A stretch of DNA of 64,000 nt. It comes from a bacterium (GTDB taxonomy: Bacteria > Patescibacteriota > Saccharimonadia > Saccharimonadales > UBA4665). Made by a program: the position numbers and the translations under genes. This document shows, piece after piece, positions 1-64,000 of this stretch (position 1 is its first letter; every line of letters begins with the position of its first letter). Under the pieces are notes generated by a model. That model did no database searches and was not told where the DNA came from. It worked only from the letters and a program-made list of their open reading frames with translations. Where the stretch lies: contig JAJZMC010000002.1 in the NCBI GenBank assembly GCA_021803105.1, positions 1-64,000 of the forward strand, read 5' to 3'.

Positions 1-11
1 CTCAAAATTGG

Positions 12-85
12 TGCGGGTCAGGGGACTCTAACCCCTGGCCTCGTCCTTGGCAAGGACGCGCTCTAAACAACTGAGCTAGACCCGC
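12..85 (-). tRNA. tRNA-Gly(GCC)
   Basis: Read on the minus strand this folds as a full cloverleaf. The acceptor stem GCGGGTC pairs with GACCCGC, the D-arm starts GCTC, the anticodon loop TTGCCAA carries GCC, and the T-arm is AGGGG/CCCCT. Position 12 gives the discriminator A. The 3' CCA is not clearly encoded (the following bases read CCAATT after one extra C). It sits 5 bases from tRNA-Phe, so the two are probably co-transcribed. Confidence 0.95.
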
Positions 86-90
86 GATTG

Positions 91-166
91 TGGTGGCTCC
101 TCCCAGACTCGAACTGGGGACACAAGGCTCTTCAAGCCTCTGCTCTACCAACTGAGCTAAAGAGCC
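91..166 (-). tRNA. tRNA-Phe(GAA)
   Basis: Minus-strand cloverleaf with acceptor GGCTCTT/AGGAGCC, an anticodon stem GAGGC/GCCTT around the loop TTGAAGA (anticodon GAA), and a canonical TTCGAGT T-loop. The 3' CCA is encoded (91-93). It lies directly upstream of tRNA-Gly on the same strand. Confidence 0.95.
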
Positions 167-224
167 ATAACACAGTTATTTTATCTAGTATATCTAAAAA
201 ATTCAAATATTAAAAATCTATCGA

Positions 225-992
225 TTAACTATTTTCTTTGGCCATAAATTTTTTAACACTATCAACCGTATCCAAAAATTGACTAGGAAAAATTATAGTA
301 CTATTTTTTTCAACAGCAATATCACTTAATACCTGTAGATTACGTAACTGTAAAGCAATTGGATGAGCAGAAATAATATCAGCTGCTTCACCTAATTTAG
401 CAGCGCTTAATTGCTCTCCCTCGGCAGCAATAACTTTAGCCCTTTTTTCTCGTTCTGCTTCAGCCTGTTTAGCCATAGCTCGTTGTAATGTATCTGGCAA
501 CTGAATATCTTTTAATTCAACCATACTAACATATATACCCCATTTTTCAGTTGATACCTCAAGAATACTTTTAATTTTTTCATTTATAGAAGAAGTTTGA
601 CTCAAAACTTCGTCTAACATACTTTGACCGACTACGTTCCTGACTGTTGTTTGTGCAATCTGATAAATTGCAGATGCTACATTTTCTATTTCAACAATAG
701 CTTTAGTTGGATCAATTACCTGATAATAAGCTACGGCTGCTACATCAATCGATACATTATCACTAGTAATAATCTTTTGAGACTCAACCGGTAATGTCAC
801 TGTTCGAAGGCTAATTTTTTTTAATTGATCGATTAACGGAATAATAACTCTGAGACCTGGCTCTTTATTTTTATTTCGAACTTTTCCTAACCTAAAGACA
901 ACCCCTTTTTCGTACTGATTAATTATACGAACACCTTTTATAATTATTACTACAACTATTATTAAAATTATAACTATTAATAATATTGACAT
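225..992 (-). CDS. Stomatin/slipin-like SPFH membrane protein
   Basis: A 255-residue member of the SPFH (band 7, stomatin) family. These are membrane-anchored scaffolds that oligomerise at the inner face of the membrane. Residues 3-19 are an almost pure Ile/Val/Leu anchor. The SPFH domain follows, with the stomatin-type opening [16 protein letters not shown] and, near residues 172-190, the diagnostic segment [18 protein letters not shown] that ends the coiled-coil part. Length is normal for bacterial slipins. The usual NfeD partner and FtsH/HflC proteases are not adjacent; the neighbours are tRNA genes. The family is clear, but the cellular role cannot be told from sequence. Confidence 0.9.
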
Positions 993-1014
993 ATTGTTCT
1001 TTCAATTATTATGT

Positions 1015-1091
1015 TGGTGGGTGATAAGGGACTTGAACCCCTGACCCTCTCGGTGTAAACGAGATGCTCTAGCCAACTGAGCTAATCACCC
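1015..1091 (-). tRNA. tRNA-Val(TAC)
   Basis: Minus-strand cloverleaf: acceptor GGGTGAT/ATCACCC, anticodon stem TCTCG/CGAGA with loop TTTACAC (anticodon TAC), T-loop TTCAAGT and an encoded CCA (1015-1017). It lies 23 bases upstream of the slipin start codon, on the same strand. Confidence 0.95.
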
Positions 1092-1170
1092 CTATAAAAC
1101 GTTACTAGTATAACACATAAATATTTTAGGTTAAAACACAGTATTATAGCTATAAATTATATATATAATT

Positions 1171-1179
1171 TGTTATGAT
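1171..1179 (+). promoter_or_regulatory. Extended -10 promoter element for tRNA-Leu
   Basis: TGTTATGAT fits the extended -10 pattern TGnTATAAT with one mismatch and ends 13 bases before the tRNA-Leu 5' end. No good -35 is visible, as expected for extended -10 promoters. This is read by eye and not tested. Confidence 0.4.
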
Positions 1180-1192
1180 TAACGAATATCAA

Positions 1193-1276
1193 GCGCGAGT
1201 GGTGGAATGGTAGACACACTTGTCTGAGGGGCAAGCGCCGAAAGGTGTGGAGGTTCAAATCCTCTCTCGCGCACCA
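1193..1276 (+). tRNA. tRNA-Leu(GAG)
   Basis: The only plus-strand tRNA in the window. Acceptor GCGCGAG/CTCGCGC, anticodon stem CTTGT/GCAAG with loop CTGAGGG (anticodon GAG), a long class II variable arm, T-loop TTCAAAT, discriminator A and encoded CCA (1274-1276). The last base abuts the stop codon of the convergent FAD dehydrogenase gene (1277), with no spacer. Confidence 0.95.
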
Positions 1277-2914
1277 TTAATTTCTTGGTAAATAATTATA
1301 TATATGATTTAATGAATAACCTTGTCGTAATATTTGTTTTAAATCCTCAATTGAAGTACCAAATTTTACACCTGGATTTAAAGTACCATAAGGATCAAAA
1401 ATAATTTTTACTTTTTCAAAAACAGTCATTAACTCTGTACTATACATTGAAGCTAAATAAGGTGCCCTAAGTCGTCCATCATTACCTTCACCGCTAATAC
1501 TGCCACCTAGGCTTAAAATTAAAGCATAATATTCATCCATTAATTTAAATATTTTTTGGCGATCACCGACTTGATTAACATCCAACCTAGGTTGTAAATG
1601 TACCATCCCAGATCCAATATGCCCCCATATAGCAGGCGTTAATTTAGTTCTCTCAAATATCTTATAAACCCCAACTAGTAATTCATTTACTTTAGAATAA
1701 GGAACTACGCCATCACCTATAACTGGTAATGCCTTACTAGTTCCATAATTATGAGATAATAAATAGCTAGAAATATCTCGTAATTTCCACATTTTTTGTT
1801 GATTGGCTAATTCATATTCAACACTAACATTGATAGAATTTTTTTCTAAAATTTTTTTAATTTTTTTGGTAGTTTTTTTAAGTATTCGATCACTTACAAT
1901 ATCAAGTTCGATAAATAAACAAAAAGCTGGAAACGGAGACTCAATTAATCCTTTAAAAACACTACTATTGATTGAATAAGCTTCTCGAAGTAAATTGCCA
2001 TCAATAATTTCGATAGCACTCGGCAATTCACTTAATTGATTTAACTCATTAACTATTGATTGAATTTGATCTATGTTATCACAAGTTGCCATCAATAAAT
2101 TGGTCTCAGGATTATAATTTTCAGTAGAAAGTGTGATTTCTGAAATAATTCCTAATGTACCTTGACTACCAACAAATAACGGTGTCAAATCAAATGAACC
2201 ATCCTTACGTTTAATATCCATTAAATCAAAGCCTGCATTATTTTTTATAATATTAAGTTTTGACTGGTTTATAATACTAATTTCTTCTTCTATTAAAGTA
2301 TCAATTTGGCGATAAATCTCACCTTCAAAAGTTGTTAAGCCTAATTTTTTGTTTAGTTCCTTTTTATTAATTCTAGCAGTTTCAATTACTTCACCATTAG
2401 CTAAAATAACCCTTAGTCCTTGAATATATCCTCTAAGCTCACCATATTTAATTAAATCACTACCACTAGAATTATTAGCTACTGCACCACCTAAAGTAGA
2501 ATATTCACCAGAAGACGGCATAGATGGTAAAAAACGACCATGTGTATGAAGTGTTTCTTGTAGTTTACTAAAATTAATACCTGGTTCGATTATTGCTAAA
2601 CCTGATTTTGAATCAAATTCTAAAATTTTATTCATATGAGCGCTAAAAACTAAAATAATTCCATTACCAATTGCTGCTCCAGTTTGATCAGTTCCGGCAC
2701 CTCTAGCAGTTATAGGTATTACTCTTCCTCTTTCAGCTAACTGCCAAGTAAATCTAGCTGTTTTTCTAATATCACTTTCATTTCGCGGATAAACAATCAT
2801 TGAAGGTTGAATTGTAAAAATACTATTATCAGTTGAAAAATAATTTTTAGCATCAACTGAAGTCATAACTTCACCCAATAAATGTTCTTGTAAATAGTTT
2901 GCAACTTTGCTCAT
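1277..2914 (-). CDS. FAD-linked oxidase/dehydrogenase (GlcD / D-lactate dehydrogenase family)
   Basis: Belongs to the VAO-type flavoproteins that oxidise 2-hydroxyacids such as glycolate or D-lactate. The FAD-binding half has ARGAGTDQTGAA near residues 70-80 and GGAVANNSSGSD near residues 145-156. The C-terminal FAD-oxidase half carries WGHIGSGMVHLQPRLD and SGEGNDGRL, the counterpart of the usual SGEHGDGRL. No GlcF-type iron-sulfur partner is nearby. I place the start at the ATG at 2914 because AAGG lies at good spacing before it. An ATG four codons upstream (2926) is possible but touches the inverted repeat. The substrate is not determined. Confidence 0.85.
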   Translation of the reverse strand: MSKVANYLQEHLLGEVMTSVDAKNYFSTDNSIFTIQPSMIVYPRNESDIRKTARFTWQLAERGRVIPITARGAGTDQTGAAIGNGIILVFSAHMNKILEFDSKSGLAIIEPGINFSKLQETLHTHGRFLPSMPSSGEYSTLGGAVANNSSGSDLIKYGELRGYIQGLRVILANGEVIETARINKKELNKKLGLTTFEGEIYRQIDTLIEEEISIINQSKLNIIKNNAGFDLMDIKRKDGSFDLTPLFVGSQGTLGIISEITLSTENYNPETNLLMATCDNIDQIQSIVNELNQLSELPSAIEIIDGNLLREAYSINSSVFKGLIESPFPAFCLFIELDIVSDRILKKTTKKIKKILEKNSINVSVEYELANQQKMWKLRDISSYLLSHNYGTSKALPVIGDGVVPYSKVNELLVGVYKIFERTKLTPAIWGHIGSGMVHLQPRLDVNQVGDRQKIFKLMDEYYALILSLGGSISGEGNDGRLRAPYLASMYSTELMTVFEKVKIIFDPYGTLNPGVKFGTSIEDLKQILRQGYSLNHIYNYLPRN

Positions 2915-2926
2915 ACTAACCTTCAT

Positions 2927-2959
2927 TTAAGTTATGTTAAAAATAATAACATAACTTAA
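2927..2959. promoter_or_regulatory. Perfect 13-bp inverted repeat before the FAD dehydrogenase
   Basis: TTAAGTTATGTTA (2927-2939), a 7-base spacer, then its exact complement TAACATAACTTAA (2947-2959). It sits directly against the start region of the dehydrogenase gene. It could be a repressor operator or an mRNA hairpin controlling the start site. It is not a terminator, as it has no T-tract and lies at the 5' end of the gene. Confidence 0.5.
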
Positions 2960-3054
2960 CATAGTACGTCAGCTTCTTTAGAAATAATTCTAAAAAGCTC
3001 TAAATCTTACATTTTAGATACCATAAACAAATATTAATAAATTATACCAATACT

Positions 3055-3948
3055 TTAAGATTGATATGTTATATTTTTATACTGAGTCTCACCAAGAAAA
3101 TATTTCATCGTTTTATCAGTAAGTTGTCCTATTAAATCATTTCCCTCTAAAATTTTAGTTTTTAATAAACTTACTCCATCAATATCTTGGCTAAAAACAA
3201 TATCTCGCCAATTTCGATCATCAATGTAAAAATTAGTTCCAAGAGCTCTAGTTAATTTAAAAGATGAATCTAATTGATAACCAGTATTTTTTAAAAATTT
3301 TGTAATATTAACTACTATTAAATTTCTAATTTTTTTAGAAATTTCAGGAGCAATACTACCAAATAATATAATCGGCTCAGGTGGTATCAGAACAGTTGGC
3401 TTATATACTAAAATACTTCTCGTATCAACATTATGATTTTGATTATCAAAACGTCCACGAACCTCATACCAATAACCAGGTAAAAATAATTCTGATGACC
3501 TCATTTTAATGGTTTGTCTATTTTCATTATCAATCACAGCTAAGGTATTACCTGAAGAACAGATTCCAATGTTATTAGAACTTTGTGGTAAATTCAAAAA
3601 TTCAATCATTGGCTTAAACAACGAATCATCCGAATTGATTATTTCGGCTACTTTAGCTTTTTGATAATAAGCTTGCCCAGATTCAATATGAATAAAACCT
3701 GGTGTAGGATTCTGATTGTTTGCTTGATTTTTTTTGGGATTTACCAAAATATCACCATCTAATATCTTGCTAACACTATCCTGTTCGTTTAATGATAAAA
3801 GCAATCTTTCAAATATCATCAAATTTTCGTCTGATTCTGGAGTTACTAAATTTTGATAAGAATCAGAAACAGTAAGCAATCTTAAAAAATCAGCTTCGAT
3901 AAGTTTTTGATTATTATTTTCATTTACAGAAAGTTGATTCTCAAACAT
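3055..3948 (-). CDS. Conserved-style hypothetical protein, 297 aa
   Basis: Not recognised. The protein is soluble, with no signal peptide or membrane segment, and rich in Asn and charged residues. An aromatic stretch near residues 155-170 contains GYWYEVRGRFD. The C-terminal third has mixed hydrophobic and basic helices. It stands alone between the dehydrogenase and a solute-binding protein, with about 100 bases of AT-rich upstream DNA that hold two TATAAT-like boxes and a doubled 11-bp motif. Whether it is lineage-specific could not be checked. Confidence 0.6.
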   Translation of the reverse strand: MFENQLSVNENNNQKLIEADFLRLLTVSDSYQNLVTPESDENLMIFERLLLSLNEQDSVSKILDGDILVNPKKNQANNQNPTPGFIHIESGQAYYQKAKVAEIINSDDSLFKPMIEFLNLPQSSNNIGICSSGNTLAVIDNENRQTIKMRSSELFLPGYWYEVRGRFDNQNHNVDTRSILVYKPTVLIPPEPIILFGSIAPEISKKIRNLIVVNITKFLKNTGYQLDSSFKLTRALGTNFYIDDRNWRDIVFSQDIDGVSLLKTKILEGNDLIGQLTDKTMKYFLGETQYKNITYQS

Positions 3949-3997
3949 ATTAATACTACTTTTTAAAATTTAAAGTATTATTATTATACAATATTAT

Positions 3998-4019
3998 ACA
4001 GTATATGTACAGTATATGT
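3998..4019. repeat. 11-bp direct repeat, two tandem copies
   Basis: ACAGTATATGT occurs twice back to back, 50-70 bases upstream of the minus-strand hypothetical gene that starts at 3948. TATAAT-like sequences lie between the repeat and the gene. It may be a paired protein-binding site, or simple AT-rich sequence. Confidence 0.35.
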
Positions 4020-4045
4020 AATAATCAGCTTACTTAAGTACACAA

Positions 4046-5818
4046 TTATTCGGTTTGTCTTTGACTGTTAATTTCCCAATGTATCAAATTAGAAAAAATA
4101 TCCGTATTAGTATTTATAACGTGTTCCTCTAATCCATTGATTTCACCATGAGAAATAAGTGATAAATCAGGTTGATATAATCCAATTGCAGGAGCTTGTT
4201 GTTGCCAAACTTTTAAAAATGGTTGATACTTTATCACTCGTAATGCCGGATTAAGTCTAGTTCTACCAGATTCCAATGCTTCATCAGCGACTGAATTTTT
4301 AAATTCTGAAAAATTTAAACTATTAGTTAATTGTGGATTAGCCTGAGAACTATCCCAGTATATAAAAACGTCTGGATCAATACCAATAGATATACTATTA
4401 ATTAAAGCTTGGTATTGATGATATTCTATACTTATATTAAAATCGCTAGAATTTTCTAAATTAACACTTAATTTAACACCAACTTTATGCCATTGCTGTT
4501 TTAAAGTATTAGCTATCATAGCATAATCAGATGTATCTAAAGCCGTAATACTAAGTTGTAATAGTTGATTATTTTTATAACGATAACCGTTTTTATTAAG
4601 TAACCACCCATCACTTTGCAATAAATTATTTGCCTGAGCTAAATTAAACCCAAATTGTTTATAAAGAGGATTATAAGCTAATTGACCAACTAATAATGGT
4701 TCAAATACTTGGTGAGTTGCATAACCTAATTTATTAATTATTTTTGGTACATTAGTTGCCATTACTAATGCTTGTCTAAGCTGTTGGTCTGCTAGTACTC
4801 CAGCACTAGTTTTAAAAAAAACATAAGTTCCAGCCGTAAAAAGAAAATGATAATCATAAATATTCTTTAATGATTTAATACTATTATTTGGCAAACCGAC
4901 AGCCGAAAAAACCTTATTAGACAAAAAAGCTTGCTTTAATAATTTAATAGTCGGATAACTTTTAATATTAAATTGATTTAACAGAACTCGACCACCAAAA
5001 TATTTATTATTCGGTAATAACTGTATTTCACTTTCAGCAGTTTTAGGATTAATACCAGTAACTACAATACCATGCCATAAAAAAGGCCCCGAGCCAATTG
5101 GATTATTCGTATTAAATAGAGCCGATCTCATATCTATCGGGGGAACTGAACCCAATATATGCTGAGGTACAATTCCATTTGTCAGAGAATATATAAACGA
5201 CGCCAGAACATCAGGTAATTTAAATATAACTATTCTGGGTCCATCTGTACTAACCTTAATCCCCTGAAAACTCGATTGCAAAGGAGATTGAGTATCAGGA
5301 TTCTCAATTAAATTATAAGTAAAGACTATATCTTTAGACGTCAAGGGCTGACCATCTTGCCAAAATAAATTTGGTTTTAATTTAATTGTATAAACCCTAC
5401 CAGTAGAATTAATCGAATAACTACTAGCTAGCTCACCAACTAGCTTATTTTGATTATTATAAGTAAACAAACTAGAAAATAATAAGTGAGAAACAGTACT
5501 ATCGACAGACGACGTTGCATAAATTGGATTAGCATTTGTAAATGTTCCAACAATACCTTCACTAAAAACACCACCAGGTATAAATTTATTAACTTGAAAA
5601 TAATTACTAAGCATAAAATTTTGTGCTAATAAAACAAAAAATAAAAGTACTACTAATAGCACCCACGAGATAATAAATCTTTTCGATCTGTTAAGACTAG
5701 CATAACGTCTAAAAACATTCTCTTCTATAGCATTATTAATACTATTGAAAAAAATTGTTATTTTTTTTAGTTGTCTTAAGAAAAAAAAGCTTGGTGAAAT
5801 TTTTCGATGCCAATTCAT
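4046..5818 (-). CDS. Membrane-anchored family 5 solute-binding protein (peptide transport type)
   Basis: 590 residues. Family 5 extracellular solute-binding proteins capture oligopeptides or nickel for ABC importers. A cytoplasmic basic N-terminus of about 48 residues precedes one transmembrane segment (about 49-70). The binding domain follows, with NANPIYATSSVDSTV, then LKPNLFWQDGQPLTSKDIVFTYN, the family hallmark around residues 150-165. There is no lipobox, so the protein is probably held by its helix rather than by lipid. No Opp/Dpp permease or ATPase genes are adjacent, so partners must be elsewhere or absent. It reads in the same direction as secG downstream. Confidence 0.85.
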   Translation of the reverse strand: MNWHRKISPSFFFLRQLKKITIFFNSINNAIEENVFRRYASLNRSKRFIISWVLLVVLLFFVLLAQNFMLSNYFQVNKFIPGGVFSEGIVGTFTNANPIYATSSVDSTVSHLLFSSLFTYNNQNKLVGELASSYSINSTGRVYTIKLKPNLFWQDGQPLTSKDIVFTYNLIENPDTQSPLQSSFQGIKVSTDGPRIVIFKLPDVLASFIYSLTNGIVPQHILGSVPPIDMRSALFNTNNPIGSGPFLWHGIVVTGINPKTAESEIQLLPNNKYFGGRVLLNQFNIKSYPTIKLLKQAFLSNKVFSAVGLPNNSIKSLKNIYDYHFLFTAGTYVFFKTSAGVLADQQLRQALVMATNVPKIINKLGYATHQVFEPLLVGQLAYNPLYKQFGFNLAQANNLLQSDGWLLNKNGYRYKNNQLLQLSITALDTSDYAMIANTLKQQWHKVGVKLSVNLENSSDFNISIEYHQYQALINSISIGIDPDVFIYWDSSQANPQLTNSLNFSEFKNSVADEALESGRTRLNPALRVIKYQPFLKVWQQQAPAIGLYQPDLSLISHGEINGLEEHVINTNTDIFSNLIHWEINSQRQTE

Positions 5819-5831
5819 GGCTATTTTAAGC

Positions 5832-6050
5832 CTATTTTTTTATAATAACACTTAAAATTAATGAAAAACAAAAGACTAAACCAGTTATTATTGTTAACTG
5901 AAAAATTGTTTTGTCAGTACCACGTCTAGTAGTATTAACTTCTCCTGCCCCTCCCAGACCAGCACCCAAAGATGCTCCTCTAGTCTGAACTAAAATCAAT
6001 AAAGTTAAAAATAAACTACTAAAAATTGTTAAATAATTATATATGCTCAT
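5832..6050 (-). CDS. secG: Preprotein translocase subunit SecG
   Basis: 72 residues from the ATG at 6050. SecG is the small accessory subunit of the SecYEG channel. It has two transmembrane helices flanking the conserved loop TRGASLGAGLGGAGEV, which is the family signature. A longer reading from 6128 would add 26 Cys/Arg-rich residues with no family match, so I reject it. The ATG at 6048-6050 overlaps the stop codon of the upstream membrane gene as ATGA, suggesting translational coupling. Confidence 0.9.
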   Translation of the reverse strand: MSIYNYLTIFSSLFLTLLILVQTRGASLGAGLGGAGEVNTTRRGTDKTIFQLTIITGLVFCFSLILSVIIKK

Positions 6051-6415
6051 GAATATCTTTCTTCTAAAATAGTACTCACTAAATAGTTTAACAGACCAAT
6101 AACAATACCGGCAAATATTGCCACCCAAAAGTTATTAATATGTAACGGTGGATAGAGTTTAGAGGCTAAATATACAGTAACACCATTAATAATAATCATA
6201 AATAACCCAAGAGAAAACAAAATAGCAGGCAATGACAAAATTATAAGAATAGGTTTAATTACAATATTAATAACTGCCAGTATTAAACCCCCAATTATAA
6301 TATCTACCAAATAGTTCCTGTCACCCAAAGATAAATTTAAAAATCTAGTCACAAGTTCTAATCCTAAACTAGTTACAAACCACCTTATAAGTAAACGAAT
6401 TAATTGTTTTTTCAT
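6047..6415 (-). CDS. Four-helix membrane protein, phage holin superfamily IV type
   Basis: 122 residues, almost entirely hydrophobic, with four predicted transmembrane segments (about 8-26, 36-56, 60-80 and 95-113). The pattern DIIIGGLILAVINIVIKPI resembles the widespread PF04020 family, named from mycobacteriophage holins but found as an ordinary chromosomal protein in many bacteria. Its function is unknown. It ends inside the secG start codon (ATGA overlap), so the two are translated together. Confidence 0.75.
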   Translation of the reverse strand: MKKQLIRLLIRWFVTSLGLELVTRFLNLSLGDRNYLVDIIIGGLILAVINIVIKPILIILSLPAILFSLGLFMIIINGVTVYLASKLYPPLHINNFWVAIFAGIVIGLLNYLVSTILEERYS

Positions 6416-6449
6416 ATAATCTTATTGTTTTGAAATTAGTACCATTATA

Positions 6450-7676
6450 TCAGTTTAATATTCTTGGCAAACTAGATAATAATATATTGCCTTTTTTGGT
6501 TATTAAAATATCATCTTCAATTCTAACACCAATTGATTTATTTTGAAGATAAATTCCTGGTTCTACCGTTAAAATCATACCTGGTTTTAATGGTTCATTA
6601 TAATGACCAACATCATGTACCTCTAATCCTAAAAAATGACTACTAGAATGAGGGTATATTTTTCTAATCTCTGAAATACTTTTATTTTTAATCAAATTAA
6701 GTGCTAATAATTCGTCACCAATTAAAGATTCTATCTGTTGTTCACAATCTTTCAAAAAAACACCTGGTTTTAAAATGTTCATCGCCTGAGTATGTACTTT
6801 TTTAACTGCTTCAAAAATTTTTTCTTGAAATTTAGAACTACTATTAGATAAACTATACGTCCTCGTGATATCAGCAGCATAATTTTGATACTCTGCTCCA
6901 ATATCTATCGTCACTAAATTACTTTTTCTTAATACACCACTATTTTCTCTGTTATGTAATACACAAGCGTTTTTACCACTGGCAATAATCGGATCAAAAG
7001 CATGCTCTACGTTATAATTAAATTTAAAAAAATGATCAATATCAGCTTCTATTTGATATTCAAATTTATAATCATATAATTTATTTTTCACATACATGAC
7101 TGCTTCTTCTGTGATTGCAATAGCTTTTTTAATTGCTTTAATTTCAACCGGTTGTTTAATTTGTCTTAAAGTAATTAAATATTGACTAATATCTACTAAC
7201 TCAACTTTTGAATTATTATTTTTAATTTTTTCAACTAAATTACTAGGTCCTGGATTAGTCCAAAAACCAAATGTTTCTAAATATTTGTCAGTTTTATTAA
7301 TAATTCCTAAACTTCCATACTTTTTAATCTTCTGATTTATTAAAATAAAACCATCCGAATAATCAAGAACTTTAACAATACCAGATGTTCGACTTAGTTG
7401 ATCTGGAGAATTAATCCCATCAAAAATAACTTGATAATGACTTTTATTAGGCATTATTAAATATTCTTCATCATTATCTATAACTAAAATTGCATCTGGT
7501 TCATTAATACCAGTTAAATACCAAAAATTTCGATCTTGTGAGAAAAAATAACTACTATCATTATTCCTTTGCACTAGCGTGTTAGCTCCAACAATAATTA
7601 ACGAACATTTTTGACATAACTCTTTTAAAGCTCGTCGATTATTAATAAAAAAACTTGGATTAAATAAAGATTGCAT
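6450..7676 (-). CDS. pepP: Xaa-Pro aminopeptidase
   Basis: 408 residues. Metallopeptidase of family M24B that removes an N-terminal residue preceding proline. An aminopeptidase P N-terminal domain (about 1-140) precedes the pita-bread catalytic domain (about 175-400). The five metal ligands are visible: Asp258 and Asp269 in IDIGAEYQNYAADITRTY, His347 in SSHFLGLEVHD, Glu372 in TVEPGIYL, and Glu387 in VRIEDD. Length is close to E. coli PepP. In a host-dependent lineage it would help use imported peptides, which fits the peptide-type binding protein two genes away; that link is inference. Confidence 0.93.
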   Translation of the reverse strand: MQSLFNPSFFINNRRALKELCQKCSLIIVGANTLVQRNNDSSYFFSQDRNFWYLTGINEPDAILVIDNDEEYLIMPNKSHYQVIFDGINSPDQLSRTSGIVKVLDYSDGFILINQKIKKYGSLGIINKTDKYLETFGFWTNPGPSNLVEKIKNNNSKVELVDISQYLITLRQIKQPVEIKAIKKAIAITEEAVMYVKNKLYDYKFEYQIEADIDHFFKFNYNVEHAFDPIIASGKNACVLHNRENSGVLRKSNLVTIDIGAEYQNYAADITRTYSLSNSSSKFQEKIFEAVKKVHTQAMNILKPGVFLKDCEQQIESLIGDELLALNLIKNKSISEIRKIYPHSSSHFLGLEVHDVGHYNEPLKPGMILTVEPGIYLQNKSIGVRIEDDILITKKGNILLSSLPRILN

Positions 7677-7698
7677 AATTAAACAAGTATAGCAAATC

Positions 7699-9216
7699 TC
7701 AAGTAATATTATTTTTTAAATATTTTTTGATTTTAATTGCTTTAGATTTTCCTATAATAGCTGCAATTCTTTGAATATCAGTTAAATCTAATCTATCAAT
7801 TGGACCAATCTCTTTTAAAATCTTCAAACGAGTTTTATCACCAATTCCCGGTATATCATCTAGCACAGATTTTAAAGAATTTTTCCGTTTTAGGTTAGTA
7901 TGATAATTCACTGCGAAACGATGACTTTCATCTCTAACTCTTTGTAATATTTTTAACAAAGAATTATCGTGCGGTATATTTATTAATAAAAAATTATCTG
8001 ATTTTTGAACAGTTCCATTAATTTTTTGTAAAAATTTATAATCAATATTCACTAAACTAGCCAAATCACCATCTCTTCTAATAGTTTGCACTACTATTTG
8101 TTCTGACCTTTTAGCTAAACCAATAAATGGTACATTTTTAACCCTTGATTTATTCCTAGCGGCTATTGCAGCATCCAGTTGTCCTTTTCCGCCGTCAATT
8201 AAAACTAAGTTCGGTAATCCCCAATTGTTAATATTTTTTGAACTAAAACGTCTTAAAATTATATCGTTCATATTAGCAAAATCATTATTTTGATCAATTG
8301 TAGTCTTAAACTTACGATAAGACATTTTATCACTAACACCATTTTTAAAAACTACCATACTGGCCACAACATTAGTTCCTTGCATATGAGAAATATCATA
8401 ACCTTCAATGATTTTTAAATAATTCTTTAATCCTAATATTTTCTTTAAGTTCATTAGCGAATCATCTTCTTTTAAATTATTATCATTATTAAAATTAAGC
8501 TTAACTCGATTATTTAAATTTTTTAAAGCGGTTAATTGATTGCGGTAATGTGCGGCTTCTTCATATTTTTGTTCTTTAGCCAAGTTATACATATTTTCTG
8601 CAATTTCTTGTTCAATTTTTTTTTGTTTACCCTCAATAACAGCAATAAGTTTTCTCAAATTAGCCCGATAATCTTTTAAACTGGTTTTATGTTCTTCAAG
8701 ACCAGGATCAAGTCCTAAAAAATAATCCAAACTAACTTTTTTAGAAGACGATTTCCTAATTGAATAAGGAAAAATACGTCTTAAATATCTTAATGCTAAA
8801 CTTATTTGTGAAACATTAATATAGGGTCCAAAATATTTAGCATTATCATCAAAGGGATAACGAGTCATAGTAACCGTTGGATGAAAACTATAATAATCAA
8901 TCCTAATATAACTAACTGATTTATCATCTCTTAACAAAATATTAAAACGAGGAAGATACCGTTTTATCATCTCAGCTTCTAAAAACAATGCCTCTAATTC
9001 ATTATCAGTAGTCATCCATTTCAAATCTGCTATCTCGCGTACTAAAGCCTCTGTTTTAAGGTCTTTGGGTCGATTATGTTGAAAATATTGTTTAACTCTA
9101 TTACGTAACTTAAGAGCTTTACCAACATAGATAACATTACCGACTGAATCAAAATAAAAATAAACACCCGGACTAAGTGGTAATTGGCTGATCTTCTGCT
9201 CTAACTTTGCATTCAT
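7699..9216 (-). CDS. uvrC: Excinuclease ABC subunit C
   Basis: 505 residues, about 100 shorter than E. coli UvrC but with all the main parts. The GIY-YIG nuclease is at 10-90 (LSPGVYFYFDSVGNVIYVGKA). A UVR motif near 200-235 (EQKYEEAAHYRNQL) binds UvrB. The RNase H-like nuclease follows (YDISHMQGTNVVASMVVF ... VLIDGGKGQLDAA), then a C-terminal helix-hairpin-helix pair (DDIPGIGDKTRLKIL). UvrC makes the two incisions around damaged DNA. uvrA lies at 13-15.8 kb; uvrB is not in the window. Confidence 0.95.
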   Translation of the reverse strand: MNAKLEQKISQLPLSPGVYFYFDSVGNVIYVGKALKLRNRVKQYFQHNRPKDLKTEALVREIADLKWMTTDNELEALFLEAEMIKRYLPRFNILLRDDKSVSYIRIDYYSFHPTVTMTRYPFDDNAKYFGPYINVSQISLALRYLRRIFPYSIRKSSSKKVSLDYFLGLDPGLEEHKTSLKDYRANLRKLIAVIEGKQKKIEQEIAENMYNLAKEQKYEEAAHYRNQLTALKNLNNRVKLNFNNDNNLKEDDSLMNLKKILGLKNYLKIIEGYDISHMQGTNVVASMVVFKNGVSDKMSYRKFKTTIDQNNDFANMNDIILRRFSSKNINNWGLPNLVLIDGGKGQLDAAIAARNKSRVKNVPFIGLAKRSEQIVVQTIRRDGDLASLVNIDYKFLQKINGTVQKSDNFLLINIPHDNSLLKILQRVRDESHRFAVNYHTNLKRKNSLKSVLDDIPGIGDKTRLKILKEIGPIDRLDLTDIQRIAAIIGKSKAIKIKKYLKNNIT

Positions 9217-9247
9217 ATTTTCTTAAATCTTACTTCAAACAATCAGT

Positions 9248-10135
9248 TTAATTAGCCATAACACTGCTACGACATTCTTCGCTACAAAATAGACTACTAT
9301 TAGCACAATCTAAGCACATAATGATTAATTTATTACACGCCTTATTAGAACAATTTTCATAATTACTAGTTTTTACTTTACATTTTACGCATCTAGCAAT
9401 ATCAACAGCCCGATCAGAAAATTTCATACCCATTCGTTTATCAAATGTATAAAGAGAACCTTCCCATAAACCATCATCACCAAAATTTTTACCATAATTA
9501 TCGATTCCACCCTCAATTTGATAGACTTTCGAAAAACCATTTTTCTTCATAATCATAGACAATACTTCACACCTAATGCCGCCAGTACAATACGTAACTA
9601 TTGATTTATCTTTAAGATAATCATATTTATTACTAGCTATCTCATCCACAAATTCTCTAGTATAATTAACATCTGGTATCACAGCATTTTTAAAATGACC
9701 AGTTAAAGCTTCATAACTATTACGTCCATCAAAAAAAACTATTTCCTCTTTTTTTTCTTTTATAAGTTTATGAAGCTTTTTTGGTGATATATGTTCACCA
9801 CCATCAACAACTCCATTTTCATCAACCTTTAATTCATCAGCTATTCCAAATGAAACTATTTCTGGACGAACCTTAACTGATAAACGAGGAAAATCATCAA
9901 CACTACCATCACTCCATTTATAAACTATTTTTTTAAATGGGGTATATATTTTATTTTCTTTAATATATTGTTTTATATCCTTAATTCTACCCCCAAGAGT
10001 ACCGTTAATACCATGTTTTGAAATTATAATCCGCCCTGTTAAATGATTTTTATCAGCTGAGGTTTTCTGCCACATTTTAGTTACTTCTGGATCTAAAATA
10101 GGTGTAAAAAGATAAAATAATATTATTTTTTGCAT
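9248..10135 (-). CDS. trhO: tRNA uridine(34) hydroxylase, rhodanese family (TrhO/YceA-like)
   Basis: 295 residues. TrhO enzymes form 5-hydroxyuridine at the wobble position of tRNA. An N-terminal alpha/beta domain (1-95) carries SKHGINGTLGG, diagnostic for this subfamily. The rhodanese domain (about 110-215) has the catalytic loop YCTGGIRCE with Cys183 and Cys189. A Cys-rich tail (about 246-292) has CxxC pairs likely to bind zinc. The overall architecture matches the family. No operon partner is evident beyond the downstream uvrC. Confidence 0.9.
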   Translation of the reverse strand: MQKIILFYLFTPILDPEVTKMWQKTSADKNHLTGRIIISKHGINGTLGGRIKDIKQYIKENKIYTPFKKIVYKWSDGSVDDFPRLSVKVRPEIVSFGIADELKVDENGVVDGGEHISPKKLHKLIKEKKEEIVFFDGRNSYEALTGHFKNAVIPDVNYTREFVDEIASNKYDYLKDKSIVTYCTGGIRCEVLSMIMKKNGFSKVYQIEGGIDNYGKNFGDDGLWEGSLYTFDKRMGMKFSDRAVDIARCVKCKVKTSNYENCSNKACNKLIIMCLDCANSSLFCSEECRSSVMAN

Positions 10136-10142
10136 TATTATA

Positions 10143-11531
10143 TTATAACTTAGAAATTAATAAATAAATTATTAATCCAATTAAGAAAACAATGATAATA
10201 CTAAGAAAAATATTAACAATCGGGGATTCAAATGACTTTTCTTTTTTAATTTTCTTATTTATAACCGGTGGTGTTGATAAAACAATATTCTGCCCCTGTT
10301 TTGACACTATATCTAATCCTTTTTTTGCTAATAATTCATTAATAGATTTTGGTGATGAAGATTCAGTGTAAAAATCGTCATTTCTAACATCTTTTAATAT
10401 AGGATCTTTTTCAAAATCAATTTGATGCTCAATTAATTCTTTTTTCAAAATCTTTTCAATACTACCAGTTTTAAGATACTCATTTAAAATACGTTTTAAA
10501 CCATTAAAACTAACTTCCTTATTTTGATAAAATGTTTTTAAAGAGACTCCTTCTATTTTAATTTTTTCACTTAAACTAATAATTTCCTTATCTGTTAAGC
10601 TAACCATTTTTGTATTTTTTATTTCTGGTTTAAGTTTTTCGCTTTTTAGTAGTGTTTTTTCTAAAGACGGTTTTAAATCTAATGATTTTTCAACAATGTT
10701 CTCGTATTGATTAGTCATGTTCACGCGATTAAATAAACTATCTTTTGAATTATCAAGAGGTGATATTCTAATTTTTTCTAACTCACTTGTTTTAGTAATT
10801 ATTTTTTTATCTAAATTACTAATTTCTTCTTTTATTTTCCTTTTATTAATTTCCGATAGATTATCTTTTCTAACAGTTTTTCTTTTATTAAATAAATTAT
10901 CTACTAAAATATCATAGAAAGATGTTCCCTCTGATGTATTTTTTAAACTACTAGTCTTAGTTTCTTTTTCTTTTTTTTCTAATTGACTGTTTGCTTTAAA
11001 TATATCTTCTACGTTATCTGAGTTAATATAACGATTAATAATAATTTCTTGTTCAACATTTAATATATTTGGTTCATTATTTGTTTTTTTAATATTGTCT
11101 TCAATTTTACTAATATCTGGTTCTTCTACGACATAGTCTTCGGTACTTAACTCAGTAGTAAAATTATATGATTCTTCTATATCGCCTGTTAATGACAATC
11201 TTTCTAAAAACGTTTGAACTGCTAAACTCTCATTTTCTTCGGTAATTAATTCTTTAAGGTGTTCATCAGCAAGGTCTTGTATGATTTCTGTTTCTTCTTT
11301 TTCAGATAAAATATCTTCGTTAATTATTTCTTTTTTAGTTAGTGTCTCATTATCAGGTTCAACTAAACTTTCAGGCTTATCTTTATTTTTTTTATCATTA
11401 TTCTCTTGATTTGATGTCGTTTTTTTTTCTTTTTTTAACAAAAAATCAGCTAATGATTTAGATTTCTTTTTTTTACTATCTATCTCATCATCTTCATCAT
11501 CAAGTTCAAAATCCTGATTATTAACTTCCAT
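10143..11531 (-). CDS. Long charged protein with C-terminal membrane anchor, 462 aa
   Basis: Not recognised. Residues 1-430 are strongly charged (Glu/Lys/Asp/Asn-rich) and look like disordered and coiled-coil sequence with no Cys. A basic patch precedes a single transmembrane helix at the extreme C-terminus (about 438-460), so the protein is probably tail-anchored with its bulk in the cytoplasm. It ends 8 bases before trhO begins. A smaller protein of the same design lies at 46043-46615. A scaffold or envelope-organising role is possible, but that is speculation. Confidence 0.6.
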   Translation of the reverse strand: MEVNNQDFELDDEDDEIDSKKKKSKSLADFLLKKEKKTTSNQENNDKKNKDKPESLVEPDNETLTKKEIINEDILSEKEETEIIQDLADEHLKELITEENESLAVQTFLERLSLTGDIEESYNFTTELSTEDYVVEEPDISKIEDNIKKTNNEPNILNVEQEIIINRYINSDNVEDIFKANSQLEKKEKETKTSSLKNTSEGTSFYDILVDNLFNKRKTVRKDNLSEINKRKIKEEISNLDKKIITKTSELEKIRISPLDNSKDSLFNRVNMTNQYENIVEKSLDLKPSLEKTLLKSEKLKPEIKNTKMVSLTDKEIISLSEKIKIEGVSLKTFYQNKEVSFNGLKRILNEYLKTGSIEKILKKELIEHQIDFEKDPILKDVRNDDFYTESSSPKSINELLAKKGLDIVSKQGQNIVLSTPPVINKKIKKEKSFESPIVNIFLSIIIVFLIGLIIYLLISKL

Positions 11532-11627
11532 AATAAACCATATTATAACCTATTAAATCAAGTTATAATTCATAAAAATACATTTAACTAACTATATTTA
11601 ATATTAGTTATACTACCCAAACTAATA

Positions 11628-12314
11628 TTACGTTTCCTTATTTTCAATAGTGTCTGTAGTTGCTTCAGTAGCCTCAGCCTCTGTTGTTTCTTGTTTTTCT
11701 TCCTCATCACCGGCTAAAGCATTGTTAGCTGCCTCAACAGCACTAGGTTCATAAACACTAACTACGCTTTGATTTGAATCAGTTATGATTACAACATCTT
11801 TTGGAACTATTAAATCTAATACTGATATATGATCACTTGGAGTAACTAATTTTTCAGCATCATAATAAATTACATCTGGTAATTTATCTGGTAAAGCTTC
11901 AACCACTACTGATTCTAAATGCTCAATAACAATTAAACCAGCTCTTTCAGCCGGACTAGCATCATTACCTGGTAAGTATTGTGGTTTTAATGGGATTTCA
12001 GCTTCAACTTTTTGATTAGAAAAAATTGAATTAAAAACAACATGAGTTATAGTTTGTTTCTTTGGTTCAAAAACTGCCTCTTTAATCATAACCGTTATAT
12101 CTTTTTTATTGTCAGATTTTAATATTATAGGATGGTGTTTTCCTGCTTCAGCAATAACTTTTAATAAGTCTTTACCGACAACCTGAGCCAAAACTGAAGT
12201 TTTTCCATGATCATGAATTACTACCGGAATTTGCCCATTTTGGCGAAGTTGTTTAACCTTTTTACCCGTAATAGTTCTTTTTTCAAAAGATAATTGTATT
12301 GTGTTGTCTGACAT
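11628..12314 (-). CDS. rplY: Ribosomal protein bL25 (CTC/TL5 form)
   Basis: 228 residues. Binds 5S rRNA in the large subunit. The N-terminal domain (about 4-95) begins LSFEKRTITGKKVKQLRQNGQIPVVI, typical of the family. The C-terminal TL5-type beta domain (about 96-185) has KPQYLPGNDASPAERAGL. An acidic Glu/Thr tail follows. AAGGAGAA lies about 14 bases before the ATG, a rather long spacing. The gene is divergent from the DedA gene, with an 86-base shared upstream region. Confidence 0.93.
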   Translation of the reverse strand: MSDNTIQLSFEKRTITGKKVKQLRQNGQIPVVIHDHGKTSVLAQVVGKDLLKVIAEAGKHHPIILKSDNKKDITVMIKEAVFEPKKQTITHVVFNSIFSNQKVEAEIPLKPQYLPGNDASPAERAGLIVIEHLESVVVEALPDKLPDVIYYDAEKLVTPSDHISVLDLIVPKDVVIITDSNQSVVSVYEPSAVEAANNALAGDEEEKQETTEAEATEATTDTIENKET

Positions 12315-12400
12315 ATTTTTGCTAAATTCTCCTTAATCTAATCATTATATCAAATAAAATGGTGGACTAATAATGATAATGCCTATAATATATATTAGAT

Positions 12401-13009
12401 ATGTTTCCAGTTAATCATATTTTACAAATTGGTGGCTTATGGCTACTAGCTACTTTTATATTTACGGAAGTAGGTTTATTCCTGGGTTTTATCTTGCCAG
12501 GGGATACTTTAGTCCTAACAGCAGGTGTATTTGCTAAAGAAGGTAAATTTGCACTCTCATCAACTATTTTTGTAATTGCTCTAGCTGCAATTGCGGGAGA
12601 TAATTTAGCTTACTATATTGGTCGTAGACTAGGTCCAAAAGTCTTTACTAAACCAGATAGTCTGTTATTAAAGAAAAGCCATATTAATCGAGCCGAAAAA
12701 TTCTATGAAAAATATGGACCTAAAACTGTTTTAATCGCTCATTTTTTTCCAGTCATTAGATCCTTTTCTCCTCTTCTGGCCGGTGTTGGTAAAATGAAAT
12801 ATGCAAAATATTTTTTGTACGACTTAATTGGTGACATAGCATGGTCAATTATTATGACTTTGATTGGTTATTATATCGCTTCACAAATACCTCACATTAA
12901 TACCTATATCAATTTAGTACTAGTAGCTGTTGTTGCTATTTCAGTCATACCTGTAGGTTGGCATTTATACCAAAAATATACGAAAAAGAAACAACCAAAA
13001 CTAGAATAA
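12401..13009 (+). CDS. DedA family membrane protein
   Basis: 202 residues, one of the few plus-strand genes. DedA/SNARE-associated proteins are integral membrane proteins, some of which flip phospholipids such as undecaprenyl phosphate. Family motifs are clear: GFILPGDTLVLTAG near 30-45, GDNLAYYIGRRLG near 66-80, and HFFPVIRSFSPLLAGVGKM near 115-133. Several hydrophobic segments and a basic tail (KKKQPKLE) follow. It is transcribed away from rplY and converges on uvrA, with one base between the two stop codons. Confidence 0.92.
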   Translation: MFPVNHILQIGGLWLLATFIFTEVGLFLGFILPGDTLVLTAGVFAKEGKFALSSTIFVIALAAIAGDNLAYYIGRRLGPKVFTKPDSLLLKKSHINRAEKFYEKYGPKTVLIAHFFPVIRSFSPLLAGVGKMKYAKYFLYDLIGDIAWSIIMTLIGYYIASQIPHINTYINLVLVAVVAISVIPVGWHLYQKYTKKKQPKLE

Positions 13010-13010
13010 A

Positions 13011-15821
13011 CTACAATATTTTTGCTAAATATTGACCAGTAAAACTTGTTTTAATTTGAGCTAGTGCTTCTGGTGTTCCTTCGGCTACAACTTGACCACC
13101 GGCATCACCACCTTCTGGTCCCATATCTATTAACCAATCGGCATTTTTTATAACATCTAAATTATGTTCAATAATTATAACGCTATTAGAATTATCAACT
13201 AATTGATGTATCATTTTTAATAATTTTTCGACATCATCCATATGAAGACCAGTAGTTGGTTCATCTAAAATATATAAAGTCCTACCAGTCGGTCTTCTTG
13301 ATAATTCTCCAGCTAATTTAATTCTTTGTGCCTCACCACCACTCAAAGTAGTAGCAGGTTGACCAAGTTTGATATAACCAATACCAACATCAACTAATGT
13401 CTGTAGTTTACGAGTAATTACTGGGATATTCTCAAAAAATTTTAGTGCTTCTTCACATGTCATATCAAGAACATCACTAATATTTTTAAGTTTATAGTGA
13501 ATTTCTAAGGCCTCACGATTATATCTTTTACCATGACAAACCTCACATTGTACATACACATCTGGCAAAAAATGCATTTCTATTTTAATAATCCCATCGC
13601 CATAACAATTTTCACATCTTCCACCCTTAACATTAAAACTAAATCTTCCTGAATTATAACCCCGTAATTTAGCATCTGGTAAACTAGCAAACAATTCACG
13701 AATAGGTGTAAATAAACCAGTATAAGTAGCAGGATTAGATCTTGGAGTTCTACCGATGGGCGACTGATCAATAATAATTGCTTTATCTAAATGATCAATA
13801 CCAGTAATATCTTTATGATAACCAGGAACAGTGTTGGCTCGATGTAATCTAGCTAATAATTCCTTTGCTAAAATATCGTTAATTAAACTCGATTTACCGG
13901 AACCGGAAACACCAGTTACTACAACTAATTTTCCGAGTGGAATTTTAACTGTTACATTTTTTAAATTATTTTCTGTTGCTTGGTTAATTACTAAAAATTT
14001 ATTATTTCCTAATCGTCGTTTTTTAGGTATCATAATCGATTTAGTGCCAGTTAAGTATTGACCTGTTAAACTATTTTTATTCATCATAATTTCTGGCGGA
14101 CTACCTGACGCTACAATCATACCACCATGACTCCCCGCCCCAGGTCCAATATCCAACAAATAATCGGCCATCAACATAGTCTCTTCATCATGTTCCACGA
14201 CAATTACTGTATTACCTAAATCACGTAAGTTCTTTAAAGTATTAATAAGACGTTTATTGTCTCTTTGATGTAATCCAATACTAGGCTCATCTAAAACATA
14301 TAATACACCGGTTAAACCAGAACCTATTTGAGTTGCCAATCTAATTCTTTGTGCCTCACCACCACTCAAAGTAGTAGCACTACGAAGCAATGTTAAATAA
14401 TTTAATCCAACATTTTGTAAAAACTGAACTCTAGATAACAATTCTTTGACAATCAATCTTACTATTTGTTGTTGTGTAGTAGTTAACTTTAAATCAGAAA
14501 TCCAAGAATAAACTTCATCAATTGATAATGAACAGACATCCATAATTGAAAATTGATTAATTTTTATAGCTAAAACCTCATCTTTAAGTCTTAAACCCTG
14601 ACACTTATGACAAGGTTTTTCTTTCATAAATTTCTCTATATCACGACGAACAAAATCACTATCTGTTTCACGATAACGTCGTTCTAAATTCGCAACTACT
14701 CCTTCATACGTAGTCTCAATACTACGGCCATTACCAAGTGATAATCTATAAACATCATCACCAGTGCCATACATGATTAAATTCATTTCCTTAGCTGATA
14801 ACTTACTCGTCGGTACTTTCAAAGAAAAATTATATTTATCAGCTACGGCTTGTAATTTTTTCATATACCAATTGTCAACATTAATGCGGTTATAGGGTCG
14901 TATAGCCCCTTCTGAGATAGTTAAATTACCATTAGGTATAACTAAATTAGGATCCACTTCTAATCGATTACCAAGACCAGTACAAACCGGACAAGCACCT
15001 TGTGGATTATTGAAACTAAAAGTTCTAGGCTCAAGCTCTGGAATAACAATTTCAGGATGATTTAAACAAGCATACAATAAACTAAAACTAGTAATATTAT
15101 TAGTTTCATCTTCTAAAATCATTATCCGGCCATTACCGATTTCTAATGCCTGCTCAACAGATTGTACTAAACGACCGTGATTATCTTGATCATTAATAAT
15201 TCTATCAACAACTATTTCAATATTGTGTCGGTAATTCTTATCAAGTTCTGGAAACTCATCCAAAGCATAAATAATACCATCAACTCGAGCTCGAGCAAAT
15301 CCAACTCTTAAAAATTGCTCTGGAATATGTTCAAATGCACCTTTTTTATCAATCACAACTGGTGCAAGTATGATAATTCTACCACCAATAGACAAAGAAG
15401 AAACTTGGCTTATAATACCTTCAGAAGTTTGTCTTTTAACAGGGGTTCCGTCGATTGGACAATGTGGTATACCAATACGAGCATATAATAATCTTAAATA
15501 ATCATAAATTTCGGTAACTGTTGCAACAGTTGATCTTGGATTTCTAGAGGTTGATTTTTGATCAATAGAAATAGCTGGACTTAAACCATCAATTTGATCA
15601 ACATCTGGTTTTTCCATAATACCTAAAAACTGACGAGCATAACTACTTAATGATTCAACATATCGCCTCTGACCTTCAGCATATATAGTATCAAATGCTA
15701 AACTTGATTTACCAGAACCACTAAGACCAGTAATAACGATTAATTTATCTCTCGGAATAGTAACATCGATATTTTTTAAATTATGTTCTCTGGCACCTTT
15801 AATAATTATCTTATTATTCAT
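13011..15821 (-). CDS. uvrA: Excinuclease ABC subunit A
   Basis: 936 residues from the ATG at 15821. A reading from 15911 adds 30 residues that match nothing in the family. UvrA is the damage-sensing ABC ATPase of nucleotide excision repair. Two ABC modules are seen: Walker A GLSGSGKSSLAFD and GVSGSGKSSLIND, and the ABC signature LSGGEAQRI in each half. The second zinc finger is CENCYGDG...CEVC. In the first zinc module the leading pair reads CLNH instead of CxxC, so one ligand may be His. It converges on the dedA gene. The partner uvrC is at 7.7 kb. Confidence 0.96.
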   Translation of the reverse strand: MNNKIIIKGAREHNLKNIDVTIPRDKLIVITGLSGSGKSSLAFDTIYAEGQRRYVESLSSYARQFLGIMEKPDVDQIDGLSPAISIDQKSTSRNPRSTVATVTEIYDYLRLLYARIGIPHCPIDGTPVKRQTSEGIISQVSSLSIGGRIIILAPVVIDKKGAFEHIPEQFLRVGFARARVDGIIYALDEFPELDKNYRHNIEIVVDRIINDQDNHGRLVQSVEQALEIGNGRIMILEDETNNITSFSLLYACLNHPEIVIPELEPRTFSFNNPQGACPVCTGLGNRLEVDPNLVIPNGNLTISEGAIRPYNRINVDNWYMKKLQAVADKYNFSLKVPTSKLSAKEMNLIMYGTGDDVYRLSLGNGRSIETTYEGVVANLERRYRETDSDFVRRDIEKFMKEKPCHKCQGLRLKDEVLAIKINQFSIMDVCSLSIDEVYSWISDLKLTTTQQQIVRLIVKELLSRVQFLQNVGLNYLTLLRSATTLSGGEAQRIRLATQIGSGLTGVLYVLDEPSIGLHQRDNKRLINTLKNLRDLGNTVIVVEHDEETMLMADYLLDIGPGAGSHGGMIVASGSPPEIMMNKNSLTGQYLTGTKSIMIPKKRRLGNNKFLVINQATENNLKNVTVKIPLGKLVVVTGVSGSGKSSLINDILAKELLARLHRANTVPGYHKDITGIDHLDKAIIIDQSPIGRTPRSNPATYTGLFTPIRELFASLPDAKLRGYNSGRFSFNVKGGRCENCYGDGIIKIEMHFLPDVYVQCEVCHGKRYNREALEIHYKLKNISDVLDMTCEEALKFFENIPVITRKLQTLVDVGIGYIKLGQPATTLSGGEAQRIKLAGELSRRPTGRTLYILDEPTTGLHMDDVEKLLKMIHQLVDNSNSVIIIEHNLDVIKNADWLIDMGPEGGDAGGQVVAEGTPEALAQIKTSFTGQYLAKIL

Positions 15822-15950
15822 AAAAGCCCTTAACTTAGTCGATCTATTATACCGGAAAGTAGAAAAAAATTCGAGAGTTTTAACCTTTTTACAAAATTTT
15901 AACTCTAACAATTTCTATTTAACTAACAAGGCAAAAAAAATTCAAAAATG

Positions 15951-17210
15951 TTAATAATAAAAAAAATGATCTTGATCGATTACAATTTTATCATCAGGTT
16001 TTAAACCTAATTTAATCATTTCTTTAAAAATACCCTTGCGTTGAAAAATATTTCTAAGCCTACTAACTGATTCTTCATTATCAAAATCGGTTTTTAAAAC
16101 AAACTCTTCGATACCTTTACCACTAATCTCAAAATGTTGTCCATGTTTTTTAACTGCCCAAAAATTTTTATCATTATTTAAAGTTATGATTGGGATACTA
16201 GGTTTAGACTCTATAATAGTCTTGCTCTTTCTAACTATTTGACTACAAAGCTTTAAAAGCTCATCAATACCTTGACCATTAAAAGATGATATAGCGATTA
16301 TTTTTTTATTTTTAGGTAATTTATTTTGAATATTTTTTATTGAATCCAAAACAAATTTATTATCTAATCCTTCAATTTTCGTTAAAACAATAATTTCTGA
16401 TTTTTTTTCTAAATTCAAGTCGTACTTTAAAATTTCTTGTCTAATTAACTGATAACTTTCATATATACTTGGATTATAAATATCAATTAAATGTAATATC
16501 ACTAAAGTGCGTTCAATGTGTTTTAAAAAATCATGACCCAAACCCTTACCTTCTGATGCTCCTTGGATTAAACCCGGAATATCAGCAAACAACATTGAAT
16601 CATTTAAATAATCAACCACCCCAAGATTTGGTGTTAAAGTTGTAAAAGGATAATCGGCGATTGCTGGTTTAGCGTTACTGATTTTAGCTAATAATGTCGA
16701 CTTACCAGCATTAGGTAGTCCAACTAAACCAATGTCAGCAATCATTTTTAGTTCAAATCTTAAAGTATATTTCTCTCCTGGTATACCTTTTTCAGCAAAT
16801 TTTGGTGTTTGACGTCTAGATGATACAAAATGAGCATTACCAAAACCACCTTTTCCACCAGTTGCTAGAATACCTGTCTGTCCATCATTAATCAAGTCTA
16901 CTACTAAATCTTCACCGTTATAGATGGCTGTACCAACTGGAACATCTATTATCTTATTGTTAGCATTTTTTCCATGACGACGGTTTTTTTCACCAGGGCT
17001 ACCATTCTTAGCTATTATTTCCTTATGATAACGATAATTTGCTAATGTATCTTGATTACGACTAGCCCTAATAATGACATCACCACCTTTTCCACCATCA
17101 CCACCATCCGGACCACCTTTATCAACATATTTTTCATGATGAAAACTAACATGACCATCACCACCATCGCCAGCTACAACTTTAACAATAACTTGATCAA
17201 TAAAACTCAC
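15951..17210 (-). CDS. obg: Obg/CgtA GTPase
   Basis: 419 residues, GTG start at 17210. Ribosome-associated essential GTPase that acts in 50S assembly and growth control. The glycine-rich Obg fold is at 1-158 (VAGDGGDGHVSFHHEKYVDK). The G domain has P-loop GLPNAGKST, switch I DYPFTTLTPNLG, G3 DIPGLIQGASEGKGLG and G4 LTKIE. A C-terminal OCT-type domain (about 340-410) includes KHGQHFEISGKGIEEFV. TATAAT directly abuts the start codon, so it is probably not this gene's own -10; transcription likely comes from upstream. Confidence 0.95.
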   Translation of the reverse strand: MSFIDQVIVKVVAGDGGDGHVSFHHEKYVDKGGPDGGDGGKGGDVIIRASRNQDTLANYRYHKEIIAKNGSPGEKNRRHGKNANNKIIDVPVGTAIYNGEDLVVDLINDGQTGILATGGKGGFGNAHFVSSRRQTPKFAEKGIPGEKYTLRFELKMIADIGLVGLPNAGKSTLLAKISNAKPAIADYPFTTLTPNLGVVDYLNDSMLFADIPGLIQGASEGKGLGHDFLKHIERTLVILHLIDIYNPSIYESYQLIRQEILKYDLNLEKKSEIIVLTKIEGLDNKFVLDSIKNIQNKLPKNKKIIAISSFNGQGIDELLKLCSQIVRKSKTIIESKPSIPIITLNNDKNFWAVKKHGQHFEISGKGIEEFVLKTDFDNEESVSRLRNIFQRKGIFKEMIKLGLKPDDKIVIDQDHFFYY

Positions 17211-17253
17211 ATTATATAGAGTACCACTTAATTATATATACTATTAATATTTT

Positions 17254-18306
17254 TTAACGATAAATATAATTAGGAAATAAACTTGCAGGTACTTGTTTCC
17301 AATCGACAACATCCCACCCCCCAGTAGGCGTAGAATTAGTCATAGATTTTTGTCCATATGAATTCATCTCTGATACCCAAATAGTACCATTTGGATTAAC
17401 GGCTTGAACAATCGCCACATGACCTTCACCATAATAAGCGTAGGGAGTCTGGGCAATTGCCCCAACAACTGGTGTTGAGCTAACCTGCCAACCATCTTGA
17501 GCAGCATAATAAGCCCAAGAACTAGCATTACCCCAATTACTAGGAACAGCTATCTTAGATGCCACATACCAAGTACACCAACCAAAATCATAACCATTAA
17601 AACCATAAGAATAAACAGGAGTTGGTTCAACACCATTAGGTATAATAATCTGTTCACCAGGTTTTAAACCAGTGAGTTCGGCGTCATTATAAGCTATTAT
17701 CTGTTTAGCACTAGCGCTATAAGTTTTTGCTAAGCTAGCTGGCGTATCACCTGCTTTAACAGTATAAACAATACCATTAAGAGGTGGTATAACTAAGGTC
17801 TGATTAGGAATTACTGTGTTACTAATTAAATTATTAGACCATTTTAAACTATTAACAGAAATTTTAAACTTAGCAGCAATTGAAGAAACCGTATCACCTG
17901 CTTTAACTACATAATCAGATATATTAGCTCGAGATTTTAAAGCCGTTAAAACAACTTGAGGTTTTGAGACAACATTATTATTGGTAGTTGCCATAGCAAT
18001 CTCGGCTTGTTGAGTATCAGCCTGATTAGAAATAGCAGTGACTTCCGGTAAATTAGTCATCTGAGCAACCGTTAACGCTATATCAGCCGAAGAAACTTGA
18101 TCAATAGGACTAGATACAACCTGAGAATTTGTTGGATTAAAAACGTTTATTGTGGATAATGAAACTGTCGAAGTACTACTAGAAATTAATAGAATTACAA
18201 CTCCAATAATTATTAAATTACCGAAAATAACCATATATTTAAAATAATTATTATTTTTCTTACCAAATAACAACCTTCTAATTTTACTAGCTACCACAGA
18301 TAACAC
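17254..18306 (-). CDS. LysM-CHAP cell wall hydrolase
   Basis: 350 residues. Probable envelope-anchored peptidoglycan amidase or endopeptidase. One transmembrane segment (about 24-43) is followed by a Ser/Val/Asn-rich linker. Two LysM repeats (about 130-175 and 181-225, each opening with VKAGDT) bind peptidoglycan. A C-terminal CHAP domain (about 233-345) has FGWCTWYVASK, giving the catalytic Cys, and EGHVAIVQ, giving the catalytic His. The start is a GTG at 18306 with no strong ribosome site, so the exact N-terminus is unsure. It is next to mltG, another wall-cutting enzyme. Confidence 0.88.
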   Translation of the reverse strand: MLSVVASKIRRLLFGKKNNNYFKYMVIFGNLIIIGVVILLISSSTSTVSLSTINVFNPTNSQVVSSPIDQVSSADIALTVAQMTNLPEVTAISNQADTQQAEIAMATTNNNVVSKPQVVLTALKSRANISDYVVKAGDTVSSIAAKFKISVNSLKWSNNLISNTVIPNQTLVIPPLNGIVYTVKAGDTPASLAKTYSASAKQIIAYNDAELTGLKPGEQIIIPNGVEPTPVYSYGFNGYDFGWCTWYVASKIAVPSNWGNASSWAYYAAQDGWQVSSTPVVGAIAQTPYAYYGEGHVAIVQAVNPNGTIWVSEMNSYGQKSMTNSTPTGGWDVVDWKQVPASLFPNYIYR

Positions 18307-18481
18307 AGACGAATTAGCTGGCTTTGTTTTAATTAAAAGGTTATCTAAAACTGACTGAGTACTAATATTTTTACTCCATAATTAAGGTTTCAATATAGTA
18401 AAATTATATGTTCTTCAAGATCTATCAAAATTAATAACAAACATTATTATAACTTTTTTTGATTAATTTTCAAATATCTCT

Positions 18482-19531
18482 TTATGGTGATTGACATAAT
18501 TTATGACAATATAAAGCTGTATTTGCTTGCTGTTGAGCAAGAGTCTTGGAGAAATAAGTTACTCCATTGTCGCCTGTTACAAAATATAGCCAGTTTGTTT
18601 TAGCAGGATAAGCTACTGCCTGCAAGGCAGAATTAGAAAAAGTTGCTATTGGTGTAGGTGGTAATCCGGTATGCAACAACGTATTATACGAAGAATTATA
18701 GCTTAAACTTGGTGCTACATTGTTATGAATTGCACCATAAAGAGCAGTCACATCAGACCCCAAGGGCATATTATTAGCCAAACGAGATAAAAATACCTGT
18801 GCGACCTGTGCTTGATCTGATGGTTTTGAAACTTCTTGATTGACAATTGAAGCTAATATTAAAGCATCATAAACGCTTAAACCCTCTTTAGCAAAAGCTG
18901 CTTGTAAAGATGGAGTAAGATGTTGTCCCATTTCAATTAGTGATTCACGAATAATAGTACTTGGTGATGTATTAGAATCTTTCAAGAAAGAATCAGGCCA
19001 TAATAAACCTTCTAATGTATTAACTGATTTAGGCTTAAAAGCTATCACAGGTAAATTACTGTAAAGTGCCGGATTTAAAGCTTGACTAACAGAAGAAGCA
19101 GAAAAACCATCAGCAACTAAGTCCCCACTAATTTGATTAATACTATAACCAGGTAAGATTGTTACTAACTTAGTAGCAATCTTGCCATCAATTAAAGTTT
19201 TAACAATTGACTGAACATCCTGATTAGATGACAACAAATAAGTACCAGCCTGTAAAGACGAGTTATTTAAAGTGTGAACATAGACATCAAAAGCCCAAGA
19301 ACTTCTAATTAAATGATCATTAACCAACAGTTTGGCGATAATCTTCACTGAATCTCCTCTTTTAATAATCACTTTCTTAGGTAATTGATTATTTGAAACC
19401 GCTTTTAAGTCGTTATAATATATTTTGCCAGCAAATATTGAAATAATTACCAACAAACTAAGTAATGATAAAGAGAAAATAATCACTCTACCCGGTACTC
19501 TACGAATTTTTTTTTGAATTTTATACTTCAT
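18482..19531 (-). CDS. mltG: MltG-like endolytic murein transglycosylase
   Basis: 349 residues. MltG cuts nascent glycan strands in the periplasm and sets their length. A basic cytoplasmic tail and one transmembrane helix (about 15-36) lead to a LysM-like part and the YceG catalytic domain, with SVNTLEGLLWPDSF near 169-182 and the active-site region LASIVNQEVS near 226-235. In E. coli the equivalent reads SIVEKE, and its first Glu is catalytic. Here that position is Asn231, while the second Glu (233) is kept. It overlaps the stop of ruvX by one base. Confidence 0.85.
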   Translation of the reverse strand: MKYKIQKKIRRVPGRVIIFSLSLLSLLVIISIFAGKIYYNDLKAVSNNQLPKKVIIKRGDSVKIIAKLLVNDHLIRSSWAFDVYVHTLNNSSLQAGTYLLSSNQDVQSIVKTLIDGKIATKLVTILPGYSINQISGDLVADGFSASSVSQALNPALYSNLPVIAFKPKSVNTLEGLLWPDSFLKDSNTSPSTIIRESLIEMGQHLTPSLQAAFAKEGLSVYDALILASIVNQEVSKPSDQAQVAQVFLSRLANNMPLGSDVTALYGAIHNNVAPSLSYNSSYNTLLHTGLPPTPIATFSNSALQAVAYPAKTNWLYFVTGDNGVTYFSKTLAQQQANTALYCHKLCQSP

Positions 19532-19950
19532 TATTTTTTAATAACCATTAAATAATCTTCTAAAATTAAACTAGCCGAATAAGTATCAATATCAGATTTT
19601 TTATAAATTTTACCTGATTTTTCTAATAACTCTTGTGCTTTTACGCTAGTTAAAGTTTCATCTTGATAAACTATACTGATCTTAAATTGTTTTAATTCAT
19701 CTGTAACAAACTTTTCCACATACTCTGTTTGTAAGGTTTTTTCACCAGCTAAATTACGAGGCAGTCCTACTACTAAAACATTTATATTATTATCAGTAAT
19801 AATTTTTTTCAAATTCAGATTAAGATTTTCATCATTTAAAATCGTATCAAGTGGCCTCACTAAATGAGTTTGATAGGTAGCCATGGCTAAACCAATTCTA
19901 ACTGCACCAACATCCAAAGCTAATATATTATTTTTTTTAATTTGATTCAT
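19531..19950 (-). CDS. ruvX: RuvX/YqgF family nuclease
   Basis: 139 residues, normal length. RNase H-fold protein of the YqgF family, implicated in 16S rRNA 5'-end maturation and proposed as a Holliday junction resolvase. The motif ALDVGAVRIGLAMA near 11-24 supplies the first acidic residue, VVGLPRNLAGEKTLQ near 75-90 is the family loop, and YQDETLTSVKAQELL near 110-125 carries the second acidic site. Its stop codon overlaps the mltG start, an arrangement also seen in other bacteria. Confidence 0.9.
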   Translation of the reverse strand: MNQIKKNNILALDVGAVRIGLAMATYQTHLVRPLDTILNDENLNLNLKKIITDNNINVLVVGLPRNLAGEKTLQTEYVEKFVTDELKQFKISIVYQDETLTSVKAQELLEKSGKIYKKSDIDTYSASLILEDYLMVIKK

Positions 19951-19959
19951 TATAACAAC

Positions 19960-21648
19960 TTAGGGTTTAGCAATATTGATAATTACGTCACTTGGATTAG
20001 TCGGTACAGTAGTAACCCAAAATGGACTTAATTTCATTATTACACCTGTAACATTAGGGTTAGATTTAATATCAGCAATTACAGTTCCAGATTTTTTACC
20101 AGCAATAATTTTTTTCAAATTTTTTATATTAATTTTAGGTCCAACTTCGGCTGTCGTTGATAGTGTTAAATCTGTTGATGAAGTACCTAAATTAAAACTT
20201 AAATTAGAAAAACCATTGTTGAGAATCGTTTGTTTAGAATTACTTACTTGACTACTAATAGCACTATTTAAAATATTTACTAAATCTTTTTTAGAAACAC
20301 CATACATGTTATATGTAATTACCTCAGTAACAGTTTCACTAGTAGCAGTTGCACCTACTGGTGCACTATCAGTAACTGTTGGTTGAGAACTTGTTAAAGT
20401 GACAGGTAGCGGATCAAGATTAGCTTGAGTAAATTGTTGCTCTAAAATATTAGAAGCACTATTATTATTAACATTAAGCTGAGCTGTAGCACTATTAATA
20501 TCAGCCTGTGCTACTACTTGAACAATACTATCTGTACCACCACTAATACCTAGACTGCTCACACTAAAATCTGATGAAGTATAACTAACAGAATCATAAG
20601 TAAATGGTGCAACTTGCATAACTGCTCCACTTACTAGATTATAACTACTACCAGGACTAACAGCGTCTACCAACACAGATACTGGTGAATTAGTACATTT
20701 TTTATTATTAGTGGCAGTATCTAACGAAATAGATGCTTGAGTAATATAAGTAAGATTGTTATAACTTATACCAGTACCGGAAGGGATATTAACTGGCGGA
20801 TTTAAAGAGCTAGAATTACTACAGGATAATGATATGCTAATGTTTCCCGAAGCGATTTGGCCATTGTTTTGCTGACCAGTAGTTGGGACAGTAGCAGTAT
20901 ACGTTTTAGAATAACTCATCTGTTTAGCTGGGATAGTGTTACTTACTAAATCAACTGAAGAAGACGTGGTACTTAAAGTTATAGGTGTATTAATAGGTAT
21001 ATTACTAGCATTAGTTTTAATATCAATAACAGCCTTTGGCATTATTGCTAAGGCATAATAAAGACCTGATCCTATAATTAAAAGCAAAATGACCACTAGA
21101 AAAAAAATTACTCTAAAACGATTAAAATTAGGGACTTTTAAACTTTTATCTTTTTTTGGTTTTTTTGACACAGTTGAATCTTTAGTCTTATCTAAATTAA
21201 CAACCTGATCAGGTATAATATCATCTTCTAAAGGAATTGAAGCCGCTAATTTAGCTAACTGTCCAATTGGTTGCTCAACCTGATCTGGATTTGATTGTTC
21301 TAAATTAATAACATTGTTATCCAAATTTTCCTGAGATAAATTAGTCGACTTTTTTAAATCCTTCATTTGAGGAATATCTGGTTTTGAATTTAAATCTGAA
21401 GCAACATAAATGCCACTTAATGCAGCTAGCGGTAACAAACTCGCTTCATTAGTAATTAAGACCAACTTCTTACTGGCTTCATCGGCTGAACGTTTCAATA
21501 ATTTCATATTAACGCTACTTTGTAAAACAGTAGCTCTTTTTGGTAAAACAGCAACTATTAAAGATGAAGCTGAATCTCTTACTTTATCGATAATTCCAGT
21601 TATTTCATCGTCAACATCAATATAAATTGTTTCTTTTGAATTTGTCAT
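19960..21648 (-). CDS. Bitopic membrane protein with baseplate-J-like extracellular domain
   Basis: 562 residues; family assignment is tentative. A cytoplasmic domain (1-95) begins ETIYIDVDDEITGIID and looks like a small alpha/beta fold. A charged linker leads to one transmembrane helix (about 178-203). The large Ser/Thr/Asn-rich outside part has, near 275-350, the pattern IPSGTGISYNN...VDAVSPGSSYN, which resembles the baseplate J/gp47 fold of phage tails. Similar proteins occur in CPR genomes without phage context. It ends 9 bases before ruvX and follows the FtsA-like gene directly, so a shared envelope or division role is plausible inference. Confidence 0.6.
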   Translation of the reverse strand: MTNSKETIYIDVDDEITGIIDKVRDSASSLIVAVLPKRATVLQSSVNMKLLKRSADEASKKLVLITNEASLLPLAALSGIYVASDLNSKPDIPQMKDLKKSTNLSQENLDNNVINLEQSNPDQVEQPIGQLAKLAASIPLEDDIIPDQVVNLDKTKDSTVSKKPKKDKSLKVPNFNRFRVIFFLVVILLLIIGSGLYYALAIMPKAVIDIKTNASNIPINTPITLSTTSSSVDLVSNTIPAKQMSYSKTYTATVPTTGQQNNGQIASGNISISLSCSNSSSLNPPVNIPSGTGISYNNLTYITQASISLDTATNNKKCTNSPVSVLVDAVSPGSSYNLVSGAVMQVAPFTYDSVSYTSSDFSVSSLGISGGTDSIVQVVAQADINSATAQLNVNNNSASNILEQQFTQANLDPLPVTLTSSQPTVTDSAPVGATATSETVTEVITYNMYGVSKKDLVNILNSAISSQVSNSKQTILNNGFSNLSFNLGTSSTDLTLSTTAEVGPKINIKNLKKIIAGKKSGTVIADIKSNPNVTGVIMKLSPFWVTTVPTNPSDVIINIAKP

Positions 21649-21649
21649 T

Positions 21650-22990
21650 TTATGTTCTTAACATTCTGTCAATTTTATCACGAATTGACAAACTAGACTG
21701 ATCATCAAATTGCATAGTATCATTCCCTACTCGAAGTAATCCCATTGCTGTAATAAAAGTATGATCAATTACTTTACTAGTTTTATCAACAATCGCACTA
21801 ACCTGTTCTGGCTTAATTAAATGAACAGTTGGTTTATGAGTAAATGGTAAATTTTTGTACCAATCAGTCTCTTCTAATTTATCAACTAACATAGTGAGTG
21901 AAGATCCTCCCCCACATAAAAATAAACGATAAGGTAGCTGATCAAGTTTAGTAAACTCTGATAAAGCAAGTTCGATACCATTAACCCAAGTAGAAGCAGT
22001 CTTAGCGATTGCACTTTCAACGGCTGGACGTTTAGCAACGGGTACACTATTGTCAGACAATCCTACTTTTAATAATTCTGCCATATCATAAGAAACAGCT
22101 AAATCACGTTCAATTGATTTTGTAAAAGCTCGACCTCCAATGCCAAACATTTTTGTTCCTTGAACACCACCGTCATTAATAACAGCAATATCGGTTGTAC
22201 CACCACCAACATCAATTAAAATAGCACTAAAATTTTGACTACTTCTATTACCTAAAACAGCTCGAGAAACAGCAAAAGGCTCTGCTGCTACAGCTAATAA
22301 ATCAAGATCTAGTTCTAAAGCAGTTTTTTCTAAAGCACCGATATGTATTAACGGAGCAAAAGCTGTATAAAGCTGTACAACAACCTCTTTACCCTGAAAA
22401 CCAATTGGATTAGTAATCGGATAACCATCTATTTCAATACTAACTAGCGCACTATTAACTAATTTAACATTTACATCTCGACCACCAGTTTCAATAGTTA
22501 ATTGCTCTTTAGCTTTCTTTTCCGCCCTCTCCTGAACTAAAACAATTATCTTTTCCATTTCATCAGCATCTAATGGTTTGTTTGAGTCATTACGCAACAC
22601 CTTTAAAGTCGTTGTCGTCCCTTTTACTAACTCACCAGCAATTCCAATTATCGCTTTTCGTACACTCATACCAGCTTGTGTTTCAGCTTCTTTTAATGCT
22701 TGGTCACAATTTTCTACCACGGCTGCTATGTCTGATATAGCTCCAGCCTGCATATCACTTAAAGATTGGTGTTTTCTACCCACCCCAATAATTTCAATTG
22801 AACCAGATTCCGGATCAATCTGACCAATCAAAGCTTTAATATATTCTGTTCCAATATCTAGACCAACTATTAAATTATCATTACCGGCATTAGCTTTAGC
22901 CTTATCTTTCCAAGTTTTTGATGCTTGCGATACTTTACCAATAACCTGTTTAGAGACTGTTATTCCAGTTTTTGTAACTTTATTTAACAT
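21650..22990 (-). CDS. FtsA-like actin-fold ATPase (FtsA/PilM type)
   Basis: 446 residues. Actin-fold family that tethers FtsZ (FtsA) or pilus machinery (PilM) to the membrane. Phosphate 1 motif GLDIGTEYIKALIG near 44-57, an SHS2-like insert with IVLVQERAEKKAKEQL near 148-163, phosphate 2 motif LIDVGGGTTDIAV near 255-268, and FLCGGGSSL near 351-359. A basic 36-residue extension precedes the domain. The C-terminus, SIRDKIDRMLRT, could form an amphipathic helix like the FtsA membrane anchor, which favours FtsA over PilM. No ftsZ lies in the window. Confidence 0.75.
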   Translation of the reverse strand: MLNKVTKTGITVSKQVIGKVSQASKTWKDKAKANAGNDNLIVGLDIGTEYIKALIGQIDPESGSIEIIGVGRKHQSLSDMQAGAISDIAAVVENCDQALKEAETQAGMSVRKAIIGIAGELVKGTTTTLKVLRNDSNKPLDADEMEKIIVLVQERAEKKAKEQLTIETGGRDVNVKLVNSALVSIEIDGYPITNPIGFQGKEVVVQLYTAFAPLIHIGALEKTALELDLDLLAVAAEPFAVSRAVLGNRSSQNFSAILIDVGGGTTDIAVINDGGVQGTKMFGIGGRAFTKSIERDLAVSYDMAELLKVGLSDNSVPVAKRPAVESAIAKTASTWVNGIELALSEFTKLDQLPYRLFLCGGGSSLTMLVDKLEETDWYKNLPFTHKPTVHLIKPEQVSAIVDKTSKVIDHTFITAMGLLRVGNDTMQFDDQSSLSIRDKIDRMLRT

Positions 22991-23017
22991 ATATTCTATA
23001 TTTTAGCATAAAAGGCT

Positions 23018-23215
23018 TTAAATTAACTGATCAAATATTTCAGTGTAATCATTGGTTTTTGTTATCGCTAAATTGGCTAATAATTGTAAAGTATCGCCTA
23101 CTAAATTAACTACCGAATTTTCAATATTAGCTCCATTATCTACTAAACTATTAACTTCATTTTTAGATAAATCATCTATATCAACTGTTTTCTCAAATGT
23201 ACCAATAAATAACAT
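23018..23215 (-). CDS. Small acidic hypothetical protein, 65 aa
   Basis: Not recognised. 65 residues, acidic and soluble, no Cys, with amphipathic patterns such as VDIDDLSKNEVNSLVDNG. It lies between the 134-residue membrane protein (11 bases upstream) and the FtsA-like gene (27 bases downstream), in the same direction and tightly spaced, so it is probably in their operon. It may be a small partner of one of them. Confidence 0.5.
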   Translation of the reverse strand: MLFIGTFEKTVDIDDLSKNEVNSLVDNGANIENSVVNLVGDTLQLLANLAITKTNDYTEIFDQLI

Positions 23216-23226
23216 TTACTTTTAAC

Positions 23227-23631
23227 CTATTCTAAATTTAATTTAATTTTATTTTGATCTTTTTTTTCACCTAACCAAAAACTAACTAACATTAAAGCTA
23301 CAAAACCATAACCCGACCAAATATATTTTACTGCTTTTGATATAAAGTTATTATTTACTATACTAACTACAGATGATGGTGATTTTACCAAAGTTAATAG
23401 TATCCCTCTATGAGATGTACTATTAACCGATAAAAGAGCAGTATCAGTTTCATGTATCCAAATAATTATAAATATACCAACCAATAATACAATCATAAAA
23501 AGAGCAGGATAAGCCGTTTTATGTTTAGGTAAAAAACGACCAGTATGATGAATATGACTTAAATGCCATATTTTTGAAACTAAATTATCGCCCATTTTAA
23601 ATCTCTTAAACTGCTGTGTGTTTTGAATCAT
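23227..23631 (-). CDS. Small membrane protein, 134 aa, two transmembrane segments
   Basis: Not recognised. A His-rich basic N-terminus (KIWHLSHIHHTGRFLPKH) is followed by a transmembrane helix at about 45-62. A polar 45-residue stretch comes next, then a second helix at about 107-124 and a basic tail (EKKDQNKIK). This predicts both ends in the cytoplasm and the middle outside. Tight spacing with the 65-residue gene and the FtsA-like gene suggests a common transcript related to envelope or division functions. Confidence 0.55.
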   Translation of the reverse strand: MIQNTQQFKRFKMGDNLVSKIWHLSHIHHTGRFLPKHKTAYPALFMIVLLVGIFIIIWIHETDTALLSVNSTSHRGILLTLVKSPSSVVSIVNNNFISKAVKYIWSGYGFVALMLVSFWLGEKKDQNKIKLNLE

Positions 23632-23708
23632 TTTTATTTTTTTAAACTACCAAACATTGTAACACGTTTTAAAAAAATCAAAGACATTTTTAACCTGAAT
23701 TTATATCT

Positions 23709-25595
23709 TTAAATTAACACTGCTTTAATACGTCTAATGCCCGCAGATGAACTTTCTTCTTTAATAATCTTAAACTTTTTATTACCCTCTTTTAAAACCG
23801 CTGTATGTTCAACATGTGGACCGCCACAAATCTCAAAACTAAACGGTTTTGTGGCTGTTTTTCCTTGCATTGAATACACTTTAACTACTTCACCGTAACG
23901 ATCACCAAATGCTCCTACAGCACCAAGTTCATTAATAGCTTTTTTAGTAGAATATTCGTGAAAAGATACCTGTAAATCATTATTGATTTGTTGATTGACT
24001 ATATCCTCAACCTTTTTGATTTCTTCGCCTGTCATTTTTTGGGGATGAGAAAAATCAAATCTTAACCTATCCTCAGTAATATTACTACCATGTTGCGTTA
24101 CATGTTCTCCTAAAACATCTTTAAGAGCTCGATACATTAAATGAGTCGCAGTATGATATTTTTTATGAATCTCACTATTACCACCTAGTCCTCCTTTAAA
24201 AACACCTTTACCGGCAGTACGACTTCGATCCCGTTGTAATTTCATAGCCTTATCAAAATCTGTTTGCCAAGTTTGTTCTAATTTATAACCTAACCGGAAA
24301 ACTTCTTCAACACTAAGTTCAACTGGAAAACCATAAGTATCATAAAGTTTGAAAATATCCTGACCTGTAATTAATTTATCGCCTAGTTTATTAAGTTCAT
24401 TCAAACCCTTTTTAAGAGTTTGAGCAAAAATTCTCTCTTCTCTAGTTAAAACTTCTACTATTAATTTATCTTGTAATTTTAATTCCGGAAAATCATTAAT
24501 ATAAAGACTAATAATAACCGGAACAACATTTTCAAAAAAACCAAACTCAATACCAAGATCAAAAGCATATCGTATAGCACGACGAATTAATCGTCGCATA
24601 ACATATCCTTGAGTTTTATTACTTGGGATAACAGTATCAGCTGCTAAAAATACGGCCGCTCGTAAATGATCAGCAATTACCCTCATACTTTCTTGATGAG
24701 ATTGATATTTTTTTTCGGATAAAATTTCTAATTTATCAATAATTGGTCGCAGTAGACTAATCTCAAAAACATCTGAAACATTCTCTGATGCAGCAGCAAT
24801 CCTTTCTAAACCGCCACCAAAATCTACATTTTTATTTGGTAGTTTAACGAAATTATCTTTTGTTTTAAGGTATTCCATAAAAACTGAATTACCAATCTCC
24901 ATAAATCGCCCACAATCACAATTAGGGTGACAAAATTTTCCAAAACGACTATCGTGCTGTATAAATTCAAATTCATAAAAAACCTCACTATCCGGACCAC
25001 CAGGTTCACCACTCGGCATAGCATCAATACCACCAGCTCGACACCACCAATTTTTACTATCATCATAATAAAAAATTCGGCCATCTTGCATGCCCTTATA
25101 TCCACCATCTTCTTCAGATCCAATATCGACTGTTTTAGCAACAATATTTTTTGTTTTAAATAATTCTTGCCAAATTTTTGCTGACTCTGTATCTTTTACA
25201 ATATTATATTTTTCACTACCGATAAAACAAGTTACGTATAGTTTATTAGGATCTAATCCTATTTTATCTACCAAGAATTCAAAAAACCAACCAAGTTGTT
25301 CTTTTTTAAAATAATCACCAAGTGACCAATTACCTAACATTTCAAAAAAAGTAGTATGACGATTATCTCCAACATCAGGAATGTCTTGAGCTCGTAAACA
25401 AGTTTGACTATCCACTAAACGATTACCAAGAGGATGGGTCTCACCTAATAAATAAGGAACTAAAGGTTGCATACCAGAACTTGTAAATAAAGTTGAGCTA
25501 TCATTTTGTGGTACTAACAAAGCACGAGGTATAATAGCGTGCTTTTTAGTTTTAAAATAATCTAGATATAATTTACGAATTTCTTGAGCTGTCAT
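23709..25595 (-). CDS. alaS: Alanyl-tRNA synthetase, short form
   Basis: 628 residues against about 875 in E. coli. Charges tRNA-Ala and tmRNA. The catalytic core includes FTSSGMQPLVPYLLG near 33-47 and GGGLERIAA. The tRNA-binding region and the editing domain follow, with HTATHL (HxxxH) and CGGPHVEHT near 595-603 supplying zinc ligands. The protein ends soon after this, so the usual C-terminal DHHA1/C-Ala module, which helps dimerisation and tRNA binding, is absent. The reading frame is intact, so this looks like a natural short form rather than damage. No Shine-Dalgarno sequence is seen. Confidence 0.93.
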   Translation of the reverse strand: MTAQEIRKLYLDYFKTKKHAIIPRALLVPQNDSSTLFTSSGMQPLVPYLLGETHPLGNRLVDSQTCLRAQDIPDVGDNRHTTFFEMLGNWSLGDYFKKEQLGWFFEFLVDKIGLDPNKLYVTCFIGSEKYNIVKDTESAKIWQELFKTKNIVAKTVDIGSEEDGGYKGMQDGRIFYYDDSKNWWCRAGGIDAMPSGEPGGPDSEVFYEFEFIQHDSRFGKFCHPNCDCGRFMEIGNSVFMEYLKTKDNFVKLPNKNVDFGGGLERIAAASENVSDVFEISLLRPIIDKLEILSEKKYQSHQESMRVIADHLRAAVFLAADTVIPSNKTQGYVMRRLIRRAIRYAFDLGIEFGFFENVVPVIISLYINDFPELKLQDKLIVEVLTREERIFAQTLKKGLNELNKLGDKLITGQDIFKLYDTYGFPVELSVEEVFRLGYKLEQTWQTDFDKAMKLQRDRSRTAGKGVFKGGLGGNSEIHKKYHTATHLMYRALKDVLGEHVTQHGSNITEDRLRFDFSHPQKMTGEEIKKVEDIVNQQINNDLQVSFHEYSTKKAINELGAVGAFGDRYGEVVKVYSMQGKTATKPFSFEICGGPHVEHTAVLKEGNKKFKIIKEESSSAGIRRIKAVLI

Positions 25596-25679
25596 AATCT
25601 TAAGATTTTATCATTAATCTTTTAAATTATCACTTATTTACTACCATCATTCTTAATTACTTAACTAAAGTTATTAATT

Positions 25680-26750
25680 TCAAATTATAATACCACCACC
25701 CAATACATAATCGTCTTGATAAAACACTACTGATTGACCAACGGCAATTGCCTTAACTTCCTCACTTAACTCTAACTGCCACTTATCGTCACTAATTTGT
25801 TTCAAACTCTCTACACTTACGAATGGTGCTCGATAACGTACTCTAGCCATTACTCTATCTTTTGAAGATAATGTCTTAATAGACTTATTTAACCAATGCA
25901 TATTAGTTAAATTTATATTTTTGGACCAAAGCATTGGATCTTGAATATTTCTAGTAACATAAACAACATTTTTAATCATATCTTTACCAGTAACATAGTA
26001 TGGTAAACCACCACCAATATTTAAACCATGCCTTTGGCCAATAGTATAATATAGGGCTCCGTCATGTTCTCCAATAACTTGATTTTTATCATCAATAATT
26101 TGTCCAATTGGCTGTACACCTAATTCAGCAGTTAAAAAATCTTTAATACCAACCTTACCAACAAAACAAATACCCTGACTATCTTTTTTATTAGCTGTAA
26201 AAAGTTTTCTTTCAGTAGCAAGTTTTCGAACATTAGGTTTTAAGTATTCACCAATTGGCATTAAACTTTTTTCTAAAGCTACATTACTCATCCGGTATAA
26301 AAAATAGGATTGATCTTTATTTAAATCAATACCGGTTTTTAACCTGTAATTATTTGTCTTATTAATAATTCGAGCATAATGACCAGTAGCAATTTTATCA
26401 GCGCCTTCAGCCATTGCTAAATCTAAAAATAATTTAAATTTAATCTCTTGATTACACATAATATCAGGATTGGGAGTTAAACCACTCTTATATCCCTCCA
26501 GTAAATAATCAACCACTTTCTGTCGATAATCCTTTTCAAGATCATAAACTTTAAACGGAATATCTAATTGAACAGCTACCCTTTTAGCATCATTAAAATC
26601 TTCTTGCCATGGACAATTAAAACCCGGCAAATCCTTAGTCCAATTTTTCATATAAACCCCAACAACATCATAGCCACTTTCTTTTAATAAAGCAGCTGTT
26701 AACGAACTATCAACACCACCTGACATACCAACATAGATTTTTAAACTCAT
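25680..26750 (-). CDS. mnmA: tRNA 2-thiouridylase MnmA
   Basis: 356 residues, full length. Adds sulfur to U34 of tRNAs for Lys, Glu and Gln using ATP and a persulfide relay. PP-loop GMSGGVDSSLTAALL near 8-22, first catalytic Cys in NPDIMCNQEIKF near 95-106, and second catalytic Cys in QGICFVGK near 192-199. The sulfur donor would come from a cysteine desulfurase such as the one at 32.9 kb. It lies between alaS and the ATPase cluster on the same strand. Confidence 0.95.
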   Translation of the reverse strand: MSLKIYVGMSGGVDSSLTAALLKESGYDVVGVYMKNWTKDLPGFNCPWQEDFNDAKRVAVQLDIPFKVYDLEKDYRQKVVDYLLEGYKSGLTPNPDIMCNQEIKFKLFLDLAMAEGADKIATGHYARIINKTNNYRLKTGIDLNKDQSYFLYRMSNVALEKSLMPIGEYLKPNVRKLATERKLFTANKKDSQGICFVGKVGIKDFLTAELGVQPIGQIIDDKNQVIGEHDGALYYTIGQRHGLNIGGGLPYYVTGKDMIKNVVYVTRNIQDPMLWSKNINLTNMHWLNKSIKTLSSKDRVMARVRYRAPFVSVESLKQISDDKWQLELSEEVKAIAVGQSVVFYQDDYVLGGGIII

Positions 26751-26805
26751 ATTCTATCTATTGTAACAGATTAACTAATAATAAATTATTAACTAAAATG
26801 TTTAA

Positions 26806-28469
<1,664 letters not shown>

Positions 28470-28501
28470 TTACCCCATTATTAATTTGTAACAACATTGT
28501 T

Positions 28502-29362
28502 TTATACCCCCAACTTAATTTTTTTAAGCCCATTAACAATTTCTTTTAATCGCTCATCTTTTAAAGCCCGCTTGGCACGATTAAACTGTAAAGAAATATC
28601 TCTCTTTTGTTCATCGGCTCTCTGATGAGAAACACTCATAGCACGAAAACGACTAGCGTATTGAGCTAATTTTGACTCTAAAATTAATTGAGAAATTGCA
28701 ATTTGCATCATTGATCTCTCTAGATGAGCTACTACAGCGTATACATTAGGTTCAAAAATATAATTTTTCTCACTAATAATATCTTCTTTTCTTTCCGATT
28801 TAGAGACTCGCTGTTTTACGGCCAAAGACAAATCAATCTCTTTAACTTCCTGTGTCATTAAAGATACGTATTCTTGATAAAATAATTTTGTGCTTTTATA
28901 AAGCTGTACTTCTTTAGTTATTGGAGAAACATTAATATTACTATCTTTGGAAGGTAATTTAAAATACTTTTTATAAGTAATCCCTCTTTGAGCTAGTTGA
29001 ACAGCACCATGATGGCCAATAACAATAATATCATTAGAATCAGCAGAATACTGCTTTAACATTAATTGTAATAATTTTTGATCAATATCACCACTAAAAC
29101 CACCCTCAGACGTAATAACAATAAACAACACTCTGTTAATTAAACTTTTATCTAAATTACTTTCTCGGCCAAAACTAAAAGAATTTTCAACCCTTAATTG
29201 AGTATAAATACCCCACAATTCATTAAAAAAAACAGTCGACTGTAATACTTGGTTTTTAATCTGAGAAATACGCATACTAGCAATACCTTCAAAAGCACTA
29301 GTTAATTCCACTAACACCGAAATAGAAGCTTCTTCTTGTAAAAAATCATTAGGTTGTTTCAT
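28502..29362 (-). CDS. atpG: F1 ATPase gamma subunit, divergent
   Basis: 286 residues. Central rotor shaft of F1. The C-terminal helix is well conserved (RFRAMSVSHQRADEQ, then LQFNRAKRALKDERLKEIVNGL near 255-280). The N-terminal helix is divergent: the canonical KRRIKSVKNTQQITKAMKMV region is replaced by a segment including LVELTSAFEGIASMRISQ. The central Rossmann-like part is present (VLFIVITSEGGFSGDID). Its position between atpA and atpD supports the call. Confidence 0.88.
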   Translation of the reverse strand: MKQPNDFLQEEASISVLVELTSAFEGIASMRISQIKNQVLQSTVFFNELWGIYTQLRVENSFSFGRESNLDKSLINRVLFIVITSEGGFSGDIDQKLLQLMLKQYSADSNDIIVIGHHGAVQLAQRGITYKKYFKLPSKDSNINVSPITKEVQLYKSTKLFYQEYVSLMTQEVKEIDLSLAVKQRVSKSERKEDIISEKNYIFEPNVYAVVAHLERSMMQIAISQLILESKLAQYASRFRAMSVSHQRADEQKRDISLQFNRAKRALKDERLKEIVNGLKKIKLGV

Positions 29363-29369
29363 ATAATAT

Positions 29370-30872
29370 CTATTCTGCCACTGATTTAAGTTTTAAATTG
29401 TCATCTGATATTACTTCTTTTTCGTGACGATTTTGATCTTTATTTTTCTTTATACTAGATATCAAACAATCTACTTTAAGATTATTTTTTATTTTTTCAT
29501 AATCATCATCCTTAATAACTAATTTCGCATTATCGCCAACTTTTAATTTTAAAACATTAATGTCAATTTGCTCTTCATCCGACAAATTAAGCACAATATC
29601 TACCATTAATTGTTGTGCCATAAAAGAATATGTGTCTGTTGGAGCTTGGGTTAATAATTTCATAATTTCTTTGCCTGTTATCAACGCGTGTTTTGATTCT
29701 AAAGCCAATTCTGAACCAAAGTGAGAATATTCTTCAGCCTGTCTATAATCAGCTAATATTTTTAAAGTTTTTGAAGCTAAAGCTTTTTGTCTATCGTTAT
29801 GTCCAATACCTCCAGCACGAGTTACACTCAAACCAATATTAAGGGCTGGTCTAATACCACTTCTAAAGGTACTCATATCTAATACCCATTGACCATCAGT
29901 AATAGACATTATATTTGTCGGTAAATAAGCTGTAATATCTCCACCAGCGACATGTACGATTGGTATCGAAGTTAAACATTTCCCAGACTCAAGACGTCCA
30001 GCCCTCTCAAGAAGACTAGAATGAGCATAAAACATATCTCCTGGATAAGAATCACGACCCGGACTAACACCGGATAACAACGCTACCTCTCGATAAGCGT
30101 GAGCGTGAGATGTTAAATCATCATAAATTATAATAGTATCTTGATCCAATTTTTGCCATAAATATTCAGCCATCGAGCAAGCAACATACGGGGCAAGATA
30201 ACTCATAATTAACGATTCAAACATGGTTGAAACAATAATAATTGCCTTATTAATAGCACCATTTTCTTGTAATCTCGTTAATAATGTATCGATATCACTT
30301 CTTCTTTTAGCAATTAGACAATAAACAACTACTTGATCAGTATTTTTTTGATTAATAGTCAATTGTGTCACAAGTGTACTTTTACCAGTTTTACTATCAC
30401 CAATTAAAGCCATCCTCTGACCACGCACTATAGGAAATAAAGTATCTATAACTGTCACTCCAGATTCAACTTGATCTTCTAGCAAACGCCTTTGATACAA
30501 AGGTGGAGCTGTATTAAATACTGGCCAAACGGCATCAGCAGCAATCGGCCCCTTACCGTCTAGTGGATCACCCGTTACCGACACAACTCTACCTATAAAA
30601 TCTTTTCCAACCCTAGTTACTAAACTATCGTGCTGCAAAACCACCATCATACCAATTTTTAAATTAATACTACCTAAATGTAAAACTATCACATAACCTT
30701 CGTTAACCTGATGAACAAATCCTTTTGAACCGTCTTCAAACATAACAAGAGAATTAATATTACATGGCTGTAGCCCAGAAACTTTAATTAAAAACTTAGT
30801 AACTGCAATTACTTCACCAACTGGTCTTCCAGAAGTTACTAATTTATCAAAATGCTTATTTCCAGAATCCAT
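29370..30872 (-). CDS. atpA: F1 ATPase alpha subunit
   Basis: 500 residues from the ATG at 30872, which follows the atpH stop by one base. A start at 30899 would overlap atpH by 26 bases, so I reject it. Non-catalytic nucleotide-binding subunit. Walker A reads [13 protein letters not shown] (canonical GDRQTGKT). [16 protein letters not shown] is conserved, and [12 protein letters not shown] supplies the arginine finger for the beta active site. The N-terminal helix that usually binds delta is shortened. A Lys/Asp-rich tail ends the protein. Confidence 0.93.
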
Positions 30873-30873
30873 T

Positions 30874-31359
30874 TTAAACAGCCTCAATAATTTTAACAAA
30901 ATTCTTACGAGCTAATACCAACTGCTGACGTAGTGAAAAATCGAAGTATTTATTATTAGTTCGAACTATCAATCCAGCACCAATAGTTGGCTGTAAACCG
31001 ATTGTTAAAAGCAGTGTAGGATGAATTTCTTGTCTAAACCAGGCTGTTATACGTTCTAAAAATAAAACCGAGGGATCAACACTAAAACTAACATGAACAA
31101 CTGGTGATTTTAATTTTATATTATTGATATTAACTAATAAATCGTCTAAATTACTTTTATTATTTAACTTTAGATTATTTAGTTCCACTAAATTATCTAA
31201 TAAACGACTGAACTTAGGCATTTTTAAGTCTTCTTTTCTTAAATTTACTTGCTCAACATAAATTTTTAAATCCTCAACCTCTCGAATAATACGTCCGATA
31301 TCTATTGGAGTAATGATTGAAAGAGGTAAAACTAAACTATTTTTTAAATTATGTACCAC
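30874..31359 (-). CDS. atpH: F1 ATPase delta-like (OSCP) subunit, divergent
   Basis: About 161 residues from a GTG at 31359, which has GAGGA nine bases upstream. A TTG at 31374 is an alternative start. The N-terminal helical part is weakly conserved. The C-terminal part, [20 protein letters not shown] near 128-147 followed by DFSLRQQL, matches the end of OSCP/delta, which links the b stalk to alpha. Identification leans on gene order, since it sits exactly between b and alpha. Confidence 0.75.
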
Positions 31360-31960
31360 TCGTAATATCCTCAATCATTGCTTTTTTATTAGCTTCCAGT
31401 TCTGTCAAAATGTACTCTAATTGATCATTAAGATCAATTTGGTTACCTATAGCCTCTAACACATAATGATTAACAATACTAGCCATATTATTTTCAAATC
31501 TATCAATTAATTGTTTTTTCTCGACTTCAATTTGTTTTTGGACTTCTAAATTAAGTGTCTCACGTTGTTCATTGATGGCATCATTGGTTTTTTGAATTGC
31601 TTCAACAGTCAATTGTTTAGCATCAGTAAATGATTCCTGATATTTTGTAAATTCATTTTGAAGTTTTTGAGTTATTTCTGTTTTCATATAATCATTGAGT
31701 TGAGATGTAGTAAGCTGTAAATCTTGTTGTAAAAATACAGCATTTTCAGTAATAATTTTTTCAAAATGAAGTCTTCCTCTATTTCTTAATTCCTCTCTAA
31801 ATTCATCATTAAAAATATTATCAATACTACCATTAATAGTCTCATCATTTAATTCTTGTTTAGTATGAGAAGACGGTTTAAGATTAATAACAATATAAAT
31901 AAAGCAAAAACCGATAAAAATTATTAGTCCGATTAAAACAAGTAACCACCAAATTGTCAT
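31349..31960 (-). CDS. atpF: ATPase b-type peripheral stalk subunit
   Basis: 203 residues: one N-terminal transmembrane helix (about 3-28) followed by a long charged coiled coil (about 65-200). That is the layout of the b subunit, which holds F1 against the membrane. It is longer than the typical 156-170 residues, with an Asp/Asn-rich insert at 35-60. It overlaps the start of the delta-like gene and lies 40 bases downstream of the c-like gene. Primary sequence of b is poorly conserved in all bacteria, so architecture and order carry the call. Confidence 0.78.
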   Translation of the reverse strand: MTIWWLLVLIGLIIFIGFCFIYIVINLKPSSHTKQELNDETINGSIDNIFNDEFREELRNRGRLHFEKIITENAVFLQQDLQLTTSQLNDYMKTEITQKLQNEFTKYQESFTDAKQLTVEAIQKTNDAINEQRETLNLEVQKQIEVEKKQLIDRFENNMASIVNHYVLEAIGNQIDLNDQLEYILTELEANKKAMIEDITSGT

Positions 31961-31982
31961 ATTTTATTTACCCACCATATAT

Positions 31983-32016
31983 AATATTAAAGCTTTTCTT
32001 CTAAAGCTTTAATATT
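31983..32016. promoter_or_regulatory. Perfect 14-bp stem-loop between the c-like gene and atpF
   Basis: AATATTAAAGCTTT (31983-31996), a 6-base loop, then its exact complement (32003-32016). It covers the stop codon of the c-like gene and lies 23 bases before atpF. On the minus strand it is followed by ATATATGG, not a T-tract, so it is unlikely to be an intrinsic terminator. An RNA stability or processing element that raises the amount of the upstream gene product is more likely. Confidence 0.5.
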
Positions 32017-32852
32017 AAGTATACTGCAAATATTCCTATAACAAAAATGATTAATCCAGCCAATATTGTTTGAACTAGTGATCTTATAATAGAACTACGC
32101 GATAAAGGATTGCGACCAATTGCTATCATGCCAGATTTAATGCCTGAATACAATAAAACAGCCACTAAAATTACAGTTAATAACAACATCAGTAAACTTA
32201 AATAGATATGAATAGCTGATACTGGTTTTGATACAACAGTGGAGGCAATCTTAAACAAAAAACTTGGTACATACGAAACTGACTTGTTAGATAAAGGATT
32301 ATGTCCAACATTTAAACTAACAGGTATCATACCGATAGCGAGTTGTTGTTTACGTCCAGAAGCATCAGTAATAGTAACACTACCAACAATGTTAGATTTA
32401 CCATTAAAATAACTATCAGCCCTACCAATAATCATCGATTGATTCTGATTAGCTTTCATACCTATTCCATTTACTGAAGAGATTGTGACATAATTACCCT
32501 TATTAATAGCCCCGTTCTGATTACTAACAAGCACATCGTAATTACCAGAGGAAGCAACATAAACCTGCTGAGAATTAATATTAGATGGAATTAGAGCAAC
32601 CGGTGTTGAAGTAGAAGGCACAACAACACCCAGCATATTAGTAATATTATTTGAAACTGATGGTTCAACAGTATTCTTAGCCTTATTTTTTATTTGCACT
32701 ATCATACCTAATTGGACTGAAGAATTAGCAATATAACTTTGAACAACATTTTGTGTAATAGAAACAGAACTACTCGCTAAGGCTGGTGTTTGAAGTAAAA
32801 AAAATGATAATAAACTTAAAATTAAAAATATGATTATTCGATTTTTTTTCAT
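32001..32852 (-). CDS. Secreted-domain membrane protein with ATP synthase c-subunit-like hairpin
   Basis: 283 residues; occupies the place where atpE/atpB would stand. A signal peptide (1-27) leads to an extracellular beta-rich domain (about 45-195), with VYVASSGNYDVLVSNQNG near 98-115. Two transmembrane helices form the end (about 214-236 and 256-281). The loop between them, GMIAIGRNPLSRSS near 241-254, resembles the Arg-(Gln/Asn)-Pro loop of rotor c subunits. The ion-binding Asp/Glu, expected about 20 residues after the Arg (position 267), is Leu, and neither helix has any acidic residue. It may be a degenerate c-type rotor, a membrane dock for F1, or a coincidental hairpin. Confidence 0.6.
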   Translation of the reverse strand: MKKNRIIIFLILSLLSFFLLQTPALASSSVSITQNVVQSYIANSSVQLGMIVQIKNKAKNTVEPSVSNNITNMLGVVVPSTSTPVALIPSNINSQQVYVASSGNYDVLVSNQNGAINKGNYVTISSVNGIGMKANQNQSMIIGRADSYFNGKSNIVGSVTITDASGRKQQLAIGMIPVSLNVGHNPLSNKSVSYVPSFLFKIASTVVSKPVSAIHIYLSLLMLLLTVILVAVLLYSGIKSGMIAIGRNPLSRSSIIRSLVQTILAGLIIFVIGIFAVYLILKL

Positions 32853-32880
32853 AATTAATGCTTATACTTTAACACTAAAA

Positions 32881-34026
32881 TTATTTTTTTGTTATATCAA
32901 TCAATTCTTTTATTGTCTGTTCTAACATTAATAAAGTAGTAGATCGGCCGAAAGTAAATCTTAATGAGGATCGAATTAGATCGTCTGGCATACCAATTGC
33001 CGATAAAACATGAGACGGCTTCATACTAGCTGCACTACAAGCCGAACCAGCCGAAGCCATAATTCCTCTATTATCTAACTCAATTAATAATCGTTCATTA
33101 TCAAAACCAGGAAAAGTTAAATGAACATTATTAGGTAACCGATGTTTTAAAGACCCATTAATAAAAGTTCCTGTTAATTTTTGATTAACTAATTTAATAA
33201 AATTATCTTGTAATTTTCTTAATCTAATAACTTCATCTTTTTTAATACTTTGAGCTTTAAGAAGTGCGGTAGTAAACCCAACACTACCTGCCATATTCTC
33301 AGTACCAGATCTAAGATTAAATTCTTGCCCACCACCATTAATGATTGGCTGTATCTGAACTCCGTGCTTAAGATACAATATACCAGACTGCTTCGGACCA
33401 TAAATTTTACTACCATTTAAAGTTAACATATCAACCTTAAGCCTTGAAACATGTAAATCAATATAGTTAGTTGCCTGACAGCCATCAGCCATAACATAAA
33501 GAGGCAAATAATTCTTATTATTTAATCTAAAGAATCTAATTCTTTCAACTATTTGCATAAGCTGTTTTATAGGCTGAATAGTCCCTATTTCATTATTAGC
33601 TATCATTAATGTAATTAAAACAGTATTGTCTTGAATTAAAGATTCTACCGATGATAAATCGATCAAACCATCAGATTTAACTTTAGCAAATGAATAATCA
33701 TATTCTTTGATTGGCGATAATACAGAATCATGTTCTAAATAACTACTTATAATATGCTTATCAGGAAACCGCTTCATTATGCCATGAATTGCTAAATTAT
33801 TAGCCTCACTACCACCCGCTGTAAAAATAATTTCTTGAAATCTAGCACCTAAAACAGAAGCAACTTGATTTCTAGCTTGTTTTAAATCATTATTGACGTT
33901 TTTAGCTAATAGATAATTAGCAGAAGGATTATAAAACTTATCCTGAAAATAAGGTAACATTGACTTTAAAACATCATCATCAACTGGAGTTGAAGCAGCA
34001 TAATCAAGATAAATAGTTTGATTCAT
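32881..34026 (-). CDS. Cysteine desulfurase (IscS/NifS family)
   Basis: 381 residues, full length. PLP enzyme that takes sulfur from cysteine as an enzyme persulfide. YLDYAASTPVDDDVL near 5-19 is the family opening. The PLP lysine lies in NGSKIYGPKQSG, and the active Cys in GSACSAASMKPSHVL near 325-339. With no Isc/Suf scaffold genes nearby, its clearest client in this window is MnmA (25.7 kb), giving tRNA thiolation. That partnership is inference. It lies 28 bases upstream of the c-like gene on the same strand. Confidence 0.93.
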   Translation of the reverse strand: MNQTIYLDYAASTPVDDDVLKSMLPYFQDKFYNPSANYLLAKNVNNDLKQARNQVASVLGARFQEIIFTAGGSEANNLAIHGIMKRFPDKHIISSYLEHDSVLSPIKEYDYSFAKVKSDGLIDLSSVESLIQDNTVLITLMIANNEIGTIQPIKQLMQIVERIRFFRLNNKNYLPLYVMADGCQATNYIDLHVSRLKVDMLTLNGSKIYGPKQSGILYLKHGVQIQPIINGGGQEFNLRSGTENMAGSVGFTTALLKAQSIKKDEVIRLRKLQDNFIKLVNQKLTGTFINGSLKHRLPNNVHLTFPGFDNERLLIELDNRGIMASAGSACSAASMKPSHVLSAIGMPDDLIRSSLRFTFGRSTTLLMLEQTIKELIDITKK

Positions 34027-34049
34027 TAATATTAATTATAACTAAAAAA

Positions 34050-34421
34050 TTATTTTAAATATTTTGTTGATATTTTATTCGGAATAGTTTCAATATAAAG
34101 TTTAGAAGCTTTCAAAAAATTATCTAATTCTTGTTTAGTTAATAACTGATAATTTTGATTACCATGTGATTTTAGTATGCCATCTTTTCTAATATGGTAA
34201 TAAGTTGTTAGAGCATGTCTTTCTTTATATTTATCTAACCATTCTTCATGCCACACCCAAGTATGAGAATCCAGACAAAAAAAATCTCTTCTATGACCTT
34301 CTTTAATTGGTCCAAATAATTGACCACCAAGATAGGCTTCAGTTTCTAAGACTAATGTATATGCCTTATCATAGCGTTTCTTAGCTAACAAAGAAGGTTG
34401 AATTTTAGGTAGTAATGTCAT
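34050..34421 (-). CDS. Hypothetical protein, 123 aa
   Basis: Not recognised. A basic, aromatic-rich soluble protein with one Cys, GHRRDFFCLDSHTWVWHEEW near 42-61, and YYHIRKDGILKSHGNQNYQLL near 74-94, which looks like antiparallel beta hairpins. No membrane segment. It overlaps the preceding 83-residue gene by 17 bases, so the two are probably translated together. Confidence 0.55.
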   Translation of the reverse strand: MTLLPKIQPSLLAKKRYDKAYTLVLETEAYLGGQLFGPIKEGHRRDFFCLDSHTWVWHEEWLDKYKERHALTTYYHIRKDGILKSHGNQNYQLLTKQELDNFLKASKLYIETIPNKISTKYLK

Positions 34422-34656
34422 TATTTTGCGCCTTATTAATATCGTCTATAATTTGGCGAGCAGTTTCAATCGATACAGGAAACGAATTATTGGTAACTAA
34501 ACTATCTGCTGTTTTAACAATTGTTTCTTTTGAATCTAAATAACTTCTTATCGGACTTAACACAGCGTCAGCATGACTAATTATATTATGTCGAGCTTCA
34601 ATAATATTAGTCCATAATTCACTATTTTTAATTTGATTCTCAGTACTTCTTAACAT
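34405..34656 (-). CDS. Hypothetical helical protein, 83 aa
   Basis: Not recognised. Mostly helical and hydrophilic, with no Cys and no membrane segment (for example NIIEARHNIISHADAVLSPI near 17-36). It is sandwiched between tatD (8 bases upstream) and the 123-residue gene, which it overlaps. The tight spacing supports it as a real member of the metG-tatD operon. No function is suggested by the sequence. Confidence 0.55.
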   Translation of the reverse strand: MLRSTENQIKNSELWTNIIEARHNIISHADAVLSPIRSYLDSKETIVKTADSLVTNNSFPVSIETARQIIDDINKAQNNDITT

Positions 34657-34663
34657 TATAATC

Positions 34664-35464
34664 CTATAGTTTAAATAATTTCATGGCGCTAAGAGTAGTT
34701 TGATAAATAAGTTCCTCAATTGATTCATTTCTTAGCGTTGCTAAAAATTCTGTGATAATTAGCACATTTGAAGGCTCATTTAGTCTACCACGTAAAGGTA
34801 CTGGTGTCAAGTAAGGCGAATCTGTTTCAACCACTAAACTATCTAGTGGAATCGATTTGTACATCTCAATTTGCTCAATATTTTTAGTAAACGTAGCAAT
34901 ACCATTAACGCCTATCTTGAAACCATAATCTAGAGCTTTAAATAAATTCTTTTTAGAATCTGTAAAACTATGAATTACCCCAGTTAAAGGCATACTTTGT
35001 TTAATAATTGACCAAAAATCATCAAAAGCATCTCTAACATGAAAAATAACCGGCAAATTATATTTTTTAGCTACAACAAGTTGATACTTAAAAACCTCTA
35101 ATTGAGCTTGTTTCGTTGATATATTGTAATAATAGTCTAAACCACATTCTCCAATTGCTTTTATATTTTGATCAGGTAAAAATTTTTCAAATTCGGCTTT
35201 AAGTAATACATCCTTCAAAAAATCATCTGCCTCATGAGGATGAATTCCGATTGAAGCAAAAATATTCGGGTAATTTTTAGCAAGATTAACAGCCAATCTA
35301 CTATCAGCTACATTACAACCTACTGCTATTAATGTTTTAACGCGATTTTTATTTGCTCTCTTTATAACATCAGCAATTGTTAAAGTAGGATCTTTTAACC
35401 AAAGTTCAGATAATGAATTCTGGATTGATTGAATATGACAATGAGTATCAATCAAATAATTCAT
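34664..35464 (-). CDS. tatD: TatD family metal-dependent DNase
   Basis: 266 residues, normal length. TIM-barrel metallohydrolase that degrades DNA 3' to 5'. Metal-binding motifs are all visible: IDTHCHIQ near 5-12, GECGLDYYY near 105-113, HVRDAFDDF near 141-149, and VETDSPYLTP near 212-221. Its start codon immediately follows the metG stop codon with no gap (35464/35465), a pairing of metG with tatD seen in many bacteria. Confidence 0.93.
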   Translation of the reverse strand: MNYLIDTHCHIQSIQNSLSELWLKDPTLTIADVIKRANKNRVKTLIAVGCNVADSRLAVNLAKNYPNIFASIGIHPHEADDFLKDVLLKAEFEKFLPDQNIKAIGECGLDYYYNISTKQAQLEVFKYQLVVAKKYNLPVIFHVRDAFDDFWSIIKQSMPLTGVIHSFTDSKKNLFKALDYGFKIGVNGIATFTKNIEQIEMYKSIPLDSLVVETDSPYLTPVPLRGRLNEPSNVLIITEFLATLRNESIEELIYQTTLSAMKLFKL

Positions 35465-36904
35465 CTATTTTTTGTCTAATTTTGGAAATAAAATTTGACG
35501 AAACTTATTATCTGCACTAGAACTAAATATTTTTCTAATATTTAATGCAGTTACTGGCATAAAAGGTTGAATCAAAATACTAATTTCTAACAAATTACTA
35601 GCCTGATAAGTTAATATCTCTTTTAAATGCACCGTATCATTATTTTTGGCAACTTCCCAAGGTTTAGTTTCATCTATATATTGATTTAACCCTCTAACTT
35701 GTTCCCAAACGACATCCAGAGCACGATCAAAACGACATTCCAAGATAGCTTGTTTATAGCCAGCAATATCATGTTGAGCAACCGTTGGTTTAATAAATTC
35801 ATCAGCAAAATATTTATCAATTAAAATAATCGTTCGTTGGACAGCATTACCAAGCTCATTAGCTAATTCGTTATTGTAAGCATCTTCAAATAACGACCAA
35901 CTAAAATCACCATCACCATAACTTGGTATATGTCTTAAAAAATAATATCTAAAAGCATCTGAACCATAAGCATCGATAATTTCAAATGGTGAAATAGAGT
36001 TTCCTAATGATTTACCAATTTTTTGACCATTTAATGTTACAAACCCATGAACATATAGTTTTTCAGGTAACTCAAGACCAAGGCTTAGAAGCATAGCAGG
36101 CCAAATCGCCGCATGAAATCGTATAATATCCTTACCTATGATTTGAACATTAGCTGGCCAATATGTTTTAAAATCTTTACCATCAGGATAACCTAAAACA
36201 GTAATGTAATTCATTAATGCCTCAAACCAAACATACATAACTTGAGAATTATCATCAGGTGTTTTTATGCCCCAATTAATTTTATCCTGTGGGCGAGAAA
36301 TAGATACATCATCTAATCCATTATCAATTAAAGTTAAGATTTCGTGCGATTTATTTTCTGGTAAAATATTTAAAGTTTTATTTAAGATAGCTTCTTTAAT
36401 TTTTTCACTATACTTACTTAATCGAAAAAAATAATTTTCTTCTTCTATTCTTTCAAACGGCCTATTATGATTTGGACAAATACCATTTAATTCTTTTACT
36501 TCAGTTTCGGTAAAAAAAGCTTCATCACCAGTACAATACCAGCCGATATAGTTAGCTTTATAAATATCGTCTTTTAATAAATTCCAGATGGCTTGTGCTC
36601 TTTTAACATGTTCTTCATTAGTGGTTCTTATAAAACGATCGTATTTAACATTCAATTTAGTAGCTAAATCTGAAAATTTTAAACTAATTTGATCAGCTAA
36701 TGCCTTTGGTGTTATAGAAAGATCAGCCGCTTTTTCAGCAATTTTACCACCATGTTCATCCGTTCCGGTACTAAAAATAACTTGTTTTTTTTCCAACCTA
36801 GCTAATCTTGCTAAAACATCTGCTTGAATTAATTCCATAGCAAACCCAATATGTGGGTCACCATTAACATAAGGAATAGAAGTGGTAACAAAATAATTTT
36901 TCAT
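35465..36904 (-). CDS. metG: Methionyl-tRNA synthetase, short form
   Basis: 479 residues. Class I synthetase: HIGH-type motif DPHIGFAMELIQADVLAR near 16-33 and KMSKS-type motif GQKIGKSLGNSISPF near 285-299. An anticodon-binding helical domain follows. There is no C-terminal EMAP-type tRNA-binding domain. The zinc knuckle region (WYCTGDEAFF...GICPNHNRPF) has only part of the usual Cys set. A TATAAT box lies about 15 bases before the ATG, hinting at a very short leader. Confidence 0.94.
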   Translation of the reverse strand: MKNYFVTTSIPYVNGDPHIGFAMELIQADVLARLARLEKKQVIFSTGTDEHGGKIAEKAADLSITPKALADQISLKFSDLATKLNVKYDRFIRTTNEEHVKRAQAIWNLLKDDIYKANYIGWYCTGDEAFFTETEVKELNGICPNHNRPFERIEEENYFFRLSKYSEKIKEAILNKTLNILPENKSHEILTLIDNGLDDVSISRPQDKINWGIKTPDDNSQVMYVWFEALMNYITVLGYPDGKDFKTYWPANVQIIGKDIIRFHAAIWPAMLLSLGLELPEKLYVHGFVTLNGQKIGKSLGNSISPFEIIDAYGSDAFRYYFLRHIPSYGDGDFSWSLFEDAYNNELANELGNAVQRTIILIDKYFADEFIKPTVAQHDIAGYKQAILECRFDRALDVVWEQVRGLNQYIDETKPWEVAKNNDTVHLKEILTYQASNLLEISILIQPFMPVTALNIRKIFSSSADNKFRQILFPKLDKK

Positions 36905-36943
36905 AAATAGTTAAATCTATTATATCTATAAAACTCTAAAAAA

Positions 36944-37366
36944 CTAACCTTTAATTAATTTTTCAATTGATTTTCTTTCCAAATCATCTAATTTAACAAA
37001 AATATCTGTTTCGAATTTTTCAACAGTATTATAAATATAATCTTTAAAAGATCTAGGAATAACATGAAAATGAATATGATCAATTTTTAAATTACTTTGT
37101 TTTTGAAACGGACGATAATTTTGTCTAATATCACAACCAATACCCAATTCTGGAATCAACCTATCTTCTAATTTAAAAATTAAATTAAATATATCAATAA
37201 TTTCATTTTGCGATAATTCTTTAGGTATTAAATAATGTTTTTTAGGAATAACCAACATATGTCCTGGCACTTTTCTAGGATTACTCATTACTACGTAAGC
37301 AGTCTCATTTTCTAACAAGACTCTTTCATTTGGTTGACAAAATGGACAACTTAAAACATTTCTCAT
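36944..37366 (-). CDS. HIT family hydrolase
   Basis: 140 residues. Histidine triad proteins hydrolyse nucleotide phosphoramidates or dinucleotide polyphosphates. The triad IDHIHFHVIPRS lies near 106-117. An N-terminal CPFC near 7-10 may form half of a zinc site, as in galactose-1-phosphate uridylyltransferase-like members. PGHMLVIPKKHY is the usual upstream signature. The substrate cannot be deduced. It stands upstream of metG on the same strand. Confidence 0.88.
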   Translation of the reverse strand: MRNVLSCPFCQPNERVLLENETAYVVMSNPRKVPGHMLVIPKKHYLIPKELSQNEIIDIFNLIFKLEDRLIPELGIGCDIRQNYRPFQKQSNLKIDHIHFHVIPRSFKDYIYNTVEKFETDIFVKLDDLERKSIEKLIKG

Positions 37367-37446
37367 ACCATTCTATTATAACCTAAGAGTGTTAATCATT
37401 AACTTACCTACAAAAAATTATTTTAATTTTGTAAATAAATCTTAAA

Positions 37447-37482
37447 ATAAAAATGAGCGAAATTAAATCCGCTCATTTTTAT
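37447..37482 (-). terminator. Intrinsic terminator after the RRM gene
   Basis: A perfect 13-bp stem, ATAAAAATGAGCG / CGCTCATTTTTAT, with a 10-base loop lies 16 bases beyond the stop of the RRM gene. On the minus strand it runs into a T-rich tract (CATTTTTATTTTAAG). It is the clearest terminator-like structure in the window. It may also work in the opposite direction. Confidence 0.75.
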
Positions 37483-37497
37483 TATAGATTTTAAAAC

Positions 37498-37815
37498 CTA
37501 GTATCGATTATTACTTCGATTGTCTCTTCGGTCACCACCGCCATTATTATATGAACGAGGCTTATCTTCTCTAGGACGAGCTTCATTAACAGCTATTGCA
37601 CGACCATCAAGTTCTTGACCGTTTAACTGTTCAATTGCTTTTTTAGCATCATCATCTGATTCCATTTCAACAAAACCAAATCCTTTAGATCGGTTACTAT
37701 CTCTATCAATAATAACTGATGCTGATACAACCTTACCGATTTTTTCAAAAAAATCTTTTAAACTATCGTCAGTAGTGTTCCATGATAGTGAACCTACAAA
37801 AAGTTTATTTGCCAT
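37498..37815 (-). CDS. RRM-domain RNA-binding protein
   Basis: 105 residues from the ATG at 37815; AGGAG lies seven bases upstream, which favours it over the ATG two codons earlier. A single RNA recognition motif fills residues 3-78: RNP2 LFVGSLSW and RNP1 KGFGFVEM. The tail is glycine/arginine/asparagine-rich (SYNNGGGDRRDNRSNNRY), like bacterial cold-inducible glycine-rich RNA-binding proteins. It has its own strong promoter, a leader of about 125 bases and a terminator, so it is monocistronic. Neighbourhood with a DEAD-box helicase suggests RNA remodelling. Confidence 0.93.
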   Translation of the reverse strand: MANKLFVGSLSWNTTDDSLKDFFEKIGKVVSASVIIDRDSNRSKGFGFVEMESDDDAKKAIEQLNGQELDGRAIAVNEARPREDKPRSYNNGGGDRRDNRSNNRY

Positions 37816-37941
37816 TAACATACTCCTATTTATCGCTTGGAGTAATCTGGCAAACCAGTTAGCTGCTCTCCGAAGACACTTATTCTTTTACTTATTTAAT
37901 CTAGAAACCTAACAAACGTTACTTAGCAGCTTTATCTAGTA
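37816..37941 (-). promoter_or_regulatory. Long 5' leader of the RRM gene
   Basis: About 125 bases lie between the predicted transcription start and the ATG, unusually long in this compact genome. It can form short stems, for example CTGGTTTGCCAG just before the ribosome site. Leaders of this kind control cold-shock RNA-binding protein mRNAs elsewhere. No known riboswitch class is recognised. Confidence 0.4.
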
Positions 37942-37947
37942 AGATGT

Positions 37948-37975
37948 ACTATACCATACTTTTTTTAAATACCAA
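37948..37975 (-). promoter_or_regulatory. Promoter of the RRM gene
   Basis: On the minus strand TTGGTA (37970-37975), a 16-base spacer and TATAGT (37948-37953), close to the sigma-70 consensus. Transcription would start near 37941. Confidence 0.6.
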
Positions 37976-37994
37976 GCTTTTTCCTTAATTAAAC

Positions 37995-38023
37995 TTGAAA
38001 TAATATAAAAAAACACTAATATA
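37995..38023 (+). promoter_or_regulatory. Promoter of the 18-codon basic ORF
   Basis: TTGAAA (37995-38000) and TAATAT (38017-38022) with a 16-base spacer, or AATATA (38018-38023) with 17. They lie 23 bases before the start codon of the tiny plus-strand ORF, with AGGAG in between. It is divergent from the RRM promoter. Confidence 0.45.
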
Positions 38024-38045
38024 AAACATAAGGAGTTATAACTAA

Positions 38046-38102
38046 ATGAGTAAAGATAAAGGTAGAAAAGAAGTTAAAAAACCAAAAAAAAGTAAAGTAT
38101 AG
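38046..38102 (+). CDS. Tiny very basic peptide, 18 aa
   Basis: A short ORF, MSKDKGRKEVKKPKKSKV, with nine Lys/Arg out of 18 residues. Support: AGGAG at 38031-38035 with a 10-base spacing to the ATG, a sigma-70-like promoter just upstream, and location in a 300-base space otherwise empty on this strand. Few genes here have such a good ribosome site. It could be an RNA- or ribosome-binding microprotein. It converges on the DEAD-box helicase gene. I am not certain that it is translated. Confidence 0.5.
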   Translation: MSKDKGRKEVKKPKKSKV

Positions 38103-38122
38103 TTTATTATATAAAATTAACA

Positions 38123-39304
38123 TTAATGATTAGCTACAAAAGTCAACGCGTAACCAGTTTTTCCGGCTCTACCAGCTCGTCCAACACGGTGTATGTAACT
38201 TTCATAACTCTCCGGCACACTATAATTAATAACGTGGGTTATATCAGCAACATCAATACCTCTAGCAGCAACATCGGTAGCAACTAAGATAGTAACATCA
38301 TTGTTTTTAAAACGATTTAAGGCTCTTTGCCTTTGAGCTTGGCTTTTACCTCCATGTAACGTATCAGCACTAAACCCTCGATTAACTAATTCTCCGCCCA
38401 ATTCTTCAACTCTACGTTGTGTCTCGTCAAAAACTATTACTTTTGTTGTTTTAGGATGAATTAATAAATCATGCAACTTAGTAATTTTATCTTCTCTAGA
38501 GCTATAATTAACTATATCTTGAGCCACATTATCACTAGATTCACTTTTTTTCAAAGAAATAACTACTGAATTTGAAGAAAACGTTTCTAATAACGTCTTA
38601 ACTTTATAATCTAGCGTAGCTGAAAAGAAAAATGATTGCCTATTAGTTGCTAAAGATTCAAGAATAAGTTTAACATCTTCAATAAAACCCATATCAAGCA
38701 TTCGATCAACTTCATCAAGTACCACTAAATTAAAATCTTTTAATATTAATGTACCTCTTTTAACATGATCTAAAATACGACCAGGAGTACCAATAACTAT
38801 ATTAGGTTTTGCTAATAAATCTCTAAATTGAGGTCTCATTGGAGTACCACCAATTAATAACGCCCCTAATAAACCACTTTGCTTACCAATGCTTCGACAT
38901 TCATTTTGAATTTGTTCAGCCAGTTCACGGGTTGGGGCAACTATTAAAGCTTTAGAATCTTTATTATTGATTAAATTGTTAATCACAGGTATAGCAAAAG
39001 CGGCTGTTTTACCAGTTCCAGTACTTGCTACCCCTATAATATCTTTACCATTTAAAGCTAATGGTATAGCTTGATCTTGAATTGGAGTAGGTATTTTATA
39101 CCCTTGTTTACTTAAATTCGATTTAATTAAATCATTGATTAAAAAATCACTAAATTGATTAGTAATTACCTCATCCTCAGCTAAAGTAACTTTAGCCGGT
39201 TTAATAAATTTATTTGGATCAATTGTTTTTTGATTAAATTTTCTGTTTCTCGAGTTGGTATTAAATCTTTTTTTAACACCAAAATTAGTTCTGGATCGAT
39301 ACAT
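38123..39304 (-). CDS. DEAD-box RNA helicase (RhlE/CshA type)
   Basis: 393 residues. ATP-dependent RNA unwinding. A basic Asn/Arg-rich N-tail (1-35), Q motif KIPTPIQDQAIPLAL, motif I ASTGTGKT, Ia PTRELAEQ, II DEVD (rather than DEAD) in VVLDEVDRMLDMGF, III SAT, and VI HRVGRAGRAGKTGYA. The protein ends soon after motif VI, lacking the extra C-terminal RNA-binding domain of DeaD/CsdA. It has a consensus promoter and a leader of about 100 bases. Likely role: RNA turnover or ribosome assembly. Confidence 0.94.
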   Translation of the reverse strand: MYRSRTNFGVKKRFNTNSRNRKFNQKTIDPNKFIKPAKVTLAEDEVITNQFSDFLINDLIKSNLSKQGYKIPTPIQDQAIPLALNGKDIIGVASTGTGKTAAFAIPVINNLINNKDSKALIVAPTRELAEQIQNECRSIGKQSGLLGALLIGGTPMRPQFRDLLAKPNIVIGTPGRILDHVKRGTLILKDFNLVVLDEVDRMLDMGFIEDVKLILESLATNRQSFFFSATLDYKVKTLLETFSSNSVVISLKKSESSDNVAQDIVNYSSREDKITKLHDLLIHPKTTKVIVFDETQRRVEELGGELVNRGFSADTLHGGKSQAQRQRALNRFKNNDVTILVATDVAARGIDVADITHVINYSVPESYESYIHRVGRAGRAGKTGYALTFVANH

Positions 39305-39408
39305 TTTTAGGCTTTCTCTTTAAAATATTAACTCAATTGTCGTAATGAAAAATCGAGTATTAATATTCTAATCTTCGAACCCGAGGTATCATGTTTAACA
39401 ATAGTTAT

Positions 39409-39437
39409 ATTCTAACAATTTTTATTTGATTTGTCAA
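39409..39437 (-). promoter_or_regulatory. Consensus sigma-70 promoter of the DEAD-box helicase
   Basis: Minus strand: a perfect TTGACA (39432-39437), a 17-base spacer and TAGAAT (39409-39414). This is the best promoter in the window. It implies a 5' leader of roughly 95-100 bases before the ATG at 39304, long enough for post-transcriptional control as in cold-shock helicases. Confidence 0.75.
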
Positions 39438-39451
39438 AATAAACATAAAAA

Positions 39452-39898
39452 TTAAGGTTTAGCGACATAAAAACCAGCAATCCCATTGCCATTTATTTGG
39501 CCCTTACTATCTGATAAGAAATAATATAATGGTAATCCGTTATATGTATACTGATAATGTCCAGTGTCACTACGTTTTATATAACCAATGCCCGCAGGTA
39601 ATTTTTTGGGTAAAACATTAACCTCATATGCAGGCCATGCCACTAAACAAGCTCCTGAACAGCTACTATAACCTTTTTTGTCTCCACTATACTCATAGAG
39701 AGTATTACCCTTTTGATCAGTTAAATAATAACCTACTTTGGTATTATACTTAGTTAGTACAATCGAATTATTTATAACATTACCAGATTTAGTAACAACT
39801 TTAGCGGGTGATGACGAATGTTTATAAATTAAAACTGAAACAAGCCCAATAAACACAATAATGATAATAATCGCTAGCCACTTAACATTACTCTTCAT
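39452..39898 (-). CDS. Membrane-anchored COG4315-type repeat protein
   Basis: 148 residues. An N-terminal transmembrane segment (about 6-25), without a lipobox Cys, anchors an outside domain. The domain has YYLTDQKGNTLYEYSGDKKG, then CSGACLVAWPAY with two Cys, and HYQYTYNGLPLYYFLSDSKG near 112-131. These are the hallmarks of the secreted repeat family PF03640/COG4315, of unknown function. The two close cysteines probably form a disulfide. It precedes the helicase promoter on the same strand. Confidence 0.82.
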   Translation of the reverse strand: MKSNVKWLAIIIIIVFIGLVSVLIYKHSSSPAKVVTKSGNVINNSIVLTKYNTKVGYYLTDQKGNTLYEYSGDKKGYSSCSGACLVAWPAYEVNVLPKKLPAGIGYIKRSDTGHYQYTYNGLPLYYFLSDSKGQINGNGIAGFYVAKP

Positions 39899-39944
39899 AT
39901 TATTCAGTATACAACTAATTAAAATATTAAAAAATACTTTTGGG

Positions 39945-40577
39945 TTAGCTCAATAAAGTCTTAGGTAATAAATCTTCTATACTCGACTGAACTTCTTTAA
40001 TAGACTGCGTACCATCAATTATCGATAAATCGTATTCTTTCGCAATCCACAAATAACCTTCTCGAACTTTTTCAAAAAAATCTCTTCCTTTTTTTTCAAA
40101 ATTATCATTAGCATCTGTTCCTCTATGACCGATTCTAACTTCTGAAACTTCTACTGGTACATCTATAATAACTGCAAAATTAGGTAAAAATAATTTCCCT
40201 AAAGCCAATTTCATACGATTTGTAATATCTTCAATCGATAACCCTTCACCAAAACCTTGATATGCTATAGTTGAAAACCAATTACGATCACTAATAACGT
40301 GAGTGCCTTCTTCTAAAGCTGGCTCAATAACTTGCCGAACTAATTCTCGTCGACATATCGTAAATATATCTAAATTCGTTTCAGGACTTCTGGGTAAAGA
40401 ACCATTTTTAACTATTAATCTAAGCTCATCACCAATTAATGTTCCACCAGGTTCTGCTAGACCAATAACATTTTCATTATTTTCAATTAGAGTTTTCTGT
40501 AATAAATCTTTCTGGGTAGTTGTACCAGCACCGTCGGTACCTTCAATAACAATATATTGCCCCAATTTTTCACTCAT
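39945..40577 (-). CDS. tmk: Thymidylate kinase with altered P-loop
   Basis: 210 residues. Phosphorylates dTMP to dTDP. The fold and key segments fit: IEGTDGAGTTTQ near 11-22, SDRNWFSTIAYQGFGEG (the DR(Y/W) segment with thymidine-binding residues) near 95-111, and IIDVPVEVSEVRIGHRG near 138-154. The P-loop lysine of GxxGxGK(S/T) is replaced by Thr19. A lysine from elsewhere may take over. The frame is intact. It lies 253 bases beyond the 3' end of tmRNA, on the same strand. Confidence 0.88.
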   Translation of the reverse strand: MSEKLGQYIVIEGTDGAGTTTQKDLLQKTLIENNENVIGLAEPGGTLIGDELRLIVKNGSLPRSPETNLDIFTICRRELVRQVIEPALEEGTHVISDRNWFSTIAYQGFGEGLSIEDITNRMKLALGKLFLPNFAVIIDVPVEVSEVRIGHRGTDANDNFEKKGRDFFEKVREGYLWIAKEYDLSIIDGTQSIKEVQSSIEDLLPKTLLS

Positions 40578-40612
40578 ATATTATATATTGCCATAGACAA
40601 AGCTTAATATCA

Positions 40613-40640
40613 AAATAATAACATCCATTCGTTATTATTT
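40613..40640. terminator. Possible AT-rich terminator hairpin downstream of tmRNA
   Basis: A perfect 10-bp stem, AAATAATAAC / GTTATTATTT, with an 8-base loop, between tmRNA and tmk. Only two G-C pairs are present and the T-tract is modest, so termination is uncertain. It could equally be a binding site upstream of tmk. Confidence 0.3.
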
Positions 40641-40698
40641 ATAAATTAAATTTATTTTTACTAACATCTTATAATTCATTTAGCAAATAAAAAAACAT

Positions 40699-40782
40699 AA
40701 AAACGTTTTCTATCAAGATTATAAATAAAAACGTTTTCTATCAAGATTATAAATAAAAACGTTTTCTATCAAGATTACAAAT
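40699..40782. repeat. Three tandem 28-bp repeats, each with an AAAACGTTTT palindrome
   Basis: Units at 40699-40726, 40727-40754 and 40755-40782. The first two are identical and the third differs by one base (ATTATAAAT to ATTACAAAT). Each unit is AAAA-ACGTTTTC-TATCAAGATTA-type sequence with a perfect 10-bp palindrome. They lie in the 253-base gap between the tmRNA 3' end and tmk. There is no spacer diversity, so this is not a CRISPR array. Spaced palindromes suggest a protein-binding array. Confidence 0.8.
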
Positions 40783-40829
40783 CAAAACTTTTAATCAAAT
40801 ATATTTAAATTATAAAAACATAATATTTA

Positions 40830-41220
40830 TGGTGGAGCTGGTGGGTACTGCCCCCACGTCCGTCAGTTTATCTATGTTATTCTTCTACAGGTTTAGTCTA
40901 CTTATTAAATTCAATCATCAAACCTTAAATAGACAAAGTTTTGCTGATCTAGTCTCCAAATCTTAACAATTATATGGAAACAAATATAATTGAGCAATCA
41001 GATGATATAAAACACTATTATCTTATCTGATGTCAGATATAGCATTGCTATTTATAAATCTAAACAGCGATTGCGACTGGAGAACTCTGTGGAAACAAAG
41101 ATCTTGCCAAGTCAGCAATTGTAGTCTTACGAGCTGCAATTACTAAATTTTGCCTATACGCTGACAAGCGACCTGCTGATATAACTGATAAAGTCCAACG
41201 TCGAGCTTAAAATCAGCCCC
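40830..41220 (-). ncRNA. ssrA: Transfer-messenger RNA (tmRNA)
   Basis: 391 bases on the minus strand. The 5' end GGGGCTG and 3' end CAGCTCC plus ACCA form an alanine-type acceptor stem with the G3-U70 pair. The hallmark TCGACG follows the 5' strand. TAGTA, matching the resume-site signal, precedes a reading frame at 41137-41060 coding for about 25 residues that begins AARKTTIADLA and ends PVAIAV before TAG. The expected T-loop (TTCRANY) reads GGCAGTA within the stem GTGGG/CCCAC. tmRNA with SmpB rescues stalled ribosomes; smpB is not in this window. Confidence 0.92.
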
Positions 41221-41230
41221 ATCTGAATTT

Positions 41231-41239
41231 ATTATATCA
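41231..41239 (-). promoter_or_regulatory. Extended -10 promoter of tmRNA
   Basis: Minus strand TGATATAAT: a perfect TATAAT with the TGn extension, ending 10 bases before the mature tmRNA 5' end. It lies across the end of the ksgA gene, so tmRNA has its own promoter within the upstream gene boundary. Confidence 0.65.
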
Positions 41240-42031
41240 TATTTTCATTAAAAATAAATAGAGCTTATGCCAATTATCTAATGATAGATCTTGAGGTCTA
41301 ATATCTTGTCTTAGATTTAAACTTAAAAGAGCATTTAAAATATCTTCTCTGGAAAACCTAATACTCATGCTATTTATTATTTTTTTACGCTTTTGAATAA
41401 AAGCTAATGTCATAAATTTTATCAATTCTTGGTAATTAATATCACTAAAAATAGCTGTTTGATACGGTTTTAATACAACTATTTGTGAATCAACTTTTGG
41501 TGGTGGTACAAATAAATATGCTGGTAATATTTCTTTAGCACTTATCGTAAAGTTCAATTGTGTACTTAAAGATAATAAAGACATTTCTCCTGGTATAGCT
41601 ATTAATCTTTGTGCTACTTCTTTCTGTATCAATAAAACAGCAACTATTGGCTTATTCTTGCTATCAGCTAATTTTCTAATTAAAAAGCTAGTTAAATAAT
41701 ACGGAATGTTAGCAACCACTTTATAATCAGATTTAAAACTATCAAAATCAAACTGCCTCACATCAGTTAATATAACGGTTAAACTACCGTCTTTAATTTG
41801 ACTAGCAAATTTAATCTTTAGTTGATTAACAAGATTCTTATCAATTTCAAAAGCGGTAACTCTAACTCCGAAATCTAATAATTTTTTTGTTAACGTACCA
41901 CTACCTGGACCAATTTCAATAACAATATCATCTTTTGATAACTCAGCATACGAACAAATAGTATCTAAACTATTATTATCAGATAACCAATGTTGACCTA
42001 AAATTTTATTTGCATATGGTAATTTAGACAT
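41237..42031 (-). CDS. rsmA: 16S rRNA dimethyladenosine transferase (RsmA/KsgA)
   Basis: 264 residues from the ATG at 42031. The reading from 42064 would overlap the upstream gene and adds residues outside the family. Dimethylates two adjacent adenines near the 3' end of 16S rRNA. NKILGQHWLSD near 8-18 is the family start, SAM-binding motif IEIGPGSGTLTKKLL, catalytic NIPYY followed by LTS, and a C-terminal helical domain with MTLAFIQKRKKIINS. It starts 8 bases after the G5 gene ends. Confidence 0.94.
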   Translation of the reverse strand: MSKLPYANKILGQHWLSDNNSLDTICSYAELSKDDIVIEIGPGSGTLTKKLLDFGVRVTAFEIDKNLVNQLKIKFASQIKDGSLTVILTDVRQFDFDSFKSDYKVVANIPYYLTSFLIRKLADSKNKPIVAVLLIQKEVAQRLIAIPGEMSLLSLSTQLNFTISAKEILPAYLFVPPPKVDSQIVVLKPYQTAIFSDINYQELIKFMTLAFIQKRKKIINSMSIRFSREDILNALLSLNLRQDIRPQDLSLDNWHKLYLFLMKI

Positions 42032-42039
42032 ACTAATAT

Positions 42040-43329
42040 TTACCACCAATGATAATAATACCAATGATTATATGCATTAGCCCAACTACCGTAATGACTA
42101 TGAGCATATGCATTAGCCCAACGAAGCTGCGTTATTGGATTAGTTTCCCAGTCACTTCCATATGCCGACATATTAGATGCTGGCGTTGACTGACCAAGAC
42201 CATACCCATAGGAACCGTTAATTGAATGGATTGGTTCAAAACTTATAGGACAATAGCCATATTCGCCCTGCCATTTAGTTGGGCACCAACCTGATTCATT
42301 GCTGATGATATAATCAACATAGAAATAATTATTCGGTGAAATACCAGCTAAAGCCATATCTCCTTTAATACCACTAAGAGAAGTACCTTCTACTTCAATT
42401 TGTGTTACTGGTTGTACGGTTACTATATTCTGAAGAACAGTTTTGGCGGTTACTATTCCATTACTTAATTGTTCTTGATAAGTGATAACTTCTTGGCCAG
42501 CAGAGCCTTGTTGTCTAATAGCTCCCGTACCGTACGCAAGATTTGAATCATATATGACTTGCACAGGCATAGGAATTGTACTTGCTACTGATTGAATTTT
42601 TATGCCATGTCTAATAATAAAAACTTGAGAATTAGCTGTTATTGGACTATTTAAAGATGGCTCGATTTGATCAGAAGCTGATAAGTGAATGTTTTCTGCT
42701 TTGATTAATCCTGCTACTGTTTTTGCTTGAGTACGTAAAAATAATAAACTACCATATAAATTAAGATAAACTGGTGTAGCTGGTTTAATAATTAATTGTT
42801 GCCCAATAGCATAAGAACTTAAAAAATTACCAACAGGTTTAAGACTGATTTTATCAGCTGGATAAACTTTAATACCCTGTTGTTCAGCAATGGCCCGTGG
42901 TGTCAATGCTGCAGAATATGTATAAGAAATTGAGTTACCATCAATTATTTCAACAGGAACAGCTCGATAAATATTAATTCTAAAATCATCTTGATTAATA
43001 GCTGTACTTAATGACGGTTCAACAACATCTCCTTTATGTAAAATAATATGGAGTTTCTGTAATAATGCTCCCACTGTCGGTTCTTTACTTGGAACAATCT
43101 GAACAACATGATCATGAGTAATAATTACTATTTTATCGTTAGTAGGAGTAATAAGAGTAGTAGCAGAATTATGAAAAATAAAAAATAACCCAATAGTTAA
43201 ACTGATTACCAAAAATAATACGATTGCCGTAATAACAACCGGTCGAAAGAAAAAACGTTTAATCTTTGCCTTAGTAAATGTTCTTTTCTTTTTTTTCTTA
43301 AATTTATAACTAACACGCTTAAATTTCAT
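42040..43329 (-). CDS. YabE-like wall protein: ubiquitin-like repeats, G5 domain, lysozyme-like domain
   Basis: 429 residues. A basic N-terminus and one transmembrane helix (about 30-52), then three DUF348-type ubiquitin-like repeats (about 65-245), a G5 domain (about 265-325: ITYQEQLSNGIVTAKTVLQN), and a C-terminal lysozyme-like domain. In that domain IISNESGWCPTKWQGEYGYC near 340-359 offers the catalytic Glu, and GYGLGQSTPASNM follows. This matches the B. subtilis YabE and actinobacterial Rpf architecture, which cleave peptidoglycan and can promote growth from dormancy. Next to rsmA, as yabE is near ksgA in Bacillus. Confidence 0.88.
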   Translation of the reverse strand: MKFKRVSYKFKKKKKRTFTKAKIKRFFFRPVVITAIVLFLVISLTIGLFFIFHNSATTLITPTNDKIVIITHDHVVQIVPSKEPTVGALLQKLHIILHKGDVVEPSLSTAINQDDFRINIYRAVPVEIIDGNSISYTYSAALTPRAIAEQQGIKVYPADKISLKPVGNFLSSYAIGQQLIIKPATPVYLNLYGSLLFLRTQAKTVAGLIKAENIHLSASDQIEPSLNSPITANSQVFIIRHGIKIQSVASTIPMPVQVIYDSNLAYGTGAIRQQGSAGQEVITYQEQLSNGIVTAKTVLQNIVTVQPVTQIEVEGTSLSGIKGDMALAGISPNNYFYVDYIISNESGWCPTKWQGEYGYCPISFEPIHSINGSYGYGLGQSTPASNMSAYGSDWETNPITQLRWANAYAHSHYGSWANAYNHWYYYHWW

Positions 43330-43379
43330 ATTATCTAAATCAGATAAGTTACAACAAGATTAGAAAAACTATCCTATTA

Positions 43380-43865
43380 TTATAACAAATTACCTTTTTT
43401 CTGCCAAATTTCCAAACCTTTTAGTACTTCAACCATTACTTGATTATTATTTAAAACATTAACATCTAACCATTTAACATCTACTATTTCAAAAAATTGT
43501 TTTTTTATTTTGACTGGTCTATCTAATTGAACAGACCATAGATAATAAGAATATTGAACCAAGCCATTTTTAGCTTTAAAAAGACCGTGAAAATCCAATT
43601 CTGTTTTTTTCAGCTTAACGTTTGTCTCTTCTAATACTTCTCTTAATAATGCTTGTTGAGGTAATTCTAAAGATTTAACACCACCACCAGGTAAACCATA
43701 TTTACCACTCGATAACCAACCCTTAACAACCAAAACTTTATTATCTTTAACTATAAAGGCACGAGTAGTTAAACGGTTCTTCAATTTCATAATTAAAACT
43801 GGTAAAAGTAAAAAGTAAACAATTTTACCAACAGTCTGCCATAAAAAATTTTTAATCTTTATCAT
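43380..43865 (-). CDS. NUDIX hydrolase with hydrophobic N-terminus
   Basis: 161 residues. Nudix enzymes cleave nucleoside diphosphate-linked compounds. The Nudix box is near 57-79: GGGVKSLELPQQALLREV followed by LEETN, with the REVLEE metal-binding helix. Residues 10-27 are hydrophobic and could attach the protein to the membrane, which is not standard for MutT-type enzymes. Its substrate is unknown. It overlaps the start of the helicase stop region by four bases (ATGA type at 43862-43865). Confidence 0.85.
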   Translation of the reverse strand: MIKIKNFLWQTVGKIVYFLLLPVLIMKLKNRLTTRAFIVKDNKVLVVKGWLSSGKYGLPGGGVKSLELPQQALLREVLEETNVKLKKTELDFHGLFKAKNGLVQYSYYLWSVQLDRPVKIKKQFFEIVDVKWLDVNVLNNNQVMVEVLKGLEIWQKKGNLL

Positions 43866-46000
43866 TTTTTTTGAAGCGGAGCAAAATTAATATTTAAAGT
43901 TTTATAACCAAATTTATTAAACATAATAACAATCATATCATCTTTTATTTCTGTTACTTGACCTGTACCAAATAAAGCATGTTCCAGCATATCACCTACT
44001 GAAATTTCAGGAATATATCTAGGTTCATCATTATTTGTTTTTAAACTTAACGGTTCAAACTGATTATATGCTGGGCTACTCACTTCTACTGAACTAAGTT
44101 CATTAATTTCAGATAAAAAACGACTAGGCGGATTATGTAATAAAGCTCCATAAAGAAGTCTAGAAGTTGCATAATATAAATAAAGTTCTTTTTTGGCCCT
44201 TGTCATCCCAACATAACATAATCGTCTTTCTTCTTCCATATCAAATTGATCATACAATGATCTAGAATGAGGCAAAATAGTTTCCTCCATACCGGCTATA
44301 AAAACAATTTCAAACTCCAAACCTTTAGCAGCGTGTAATGTCATTAAAGTTATAGCATTATTTTTAAAATCAGCAGTATCAATATCGCTCACTAAACTAA
44401 CTTCTTCTAAAAATAAACCGACATCATCACTATAGCTTTCAGCGACACTTAATAACTCTTTGACATTTTCTTGTCTTGATTCACCTTGAATTGTTCCGTC
44501 ATTTAAATAATCCAAATAATTTAAACGACTTAAAATAACATCTATTAATTCAGTAACTAAAACTTTACTATCTAATAATTGTCTTAATTCTGTTAATAAA
44601 TCAGCAAATTTTATAAAATTATCAATTACTTTAGGTCCAATACCATTAACTTCATTTACTTTTTCGAGAGCAGTTTTTAAACTATAGTTATTCTCTTGTT
44701 TAAAATTAAGAAAATTAAGAATTGATTTAGCGCCAATACCACTACTTGGTATATTAATAATACGTTCAAAACTTATACTATCTTCAGGTTGAAAAATTAA
44801 TCTAAGATAAGCAACAATATCTTTAATTTCTTTTCGATCATAAAATCTTTGTCCACCGACAATTTGATATGGTAAACCAAAACGTAAAAAAGTCTCCTCT
44901 AATACCCTACTTTGAGCATTAGTCCTATACAATACTGCACAATCACGATATTGAAAATTACTTCTAGACATTGAGTCACGAATAGTACTAACAATAGATT
45001 CAGCTTCAATTCTTTCATTAGCTACTTGAATAATCTTAACCGGTAAACCAGAATCAGCTTCTGTCCATAATTTTTTATCAGATCGATGATGATTATTTAT
45101 GATAATATTATGTGCAACATCTAAAATATGTTTGGTTGATCGATAATTTTGTTCTAATTTAATAATTTGACAGTTTTTAAAATCTTGTTCAAATTTTAAA
45201 ATATTTCGATAATTAGCGCCTCGCCAACTATAAATGCTTTGCCAATCATCACCTACTACTACAATATTTTTTTGGTCATTAATAAGCATTTTAATTAATT
45301 GATATTGAGCCATATTAGTATCTTGATATTCATCAATTAAAATATGAGAAAATTGACGTCTCCATTTCTGTCTCACAGATTCATAATTTTTTAATAAACT
45401 AACTGTCTTTAAAATTAAATCATCAAAATCAAGAGCTGAAGCTTCTTTTAAGGCTTTAACATAAAATGGATAAACTTGATTAACAACCCTTTCAATAGGA
45501 GATTTTGGATTATTAAAACCATTCTCAATTGATAAATCATTTTTAGCATTAGATATAATGCTAGCAATCGATTTCGGAGAATATGTTTTATCATCGATTA
45601 AAAGTTGTTTAAAAATTCTTTTAAGAACTAAGTTTTTATCATTTTCATCAAAAATAATAAAACTTTTTGAAATATCTAAATAATCACTATCCTGTCTTAA
45701 TATTTTGACACATATACTATGAAATGTTCCCATATAAGGCATAAAATAGCCTTTTTGATTATTTTTATTGAGTAAGCTTGCTACTCTATCCCTCATTTCA
45801 TTTGCAGCTTTGTTAGTAAAAGTAACAGCCAAGATACTGTTTTCGGTAGCTAAGTTGTTAAATAATAAATATGCAATTTTATGTGTCAAAGTTTTTGTTT
45901 TACCACTACCCGCTCCAGCTTGTATTAAAATTGGGCCGGTTGTAATTTCAACCGCTTTACGTTGCTCAGAATTTAACGAAGATAATAAATTGGGTTTCAC
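43862..46000 (-). CDS. UvrD/PcrA-type DNA helicase
   Basis: 712 residues. Superfamily 1A 3'-5' helicase for repair and replication restart. Motif I QAGAGSGKTKTLT near 28-40, Ia VTFTNKAANEMRDRV, II LIDEYQDTNMAQY, III GDDWQSIYSWRGA, IV EQNYRST, V TLHAAKGLEFE and VI YVGMTRAKKELYLY. The C-terminal Tudor-like tail (VGDMLEHALFGTGQVTEI) fits PcrA, which binds RNA polymerase. Length is typical. It is co-transcribed with the NUDIX gene, which overlaps its 3' end. Confidence 0.95.
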   Translation of the reverse strand: MKPNLLSSLNSEQRKAVEITTGPILIQAGAGSGKTKTLTHKIAYLLFNNLATENSILAVTFTNKAANEMRDRVASLLNKNNQKGYFMPYMGTFHSICVKILRQDSDYLDISKSFIIFDENDKNLVLKRIFKQLLIDDKTYSPKSIASIISNAKNDLSIENGFNNPKSPIERVVNQVYPFYVKALKEASALDFDDLILKTVSLLKNYESVRQKWRRQFSHILIDEYQDTNMAQYQLIKMLINDQKNIVVVGDDWQSIYSWRGANYRNILKFEQDFKNCQIIKLEQNYRSTKHILDVAHNIIINNHHRSDKKLWTEADSGLPVKIIQVANERIEAESIVSTIRDSMSRSNFQYRDCAVLYRTNAQSRVLEETFLRFGLPYQIVGGQRFYDRKEIKDIVAYLRLIFQPEDSISFERIINIPSSGIGAKSILNFLNFKQENNYSLKTALEKVNEVNGIGPKVIDNFIKFADLLTELRQLLDSKVLVTELIDVILSRLNYLDYLNDGTIQGESRQENVKELLSVAESYSDDVGLFLEEVSLVSDIDTADFKNNAITLMTLHAAKGLEFEIVFIAGMEETILPHSRSLYDQFDMEEERRLCYVGMTRAKKELYLYYATSRLLYGALLHNPPSRFLSEINELSSVEVSSPAYNQFEPLSLKTNNDEPRYIPEISVGDMLEHALFGTGQVTEIKDDMIVIMFNKFGYKTLNINFAPLQKK

Positions 46001-46042
46001 CTATCTATTTTAACAAAAATTTATTATATCTTATGTTTAATA

Positions 46043-46615
46043 TTAAAAATTGCTTAAAAATTTTAAATCAACTATATAAATAAAATTATTATTTAATAAT
46101 AAATAAACCCAAACAAGTAGTAATATTACTATTAAAATAATCCCTATAATAATAAATCTTTTAATCTTTTTTTGACTAACAACATTAATAGGTAAAAAAT
46201 ACTTTTTTGAATCTATTAATTCTTCGTATTTTTTCAGTAAAGCTTCTTGTTCTTTATCGGATGCTTCATTAATAATATTTTGTTTATCAGTATATTTAAT
46301 AGATGACTGATCAATAGTTTCACTATCCGTTACTCCATTAACTACACTGTTATTAACTTTATTAAGTTCAACTGGTTCTGTAGGTTTAATAACTAAATCA
46401 TTAGGAGAATTTAAATTTTCGATTAAATCTTTAGAAGGACTAATAACTACTTTATGTTTTAAAGACGGTGCTATAACTTCTTCTTTATCACCTTCAACAA
46501 TCATGCTGTCTTTTACTAGTGGTTTATCATTAACTATAGTGTTTTTAGAATTCGATGCAGGAAGAGATTTTCCGGGAGCCGCTATATCATCTAAATTTTT
46601 TGTATTATTAGCCAT
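46043..46615 (-). CDS. Asn/Glu/Lys-rich protein with C-terminal membrane helix, 190 aa
   Basis: Not recognised. Residues 1-145 are hydrophilic, Asn/Asp/Lys/Val-rich and apparently disordered. A basic patch (SQKKIKRF) leads into one transmembrane helix (about 153-173), and about 17 residues follow outside. The layout (disordered cytoplasmic part, membrane helix near the C-terminus) matches the longer protein at 10143-11531. It lies between tpiA (upstream) and uvrD, same strand. Confidence 0.55.
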   Translation of the reverse strand: MANNTKNLDDIAAPGKSLPASNSKNTIVNDKPLVKDSMIVEGDKEEVIAPSLKHKVVISPSKDLIENLNSPNDLVIKPTEPVELNKVNNSVVNGVTDSETIDQSSIKYTDKQNIINEASDKEQEALLKKYEELIDSKKYFLPINVVSQKKIKRFIIIGIILIVILLLVWVYLLLNNNFIYIVDLKFLSNF

Positions 46616-46619
46616 ATTT

Positions 46620-47402
46620 TTATTCCTTAGAATATTTCAAAGTATAAGCTTTTTGAACTATTGTACTAAATTGTTCATAATTTAAACTTGCTGCCCCAAC
46701 TAACACACCATCACAATCTTCTAAACTTAAATAAGCTAAGATATCATGGCTGTCAACACTACCCCCATAAAGTATTCTAACTTCCTTAGCAACATCATAG
46801 CCATGTAAATCTTCAATTTGATGTCTAATAAACTTCAAAGCATGTTGCATATCAGCTGGTTTTGATTGTTCACCATCAAAAGTACTGATAGCCCAAATTG
46901 GCTCATAAGCAATGACTATTTTGGAAACTTCATCTGATGTTAAATGATATATTGCTGACGTTAATTGATCATGTAAAACTTGTGAGGTTTCATCAGCCAA
47001 TCTTTCCGGCTTAGTTTCACCAATACACAGAATAGGCACAATATCATTTCTAACGGCTGCTTTTACTTTATCTCTTACTTCTTCCAAGCTTTCATGAAAA
47101 TATATTCGACGAGCAGAATGTCCAACAATACCATAATTTACTAATCCATTTAACATAGAAAAAGATACCTCTCCCGTAAAAGCTCCTTCATCTTTAAAAT
47201 AGGCGTTTTGACAGGCTAGTGAAAATTTTTGATGATTGATTTCTTTTGAAAGCGGTTGTAAAGCCAACATTGACGGTGCAATAACAATTTCAATGTTATG
47301 ATGAGATACTATTTTTTTATCTAGTCTGTGCATTAAAAGAGAAGACTGAGAAACATTTAAATTCATCTTCCAATTTGCGACTATAAGAGTTTTTCTATTC
47401 AT
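46620..47402 (-). CDS. tpiA: Triosephosphate isomerase, Glu97 replaced
   Basis: 260 residues, full length. Interconverts DHAP and glyceraldehyde-3-phosphate. Lys12 (ANWKMN), His95 (GHS) and catalytic Glu167 (AYEPIWAI) are present, and the phosphate loop LYGGSVDSHDI is intact. The near-universal GHSERR motif reads GHSARR, so conserved Glu97 is Ala. It follows pgk with a 32-base gap, making a two-gene glycolytic unit. Confidence 0.95.
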   Translation of the reverse strand: MNRKTLIVANWKMNLNVSQSSLLMHRLDKKIVSHHNIEIVIAPSMLALQPLSKEINHQKFSLACQNAYFKDEGAFTGEVSFSMLNGLVNYGIVGHSARRIYFHESLEEVRDKVKAAVRNDIVPILCIGETKPERLADETSQVLHDQLTSAIYHLTSDEVSKIVIAYEPIWAISTFDGEQSKPADMQHALKFIRHQIEDLHGYDVAKEVRILYGGSVDSHDILAYLSLEDCDGVLVGAASLNYEQFSTIVQKAYTLKYSKE

Positions 47403-47434
47403 TTTTCTAACCTTAAAAATTGTAACATAAATAT

Positions 47435-48724
47435 TTATTCATTCTTATTTAATAAAGCTTCAACACCCGGTAGTTTTCTGCCGGCCATTAATTCCAAACT
47501 CGCCCCACCACCTGTTGAAACATGATTAAAACATTTTAAAAGTTTATTAGTAACTACATACGCAACAGTATCTCCTCCACCAACTAAAGAAAAAGGTGTT
47601 CTACCAAATTCACCTATTATTGCTTTAACAATTAACTCAGTCCCGTGAGAATAAGGACCAATAGATCCTAATAAACTATCTGTTTCTGTTACACCCATAG
47701 TACCATTCCAAACAACAGTCTGAATATTTTGCATATAACCAGCTACAAATGATCCACTAAAGGGTCCAATATCTAAGATAATATCATCACTTAAAATTTT
47801 AAAAGCATTTGCAGGTGGTCTTTTAGGATAGTTTTCAATTTCAGCAAAACTATGTGTTTTTAAATCAACAATTCTAGTCGGTAATTTATTATTAATCGCC
47901 TTTGATACTACAACATCAAAAGGTAACACTAAATTAAACCCTCTTATCTTGTTTTGATAACCAGCTTTTCTTATAATGTCTCGAGCAATCGGTAACTCCT
48001 TCTCATCATACAAACTTTTACCAACTTTAATACCAGAGCTAGCTAAAAAAGTATTAGCCATTGCTCCACCAATAACTAAAACATCAGCGATATCAATAAA
48101 TCTATGTAAAATATCTATCTTGTCTGCAATTTTTGCTCCACCAATAATCGCCATTAACGGTCTCTTAGGATTTTCCATTACATCAGAAATAGTGTTAACC
48201 TCTTTTTCTAGTAATAAGCCAGCGACACTTGGTAAGAAATGTGTAATAGCTGAAGTTGAAGCATGAGCTCGATGAACTACACCAAATCCATCTTGAACAA
48301 AAACATCAGCATAACTAGCTAAATGACGAGCAAATTCTTCATTATTCTCTTCTTCATCTTTATAAAATCGTAAATTTTCCAATAAAACAACACTACCGAA
48401 CTCCATTCTTGATTTAATTTTTATAACTTCTTCCGATAAACAATCTGGTACAAATTCAACTGGTTGTTTTAATAAACTTTGTAATTTTTTAGCAACAGGA
48501 AATAAACTATCATTATCATTACTAACACCATTCGGCCGACCTAAATGAGAGCAAATGATTAATTTAACATTTTTAGAAAGCAAAAATTCAATAGTTGGAA
48601 TCGACTGTCGTATTCTAAAATCATCAACGATTTTACCGTCTACAATGGGAACATTGTAATCAGATCTAAGTAAAACAGTTTTACCTTCTAAATCAATGTC
48701 TCTGATTGTTTGTTTTATAAACAT
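47435..48724 (-). CDS. pgk: Phosphoglycerate kinase
   Basis: 429 residues. Makes ATP from 1,3-bisphosphoglycerate. N-terminal substrate site LLRSDYNVPIVDGKIVDDFR near 19-38 and SHLGRPNG near 60-67. The C-terminal nucleotide domain has GGAKIADKIDIL near 198-209, and the ATP loop GGGDTVAYV near 381-389 is followed by STGGGASLELMAGRKLPGVE. The protein is somewhat longer than the usual 390-400 residues. AGGTGG precedes the ATG. Together with tpiA it supports a lower glycolysis able to make ATP by substrate-level phosphorylation. Confidence 0.95.
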   Translation of the reverse strand: MFIKQTIRDIDLEGKTVLLRSDYNVPIVDGKIVDDFRIRQSIPTIEFLLSKNVKLIICSHLGRPNGVSNDNDSLFPVAKKLQSLLKQPVEFVPDCLSEEVIKIKSRMEFGSVVLLENLRFYKDEEENNEEFARHLASYADVFVQDGFGVVHRAHASTSAITHFLPSVAGLLLEKEVNTISDVMENPKRPLMAIIGGAKIADKIDILHRFIDIADVLVIGGAMANTFLASSGIKVGKSLYDEKELPIARDIIRKAGYQNKIRGFNLVLPFDVVVSKAINNKLPTRIVDLKTHSFAEIENYPKRPPANAFKILSDDIILDIGPFSGSFVAGYMQNIQTVVWNGTMGVTETDSLLGSIGPYSHGTELIVKAIIGEFGRTPFSLVGGGDTVAYVVTNKLLKCFNHVSTGGGASLELMAGRKLPGVEALLNKNE

Positions 48725-48794
48725 TACCCACCTATCATTATTTATTGCTTATTTAAAGATTATAAAACTAATACTTACTTTTTTAAAGATTGTT

Positions 48795-49649
48795 TTAATT
48801 ATTCTGCCACAATTTTTGATAACTTCTAACAAAAATATAAATTAAAAATACACTGCTTGTGATCAAAAAACTTACCGGATAAGGTAGATAATAACCAATA
48901 AATAATCCAACCCAAGTTACAAAAAGGGCTATTAATACAGATATGATTATAGCTTTACCTGGAGAACTGGCGAGTCGTTGAGCGATGGCAGGAGGAGTTA
49001 CAAGCAAAGCAAATATTAATAAAACTCCTACTATTTGAACAGCAATAGAAACTGCAACCGCTATTAAAAGCATGAATATTAAACTCATTGTTAAAATTGA
49101 GACGCCTTTAGCTTCTGCTACATCTTCATCTAACGAAGTAAATAGTAATCGTCTGTAGAATAAAGCAAATACTATCAAAATAATAATTGCGGCATAAAAA
49201 GTAATTATCACATTTTCTAAACTAATACCCAAAATCTCACCAAATAATATTGAATAAGCCTCAGTAGCATAACCTTTATAAAGATTAATAAATAAAATTC
49301 CTATACCAAGCATAAATGCTAAAATAATCCCAATTTGAACATCCCTAGTAGCTGCTTTTTTACCAAGAAAAGCCATAAATATTCCACCACTCATTGTAAA
49401 CGTTAATAATCCTAATAATGGGTTGATACCGAATAAAGCCGCCCCAGCTGCTCCCGAAAAACCGACGTGAGATAATGCATGAGCAGCAAAAGATAAACGA
49501 CGAAGAACTACTAAATAACCAACTACACCGGCCACAATTGCAATGATTGTACCAGCTTCAAATGCTTGTCGCATAAAAGCATACTGCCACATATTATAAA
49601 AATCTATTATTAAATTAAAACTAAAAGTAGCGGTTAAATTAATGGGCAT
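48795..49649 (-). CDS. ABC-3 family metal permease (ZnuB/MntB type)
   Basis: 284 residues from the ATG at 49649; an earlier ATG at 49679 lies deeper inside the ATPase gene. About eight transmembrane segments. Family features are RRLSFAAHALSHVGFSGAAGAALFG near 50-73 and LLVTPPAIAQRLASSPGKAI near 222-241. It is the membrane channel of a zinc/manganese importer, with its start overlapping the ATPase stop by about 11 bases. Confidence 0.92.
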   Translation of the reverse strand: MPINLTATFSFNLIIDFYNMWQYAFMRQAFEAGTIIAIVAGVVGYLVVLRRLSFAAHALSHVGFSGAAGAALFGINPLLGLLTFTMSGGIFMAFLGKKAATRDVQIGIILAFMLGIGILFINLYKGYATEAYSILFGEILGISLENVIITFYAAIIILIVFALFYRRLLFTSLDEDVAEAKGVSILTMSLIFMLLIAVAVSIAVQIVGVLLIFALLVTPPAIAQRLASSPGKAIIISVLIALFVTWVGLFIGYYLPYPVSFLITSSVFLIYIFVRSYQKLWQNN

Positions 49650-50436
49650 GAGCAGCTCCTTCTGTACCAAGTACAGCAATTTTACCTGAAGAACTTCTTA
49701 ATACTTCTACATTAAAACCATATAGTTTACTTAAATTTTCTGATGTTACGATTTCATCAGGTAAACCGCTAGCTACTTTTTTATTAGCAATATAAATAAT
49801 TCTATCAATAACTGATAGTAACGGATTAATATCGTGGGCTATTAGCATAATAGCTATATTATTCTTTTTAATAATTTTATTTATCAAATTAACTAATTCT
49901 ACTTCTCGTCTAATATCTAAATTAGCAAGTGGTTCATCTAATAATAACAATTTTGGTTCTTCAACAAGTGCTTGAGCCAAAAAAACTCTTTGTAGTTCAC
50001 CGCCAGATAACAGATTTATGGGAGTTTTAGCAAACCTACTAGCATCAACTAATTCCAAAGCTTTATATGCCTTATTTGTTTCTAATTTAATTTTACTACC
50101 AAAACTAAACCCAAGTTTATGGCCAGAAATCCCTAGTTTGATGTATTCAATAGTGTTTAATCGGCTCTCACTATCAATTATTCTTTTTTGAGGCATATAA
50201 CTAATACTGGGATTTCCTTTTTTAGCTAAATCACCAAAAACCCTTAATATACCATCTGTCGGTTGTTTTAAACCAAGAATCAATTTAAATAACGTTGTTT
50301 TCCCGGCACCATTAGGTCCTAGCAAAACAATAAATTCGCCAGCTTTAATATCAAAATTAGCATCTTGCCATATTACATTATCTCCATATCCTACTGTTAA
50401 ATTACTGGCTTGAATTAAAAATTTTGATTGGTCCAT
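49639..50436 (-). CDS. ABC transporter ATPase for Zn/Mn import (ZnuC/MntA type)
   Basis: 265 residues. Walker A GPNGAGKTTLF near 39-49, Q-loop YMPQKR, signature LLSGGELQRVFLAQAL near 141-156, Walker B LLLLDEPLANLD and switch His in IAHDINP. The C-terminus ends AHAH. It is the middle gene of a binding protein-ATPase-permease set (50442 to 48795), which identifies the substrate class as a divalent metal. Confidence 0.93.
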   Translation of the reverse strand: MDQSKFLIQASNLTVGYGDNVIWQDANFDIKAGEFIVLLGPNGAGKTTLFKLILGLKQPTDGILRVFGDLAKKGNPSISYMPQKRIIDSESRLNTIEYIKLGISGHKLGFSFGSKIKLETNKAYKALELVDASRFAKTPINLLSGGELQRVFLAQALVEEPKLLLLDEPLANLDIRREVELVNLINKIIKKNNIAIMLIAHDINPLLSVIDRIIYIANKKVASGLPDEIVTSENLSKLYGFNVEVLRSSSGKIAVLGTEGAAHAH

Positions 50437-50441
50437 TTATT

Positions 50442-51350
50442 TTATAAAGCCTTTTCTAATAAAATTAACTGATTATTCATCCAATTTTGAAATGTCTCAT
50501 TAGGTGGCTGAATAGTTTCACTAATTGGAACTATTGGTATATGATTAGCAATAGCTAATTTTTTTAAATTATTAGTCATTGGACTAATAGTCTGGGTATT
50601 ATAAACGAGCACTTTTATTTGATGAGTGGTAATTTGGTTTTGAAATGTAACTACACTACTAGCTGGTGGGTCAGTACCTTCCGCTTCTGCTTGCATGAAA
50701 GCAGGTGGTGATATTAAATCTAATCCAGTTGAATTTGCAAGATAAACAAAAATATTTTCAGTAGCACCCACTTTTATACCAGCAAATTTTTTCTTTATAC
50801 TTGATAATCTATCCTGATAAACAGCTAATTTATTCCGTAATAGCTGATACTGATTATTAAAATAAACTTTCTGACTAGGTTCTAAGGAAATAAAAGTATT
50901 TTTCATTTGCATTATCACCTGATTAACATATGTTTCGTTATACCAAAAATGTGGATTATCTCCATTCTTTTTACCAAGTAAAGTTGCAACATCTAAAAGT
51001 TTTCTAGAAGGACTAGGATTAGCTTTTAACATAGTAAGAGCCCAGCTATCGTATCCTGCACCATTAACAATAACATAGTTGGCCTTAGCAAAAGCACGGG
51101 CGTCTGACGAATTAACTTCATATTCATGTGGATTTGCATTAGGATCTGTTACTAAACTTATAACCGAAACTCTATTCCCACCAAGTTGTGATGCTAAACT
51201 ACCCCAGAAATTTTCAGCAGCTACGATTTTAATTTTACCAGACACTGAATTAATATTTTTAATAGATATCTTACTATTAAAAATTAGAAATACTATTACA
51301 ATAACTGCAATACTACTAAAAATTAACAAGATCTTTTTTATCTTACTCAT
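50442..51350 (-). CDS. Metal-binding protein of ABC importer (ZnuA/TroA family)
   Basis: 302 residues. Cluster A-I solute-binding protein. A hydrophobic N-terminus (about 6-25) without a lipobox suggests a signal anchor. The fold matches TroA/ZnuA: VAAENFWGSLASQLGGNRVSV near 43-63, metal ligands His in DPNANPHEYEVN near 69-80 and NPHFWYN near 137-143, and later LISPPAFMQAEAEGTDPPAS and an acidic ligand region. No His-rich loop is seen, so manganese is as likely as zinc. An inverted repeat sits just before the start. Confidence 0.88.
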   Translation of the reverse strand: MSKIKKILLIFSSIAVIVIVFLIFNSKISIKNINSVSGKIKIVAAENFWGSLASQLGGNRVSVISLVTDPNANPHEYEVNSSDARAFAKANYVIVNGAGYDSWALTMLKANPSPSRKLLDVATLLGKKNGDNPHFWYNETYVNQVIMQMKNTFISLEPSQKVYFNNQYQLLRNKLAVYQDRLSSIKKKFAGIKVGATENIFVYLANSTGLDLISPPAFMQAEAEGTDPPASSVVTFQNQITTHQIKVLVYNTQTISPMTNNLKKLAIANHIPIVPISETIQPPNETFQNWMNNQLILLEKAL

Positions 51351-51356
51351 ATTCTC

Positions 51357-51379
51357 TATCTAATATGTCAAATTAGATA
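51357..51379. promoter_or_regulatory. Inverted repeat before the metal-importer operon
   Basis: TATCTAAT - 7 bases - ATTAGATA, a perfect 8-bp inverted repeat ending 6 bases upstream of the start codon of the metal-binding protein. It sits where a metal-responsive repressor would block the promoter or ribosome site. It does not match the Zur or MntR consensus sites I know. Confidence 0.45.
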
Positions 51380-51491
51380 AATAATTGCAAATCTGTCGCA
51401 TTTTATAGATAAATTGCTATTAATATCGTTTTAAAAGTAATTAATCACACAATACCAAATCTATCACTTATTTAAAAGTTATCTACTGACA

Positions 51492-51806
51492 CTAAAATGC
51501 ACTAGCCTGAGTACTCAACTGATTACTATCAACATTAGATGATGAAATACTTGTTTGATTCAAGGCATTCATAGCAGTATTAAGACTTGCAGCGTTAGTA
51601 ACTTGTGGAGCTACAGGAGTTTTAGTAGTAGGAGATTTATAACTACCGGCCGGCGTACTAACAGTTGTAGCAGTTTTGTTTACAGGAGTGGTATTTGCAA
51701 CTTGTTTACTGTGCCAAACATAATAACCTACACCAGCTACAGCCAATACAATAACAGCTGCTATTATAACCTCAACGGTAGCAAACCCTAATTTATTTTT
51801 TTTCAT
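51492..51806 (-). CDS. Pilin-like protein, 104 aa
   Basis: A type IV prepilin-style leader: KKNKLG then FATVEVIIAAVIVLAVAGVG, with the cleavage glycine at -1, Phe at +1 and Glu at +5. The remainder (about 70 residues) is Thr/Ser/Pro/Gln-rich (TPVNKTATTVSTPAGS) without the usual pilin C-terminal disulfide. It may be a minor pilin or pseudopilin. A perfect AAGGAGG ribosome site, lying over the stop codon of the gene before it, ties the two together. Confidence 0.7.
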   Translation of the reverse strand: MKKNKLGFATVEVIIAAVIVLAVAGVGYYVWHSKQVANTTPVNKTATTVSTPAGSYKSPTTKTPVAPQVTNAASLNTAMNALNQTSISSSNVDSNQLSTQASAF

Positions 51807-51808
51807 CT

Positions 51809-52489
51809 TTAATTCCCTCCTTGAGAAGTAGATTGACTAGATGTAGAAACAATTACACCATTAGCTGATGCCACACCAACTATTAAGTTCTTAACAGCTG
51901 AACGATAATTCTGTAAATCAGAAATTTCTAATTTTAAATAACTCTGAAAAGTAGTTACCATACCCTTTGGATTAGTAGCGGTACAACTAAAAGCACTTGA
52001 TGTTTTGAGTGTAGCAAAGTCCGTATTAGCTTTAATTGCTGCTTGATTTATGGCAGCTACTAATTGATTATAGTTACTAATCGTTTTACCCTGCGAAACA
52101 TAAAAATTCTCTACTCTAGTTGCAATTGTTGAAAATAATGCTATCTGATTTTGTGCTCTAGTATCAATCCTTAACATAATATTAGTTATAGCAGCTTGAC
52201 GATTCTGACAAGCCTTAAGTAATCCAGCCGTCATATGGGCCTGCCCAACACTACTATTATCTTTTGTAGTCGAGCTGCTTTGAGCTTGACTTGCTGTACT
52301 AGATCCACCAACATTCGAAGAAGAAGCTGTTGATACCTGACCATATGATGTAGAAGAATTACCGTGCGGTGTTGATGGCGGGCCATAACTTGTTGCTTGC
52401 GACGGAAGTGCTAAAACTGTTGAAGTTCCAATCATAACTAACGTCAATACGCTTAAAAAAATCGCTGATTTATGAATATATCTATACAT
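51809..52489 (-). CDS. Secreted Ser/Gln-rich protein, 226 aa
   Basis: Not recognised as a named family. A signal peptide (about 8-33, cleavage after ALPSQA or thereabouts) is followed by a low-complexity Ser/Thr/Gly/Gln region (34-80), then a helical domain with two Cys (LLKACQNRQ near 90-98 and SAFSCTATN near 166-174) that could form a disulfide, and a Ser/Gln-rich tail ending QGGN. It is co-transcribed with the downstream pilin-like gene (3 bases apart). Probably exported or surface-exposed. Confidence 0.6.
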   Translation of the reverse strand: MYRYIHKSAIFLSVLTLVMIGTSTVLALPSQATSYGPPSTPHGNSSTSYGQVSTASSSNVGGSSTASQAQSSSTTKDNSSVGQAHMTAGLLKACQNRQAAITNIMLRIDTRAQNQIALFSTIATRVENFYVSQGKTISNYNQLVAAINQAAIKANTDFATLKTSSAFSCTATNPKGMVTTFQSYLKLEISDLQNYRSAVKNLIVGVASANGVIVSTSSQSTSQGGN

Positions 52490-52578
52490 ATTCTAGACTA
52501 CCCTTCATTAGTTTTTATATACATAACTATGATTATACTTATGCTAATATTAAAGTCAATTGATATACTATTTATAAA

Positions 52579-53936
52579 TTAAATAAAAAATACCTTCAAA
52601 GCATATTGTCCAATCATTAAATAAGATTGAATATTTAATTGAAAATATCTTAAAACGCTACTAAGTAATAAATTATCAAACGGCTTATACTCATAAGTAC
52701 CCATTTTATTTAATTCATCTATACTAAACTTTTTTTCACTAATTTTATTGGTAAATTCTGGTAATAAAAAAATATTAAACACAAAGTACTTAATTATTTC
52801 ATCGTTATATTCTAAATCAAGACTTTCAAATAGTAGTTTAGTTAATTTCTCAAAATTTTCTTGAAGAATATCCTTTTTTTGAAAATATATTTCTTCTGAT
52901 AAACCATTAACTTCCTTTATTGCATCAATAAAATTATTAATAACATCTTTGATTACATCAACTTGTTCTTCTTCTAATGTTTGTAAATAACTATCAAACT
53001 GATTATTTTCTGATTCATTAAATAATAAATTATTTTTTTTTATAAAATTTATAAAATCATTCTGATAATCATCTTCAAATTCTGTTATTGGTGTTTCAAC
53101 AAAATTGACTACTAAAGATAACAATAATTCACCAATATAAGTCTCTTGATAATTTTCATCATCTTCAAATTCTGTTAAATTATCTTCAAATAAATCTATA
53201 GTGCCTTCGAGTAGTTCAATTTCTAATTCTTCTGTATCAGGTTTAGGTTTAGCTATTGATAGAAAATCTGGCTCTGTTGTTGCTTCATTAATAGAAAGTG
53301 GTTCTACTAAAGAAAGTGGACTATTATTTTCTACAGCTCTGGTGCGTTGAACACTATCATTTTTTTTAAAATCAATCTCAGATTTTTTTTCAACTATTTT
53401 TAAGTCCGATTGAGATTCCTGCTGAGGAATAGTTTTAATATCATCCACAAAACGTAATTGATTAACTTTATCGCTAACTAACTGTTGTCTTATTGGTTGT
53501 TGTCTTTCTGAAACTATTTTAACTTCAGCCCTATAATTATCTTGTAAACCTGCATCTGTAGGTAATTCTACTATCTTCTTAGAAGAATTAGGTAATTCTA
53601 CTTTTTTTTTTCAACTATTTCAGTATTAGCAGTTTTAGCTGAATCAAAAACATAATCAAGTTCAACATCAAACATCTTACCAAATTGAATTAATTTTTCT
53701 TTTGCACTCTCTATTCCACTCTCTTGAAAAACGTTTCTAATTTTTTCACCAACCGGACATCGGCTATCAAGTAGCATTCGACCAAATGAGTCAGTATATT
53801 TACCAAAAGTTACTTCTTGAGTAATAGTTAATAAATCAAACCCATAAGTTTCTTTAAAAAAAGATTCGTTGAAGGTTCCATCAGAATTATAAGCTTCTGG
53901 GTTGAAAGGTATATTTTCAGTAATTATTTCAGACAT
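52579..53936 (-). pseudogene. Acidic hypothetical protein (about 452 aa), split by a frameshift in a poly-A run
   Basis: Two open segments read as one gene if one A is added to a run of ten A on the minus strand (53602-53611). Upstream part: 112 residues beginning MSEIITENIPFNPEAYNSDG. With the shift the frame runs on through KVELPNSSKKIVELPTDAG and the region 53449-53597, joining the downstream 289-residue segment at VDDIKTIPQQESQ. The protein is acidic, soluble and helix-rich, and not recognised. The break could be a sequencing error in a homopolymer, polymerase slippage that restores the frame in some transcripts, or genuine decay. Confidence 0.6.
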
Positions 53937-53977
53937 ATAACTTAATTATAAACAATAGCATATTGTGTGTCTATTGA

Positions 53978-54439
53978 TTATTTATGATTTATTTCTTTTT
54001 TAATATAATCAAGCATTTCTCTTTGAATTTTTAATTCTACCATTTGTTCTTCTTGTAAATTAGCGAGGTAAGTTAAAGTCTTATGATCACTTTCTACTTT
54101 AGCGTTTTGTTTATCTTGAATTACATTTTGACCAACCATAATAACTGGTAGTAACACCAACTGTAAAAAGTTTTGAGAAATCCAAGCAATAAGTGTAATT
54201 AAACTAGTAGCAATAATCCATTTCGGAAAATCTTGTCTTAAACTAGGTGAAATCAAAACTAATATTGCGGGTAATGACATAATCGATAATAAAGCAAAAA
54301 GATAAGCACTCCACATTGAACCTACACCAGTAGTTATTTTAAGAGCTAACTTTGTATTAAATTTTCTAATTCCAGATTGTTCTTTTTTTAATAATTCTTT
54401 AGGATGGATAACATTCCGATTATTTTGCAAAAAACTCAT
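53978..54439 (-). CDS. DUF1003-like membrane protein
   Basis: 153 residues from the ATG at 54439 (an ATG nine codons upstream is possible). Two transmembrane segments (about 42-64 and 77-100) are followed by a cytoplasmic coiled coil (about 105-150). The pattern is reminiscent of DUF1003: TTGVGSMWSAYLFALLSIMSLPAI, PKWIIATSLITLIAWISQNFLQLVLLPVIMVGQNVIQDK. Function unknown. It is the last core-like gene before the accessory region. Confidence 0.65.
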   Translation of the reverse strand: MSFLQNNRNVIHPKELLKKEQSGIRKFNTKLALKITTGVGSMWSAYLFALLSIMSLPAILVLISPSLRQDFPKWIIATSLITLIAWISQNFLQLVLLPVIMVGQNVIQDKQNAKVESDHKTLTYLANLQEEQMVELKIQREMLDYIKKEINHK

Positions 54440-54485
54440 ATGCCCATCATAGCAAAAGACTATCAAGAAATCGAGTTAGGAACCA

Positions 54486-54632
54486 ATGATTAAGTCAATA
54501 ATAAAACTTGATAAAATTAAAAATTCTATTCTGATAACCCTAAGGGGTTCGATTTATAAGAATTTATCTAGCGAGATAATTAGGTGGAATACTCTGTTAA
54601 GTAATTTAGACATAAATAGCTCTTTGATATAA
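54486..54632 (+). repeat. Cassette-region repeat, copy A
   Basis: Plus-strand copy of a repeat found five times between here and 60.7 kb. It can be read as a 48-codon ORF ending with SSEIIRWNTLLSNL, which aligns without gaps to EEIVAEIIRWNGLL of copy C. AGGA lies five bases before its ATG, so it may be a small gene. It ends 8 bases before the stop of the convergent toxin gene. The first part (54470-54490) also resembles the TCGA-TT-GGAACC segment of copies B and D. Confidence 0.5.
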
Positions 54633-54639
54633 ATTTTAC

Positions 54640-54903
54640 TCAGTTTCTATAAATATCTTTGCGATGCTTAATACTTATCACCTGTAATGTGTCATCAACT
54701 ACATCAAATGCTATACGATAATGACCTACTCGAAAGCGATAGTCACCTATTTTAGAATCAACTAAGTGACGAACATAAATAAGTGGGTCATCTTGTGCCA
54801 AAAAATATTTAAGTTTATTGGCAATTCGTTTTCTGGTAACACTATCAAGTTTGTCTAAGTCTTTCTTGCTGCTACCCGCAAATACCATGCGGAAGTTAGT
54901 CAT
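54640..54903 (-). CDS. RelE/ParE-type toxin
   Basis: 87 residues. Basic, compact, with the RelE fold pattern: FRMVFAGSSKKDLDKLDSVTR near 4-24, then YVRHLVDSKIGDYRFRVGHYRIAF near 43-66 and a C-terminal strand VISIKHRKDIYR. RelE toxins cut mRNA at the ribosome, while ParE toxins target gyrase; the sequence here (HYRIAFDVVDD, HRKDIY) fits RelE/YafQ/StbE types. The start overlaps the antitoxin stop as TAATG. Confidence 0.88.
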   Translation of the reverse strand: MTNFRMVFAGSSKKDLDKLDSVTRKRIANKLKYFLAQDDPLIYVRHLVDSKIGDYRFRVGHYRIAFDVVDDTLQVISIKHRKDIYRN

Positions 54904-55160
54904 TAAAGAACATCTCCAAACATTTCATCAAATGTATAGATATCACCCTTTTTAATCTCATTACGTGCTTTTGCGATACTAGCGATATAGCTACCATCTT
55001 GCATTAAGAGCAAGTCTTCCAACAGTTCGTCATCTATTATGACCTTGCCTGTAAATTTGCCCCGACTCTTAATAAATAAAACATCATCTCTACCTAATGC
55101 ATTAATAGTGCTCGCTAAGTTGTTGCGTAAGTTAGTCATATCGATTGTTTTTGTACTCAT
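54903..55160 (-). CDS. Antitoxin of a RelE-type pair (Phd/YefM-like)
   Basis: 85 residues. The N-terminus MSTKTIDMTNLRNNLASTIN resembles the DNA-binding start of Phd/YefM antitoxins, and the acidic C-terminal half (ARNEIKKGDIYTFDEMFGDVL) is typical of the toxin-neutralising tail. AAGGAAGGA is a good ribosome site. A 22-bp palindrome upstream is probably its own operator. It is coupled to the toxin by the TAATG overlap. Confidence 0.82.
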   Translation of the reverse strand: MSTKTIDMTNLRNNLASTINALGRDDVLFIKSRGKFTGKVIIDDELLEDLLLMQDGSYIASIAKARNEIKKGDIYTFDEMFGDVL

Positions 55161-55185
55161 TACGTCGTCCTTCCTTTACACTATT

Positions 55186-55207
55186 ATTGTACAATTAATT
55201 GTACAAT
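55186..55207. promoter_or_regulatory. Palindromic operator of the toxin-antitoxin operon
   Basis: ATTGTACAAT-TA-ATTGTACAAT is a perfect 22-bp palindrome made of two smaller palindromes in tandem, 26 bases upstream of the antitoxin start. Position and symmetry fit autorepression by an antitoxin dimer or by the toxin-antitoxin complex. Confidence 0.7.
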
Positions 55208-55258
55208 CGTGTCAAATTCGTATTTAAATAACCTCTTGAGAACTTTCGTCCAAACGAG

Positions 55259-55423
55259 ATGCTATATTCTATCAAGATAAGGCTAACTAAATTGTCAGTA
55301 TATCATTTGGTGAACCACCTAACTTCGAATTGAAACCATGCTCTTAGGGAGATTAATGAGTGGTATAACCTATTAAGGGGTATATATCCGTTAAAGGAAA
55401 TGTCTTTAAGGACTAAAACCTAA
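55259..55423 (+). repeat. Cassette-region repeat, copy B
   Basis: Plus strand. Contains GGTGAACCACCTA (55309-55321), shared with copies D and E and, less one base, C. In the frame VNHLTSN it hits TGA at 55331, where copy D has TGG (Trp), then continues NHALREINEWYNLL and ends LRTKT at TAA (55421). This looks like a decayed coding copy. It lies about 100 bases beyond the 3' end of the minus-strand gene 55524-57236. Confidence 0.55.
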
Positions 55424-55523
55424 TGGTTTATTGCATAACAGATAGTGAATCCTAAATTGTACAGCTTGAATTATAGCCCAAACAGTAAGTATAGATTAAT
55501 TTCTACACTTTAAAAGACTTTGA

Positions 55524-57236
55524 TTACTCTAAATAATTTGTCACTTTTATTAAATCATTTTGGTTATTAGCACCACTAGCAGGCATAACATATAATTCAT
55601 TATTATTTTTGGATACCAAAACATAATTATTCGTAACCCATCCATAGATATTATAGGTCGTATTAAGAATTGCGATTTGCCGTTTTGATCCTCCATTAAT
55701 TGACTCAATAAAAATTACGTTATGTCCATTTATATATTTAGCTACAAGTACCTTGTTATTGTTAGGTGATACTAAATATCCAAATTGTCCATATGGAGTT
55801 TGTGAGGAGTTTAAATAAGAATTATAATTCTGCTTGTTAGTTGAAGACAATTGTGCATTATTATATATATAATAACTAGTGTTTTGGTTTGCCTCGTTAT
55901 ATAGACTCACGACTACTTTAATTAATCCAACTAACCTGACTTTAAAACCAGAGTAATTATCTGCCGGAACGGATAAAAATGCACTGGAATTCAAGCTGTT
56001 AGAATCTACAGTATTCATAGTTTGCAGCAGGATTGTACTTTGACTAGGTAAATTTGTAACCATCAAATTATTCGTACCCGACCACACCGAAGAATATAAA
56101 ATTTTATTATTGGATAATAAGATAATGTTTTGAAAATTTTGATTCGCAAAATTACTACTACTAGTACCAATTCCCTTAGAAGCTGCCAATATAGAAGAAA
56201 TGCCACTTGAAGCATTATATGTCATAAGATCTTCAGTCCCAGACATCCAAATTGGCATATCATTGTTATAAATTTCATATATAAGATGGCCATCCGGTGT
56301 CCAACCAAAAATTTGATACCCAGTAGCTTTTGGGTTAACTTCATTAATAGAGTCATTACTTGTATTAATTACATACAAATGGGATTCGGAACCGTTCCGA
56401 TTAGCTAATAAAGCAAGATACTGACTATTATCAGAGGGCAATAATTGAGTACTATATAAACTCTCATTACCGGTACCCTTTAAGAGGGTTTGCCGATCAG
56501 TACCATCTAAATTAACGCTATCCACATTTATATTACCGGTATTGTTAGATAGAAAATAAACTGTGCCGATTGGAGTTAATGAGAATGTATTGGTTGAAAG
56601 AGTTTGAGAGAAAATATGAATAATCACAGATTTACTGTTAAACCCAGAACTATTAAGTAGGGCATTAACTGTTTTAATATTGGCCGGTAAAACTATAATC
56701 GCATGTCCAAATTTATTAGTTTCGACCTTACTCCCATCAGATAAAATTGTAACGTTTGCAATGGGGGTTTTAGTAATTGCGTTGATTACTTTCAGGGGAA
56801 CCAATATTCCAGTCGCTTTAATTTTATAGATTGCGGTAGACGACACACTGAATGGAATCAATATTGTCTTTTTGATGCTTGCAAAATATTGCTTAGTAAT
56901 AGAAATAGTTTTATATCCTATTGATACCTCAAGAGATGCAATGCCCTTATTGTTCGTATAACTAGTCGTTGGACCAATCGTTACTTTTGCGCCTATAATC
57001 GGTTGATTATTATTCAAGCTAATCACTCGAACAACATACTTCTGATGCCAAAATTCTCCAATGAGTTTATATCTAGTTGATGGAATAGACACAAGAATGG
57101 CTAAAGAGACAATTATTAGAAACAATGGAAGCCAAAAAAACTTATTAGTAATCAGCTTTTTAAAATATCTAAAACCAGAAAAAAACTTTAGACTTAAGTT
57201 TGGAAATAACTTGCAACTATATTTTCGTTCATTCAT
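55524..57236 (-). CDS. Membrane-anchored protein with two carboxypeptidase-regulatory-like domains and a beta-propeller
   Basis: 570 residues. A basic cytoplasmic N-terminus and a transmembrane helix (about 35-55). Two Ig/transthyretin-like domains follow (about 68-135: NNQPIIGAKVTIGPTTSYTN, and about 142-215: TKTPIANVTILSDGSKVETN). The second half has TolB/WD40-like propeller strands, such as SVNLDGTDRQTLL near 237-249 and QIFGWTPDGHLIYEI near 300-315. Orientation puts the bulk outside the cell. It may sense or bind surface ligands. It lies alone between repeat copies B and C. Confidence 0.65.
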   Translation of the reverse strand: MNERKYSCKLFPNLSLKFFSGFRYFKKLITNKFFWLPLFLIIVSLAILVSIPSTRYKLIGEFWHQKYVVRVISLNNNQPIIGAKVTIGPTTSYTNNKGIASLEVSIGYKTISITKQYFASIKKTILIPFSVSSTAIYKIKATGILVPLKVINAITKTPIANVTILSDGSKVETNKFGHAIIVLPANIKTVNALLNSSGFNSKSVIIHIFSQTLSTNTFSLTPIGTVYFLSNNTGNINVDSVNLDGTDRQTLLKGTGNESLYSTQLLPSDNSQYLALLANRNGSESHLYVINTSNDSINEVNPKATGYQIFGWTPDGHLIYEIYNNDMPIWMSGTEDLMTYNASSGISSILAASKGIGTSSSNFANQNFQNIILLSNNKILYSSVWSGTNNLMVTNLPSQSTILLQTMNTVDSNSLNSSAFLSVPADNYSGFKVRLVGLIKVVVSLYNEANQNTSYYIYNNAQLSSTNKQNYNSYLNSSQTPYGQFGYLVSPNNNKVLVAKYINGHNVIFIESINGGSKRQIAILNTTYNIYGWVTNNYVLVSKNNNELYVMPASGANNQNDLIKVTNYLE

Positions 57237-57361
57237 CGGGTCTCATTGGTTTGATTTTCTTGCATGTCTCATAATCTACTATCTAAAATAAATAATTATC
57301 CTAATGATAAGTTAATATTTTTAGAATAAATCTATAATGTAATAAATTCAATAGCAACAAG

Positions 57362-57570
57362 AGTATAATAGGAAGTATATCGATATATAAACAAACTAAA
57401 GCCCTAGCAAATATGGTGGAAAATAGTGAAAATATCAGTAAAGCTACGTGTGATGATGGTTATTCTATTAATACAACTAAAACTCCATCTAAATTAACTA
57501 ATTCTAAAGGTTTCAAAGATTTATAGAACAAATAGGGATTACTGACGAAAGGCTCCTTAGTAACTACTAA
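57362..57570 (+). pseudogene. Fragment of a phage terminase small subunit-like HTH protein
   Basis: Plus strand, open from about 57362 to a TAG at 57524. The part KALANMVENSENISKA, then TTKTPSKLTNSKGFKDL, matches the N-terminal helix-turn-helix style of phage small-terminase-like proteins (repeat units, new sites, TAKTP, SKGF). After the TAG the next frame continues EQIGITDERLLSNY up to TAA at 57568, so one base was lost. No start codon with a ribosome site is seen and no large terminase is near. A decayed mobile-element remnant. Confidence 0.45.
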
Positions 57571-57602
57571 AAAATCCTTCTTTAACCGAAGAGTATCTTT
57601 TA

Positions 57603-57686
57603 GTGAACCACCTACATGCCAACTATGAGGAAATCGTAGCTGAGATTATTAGATGGAATGGTCTTCTCACTCCTGCCTTCGTATAG
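57603..57686 (+). repeat. Cassette-region repeat, copy C
   Basis: GTGAACCACCTA at 57603-57614 opens the frame VNHLHANYEEIVAEIIRWNG then LLTPAFV, stop at 57684. The last 20 bases overlap the 3' end of the convergent ABC permease gene. It is nearly identical over 50 bases to copy E (TGCCAACTAT, GGAAATCGTAGCTGAGATTA). Confidence 0.6.
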
Positions 57687-58401
57687 TAGCAGACCCCAGA
57701 ATAAGAGCGACTATAGCAAAACCCGCAACCACGATTAAATCTCTTATAAGGTTATCATTCCATGATGAATAGAGCGTTACTTGTTTCATAGCATCAACGC
57801 TGTATGTTAAGGGCATAATGTCTGAAAACCACTGCAAGAGTTTAGCCATATCAATTCGGGTGATAAACAGCCCACAGACCAAAAGCTGAGGAAAAATAAA
57901 TGCTGGCAAAAATTGTACTGCTTGAAACTCGCTTCTCGCGAAGGCACTTGTCAATAAACCTAAAGATGTTCCCAAAAACGCAGATAGAACCGCTATTATC
58001 ATTGTAGCTAAAGTTCCACCAAGAACTGTAACATGCAATAAACCAAGCATAACTCCTCCAGAAATAAGAACCTGCACCAGACCTAATAGACAAAATGCAA
58101 TTGCATATCCAAAGATTAAGTCGGATTTAGATATAGGCATTGTCATTAATCTATTTAATGTTCCACTAGAGCGTTCTCTCAAAGTTACGATAGATGTTAT
58201 TAAGAACATCATAATCATTGGGAATATCCCAAGTAACATTGGAGCAATGCTATTGAAGACCTTAGATTCACCCTGAAAAACATATTTGAGTATTATTAAA
58301 AGAACTGGCGGGACTATAAATATTAACGCTAAAGTTCTACGGTCATGGCGTAGCTGACCTAAAACCCTTTTAGAAGTTGCAAAAGTTTTATGAACACTCA
58401 T
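57667..58401 (-). CDS. ABC-2 type exporter permease
   Basis: 244 residues, about six transmembrane segments. ABC-2 permeases export drugs, lipids or polysaccharides. A cytoplasmic start (TSKRVLGQLRHDRRTLALIF) leads to the first helix. The family segment LRERSSGTLNRLMTMPISKSDLI near 73-95 and GLFITRIDMAKLLQWFSDIMPLTYSVDAM near 177-205 match the DrrB/YadH type. Its start overlaps the stop of the ATPase (ATGA, 58398-58401). No substrate can be inferred. Confidence 0.9.
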   Translation of the reverse strand: MSVHKTFATSKRVLGQLRHDRRTLALIFIVPPVLLIILKYVFQGESKVFNSIAPMLLGIFPMIMMFLITSIVTLRERSSGTLNRLMTMPISKSDLIFGYAIAFCLLGLVQVLISGGVMLGLLHVTVLGGTLATMIIAVLSAFLGTSLGLLTSAFARSEFQAVQFLPAFIFPQLLVCGLFITRIDMAKLLQWFSDIMPLTYSVDAMKQVTLYSSWNDNLIRDLIVVAGFAIVALILGSATIRRQE

Positions 58402-59120
58402 TCGCTATCTCCTACAAGCTTTAAGAAACATTCTTCTATAGTTTTAGAGCCAGTAGTTTGTAGCAACTCATTTGGTGAATTATGAGCAAGTAACTGACCA
58501 TCTCTGACAAGTACAAGGTCGTCACACCTGATAGCTTCATCCATTGAGTGACTTGAAATAATTAACGTTGTGCCTTTATTAGATAAATCGGTAAATAATC
58601 TCCATAGTTTTTCGCGAAGTACGGGGTCTAGTCCTACTGTAGGTTCATCTAAAACCATGAGTTTTGGTGAACCAATGAGAGCCACAGCTAGGGATACTCT
58701 TTGTTTTTGACCAGTTGAAAGTTCGCTTACCAAACTACCAGACTTTTTAGTCATATCAACTAAATCAAGAAGTTTTATTAACATATCGTCTGACACTTTG
58801 TTATTACCAACCATAGTTATAAAGTACTTTAAGTTTTCTTTTACAGTTAAGTCGGGATATACGGATAACTCTTGAGTCATGTAGCTGACTTGTTCCCTCA
58901 AGGTCACTGAACCTGCAGGTAAACCAAATACTTCTATATCTCCTGAGCTTATTCGCAGGCTTCCGACTATCCCACGTATTAGTGTAGTTTTTCCAGCTCC
59001 TGAAGGACCAATAAACCCAATGGTTTTGCCAACAGGTAATTCAAAGTTAATGTTTTTAAGTACTTTGAAATCCTTACCCAGGGTGATAGATAGATTTTTT
59101 ATTTTTACTGCATATTCCAT
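58398..59120 (-). CDS. ABC-2 type exporter ATPase
   Basis: 240 residues. Walker A GPSGAGKTTLIRG near 39-51, Q-loop YMTQELSVYP, signature LSTGQKQRVSLAVALIG near 131-147, Walker B LMVLDEPTVGLDP and switch His in ISSHSMDEA. Typical of CcmA/DrrA-like drug or lipid exporters. It forms a two-gene unit with the permease between repeat copies C and D. Base composition is less AT-rich than the neighbouring core genes, in keeping with an acquired module (judged by eye). Confidence 0.92.
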   Translation of the reverse strand: MEYAVKIKNLSITLGKDFKVLKNINFELPVGKTIGFIGPSGAGKTTLIRGIVGSLRISSGDIEVFGLPAGSVTLREQVSYMTQELSVYPDLTVKENLKYFITMVGNNKVSDDMLIKLLDLVDMTKKSGSLVSELSTGQKQRVSLAVALIGSPKLMVLDEPTVGLDPVLREKLWRLFTDLSNKGTTLIISSHSMDEAIRCDDLVLVRDGQLLAHNSPNELLQTTGSKTIEECFLKLVGDSE

Positions 59121-59278
59121 GTCTTAATCTTAGCAAAAAAACAATAATAAAACGCAAGTTAATTATCAGATAATATTTTGTTAAACTTATAAATTACCTA
59201 CTTAGAAATCAAATTATATGATTTTTTAGTCTTAACAGCCTTGGGATAAAATTGAACTATTTCTTAAAAAATATTCCT

Positions 59279-59395
59279 ATGGTGAACCACCTATTGTCGA
59301 ATTGGAACCATATCCTTGAGAAAATAAATCAGTGGTATGACTTATTCGAGAGTAATCCTTCGTTATTTTTAATTCCTTTACGGAATGGAACCTAA
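59279..59395 (+). repeat. Cassette-region repeat, copy D
   Basis: ATG at 59279 opens a 38-codon frame, MVNHLLSNWNHILEKINQWY then DLFESNPSLFLIPLRNGT, ending at TAA 59393. It shares GGTGAACCACCTA and the TCGAATTG-AACCAT segment with copy B. It ends five bases before the stop of the convergent gene at 59400. It is the only copy of this type without an internal stop. Confidence 0.55.
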
Positions 59396-59399
59396 AAAG

Positions 59400-60536
59400 T
59401 TAAGATTGAGGACCTTTGTAACTAGGAAAACTGTTTTCTAGTGCCTTCTCTATTGTATATCCAGAAATTGTACTGTTTTGATTGTTTAAACTTGAGACGT
59501 AAGCAGGGTCATAAATTATATCTATTTTATAGTTAGCAACTACATTAATAATGCTTGGGGTTATACTATTGCCCGGCTGAACTGACATGTTCCAGTTTTC
59601 AAATGTTGATTTAGTTTGACAGTAATAATTTACGCATCCGATATTTTGCTTACTATAGTACTCATCATAAACTTGGAGGGCAGTTACATTAAAGCTTGCT
59701 GGTTGTGTATATATTGTCCCTGTGTCTTTATAATTAAGACGGGTGTATAAATTGCATTTAGTGTTACTTGCAATTAAATACTGACAGCTTAGGTCGTCAA
59801 TGGAAAACCAGTTGTAATAAGAAGACATATTATACTGATTATAATAGGCACAATTAGTGCCGCAACTCTCACTGATTATGTTATTGTAGGCCACAGAATA
59901 GTTGACTTTATACCCCGCTGGCGGCGGATTTCGTTCGTAAAAAGTACAGACACTATCTTGGTTGTTTGAGGAACCTATCGCCATACCACTTCCAACTCCA
60001 AAGCTTACCCCAGAAATTATAGAGACAGTACATGATGTATCATTTGTAGCCACATGCGTGCTTACTTGTGATGATTTACTATTTGATTTACTATTTAAAA
60101 CCGCATAGCTAGCCTCCAGAGTACCCTTCTTACCCTCATCAACCACCACTTTACATATAGCTTTGTCTATGTTTGATGCAGAACAGCCGCTCCAGGTAAC
60201 AAAATTATAGGTTTTACCACTAAGAACTACTTGTTTAGGTGCAGTTATAACAGTATCTATAGAATTATTATTCTTAGTACAAGTATAGGGTGTTACATTA
60301 TGTAGAGTTGAACTATCACATATTGGTTTTCCTGACATGCTTATACCAGAAGGAGTAGATTCAATATCTAGTGAAGTAGTAACACTACTAGCCTTTATAT
60401 TTGTATTACTACTGATTGAAGGTTTAACTTTATAACTAGCTACCTTATAACCAACAAAACCGATAACTCCTAAAGCTAAAACTAGTATTACAAGTAGTTG
60501 AATATGGGCTATGCCCCGTTGGTTCATTCTAGCCAT
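59400..60536 (-). CDS. Surface protein with prepilin-like leader, 378 aa
   Basis: A CPR-style leader, NQRG then IAHIQLLVILVLALGVIGFV, resembles type IV prepilins, but Gln stands where the +5 Glu is expected. Outside the membrane, residues 52-150 look like a bacterial Ig or InlB-type repeat (STPSGISMSGKPICDS ... FVTWSGCS) with paired Cys. The second half (165-370) is Cys/Tyr/Asn-rich (for example CGTNCAYYNQYNMSSYYNWF), suggesting a disulfide-stabilised adhesin-like domain. No known family recognised. It lies alone between repeat copies D and E. Confidence 0.6.
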   Translation of the reverse strand: MARMNQRGIAHIQLLVILVLALGVIGFVGYKVASYKVKPSISSNTNIKASSVTTSLDIESTPSGISMSGKPICDSSTLHNVTPYTCTKNNNSIDTVITAPKQVVLSGKTYNFVTWSGCSASNIDKAICKVVVDEGKKGTLEASYAVLNSKSNSKSSQVSTHVATNDTSCTVSIISGVSFGVGSGMAIGSSNNQDSVCTFYERNPPPAGYKVNYSVAYNNIISESCGTNCAYYNQYNMSSYYNWFSIDDLSCQYLIASNTKCNLYTRLNYKDTGTIYTQPASFNVTALQVYDEYYSKQNIGCVNYYCQTKSTFENWNMSVQPGNSITPSIINVVANYKIDIIYDPAYVSSLNNQNSTISGYTIEKALENSFPSYKGPQS

Positions 60537-60666
60537 GAGTTTTATTATATCTTATGTTTATTTTGCATCAAAAGAGCACAGAGGAATCGAAGCAAATTAC
60601 AGATGAGTTTAATTCCAAAAATTTAAGATTATAAAAAATACTTACATATTAATCTGTTATTTCAAT

Positions 60667-60722
60667 TGGTGAACCACCTACTTGCCAACTATAAGGAAAT
60701 CGTAGCTGAGATTATTAGGTAG
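60667..60722 (+). repeat. Cassette-region repeat, copy E
   Basis: TTGGTGAACCACCTA at 60666-60680 opens the frame VNHLLANYKEIVAEIIR, stopped by TAG at 60720 where copy C has AGA-TGG. Close nucleotide match to copy C. It lies 54 bases upstream of the plus-strand DUF998-like gene. Confidence 0.6.
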
Positions 60723-60775
60723 ATAGGAGTTTTAAAAAGTATACATCGAGACGGTATTCAGCTATAATTTGCTGC

Positions 60776-61468
60776 ATGAACTCTAATATTAACGCTAAAA
60801 ACTCAAAGTTAATACCAAAAACAAACAATACTATAGAGAACAGAATTTACAATGTTTGCGGCATAGTTGCTCCCATCTTGTTCGTCACCATATTCACAAT
60901 TGATGGATGGTTTCGGCATGGCTATAGTCCTATAAGTAGGTTTGTTAGTGAATTATCGATTGGCCATGGCGGTTGGGTTCAGATGACTAACTTTTTCATA
61001 ACAGGATTGTTGCTATTTATTTTTGGTCTTGGACAGTTGAGTTATAAAATCAATAATAAACCCACAAAAGCGATTTCATATATTTTTATGGTGATGGGTT
61101 TTTGTCTCTTTGGTTCTGGTTTCTTCACTACTGACCCAAGTGTTTTATTCAATCAGCATACTTTTCATGGCATAGTTCATGGCATTTTGGGCGCAATCTT
61201 CTTTACCCTAGCACCTGTTAGCTGCTTTGTCATTTACAAAACCCTCAAAATTAACAGTAATAACAAACTGTTTAAAAGATGGTCTTTATTTATATGTCTA
61301 GTACTACTAATCGGTATAGTCTTCCTTAAAATAAGTCAGTTCCCGCAAAACGAGCTATTTCAGTACAAAGGATTGATACAGCGAATAATCCTCATTTCTT
61401 ATATGCTATGGTTGTTTTCCTATGCTTTCAGGAATATTTTAAAACGCTCAGAAAACGTAAAAGCATAG
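60776..61468 (+). CDS. DUF998-like six-helix membrane protein
   Basis: 230 residues, plus strand. About six transmembrane segments. The N-terminal part, GIVAPILFVTIFTIDGWFRHGYSPISRFVSELSIG near 29-63, carries the DUF998 hallmark (Y-x-P...SELS). A loop with DPSVLFNQHTFHGIVHGILG near 123-142 has His residues near the membrane. Function unknown; related proteins are often annotated as hypothetical membrane proteins. It is oriented against its neighbours and ends 22 bases before tRNA-Glu (convergent). Confidence 0.8.
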   Translation: MNSNINAKNSKLIPKTNNTIENRIYNVCGIVAPILFVTIFTIDGWFRHGYSPISRFVSELSIGHGGWVQMTNFFITGLLLFIFGLGQLSYKINNKPTKAISYIFMVMGFCLFGSGFFTTDPSVLFNQHTFHGIVHGILGAIFFTLAPVSCFVIYKTLKINSNNKLFKRWSLFICLVLLIGIVFLKISQFPQNELFQYKGLIQRIILISYMLWLFSYAFRNILKRSENVKA

Positions 61469-61490
61469 TAGTAATAGAAACTGTCTATTC

Positions 61491-61565
61491 TGGTGATCCC
61501 AAGGGGAATCGAACCCCTGTTGCCAGGATGAAAACCTGGTGTCCTAACCGCTAGACGATGGGACC
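61491..61565 (-). tRNA. tRNA-Glu(TTC)
   Basis: Minus-strand cloverleaf: acceptor GGTCCCA/TGGGATC (one G-U pair), anticodon stem CCAGG/CCTGG with loop TTTTCAT (anticodon TTC), T-loop TTCGATT and encoded CCA (61491-61493). Its 3' end faces the accessory region at 54.5-61.5 kb. Confidence 0.95.
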
Positions 61566-61623
61566 TTAAACATATATCTAATTTTAAAACATTATTTCAT
61601 AAATAAATAATTAAGTAAAAAAT

Positions 61624-61655
61624 ATAAGTGTCTCCATAACAATGAAAACACTTAT
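61624..61655 (-). terminator. Terminator-like hairpin after the anchored surface protein
   Basis: ATAAGTGT / ACACTTAT, an 8-bp stem with a 16-base loop. On the minus strand it is followed by ATTTTTTACTT. It lies about 120 bases beyond the stop of the gene at 61776, so it could end that transcript before tRNA-Glu. On the plus strand a weaker T-tract follows. Confidence 0.4.
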
Positions 61656-61775
61656 AATAACTATTTTTCTTTAAAGCGGTCAGTCACGAAGCTTTACTTA
61701 CTTTTTACACTAACATATTTACTAAAAAATATCCAATCTTATCCACAGTTTTTTAATTTTGTTCTTATTTTAAGT

Positions 61776-62954
61776 TTAGAATAATCGAAATAATTTTCTT
61801 TTAGCGAAAACTTTAAAGCCGATAATTCCTGCTATTACAAACCCAACAAAAATACCAATAACATTACCAGGACCAGTATTAACTAGAGCAGTTGGAGTAG
61901 TAGGAGGTACAGGTACATTAGGTTGTGTTGGAGGAGTGACAACATTAACTACAGTAGTACATGCTGGACTAGTTACATTGCCTAAACTGGTATCTACGGT
62001 TGCGGTAACCGAATAATTACCTGGAGAAGAATAAACATACGTATATGGAGTTTTCGATAAAGCAGCTATTTGAGCTGGAGTAAGATTAACAATAGAACTA
62101 GTACCATTACCAAAATTAATTGTTACTCCAGAAACAGTAGAACTACCAGCTGAATAAGTTACTCCTTCTAGTTTTGCAACAGAATTAGTTGCTTCAAGAG
62201 TAATTAAATTACATGTTGGACTATTGGTAGGTGGTGTTGGAGTTGGAATAGCTGTAACTTGAACTTGATAAACAATTACCATTCTATAATTCCAACAGCC
62301 CCACATATTTCCACTACCAGCAACAGGAGATCCGACTGTTAAAGGTCCACCATTAATAGTTGAATCAGCTAAATTAAGCCAACCATAAGGTGCAGAATAT
62401 ATATGTACACTACCAGGAACAATAGACATTTGTACTCTAGTATTACCACAACTTAAAATAGCGTGATCCTTGACTGTTGCAGCATTACTCGCAACTACAG
62501 TATCAGCAAAAACAAAATAACTATTTTGACCAAAATTAGCAGTTAAAATTTCTTGAACATTATGTGCTACTGCTGAAGGATTAGACGGATTAACATCAGG
62601 ATTATAATTAGTAGAAGCATTATTGTGTAAATAGTTCCAAATATCATATTTAGTACCACTATTACAAGTTGATGTTAAAACACCACTACTATAGGGTGGG
62701 TTATTGGTATTATCCATAACATTACCACTACTATCCTGTCTAATACGAACGAAATTTGCTTCATTATTAACACCATATGGAACATTACAAAAATTATTAA
62801 ACACCGGTGTAGCCGAAGTAATCATTGTTCCACTAGAAGTATACTGATAACAATCAGCACTAGCATTACTACTAAAAAGACCAGCTGAGATAAAAGATGA
62901 TGCGATAAAAACAATTAATATTTTCATTAAATTCTTTTTTAAAAATGTCTTCAT
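61776..62954 (-). CDS. Secreted surface protein with sortase-like LVNTG anchor
   Basis: 392 residues from the ATG at 62954 (AGGA eight bases upstream); other ATGs lie 2 and 13 codons earlier. A signal peptide (about 10-33, ending NASA) leads to a large Asn/Ser/Thr-rich domain, then a PKD/Ig-like part (about 255-345: VSGVTINFGNGTSSIV). A Pro/Thr linker follows (PPTQPNVPVPPTTPTALVNT). The end has the layout of a sortase signal: LVNTG, a hydrophobic stretch of about 22 residues, and a KRKLFRLF tail. It differs from LPXTG by Val in place of Pro. Confidence 0.7.
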   Translation of the reverse strand: MKTFLKKNLMKILIVFIASSFISAGLFSSNASADCYQYTSSGTMITSATPVFNNFCNVPYGVNNEANFVRIRQDSSGNVMDNTNNPPYSSGVLTSTCNSGTKYDIWNYLHNNASTNYNPDVNPSNPSAVAHNVQEILTANFGQNSYFVFADTVVASNAATVKDHAILSCGNTRVQMSIVPGSVHIYSAPYGWLNLADSTINGGPLTVGSPVAGSGNMWGCWNYRMVIVYQVQVTAIPTPTPPTNSPTCNLITLEATNSVAKLEGVTYSAGSSTVSGVTINFGNGTSSIVNLTPAQIAALSKTPYTYVYSSPGNYSVTATVDTSLGNVTSPACTTVVNVVTPPTQPNVPVPPTTPTALVNTGPGNVIGIFVGFVIAGIIGFKVFAKRKLFRLF

Positions 62955-62986
62955 ATTCATATTCCTTTGATTTAAATTACTCTTAA

Positions 62987-64000
62987 TTAACATGCACTTA
63001 TATTAGGATCACATGGTGCTGGACCTTTACTTGCTGGAAGAGTAGTAGTTGTGGTAGAAGATGGTGGAGGTGTTGCTTCTGTAGTTGTAGTAGTAGGAGG
63101 TACAATAACTGTAGTTGTTGTGGTAGAAGGTATAATAGCTTCTGTAGTTGTAGTAGTACTAACACCACCTGGACCAGGAGTATTATTAGAACCGGGTTTA
63201 GCTTCAGGAGAACCACCAGACTTACTTGGAGCAGGTAACTTATTAGGACTTATTAATGTTGGTTGATTTTCTGAATTTGGACCACCAGGATTTACTTTCC
63301 TACCACTTCCTGTATTACTTGAAGAAGTTCCTTGCTTAAGGGCTTTTTCATGTGTTTGTCCACTATTATTATGTGTTTTTAAAGATGTTGTGCTCGACTC
63401 AGGCATTGCTCCGGCTATATACAAATAACCATTTCCATCAATTAAAACAGGATCATAACCTATACTGCCCTTAGGAGCGCTAAACTCTATACCACTAAGT
63501 ACAGTATTAGCTTTTACGGTTATAACCCGTGTAGTATAACCAACTATCTCTTTCTCAGAATTTCTAACACCTACAAATTGGGTAGCCTTTTGACCTTGTT
63601 GCACAAAATCACTAGTATAATGACCACCCTTAACCATAACTTTAAGTGCATCTTGACAAGCTTGTTCTTCTAATTTTTTATTACCATTCATCGCATTATA
63701 AACTTGCTGTTCAGATTTCAAATAATTATATTTACTGGGCGTTCCGGTAACTGGATCAATGGTACTTTTTTCAGATGGTATAACAATCGCAGCTTGTATC
63801 ATCGCTAATTCTTGTGCATCACCAGCAAGCGCATTCTTTCCAAAATACTTACGTACTACTCCAGGAGCGTTATTTGCGGTTATAATTTCTTTTGGCAATA
63901 TCGATTCTACATTATAAATAGACATATTTTTTGAAGCATGATTATTAACAAAATTATTACAGTTATTTTGATCCTGAGTAATTGTTGGGTCATTATTAGT
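62987..64000 (-). CDS. Partial GT51-like transglycosylase with Thr/Pro-rich tail (5' end outside the window)
   Basis: The frame is open to the window edge (64000), so the gene starts outside; 337 residues are visible. Residues near 45-105 of the visible part (VVRKYFGKNA ... AMIQAAIVIPSEKSTIDP ... VYNAM) resemble the end of the family 51 glycosyltransferase domain of penicillin-binding proteins, which polymerises glycan strands. After this come about 75 residues of beta-type sequence and a 130-residue Gly/Ser/Thr/Pro-rich tail with TTTTTEA-type repeats, ending CDPNISAC. No transpeptidase domain is seen. The N-terminal evidence is missing, so the assignment is tentative. Confidence 0.5.
   Translation of the reverse strand, partial: TNNDPTITQDQNNCNNFVNNHASKNMSIYNVESILPKEIITANNAPGVVRKYFGKNALAGDAQELAMIQAAIVIPSEKSTIDPVTGTPSKYNYLKSEQQVYNAMNGNKKLEEQACQDALKVMVKGGHYTSDFVQQGQKATQFVGVRNSEKEIVGYTTRVITVKANTVLSGIEFSAPKGSIGYDPVLIDGNGYLYIAGAMPESSTTSLKTHNNSGQTHEKALKQGTSSSNTGSGRKVNPGGPNSENQPTLISPNKLPAPSKSGGSPEAKPGSNNTPGPGGVSTTTTTEAIIPSTTTTTVIVPPTTTTTEATPPPSSTTTTTLPASKGPAPCDPNISAC

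Follow-up and report, generated by a model that had tools for sequence, protein, structure and literature searches.

The elbow of tRNAs carries four near-universal signatures, namely G18, pseudouridine-55, U54 and A58, and long tmRNA tags occur in bacteria that lack ClpX, as in Mycoplasma, where they are read by Lon. For E. coli tmRNA, Barends et al. reportedly proposed in 2002 an interaction between G13 and U342, with both phylogenetic and mutational evidence. According to a passage of a review citing that work, interactions between D- and T-loop are needed for SmpB binding and for function (PMC3968760). Exceptions to the usual T-loop have been described in tmRNA: Caulobacter has G for U342 (position 55), and the mitochondrial tmRNA of Reclinomonas has GG for U341-U342 (positions 54-55) (PMC1168896). 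Within tRNAs, A54:A58 is found in the eukaryotic initiator tRNA and in some eukaryotic tRNA-Ala and is absent from bacterial tRNAs (PMC7566577); neither A18 nor G55 is mentioned in that paper. A tmRNA database published in 2025 holds 97,179 sequences with a commonest tag length of 10 residues, and the part of its text that is available contains neither 'D-loop' nor 'Patescibacter' (PMC11915505).

The locus described here is a genuine full-length tmRNA gene (ssrA) in the window, by which we mean the whole stretch of 64,000 nucleotides that was analysed (Table 1). The Rfam model RF00023 matches the minus strand from 41220 to 40830 over its full length (model positions 1-374) with 74.7 bits (E 3.5e-27), above the gathering score of 47, and this is the sole match above cut-off in the 810-kb assembly; of the 18 further matches below cut-off, the best four fall on tRNA genes, two for Ala and one each for Gly and Ser. 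The RNA has G3-U70 and CCA, a T-arm of five pairs with a 7-nt loop, a resume codon and an open tag frame with a stop, and the genome has a gene for SmpB. Its D-loop, AUUUUAAGC, is followed by UCGAC and there is no D stem. The canonical elbow (G18, U54, U55, A58) is absent: the window tmRNA has A18, G54, G55 and G58 instead. ARAGORN calls no tmRNA at 40830-41220. Judged from its sequence, the tmRNA is probably functional.

Table 1. Features of the tmRNA gene and its neighbours in the window
Feature	Position	Strand	Basis or remark
ssrA (tmRNA gene), 391 nt	40830..41220	(-)	RF00023 full-length match
Acceptor 5' strand GGGGCUG, G3 paired with U70	41214..41220	(-)	Sequence and covariance alignment
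D-loop AUUUUAAGCUCGAC; A18 (41207) G19 (41206) instead of the usual G18G19	41200..41213	(-)	
Tag frame, resume codon GCA, AARKTTIADLARSLFPQSSPVAIAV	41063..41137	(-)	Covariance-model alignment of resume region
UAG, tag stop codon	41060..41062	(-)	
T-arm GUGGG-GGCAGUA-CCCAC	40841..40857	(-)	Covariance alignment, T-arm table
T-loop GGCAGUA: G54 (40852), G55 (40851), C56, A57, G58 (40848), U59, A60	40846..40852	(-)	
Acceptor 3' strand CAGCUCC and encoded ACCA	40830..40840	(-)	Sequence and alignment
Dimethyladenosine transferase gene (PF00398)	41237-42064	(-)	Flanks ssrA
Thymidylate kinase gene (PF02223)	39945-40577	(-)	Flanks ssrA

The original prediction, made from the letters of the window, had read the locus as a tmRNA with an alanine-type G3-U70 acceptor, a GUGGG/CCCAC T-arm around the loop GGCAGUA and a tag of about 25 residues ending in AIAV. 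These readings are confirmed by the full-length RF00023 match, the acceptor strands GGGGCUG/CAGCUCC and the UCGAC after the D-loop, by a covariance alignment that puts the T-arm at the same place, and by the 25 codons that precede the UAG. A resume codon or T-arm elsewhere was considered and rejected: the alignment with the tmRNA model, a check that the prediction itself had proposed, places both as read, with ...UAAUUGCA aligned with the resume region of the model, so that the outcome named there as a refutation does not arise. Absent from the prediction was the change of the D-loop partner to A18; the T-loop change that it described is one half of a coupled change.

A promoter scan yielded 7 sites compared with 5.5 in shuffles, and the closest upstream site on the same strand ends at 41273, 53 bases from the gene. 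By eye, a TATAAT is visible at 41236-41231 on the minus strand, outside the count of the promoter scan. Just downstream of ssrA, a 28-bp tandem repeat (ATAAAAACGTTTTCTATCAAGATTATAA) is present in 3.5 copies (40697-40792).

We read 230 tmRNAs, 140 of them from searches of the family and the class and 90 loci from a search of the phylum; the set takes in the 73 full-length family matches listed and only part of the class and phylum matches listed. A 7-nt T-loop is present in 227 rows, the three outside being one that was not parsed (L230) and two with 6-nt loops (L122, L133). In the class set, 129 of the 140 tmRNAs have G55 when parsed at fixed positions; the remaining 11 consist of five with six-pair T-stems that shift the parse, two with 6-nt loops and four with UUC loops, these last four being second or foreign-looking tmRNA copies. 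GGCAGUA is the commonest T-loop of the class set (33/140), and a mutation local to the window gene was rejected on these grounds. The T-loop was thus rightly called non-canonical as far as its letters go, but it is no oddity: it is typical of the clade. There is no genome-wide loss of UUC loops either, because the tRNA-Ala (UGC) of the window genome keeps a normal UUC T-loop. A full-length tmRNA is listed for 73 of the 93 family genomes; for the other 20, some of them nearly complete (G004, G005, G075), none is listed and the gene may have been missed or may be absent.

Several unusual tmRNAs were seen among these relatives. A six-pair T-stem sits under GGCAGUA-type loops in five family tmRNAs (L016, L020, L026, L031, L101). 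Odd T-loops are found elsewhere in the order as well: the two 6-nt loops read CUCAUA (L122) and AUCAAA (L133), and two loops with A54 and U58 read AGCAUUA (L126) and AGAAUUA (L138). Second or foreign-looking tmRNAs occur in five genomes (L113, L142, L143, L036, L214): four have UUC loops, four lack an encoded CCA and three have 7-residue frames. They are possibly mobile elements or contamination; a comparison of L142 with phages gave a match limited to 31 bases at the 3' end. All five copies are G18:U55 and are included in the 227 rows; they were excluded from the tree used for positions 54 and 58 and from the tag statistics.

Across the 227 tmRNAs with a 7-nt T-loop, T-loop and D-loop have changed together, from G18:U55 to A18:G55 and, at 54:58, from U:A to G:G. 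The state of 18:55 is A:G in 148 and G:U in 65 rows, and the 14 others comprise five U:G, four U:U, two C:G, one C:U, one C:C and one G55 row without G19; among the U:U rows, inspection by eye gives GG for two (L216, L231), which are one base off the spacing rule. Neither A18:U55 nor G18:G55 occurs in any of the 227, while a simpler parsing rule gives three rows with GG and G55 that the spacing rule reads as AG. G19:C56 is mostly retained: position 56 is C in 139 of the 148 A18:G55 rows (U in 8, A in 1) and in 61 of the 65 G18:U55 rows (U in 4), and the constancy of position 19 is partly built in, as the parsing rule picks a G for it. At 54:58, the states are U:A (147), G:G (68), C:A (6), A:U (3) and three others.

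Letters at 19 and 56 also vary in two tRNAs. The tRNA-Gly(GCC) at 9-85 of the window (minus strand) has GU for GG in its D-loop and the T-loop UUAGAGU, which by sequence would give U19:A56 in place of G19:C56; by alignment, its letters are identical in 30 of 30 family loci examined (L428-L457). In the same genome, the tRNA-Ala(GGC) at L003:1501-1577 (minus strand) has GA in the D-loop and the T-loop UUUGAAU, which fits A19:U56.

Both 18:55 and 54:58 have switched repeatedly. On a tree built from the bodies of the class tmRNAs, from which the two loops had been removed (134 rows, of which 127 have both traits), position 54 changes 16 times and position 58 changes 17 times, and the two go the same way in all 6 of the 6 independent pairs with support (p 0.031). 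On a careful tree of SmpB with 82 rows, positions 18 and 55 change 11 times each and 5 of 5 supported pairs go the same way; the sign test gives p 0.0625, which is the floor for five pairs. A quicker SmpB tree (87 rows, of which 84 have both traits) has 16 and 15 changes at 18 and 55, respectively, and two supported pairs. In both SmpB trees, G261 and G255, where included, had position 18 set to G by hand (GG by eye), and the careful tree omits G252 and G355, which have long branches, together with all rows without A or G at position 18.

A18 accompanies G55 beyond this sample too. A wide scan of contigs for a U54-G55-C56-R57-A58 T-arm followed by the acceptor CATCTCC, a pattern that tests the D-loop only and gives no frequency, returned 89 loci, which belong to Patescibacteria, to Bacillota (Clostridia among them) and, in two cases, to Rickettsiales; the records are mostly metagenome assemblies, and at least 9 of the 89 contigs are apparently shared with the phylum sample, so that the scan is not wholly independent. 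Two loci were chance matches and for four no 5' end was found, leaving 83 scored loci: position 18 is A in 77, U in two and C in one, and three have no G19. All 29 scored tmRNAs with a Bacillota title have A18, and so do both Rickettsiales genes, which are permuted (two-piece).

We consider it likely that the window gene encodes a working tmRNA with a tRNA-like elbow held by alternative tertiary pairs, together with the scheme for rescue and tag reading given below. A18 would pair with G55, in a geometry that is likewise predicted, in place of the pair of G18 with pseudouridine-55; G54:G58 would replace U54:A58, the trans Watson-Crick/Hoogsteen pair that gives the T-loop its shape, and the exposed G19:C56 pair would be kept. 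Pseudouridine at 55 is impossible and so is, in the G54 forms, 5-methyluridine-54. The RNA would be charged with alanine through G3-U70, bind SmpB, be delivered by EF-Tu and take part in trans-translation, and the stalled protein would gain an alanine and 25 residues.

Linked letters could also arise by shared ancestry, from a single old change at each site and with no contact between the sites. Relatives do dominate the sample and the supported 18:55 pairs are as few as two on the quicker and five on the careful tree, but families f50 and f55 each contain both 18:55 states (one f55 row reads GG by eye), 54 and 58 move in one direction in every supported independent pair, and A18 with G55 is met again in tmRNAs with a Bacillota title and in the permuted ones of Rickettsiales, which makes this explanation very improbable. 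That the gene is decayed or mis-assembled, its odd loop a mutation or an error in a lineage whose tmRNA is failing, is hardly credible: recurrence of the same loop in 33 of the 140 class-set sequences, intact stems, CCA and tag frame and an intact SmpB all speak against it, even though the score is below that of many relatives (up to 102.4 bits in the family), 20 of the 93 family genomes have no full-length match listed and ARAGORN misses the window gene. A further possibility, in our view an unlikely one, is an elbow that does not have the usual T-loop fold and has a sheared G54-A60 pair and an antiparallel two-base kissing contact of D-loop G19-C20 with T-loop G55-C56. C20 indeed follows G19 in most G55 tmRNAs (141 have both C20 and G55) and A60 is present in 59 of 69 G54 loops; however, C20 is not tied to G55, as position 20 is A, U or G in 14 of the G55 rows and C in 32 of the U55 rows, and G54 is accompanied by G58 in 68 of the 69 loops, more closely than by A60.

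The elbow might, alternatively, have followed a change in SmpB, with a protein contact replacing the pair between the loops. In the cryo-EM structure of the E. coli complex, SmpB sits against the D-loop of tmRNA, packs on G19 (E. coli numbering) and inserts its Trp122 into a pocket made up of A15, U17 and A334 (passages of PMC8363625). By count, this G19 corresponds to the G in UUCGAC, and the window tmRNA retains the UCGAC stretch. The window genome has one SmpB match (G000:C3:52069-52488, PF01668, E 8.5e-40, over the Pfam cut-off), and this SmpB has several off-consensus residues in the stretch from 71 to 92 of the aligned frame; both the D-loop contact in the E. coli structure and this local divergence would favour a change driven by the protein. 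We compared SmpB of 39 U55 genomes and 21 G55 genomes outside the class and of 33 class genomes. Against such a change, no well-conserved SmpB residue tracks the 18:55 switch between the 39 U55 and the 21 G55 genomes outside the class: columns with a shifted consensus are variable ones, for example column 53, where A has a share of 0.46 in the U55 genomes and S one of 0.71 in those G55 genomes that lie outside the class; the window genome has A in this column. The original prediction had proposed to look for a matching change in SmpB; none that is clear was found, and we regard an SmpB-driven elbow as quite improbable.

The tag of the window tmRNA, with its 25 residues and its AIAV end, is not a short tag of the ClpXP type (about 10 residues, LAA, ClpX). 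It had been called unusually long, which is correct in comparison with the commonest length of 10 and does not hold within the family: the 72 called family tags have 20-33 residues (median 26) and a median net charge of +2. They end in A in 48 and in V in 21 cases, with AV in 2 of 72, and six congeners preserve the tag frame (e.g. ADRKTTIADLLSSFGNFLLPQTSPVAITV). Tags of the phylum outside the class are also long at the median (74 called; median 21, range 6-36); these values are rough, as are all statistics outside family f1, since the tag caller made no call for 23 of 225 tmRNAs and produced a few short outliers beyond the family.

ClpX over cut-off was found in none of 21 genomes (the window genome and 20 relatives), and the predicted effect of the tag on protease recognition is therefore plausible. 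In the phylum, 3 of 145 genomes have ClpX over cut-off, all of family f45, and these three have tags of 10-13 residues ending in AA (AETTPLAIAA, ADNTGLRALPLAA, ADNQSLRALPLAA); with one ClpX-bearing lineage, the tie between tag length and ClpX is no more than suggestive. Since no ClpX was found, the tag would have another reader, and selection for a short, LAA-ending tag may have been relaxed. The window genome encodes ClpP and FtsH as well as a protein of 834 aa that combines Clp_N with two AAA regions, lies in the neighbourhood of RadA and scores below the cut-offs of both ClpA and ClpB. This double-ATPase Clp protein together with ClpP, or else FtsH, is the probable reader of the tag. The only Lon_C match in the window genome is weak and is RadA.

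On a wider scale, bacteria may have a second, interchangeable elbow code for tmRNA, consisting of A18:G55 with G19:C56 and, in one order, also of G54:G58. It would give an unchanged L-form in the absence of pseudouridine-55 (and of 5-methyluridine-54 where position 54 is G), would have arisen many times by double change and would be dominant in one class of Patescibacteria (probably Saccharibacteria) and recurrent in Bacillota and Alphaproteobacteria; within the phylum, the short LAA tag would have become long and basic through loss of ClpX, with FtsH or another Clp ATPase as its reader. For this proposal as a whole, we see the case for and against as evenly balanced. A natural RNA family with repeated, co-varying swaps would provide ready-made compensatory mutants for the requirements of the elbow, and the finding points to a changed tag-reading protease in the phylum. 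It also affects the annotation of tmRNAs: ARAGORN misses the G54-G55 forms, detecting 0 of 68, compared with 51 of 81 U54-G55 and 52 of 67 U54-U55 tmRNAs.

A search of the full-text literature, with subscription journals mostly outside it, found no paper on the coupled change of 18 with 55 or of 54 with 58 in tmRNA, and none on G54:G58 or on such coupling in the phylum. The contact between 18 and 55 in tmRNA is probably already known: G13-U342 of E. coli tmRNA are the same two positions, and G54:G58 is not known to be part of that proposal. The A:G form of 18:55 may also have been seen before. The change from U55 to G has already been noted in Caulobacter and Reclinomonas (PMC1168896). The tmRNAs of these two consist of two chains, unlike the one-piece window tmRNA, and the TLD section of that account mentions neither a D-loop partner nor a change at 58. 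The A54:A58 tRNAs (PMC7566577) likewise have a purine-purine pair for T54:A58, but it is A:A and not G:G as in the window tmRNA. The long Mycoplasma tags are similar in that a long tag goes along with the absence of ClpX; the difference is that Lon reads them there, whereas the Lon_C match of the window genome is RadA. With the canonical one-piece tmRNA (RF00023, E. coli ssrA), the window tmRNA shares the G3-U70 acceptor, the CCA, a reduced D-loop before UCGAC, the T-arm of five pairs with a 7-nt loop, the resume codon with the tag frame and the SmpB gene. It differs from it by A18 for G18, G55 for U55, G54:G58 for U54:A58 and A60 for a pyrimidine, and by a tag of 25 residues ending in AIAV rather than about 10 residues ending in ALAA.
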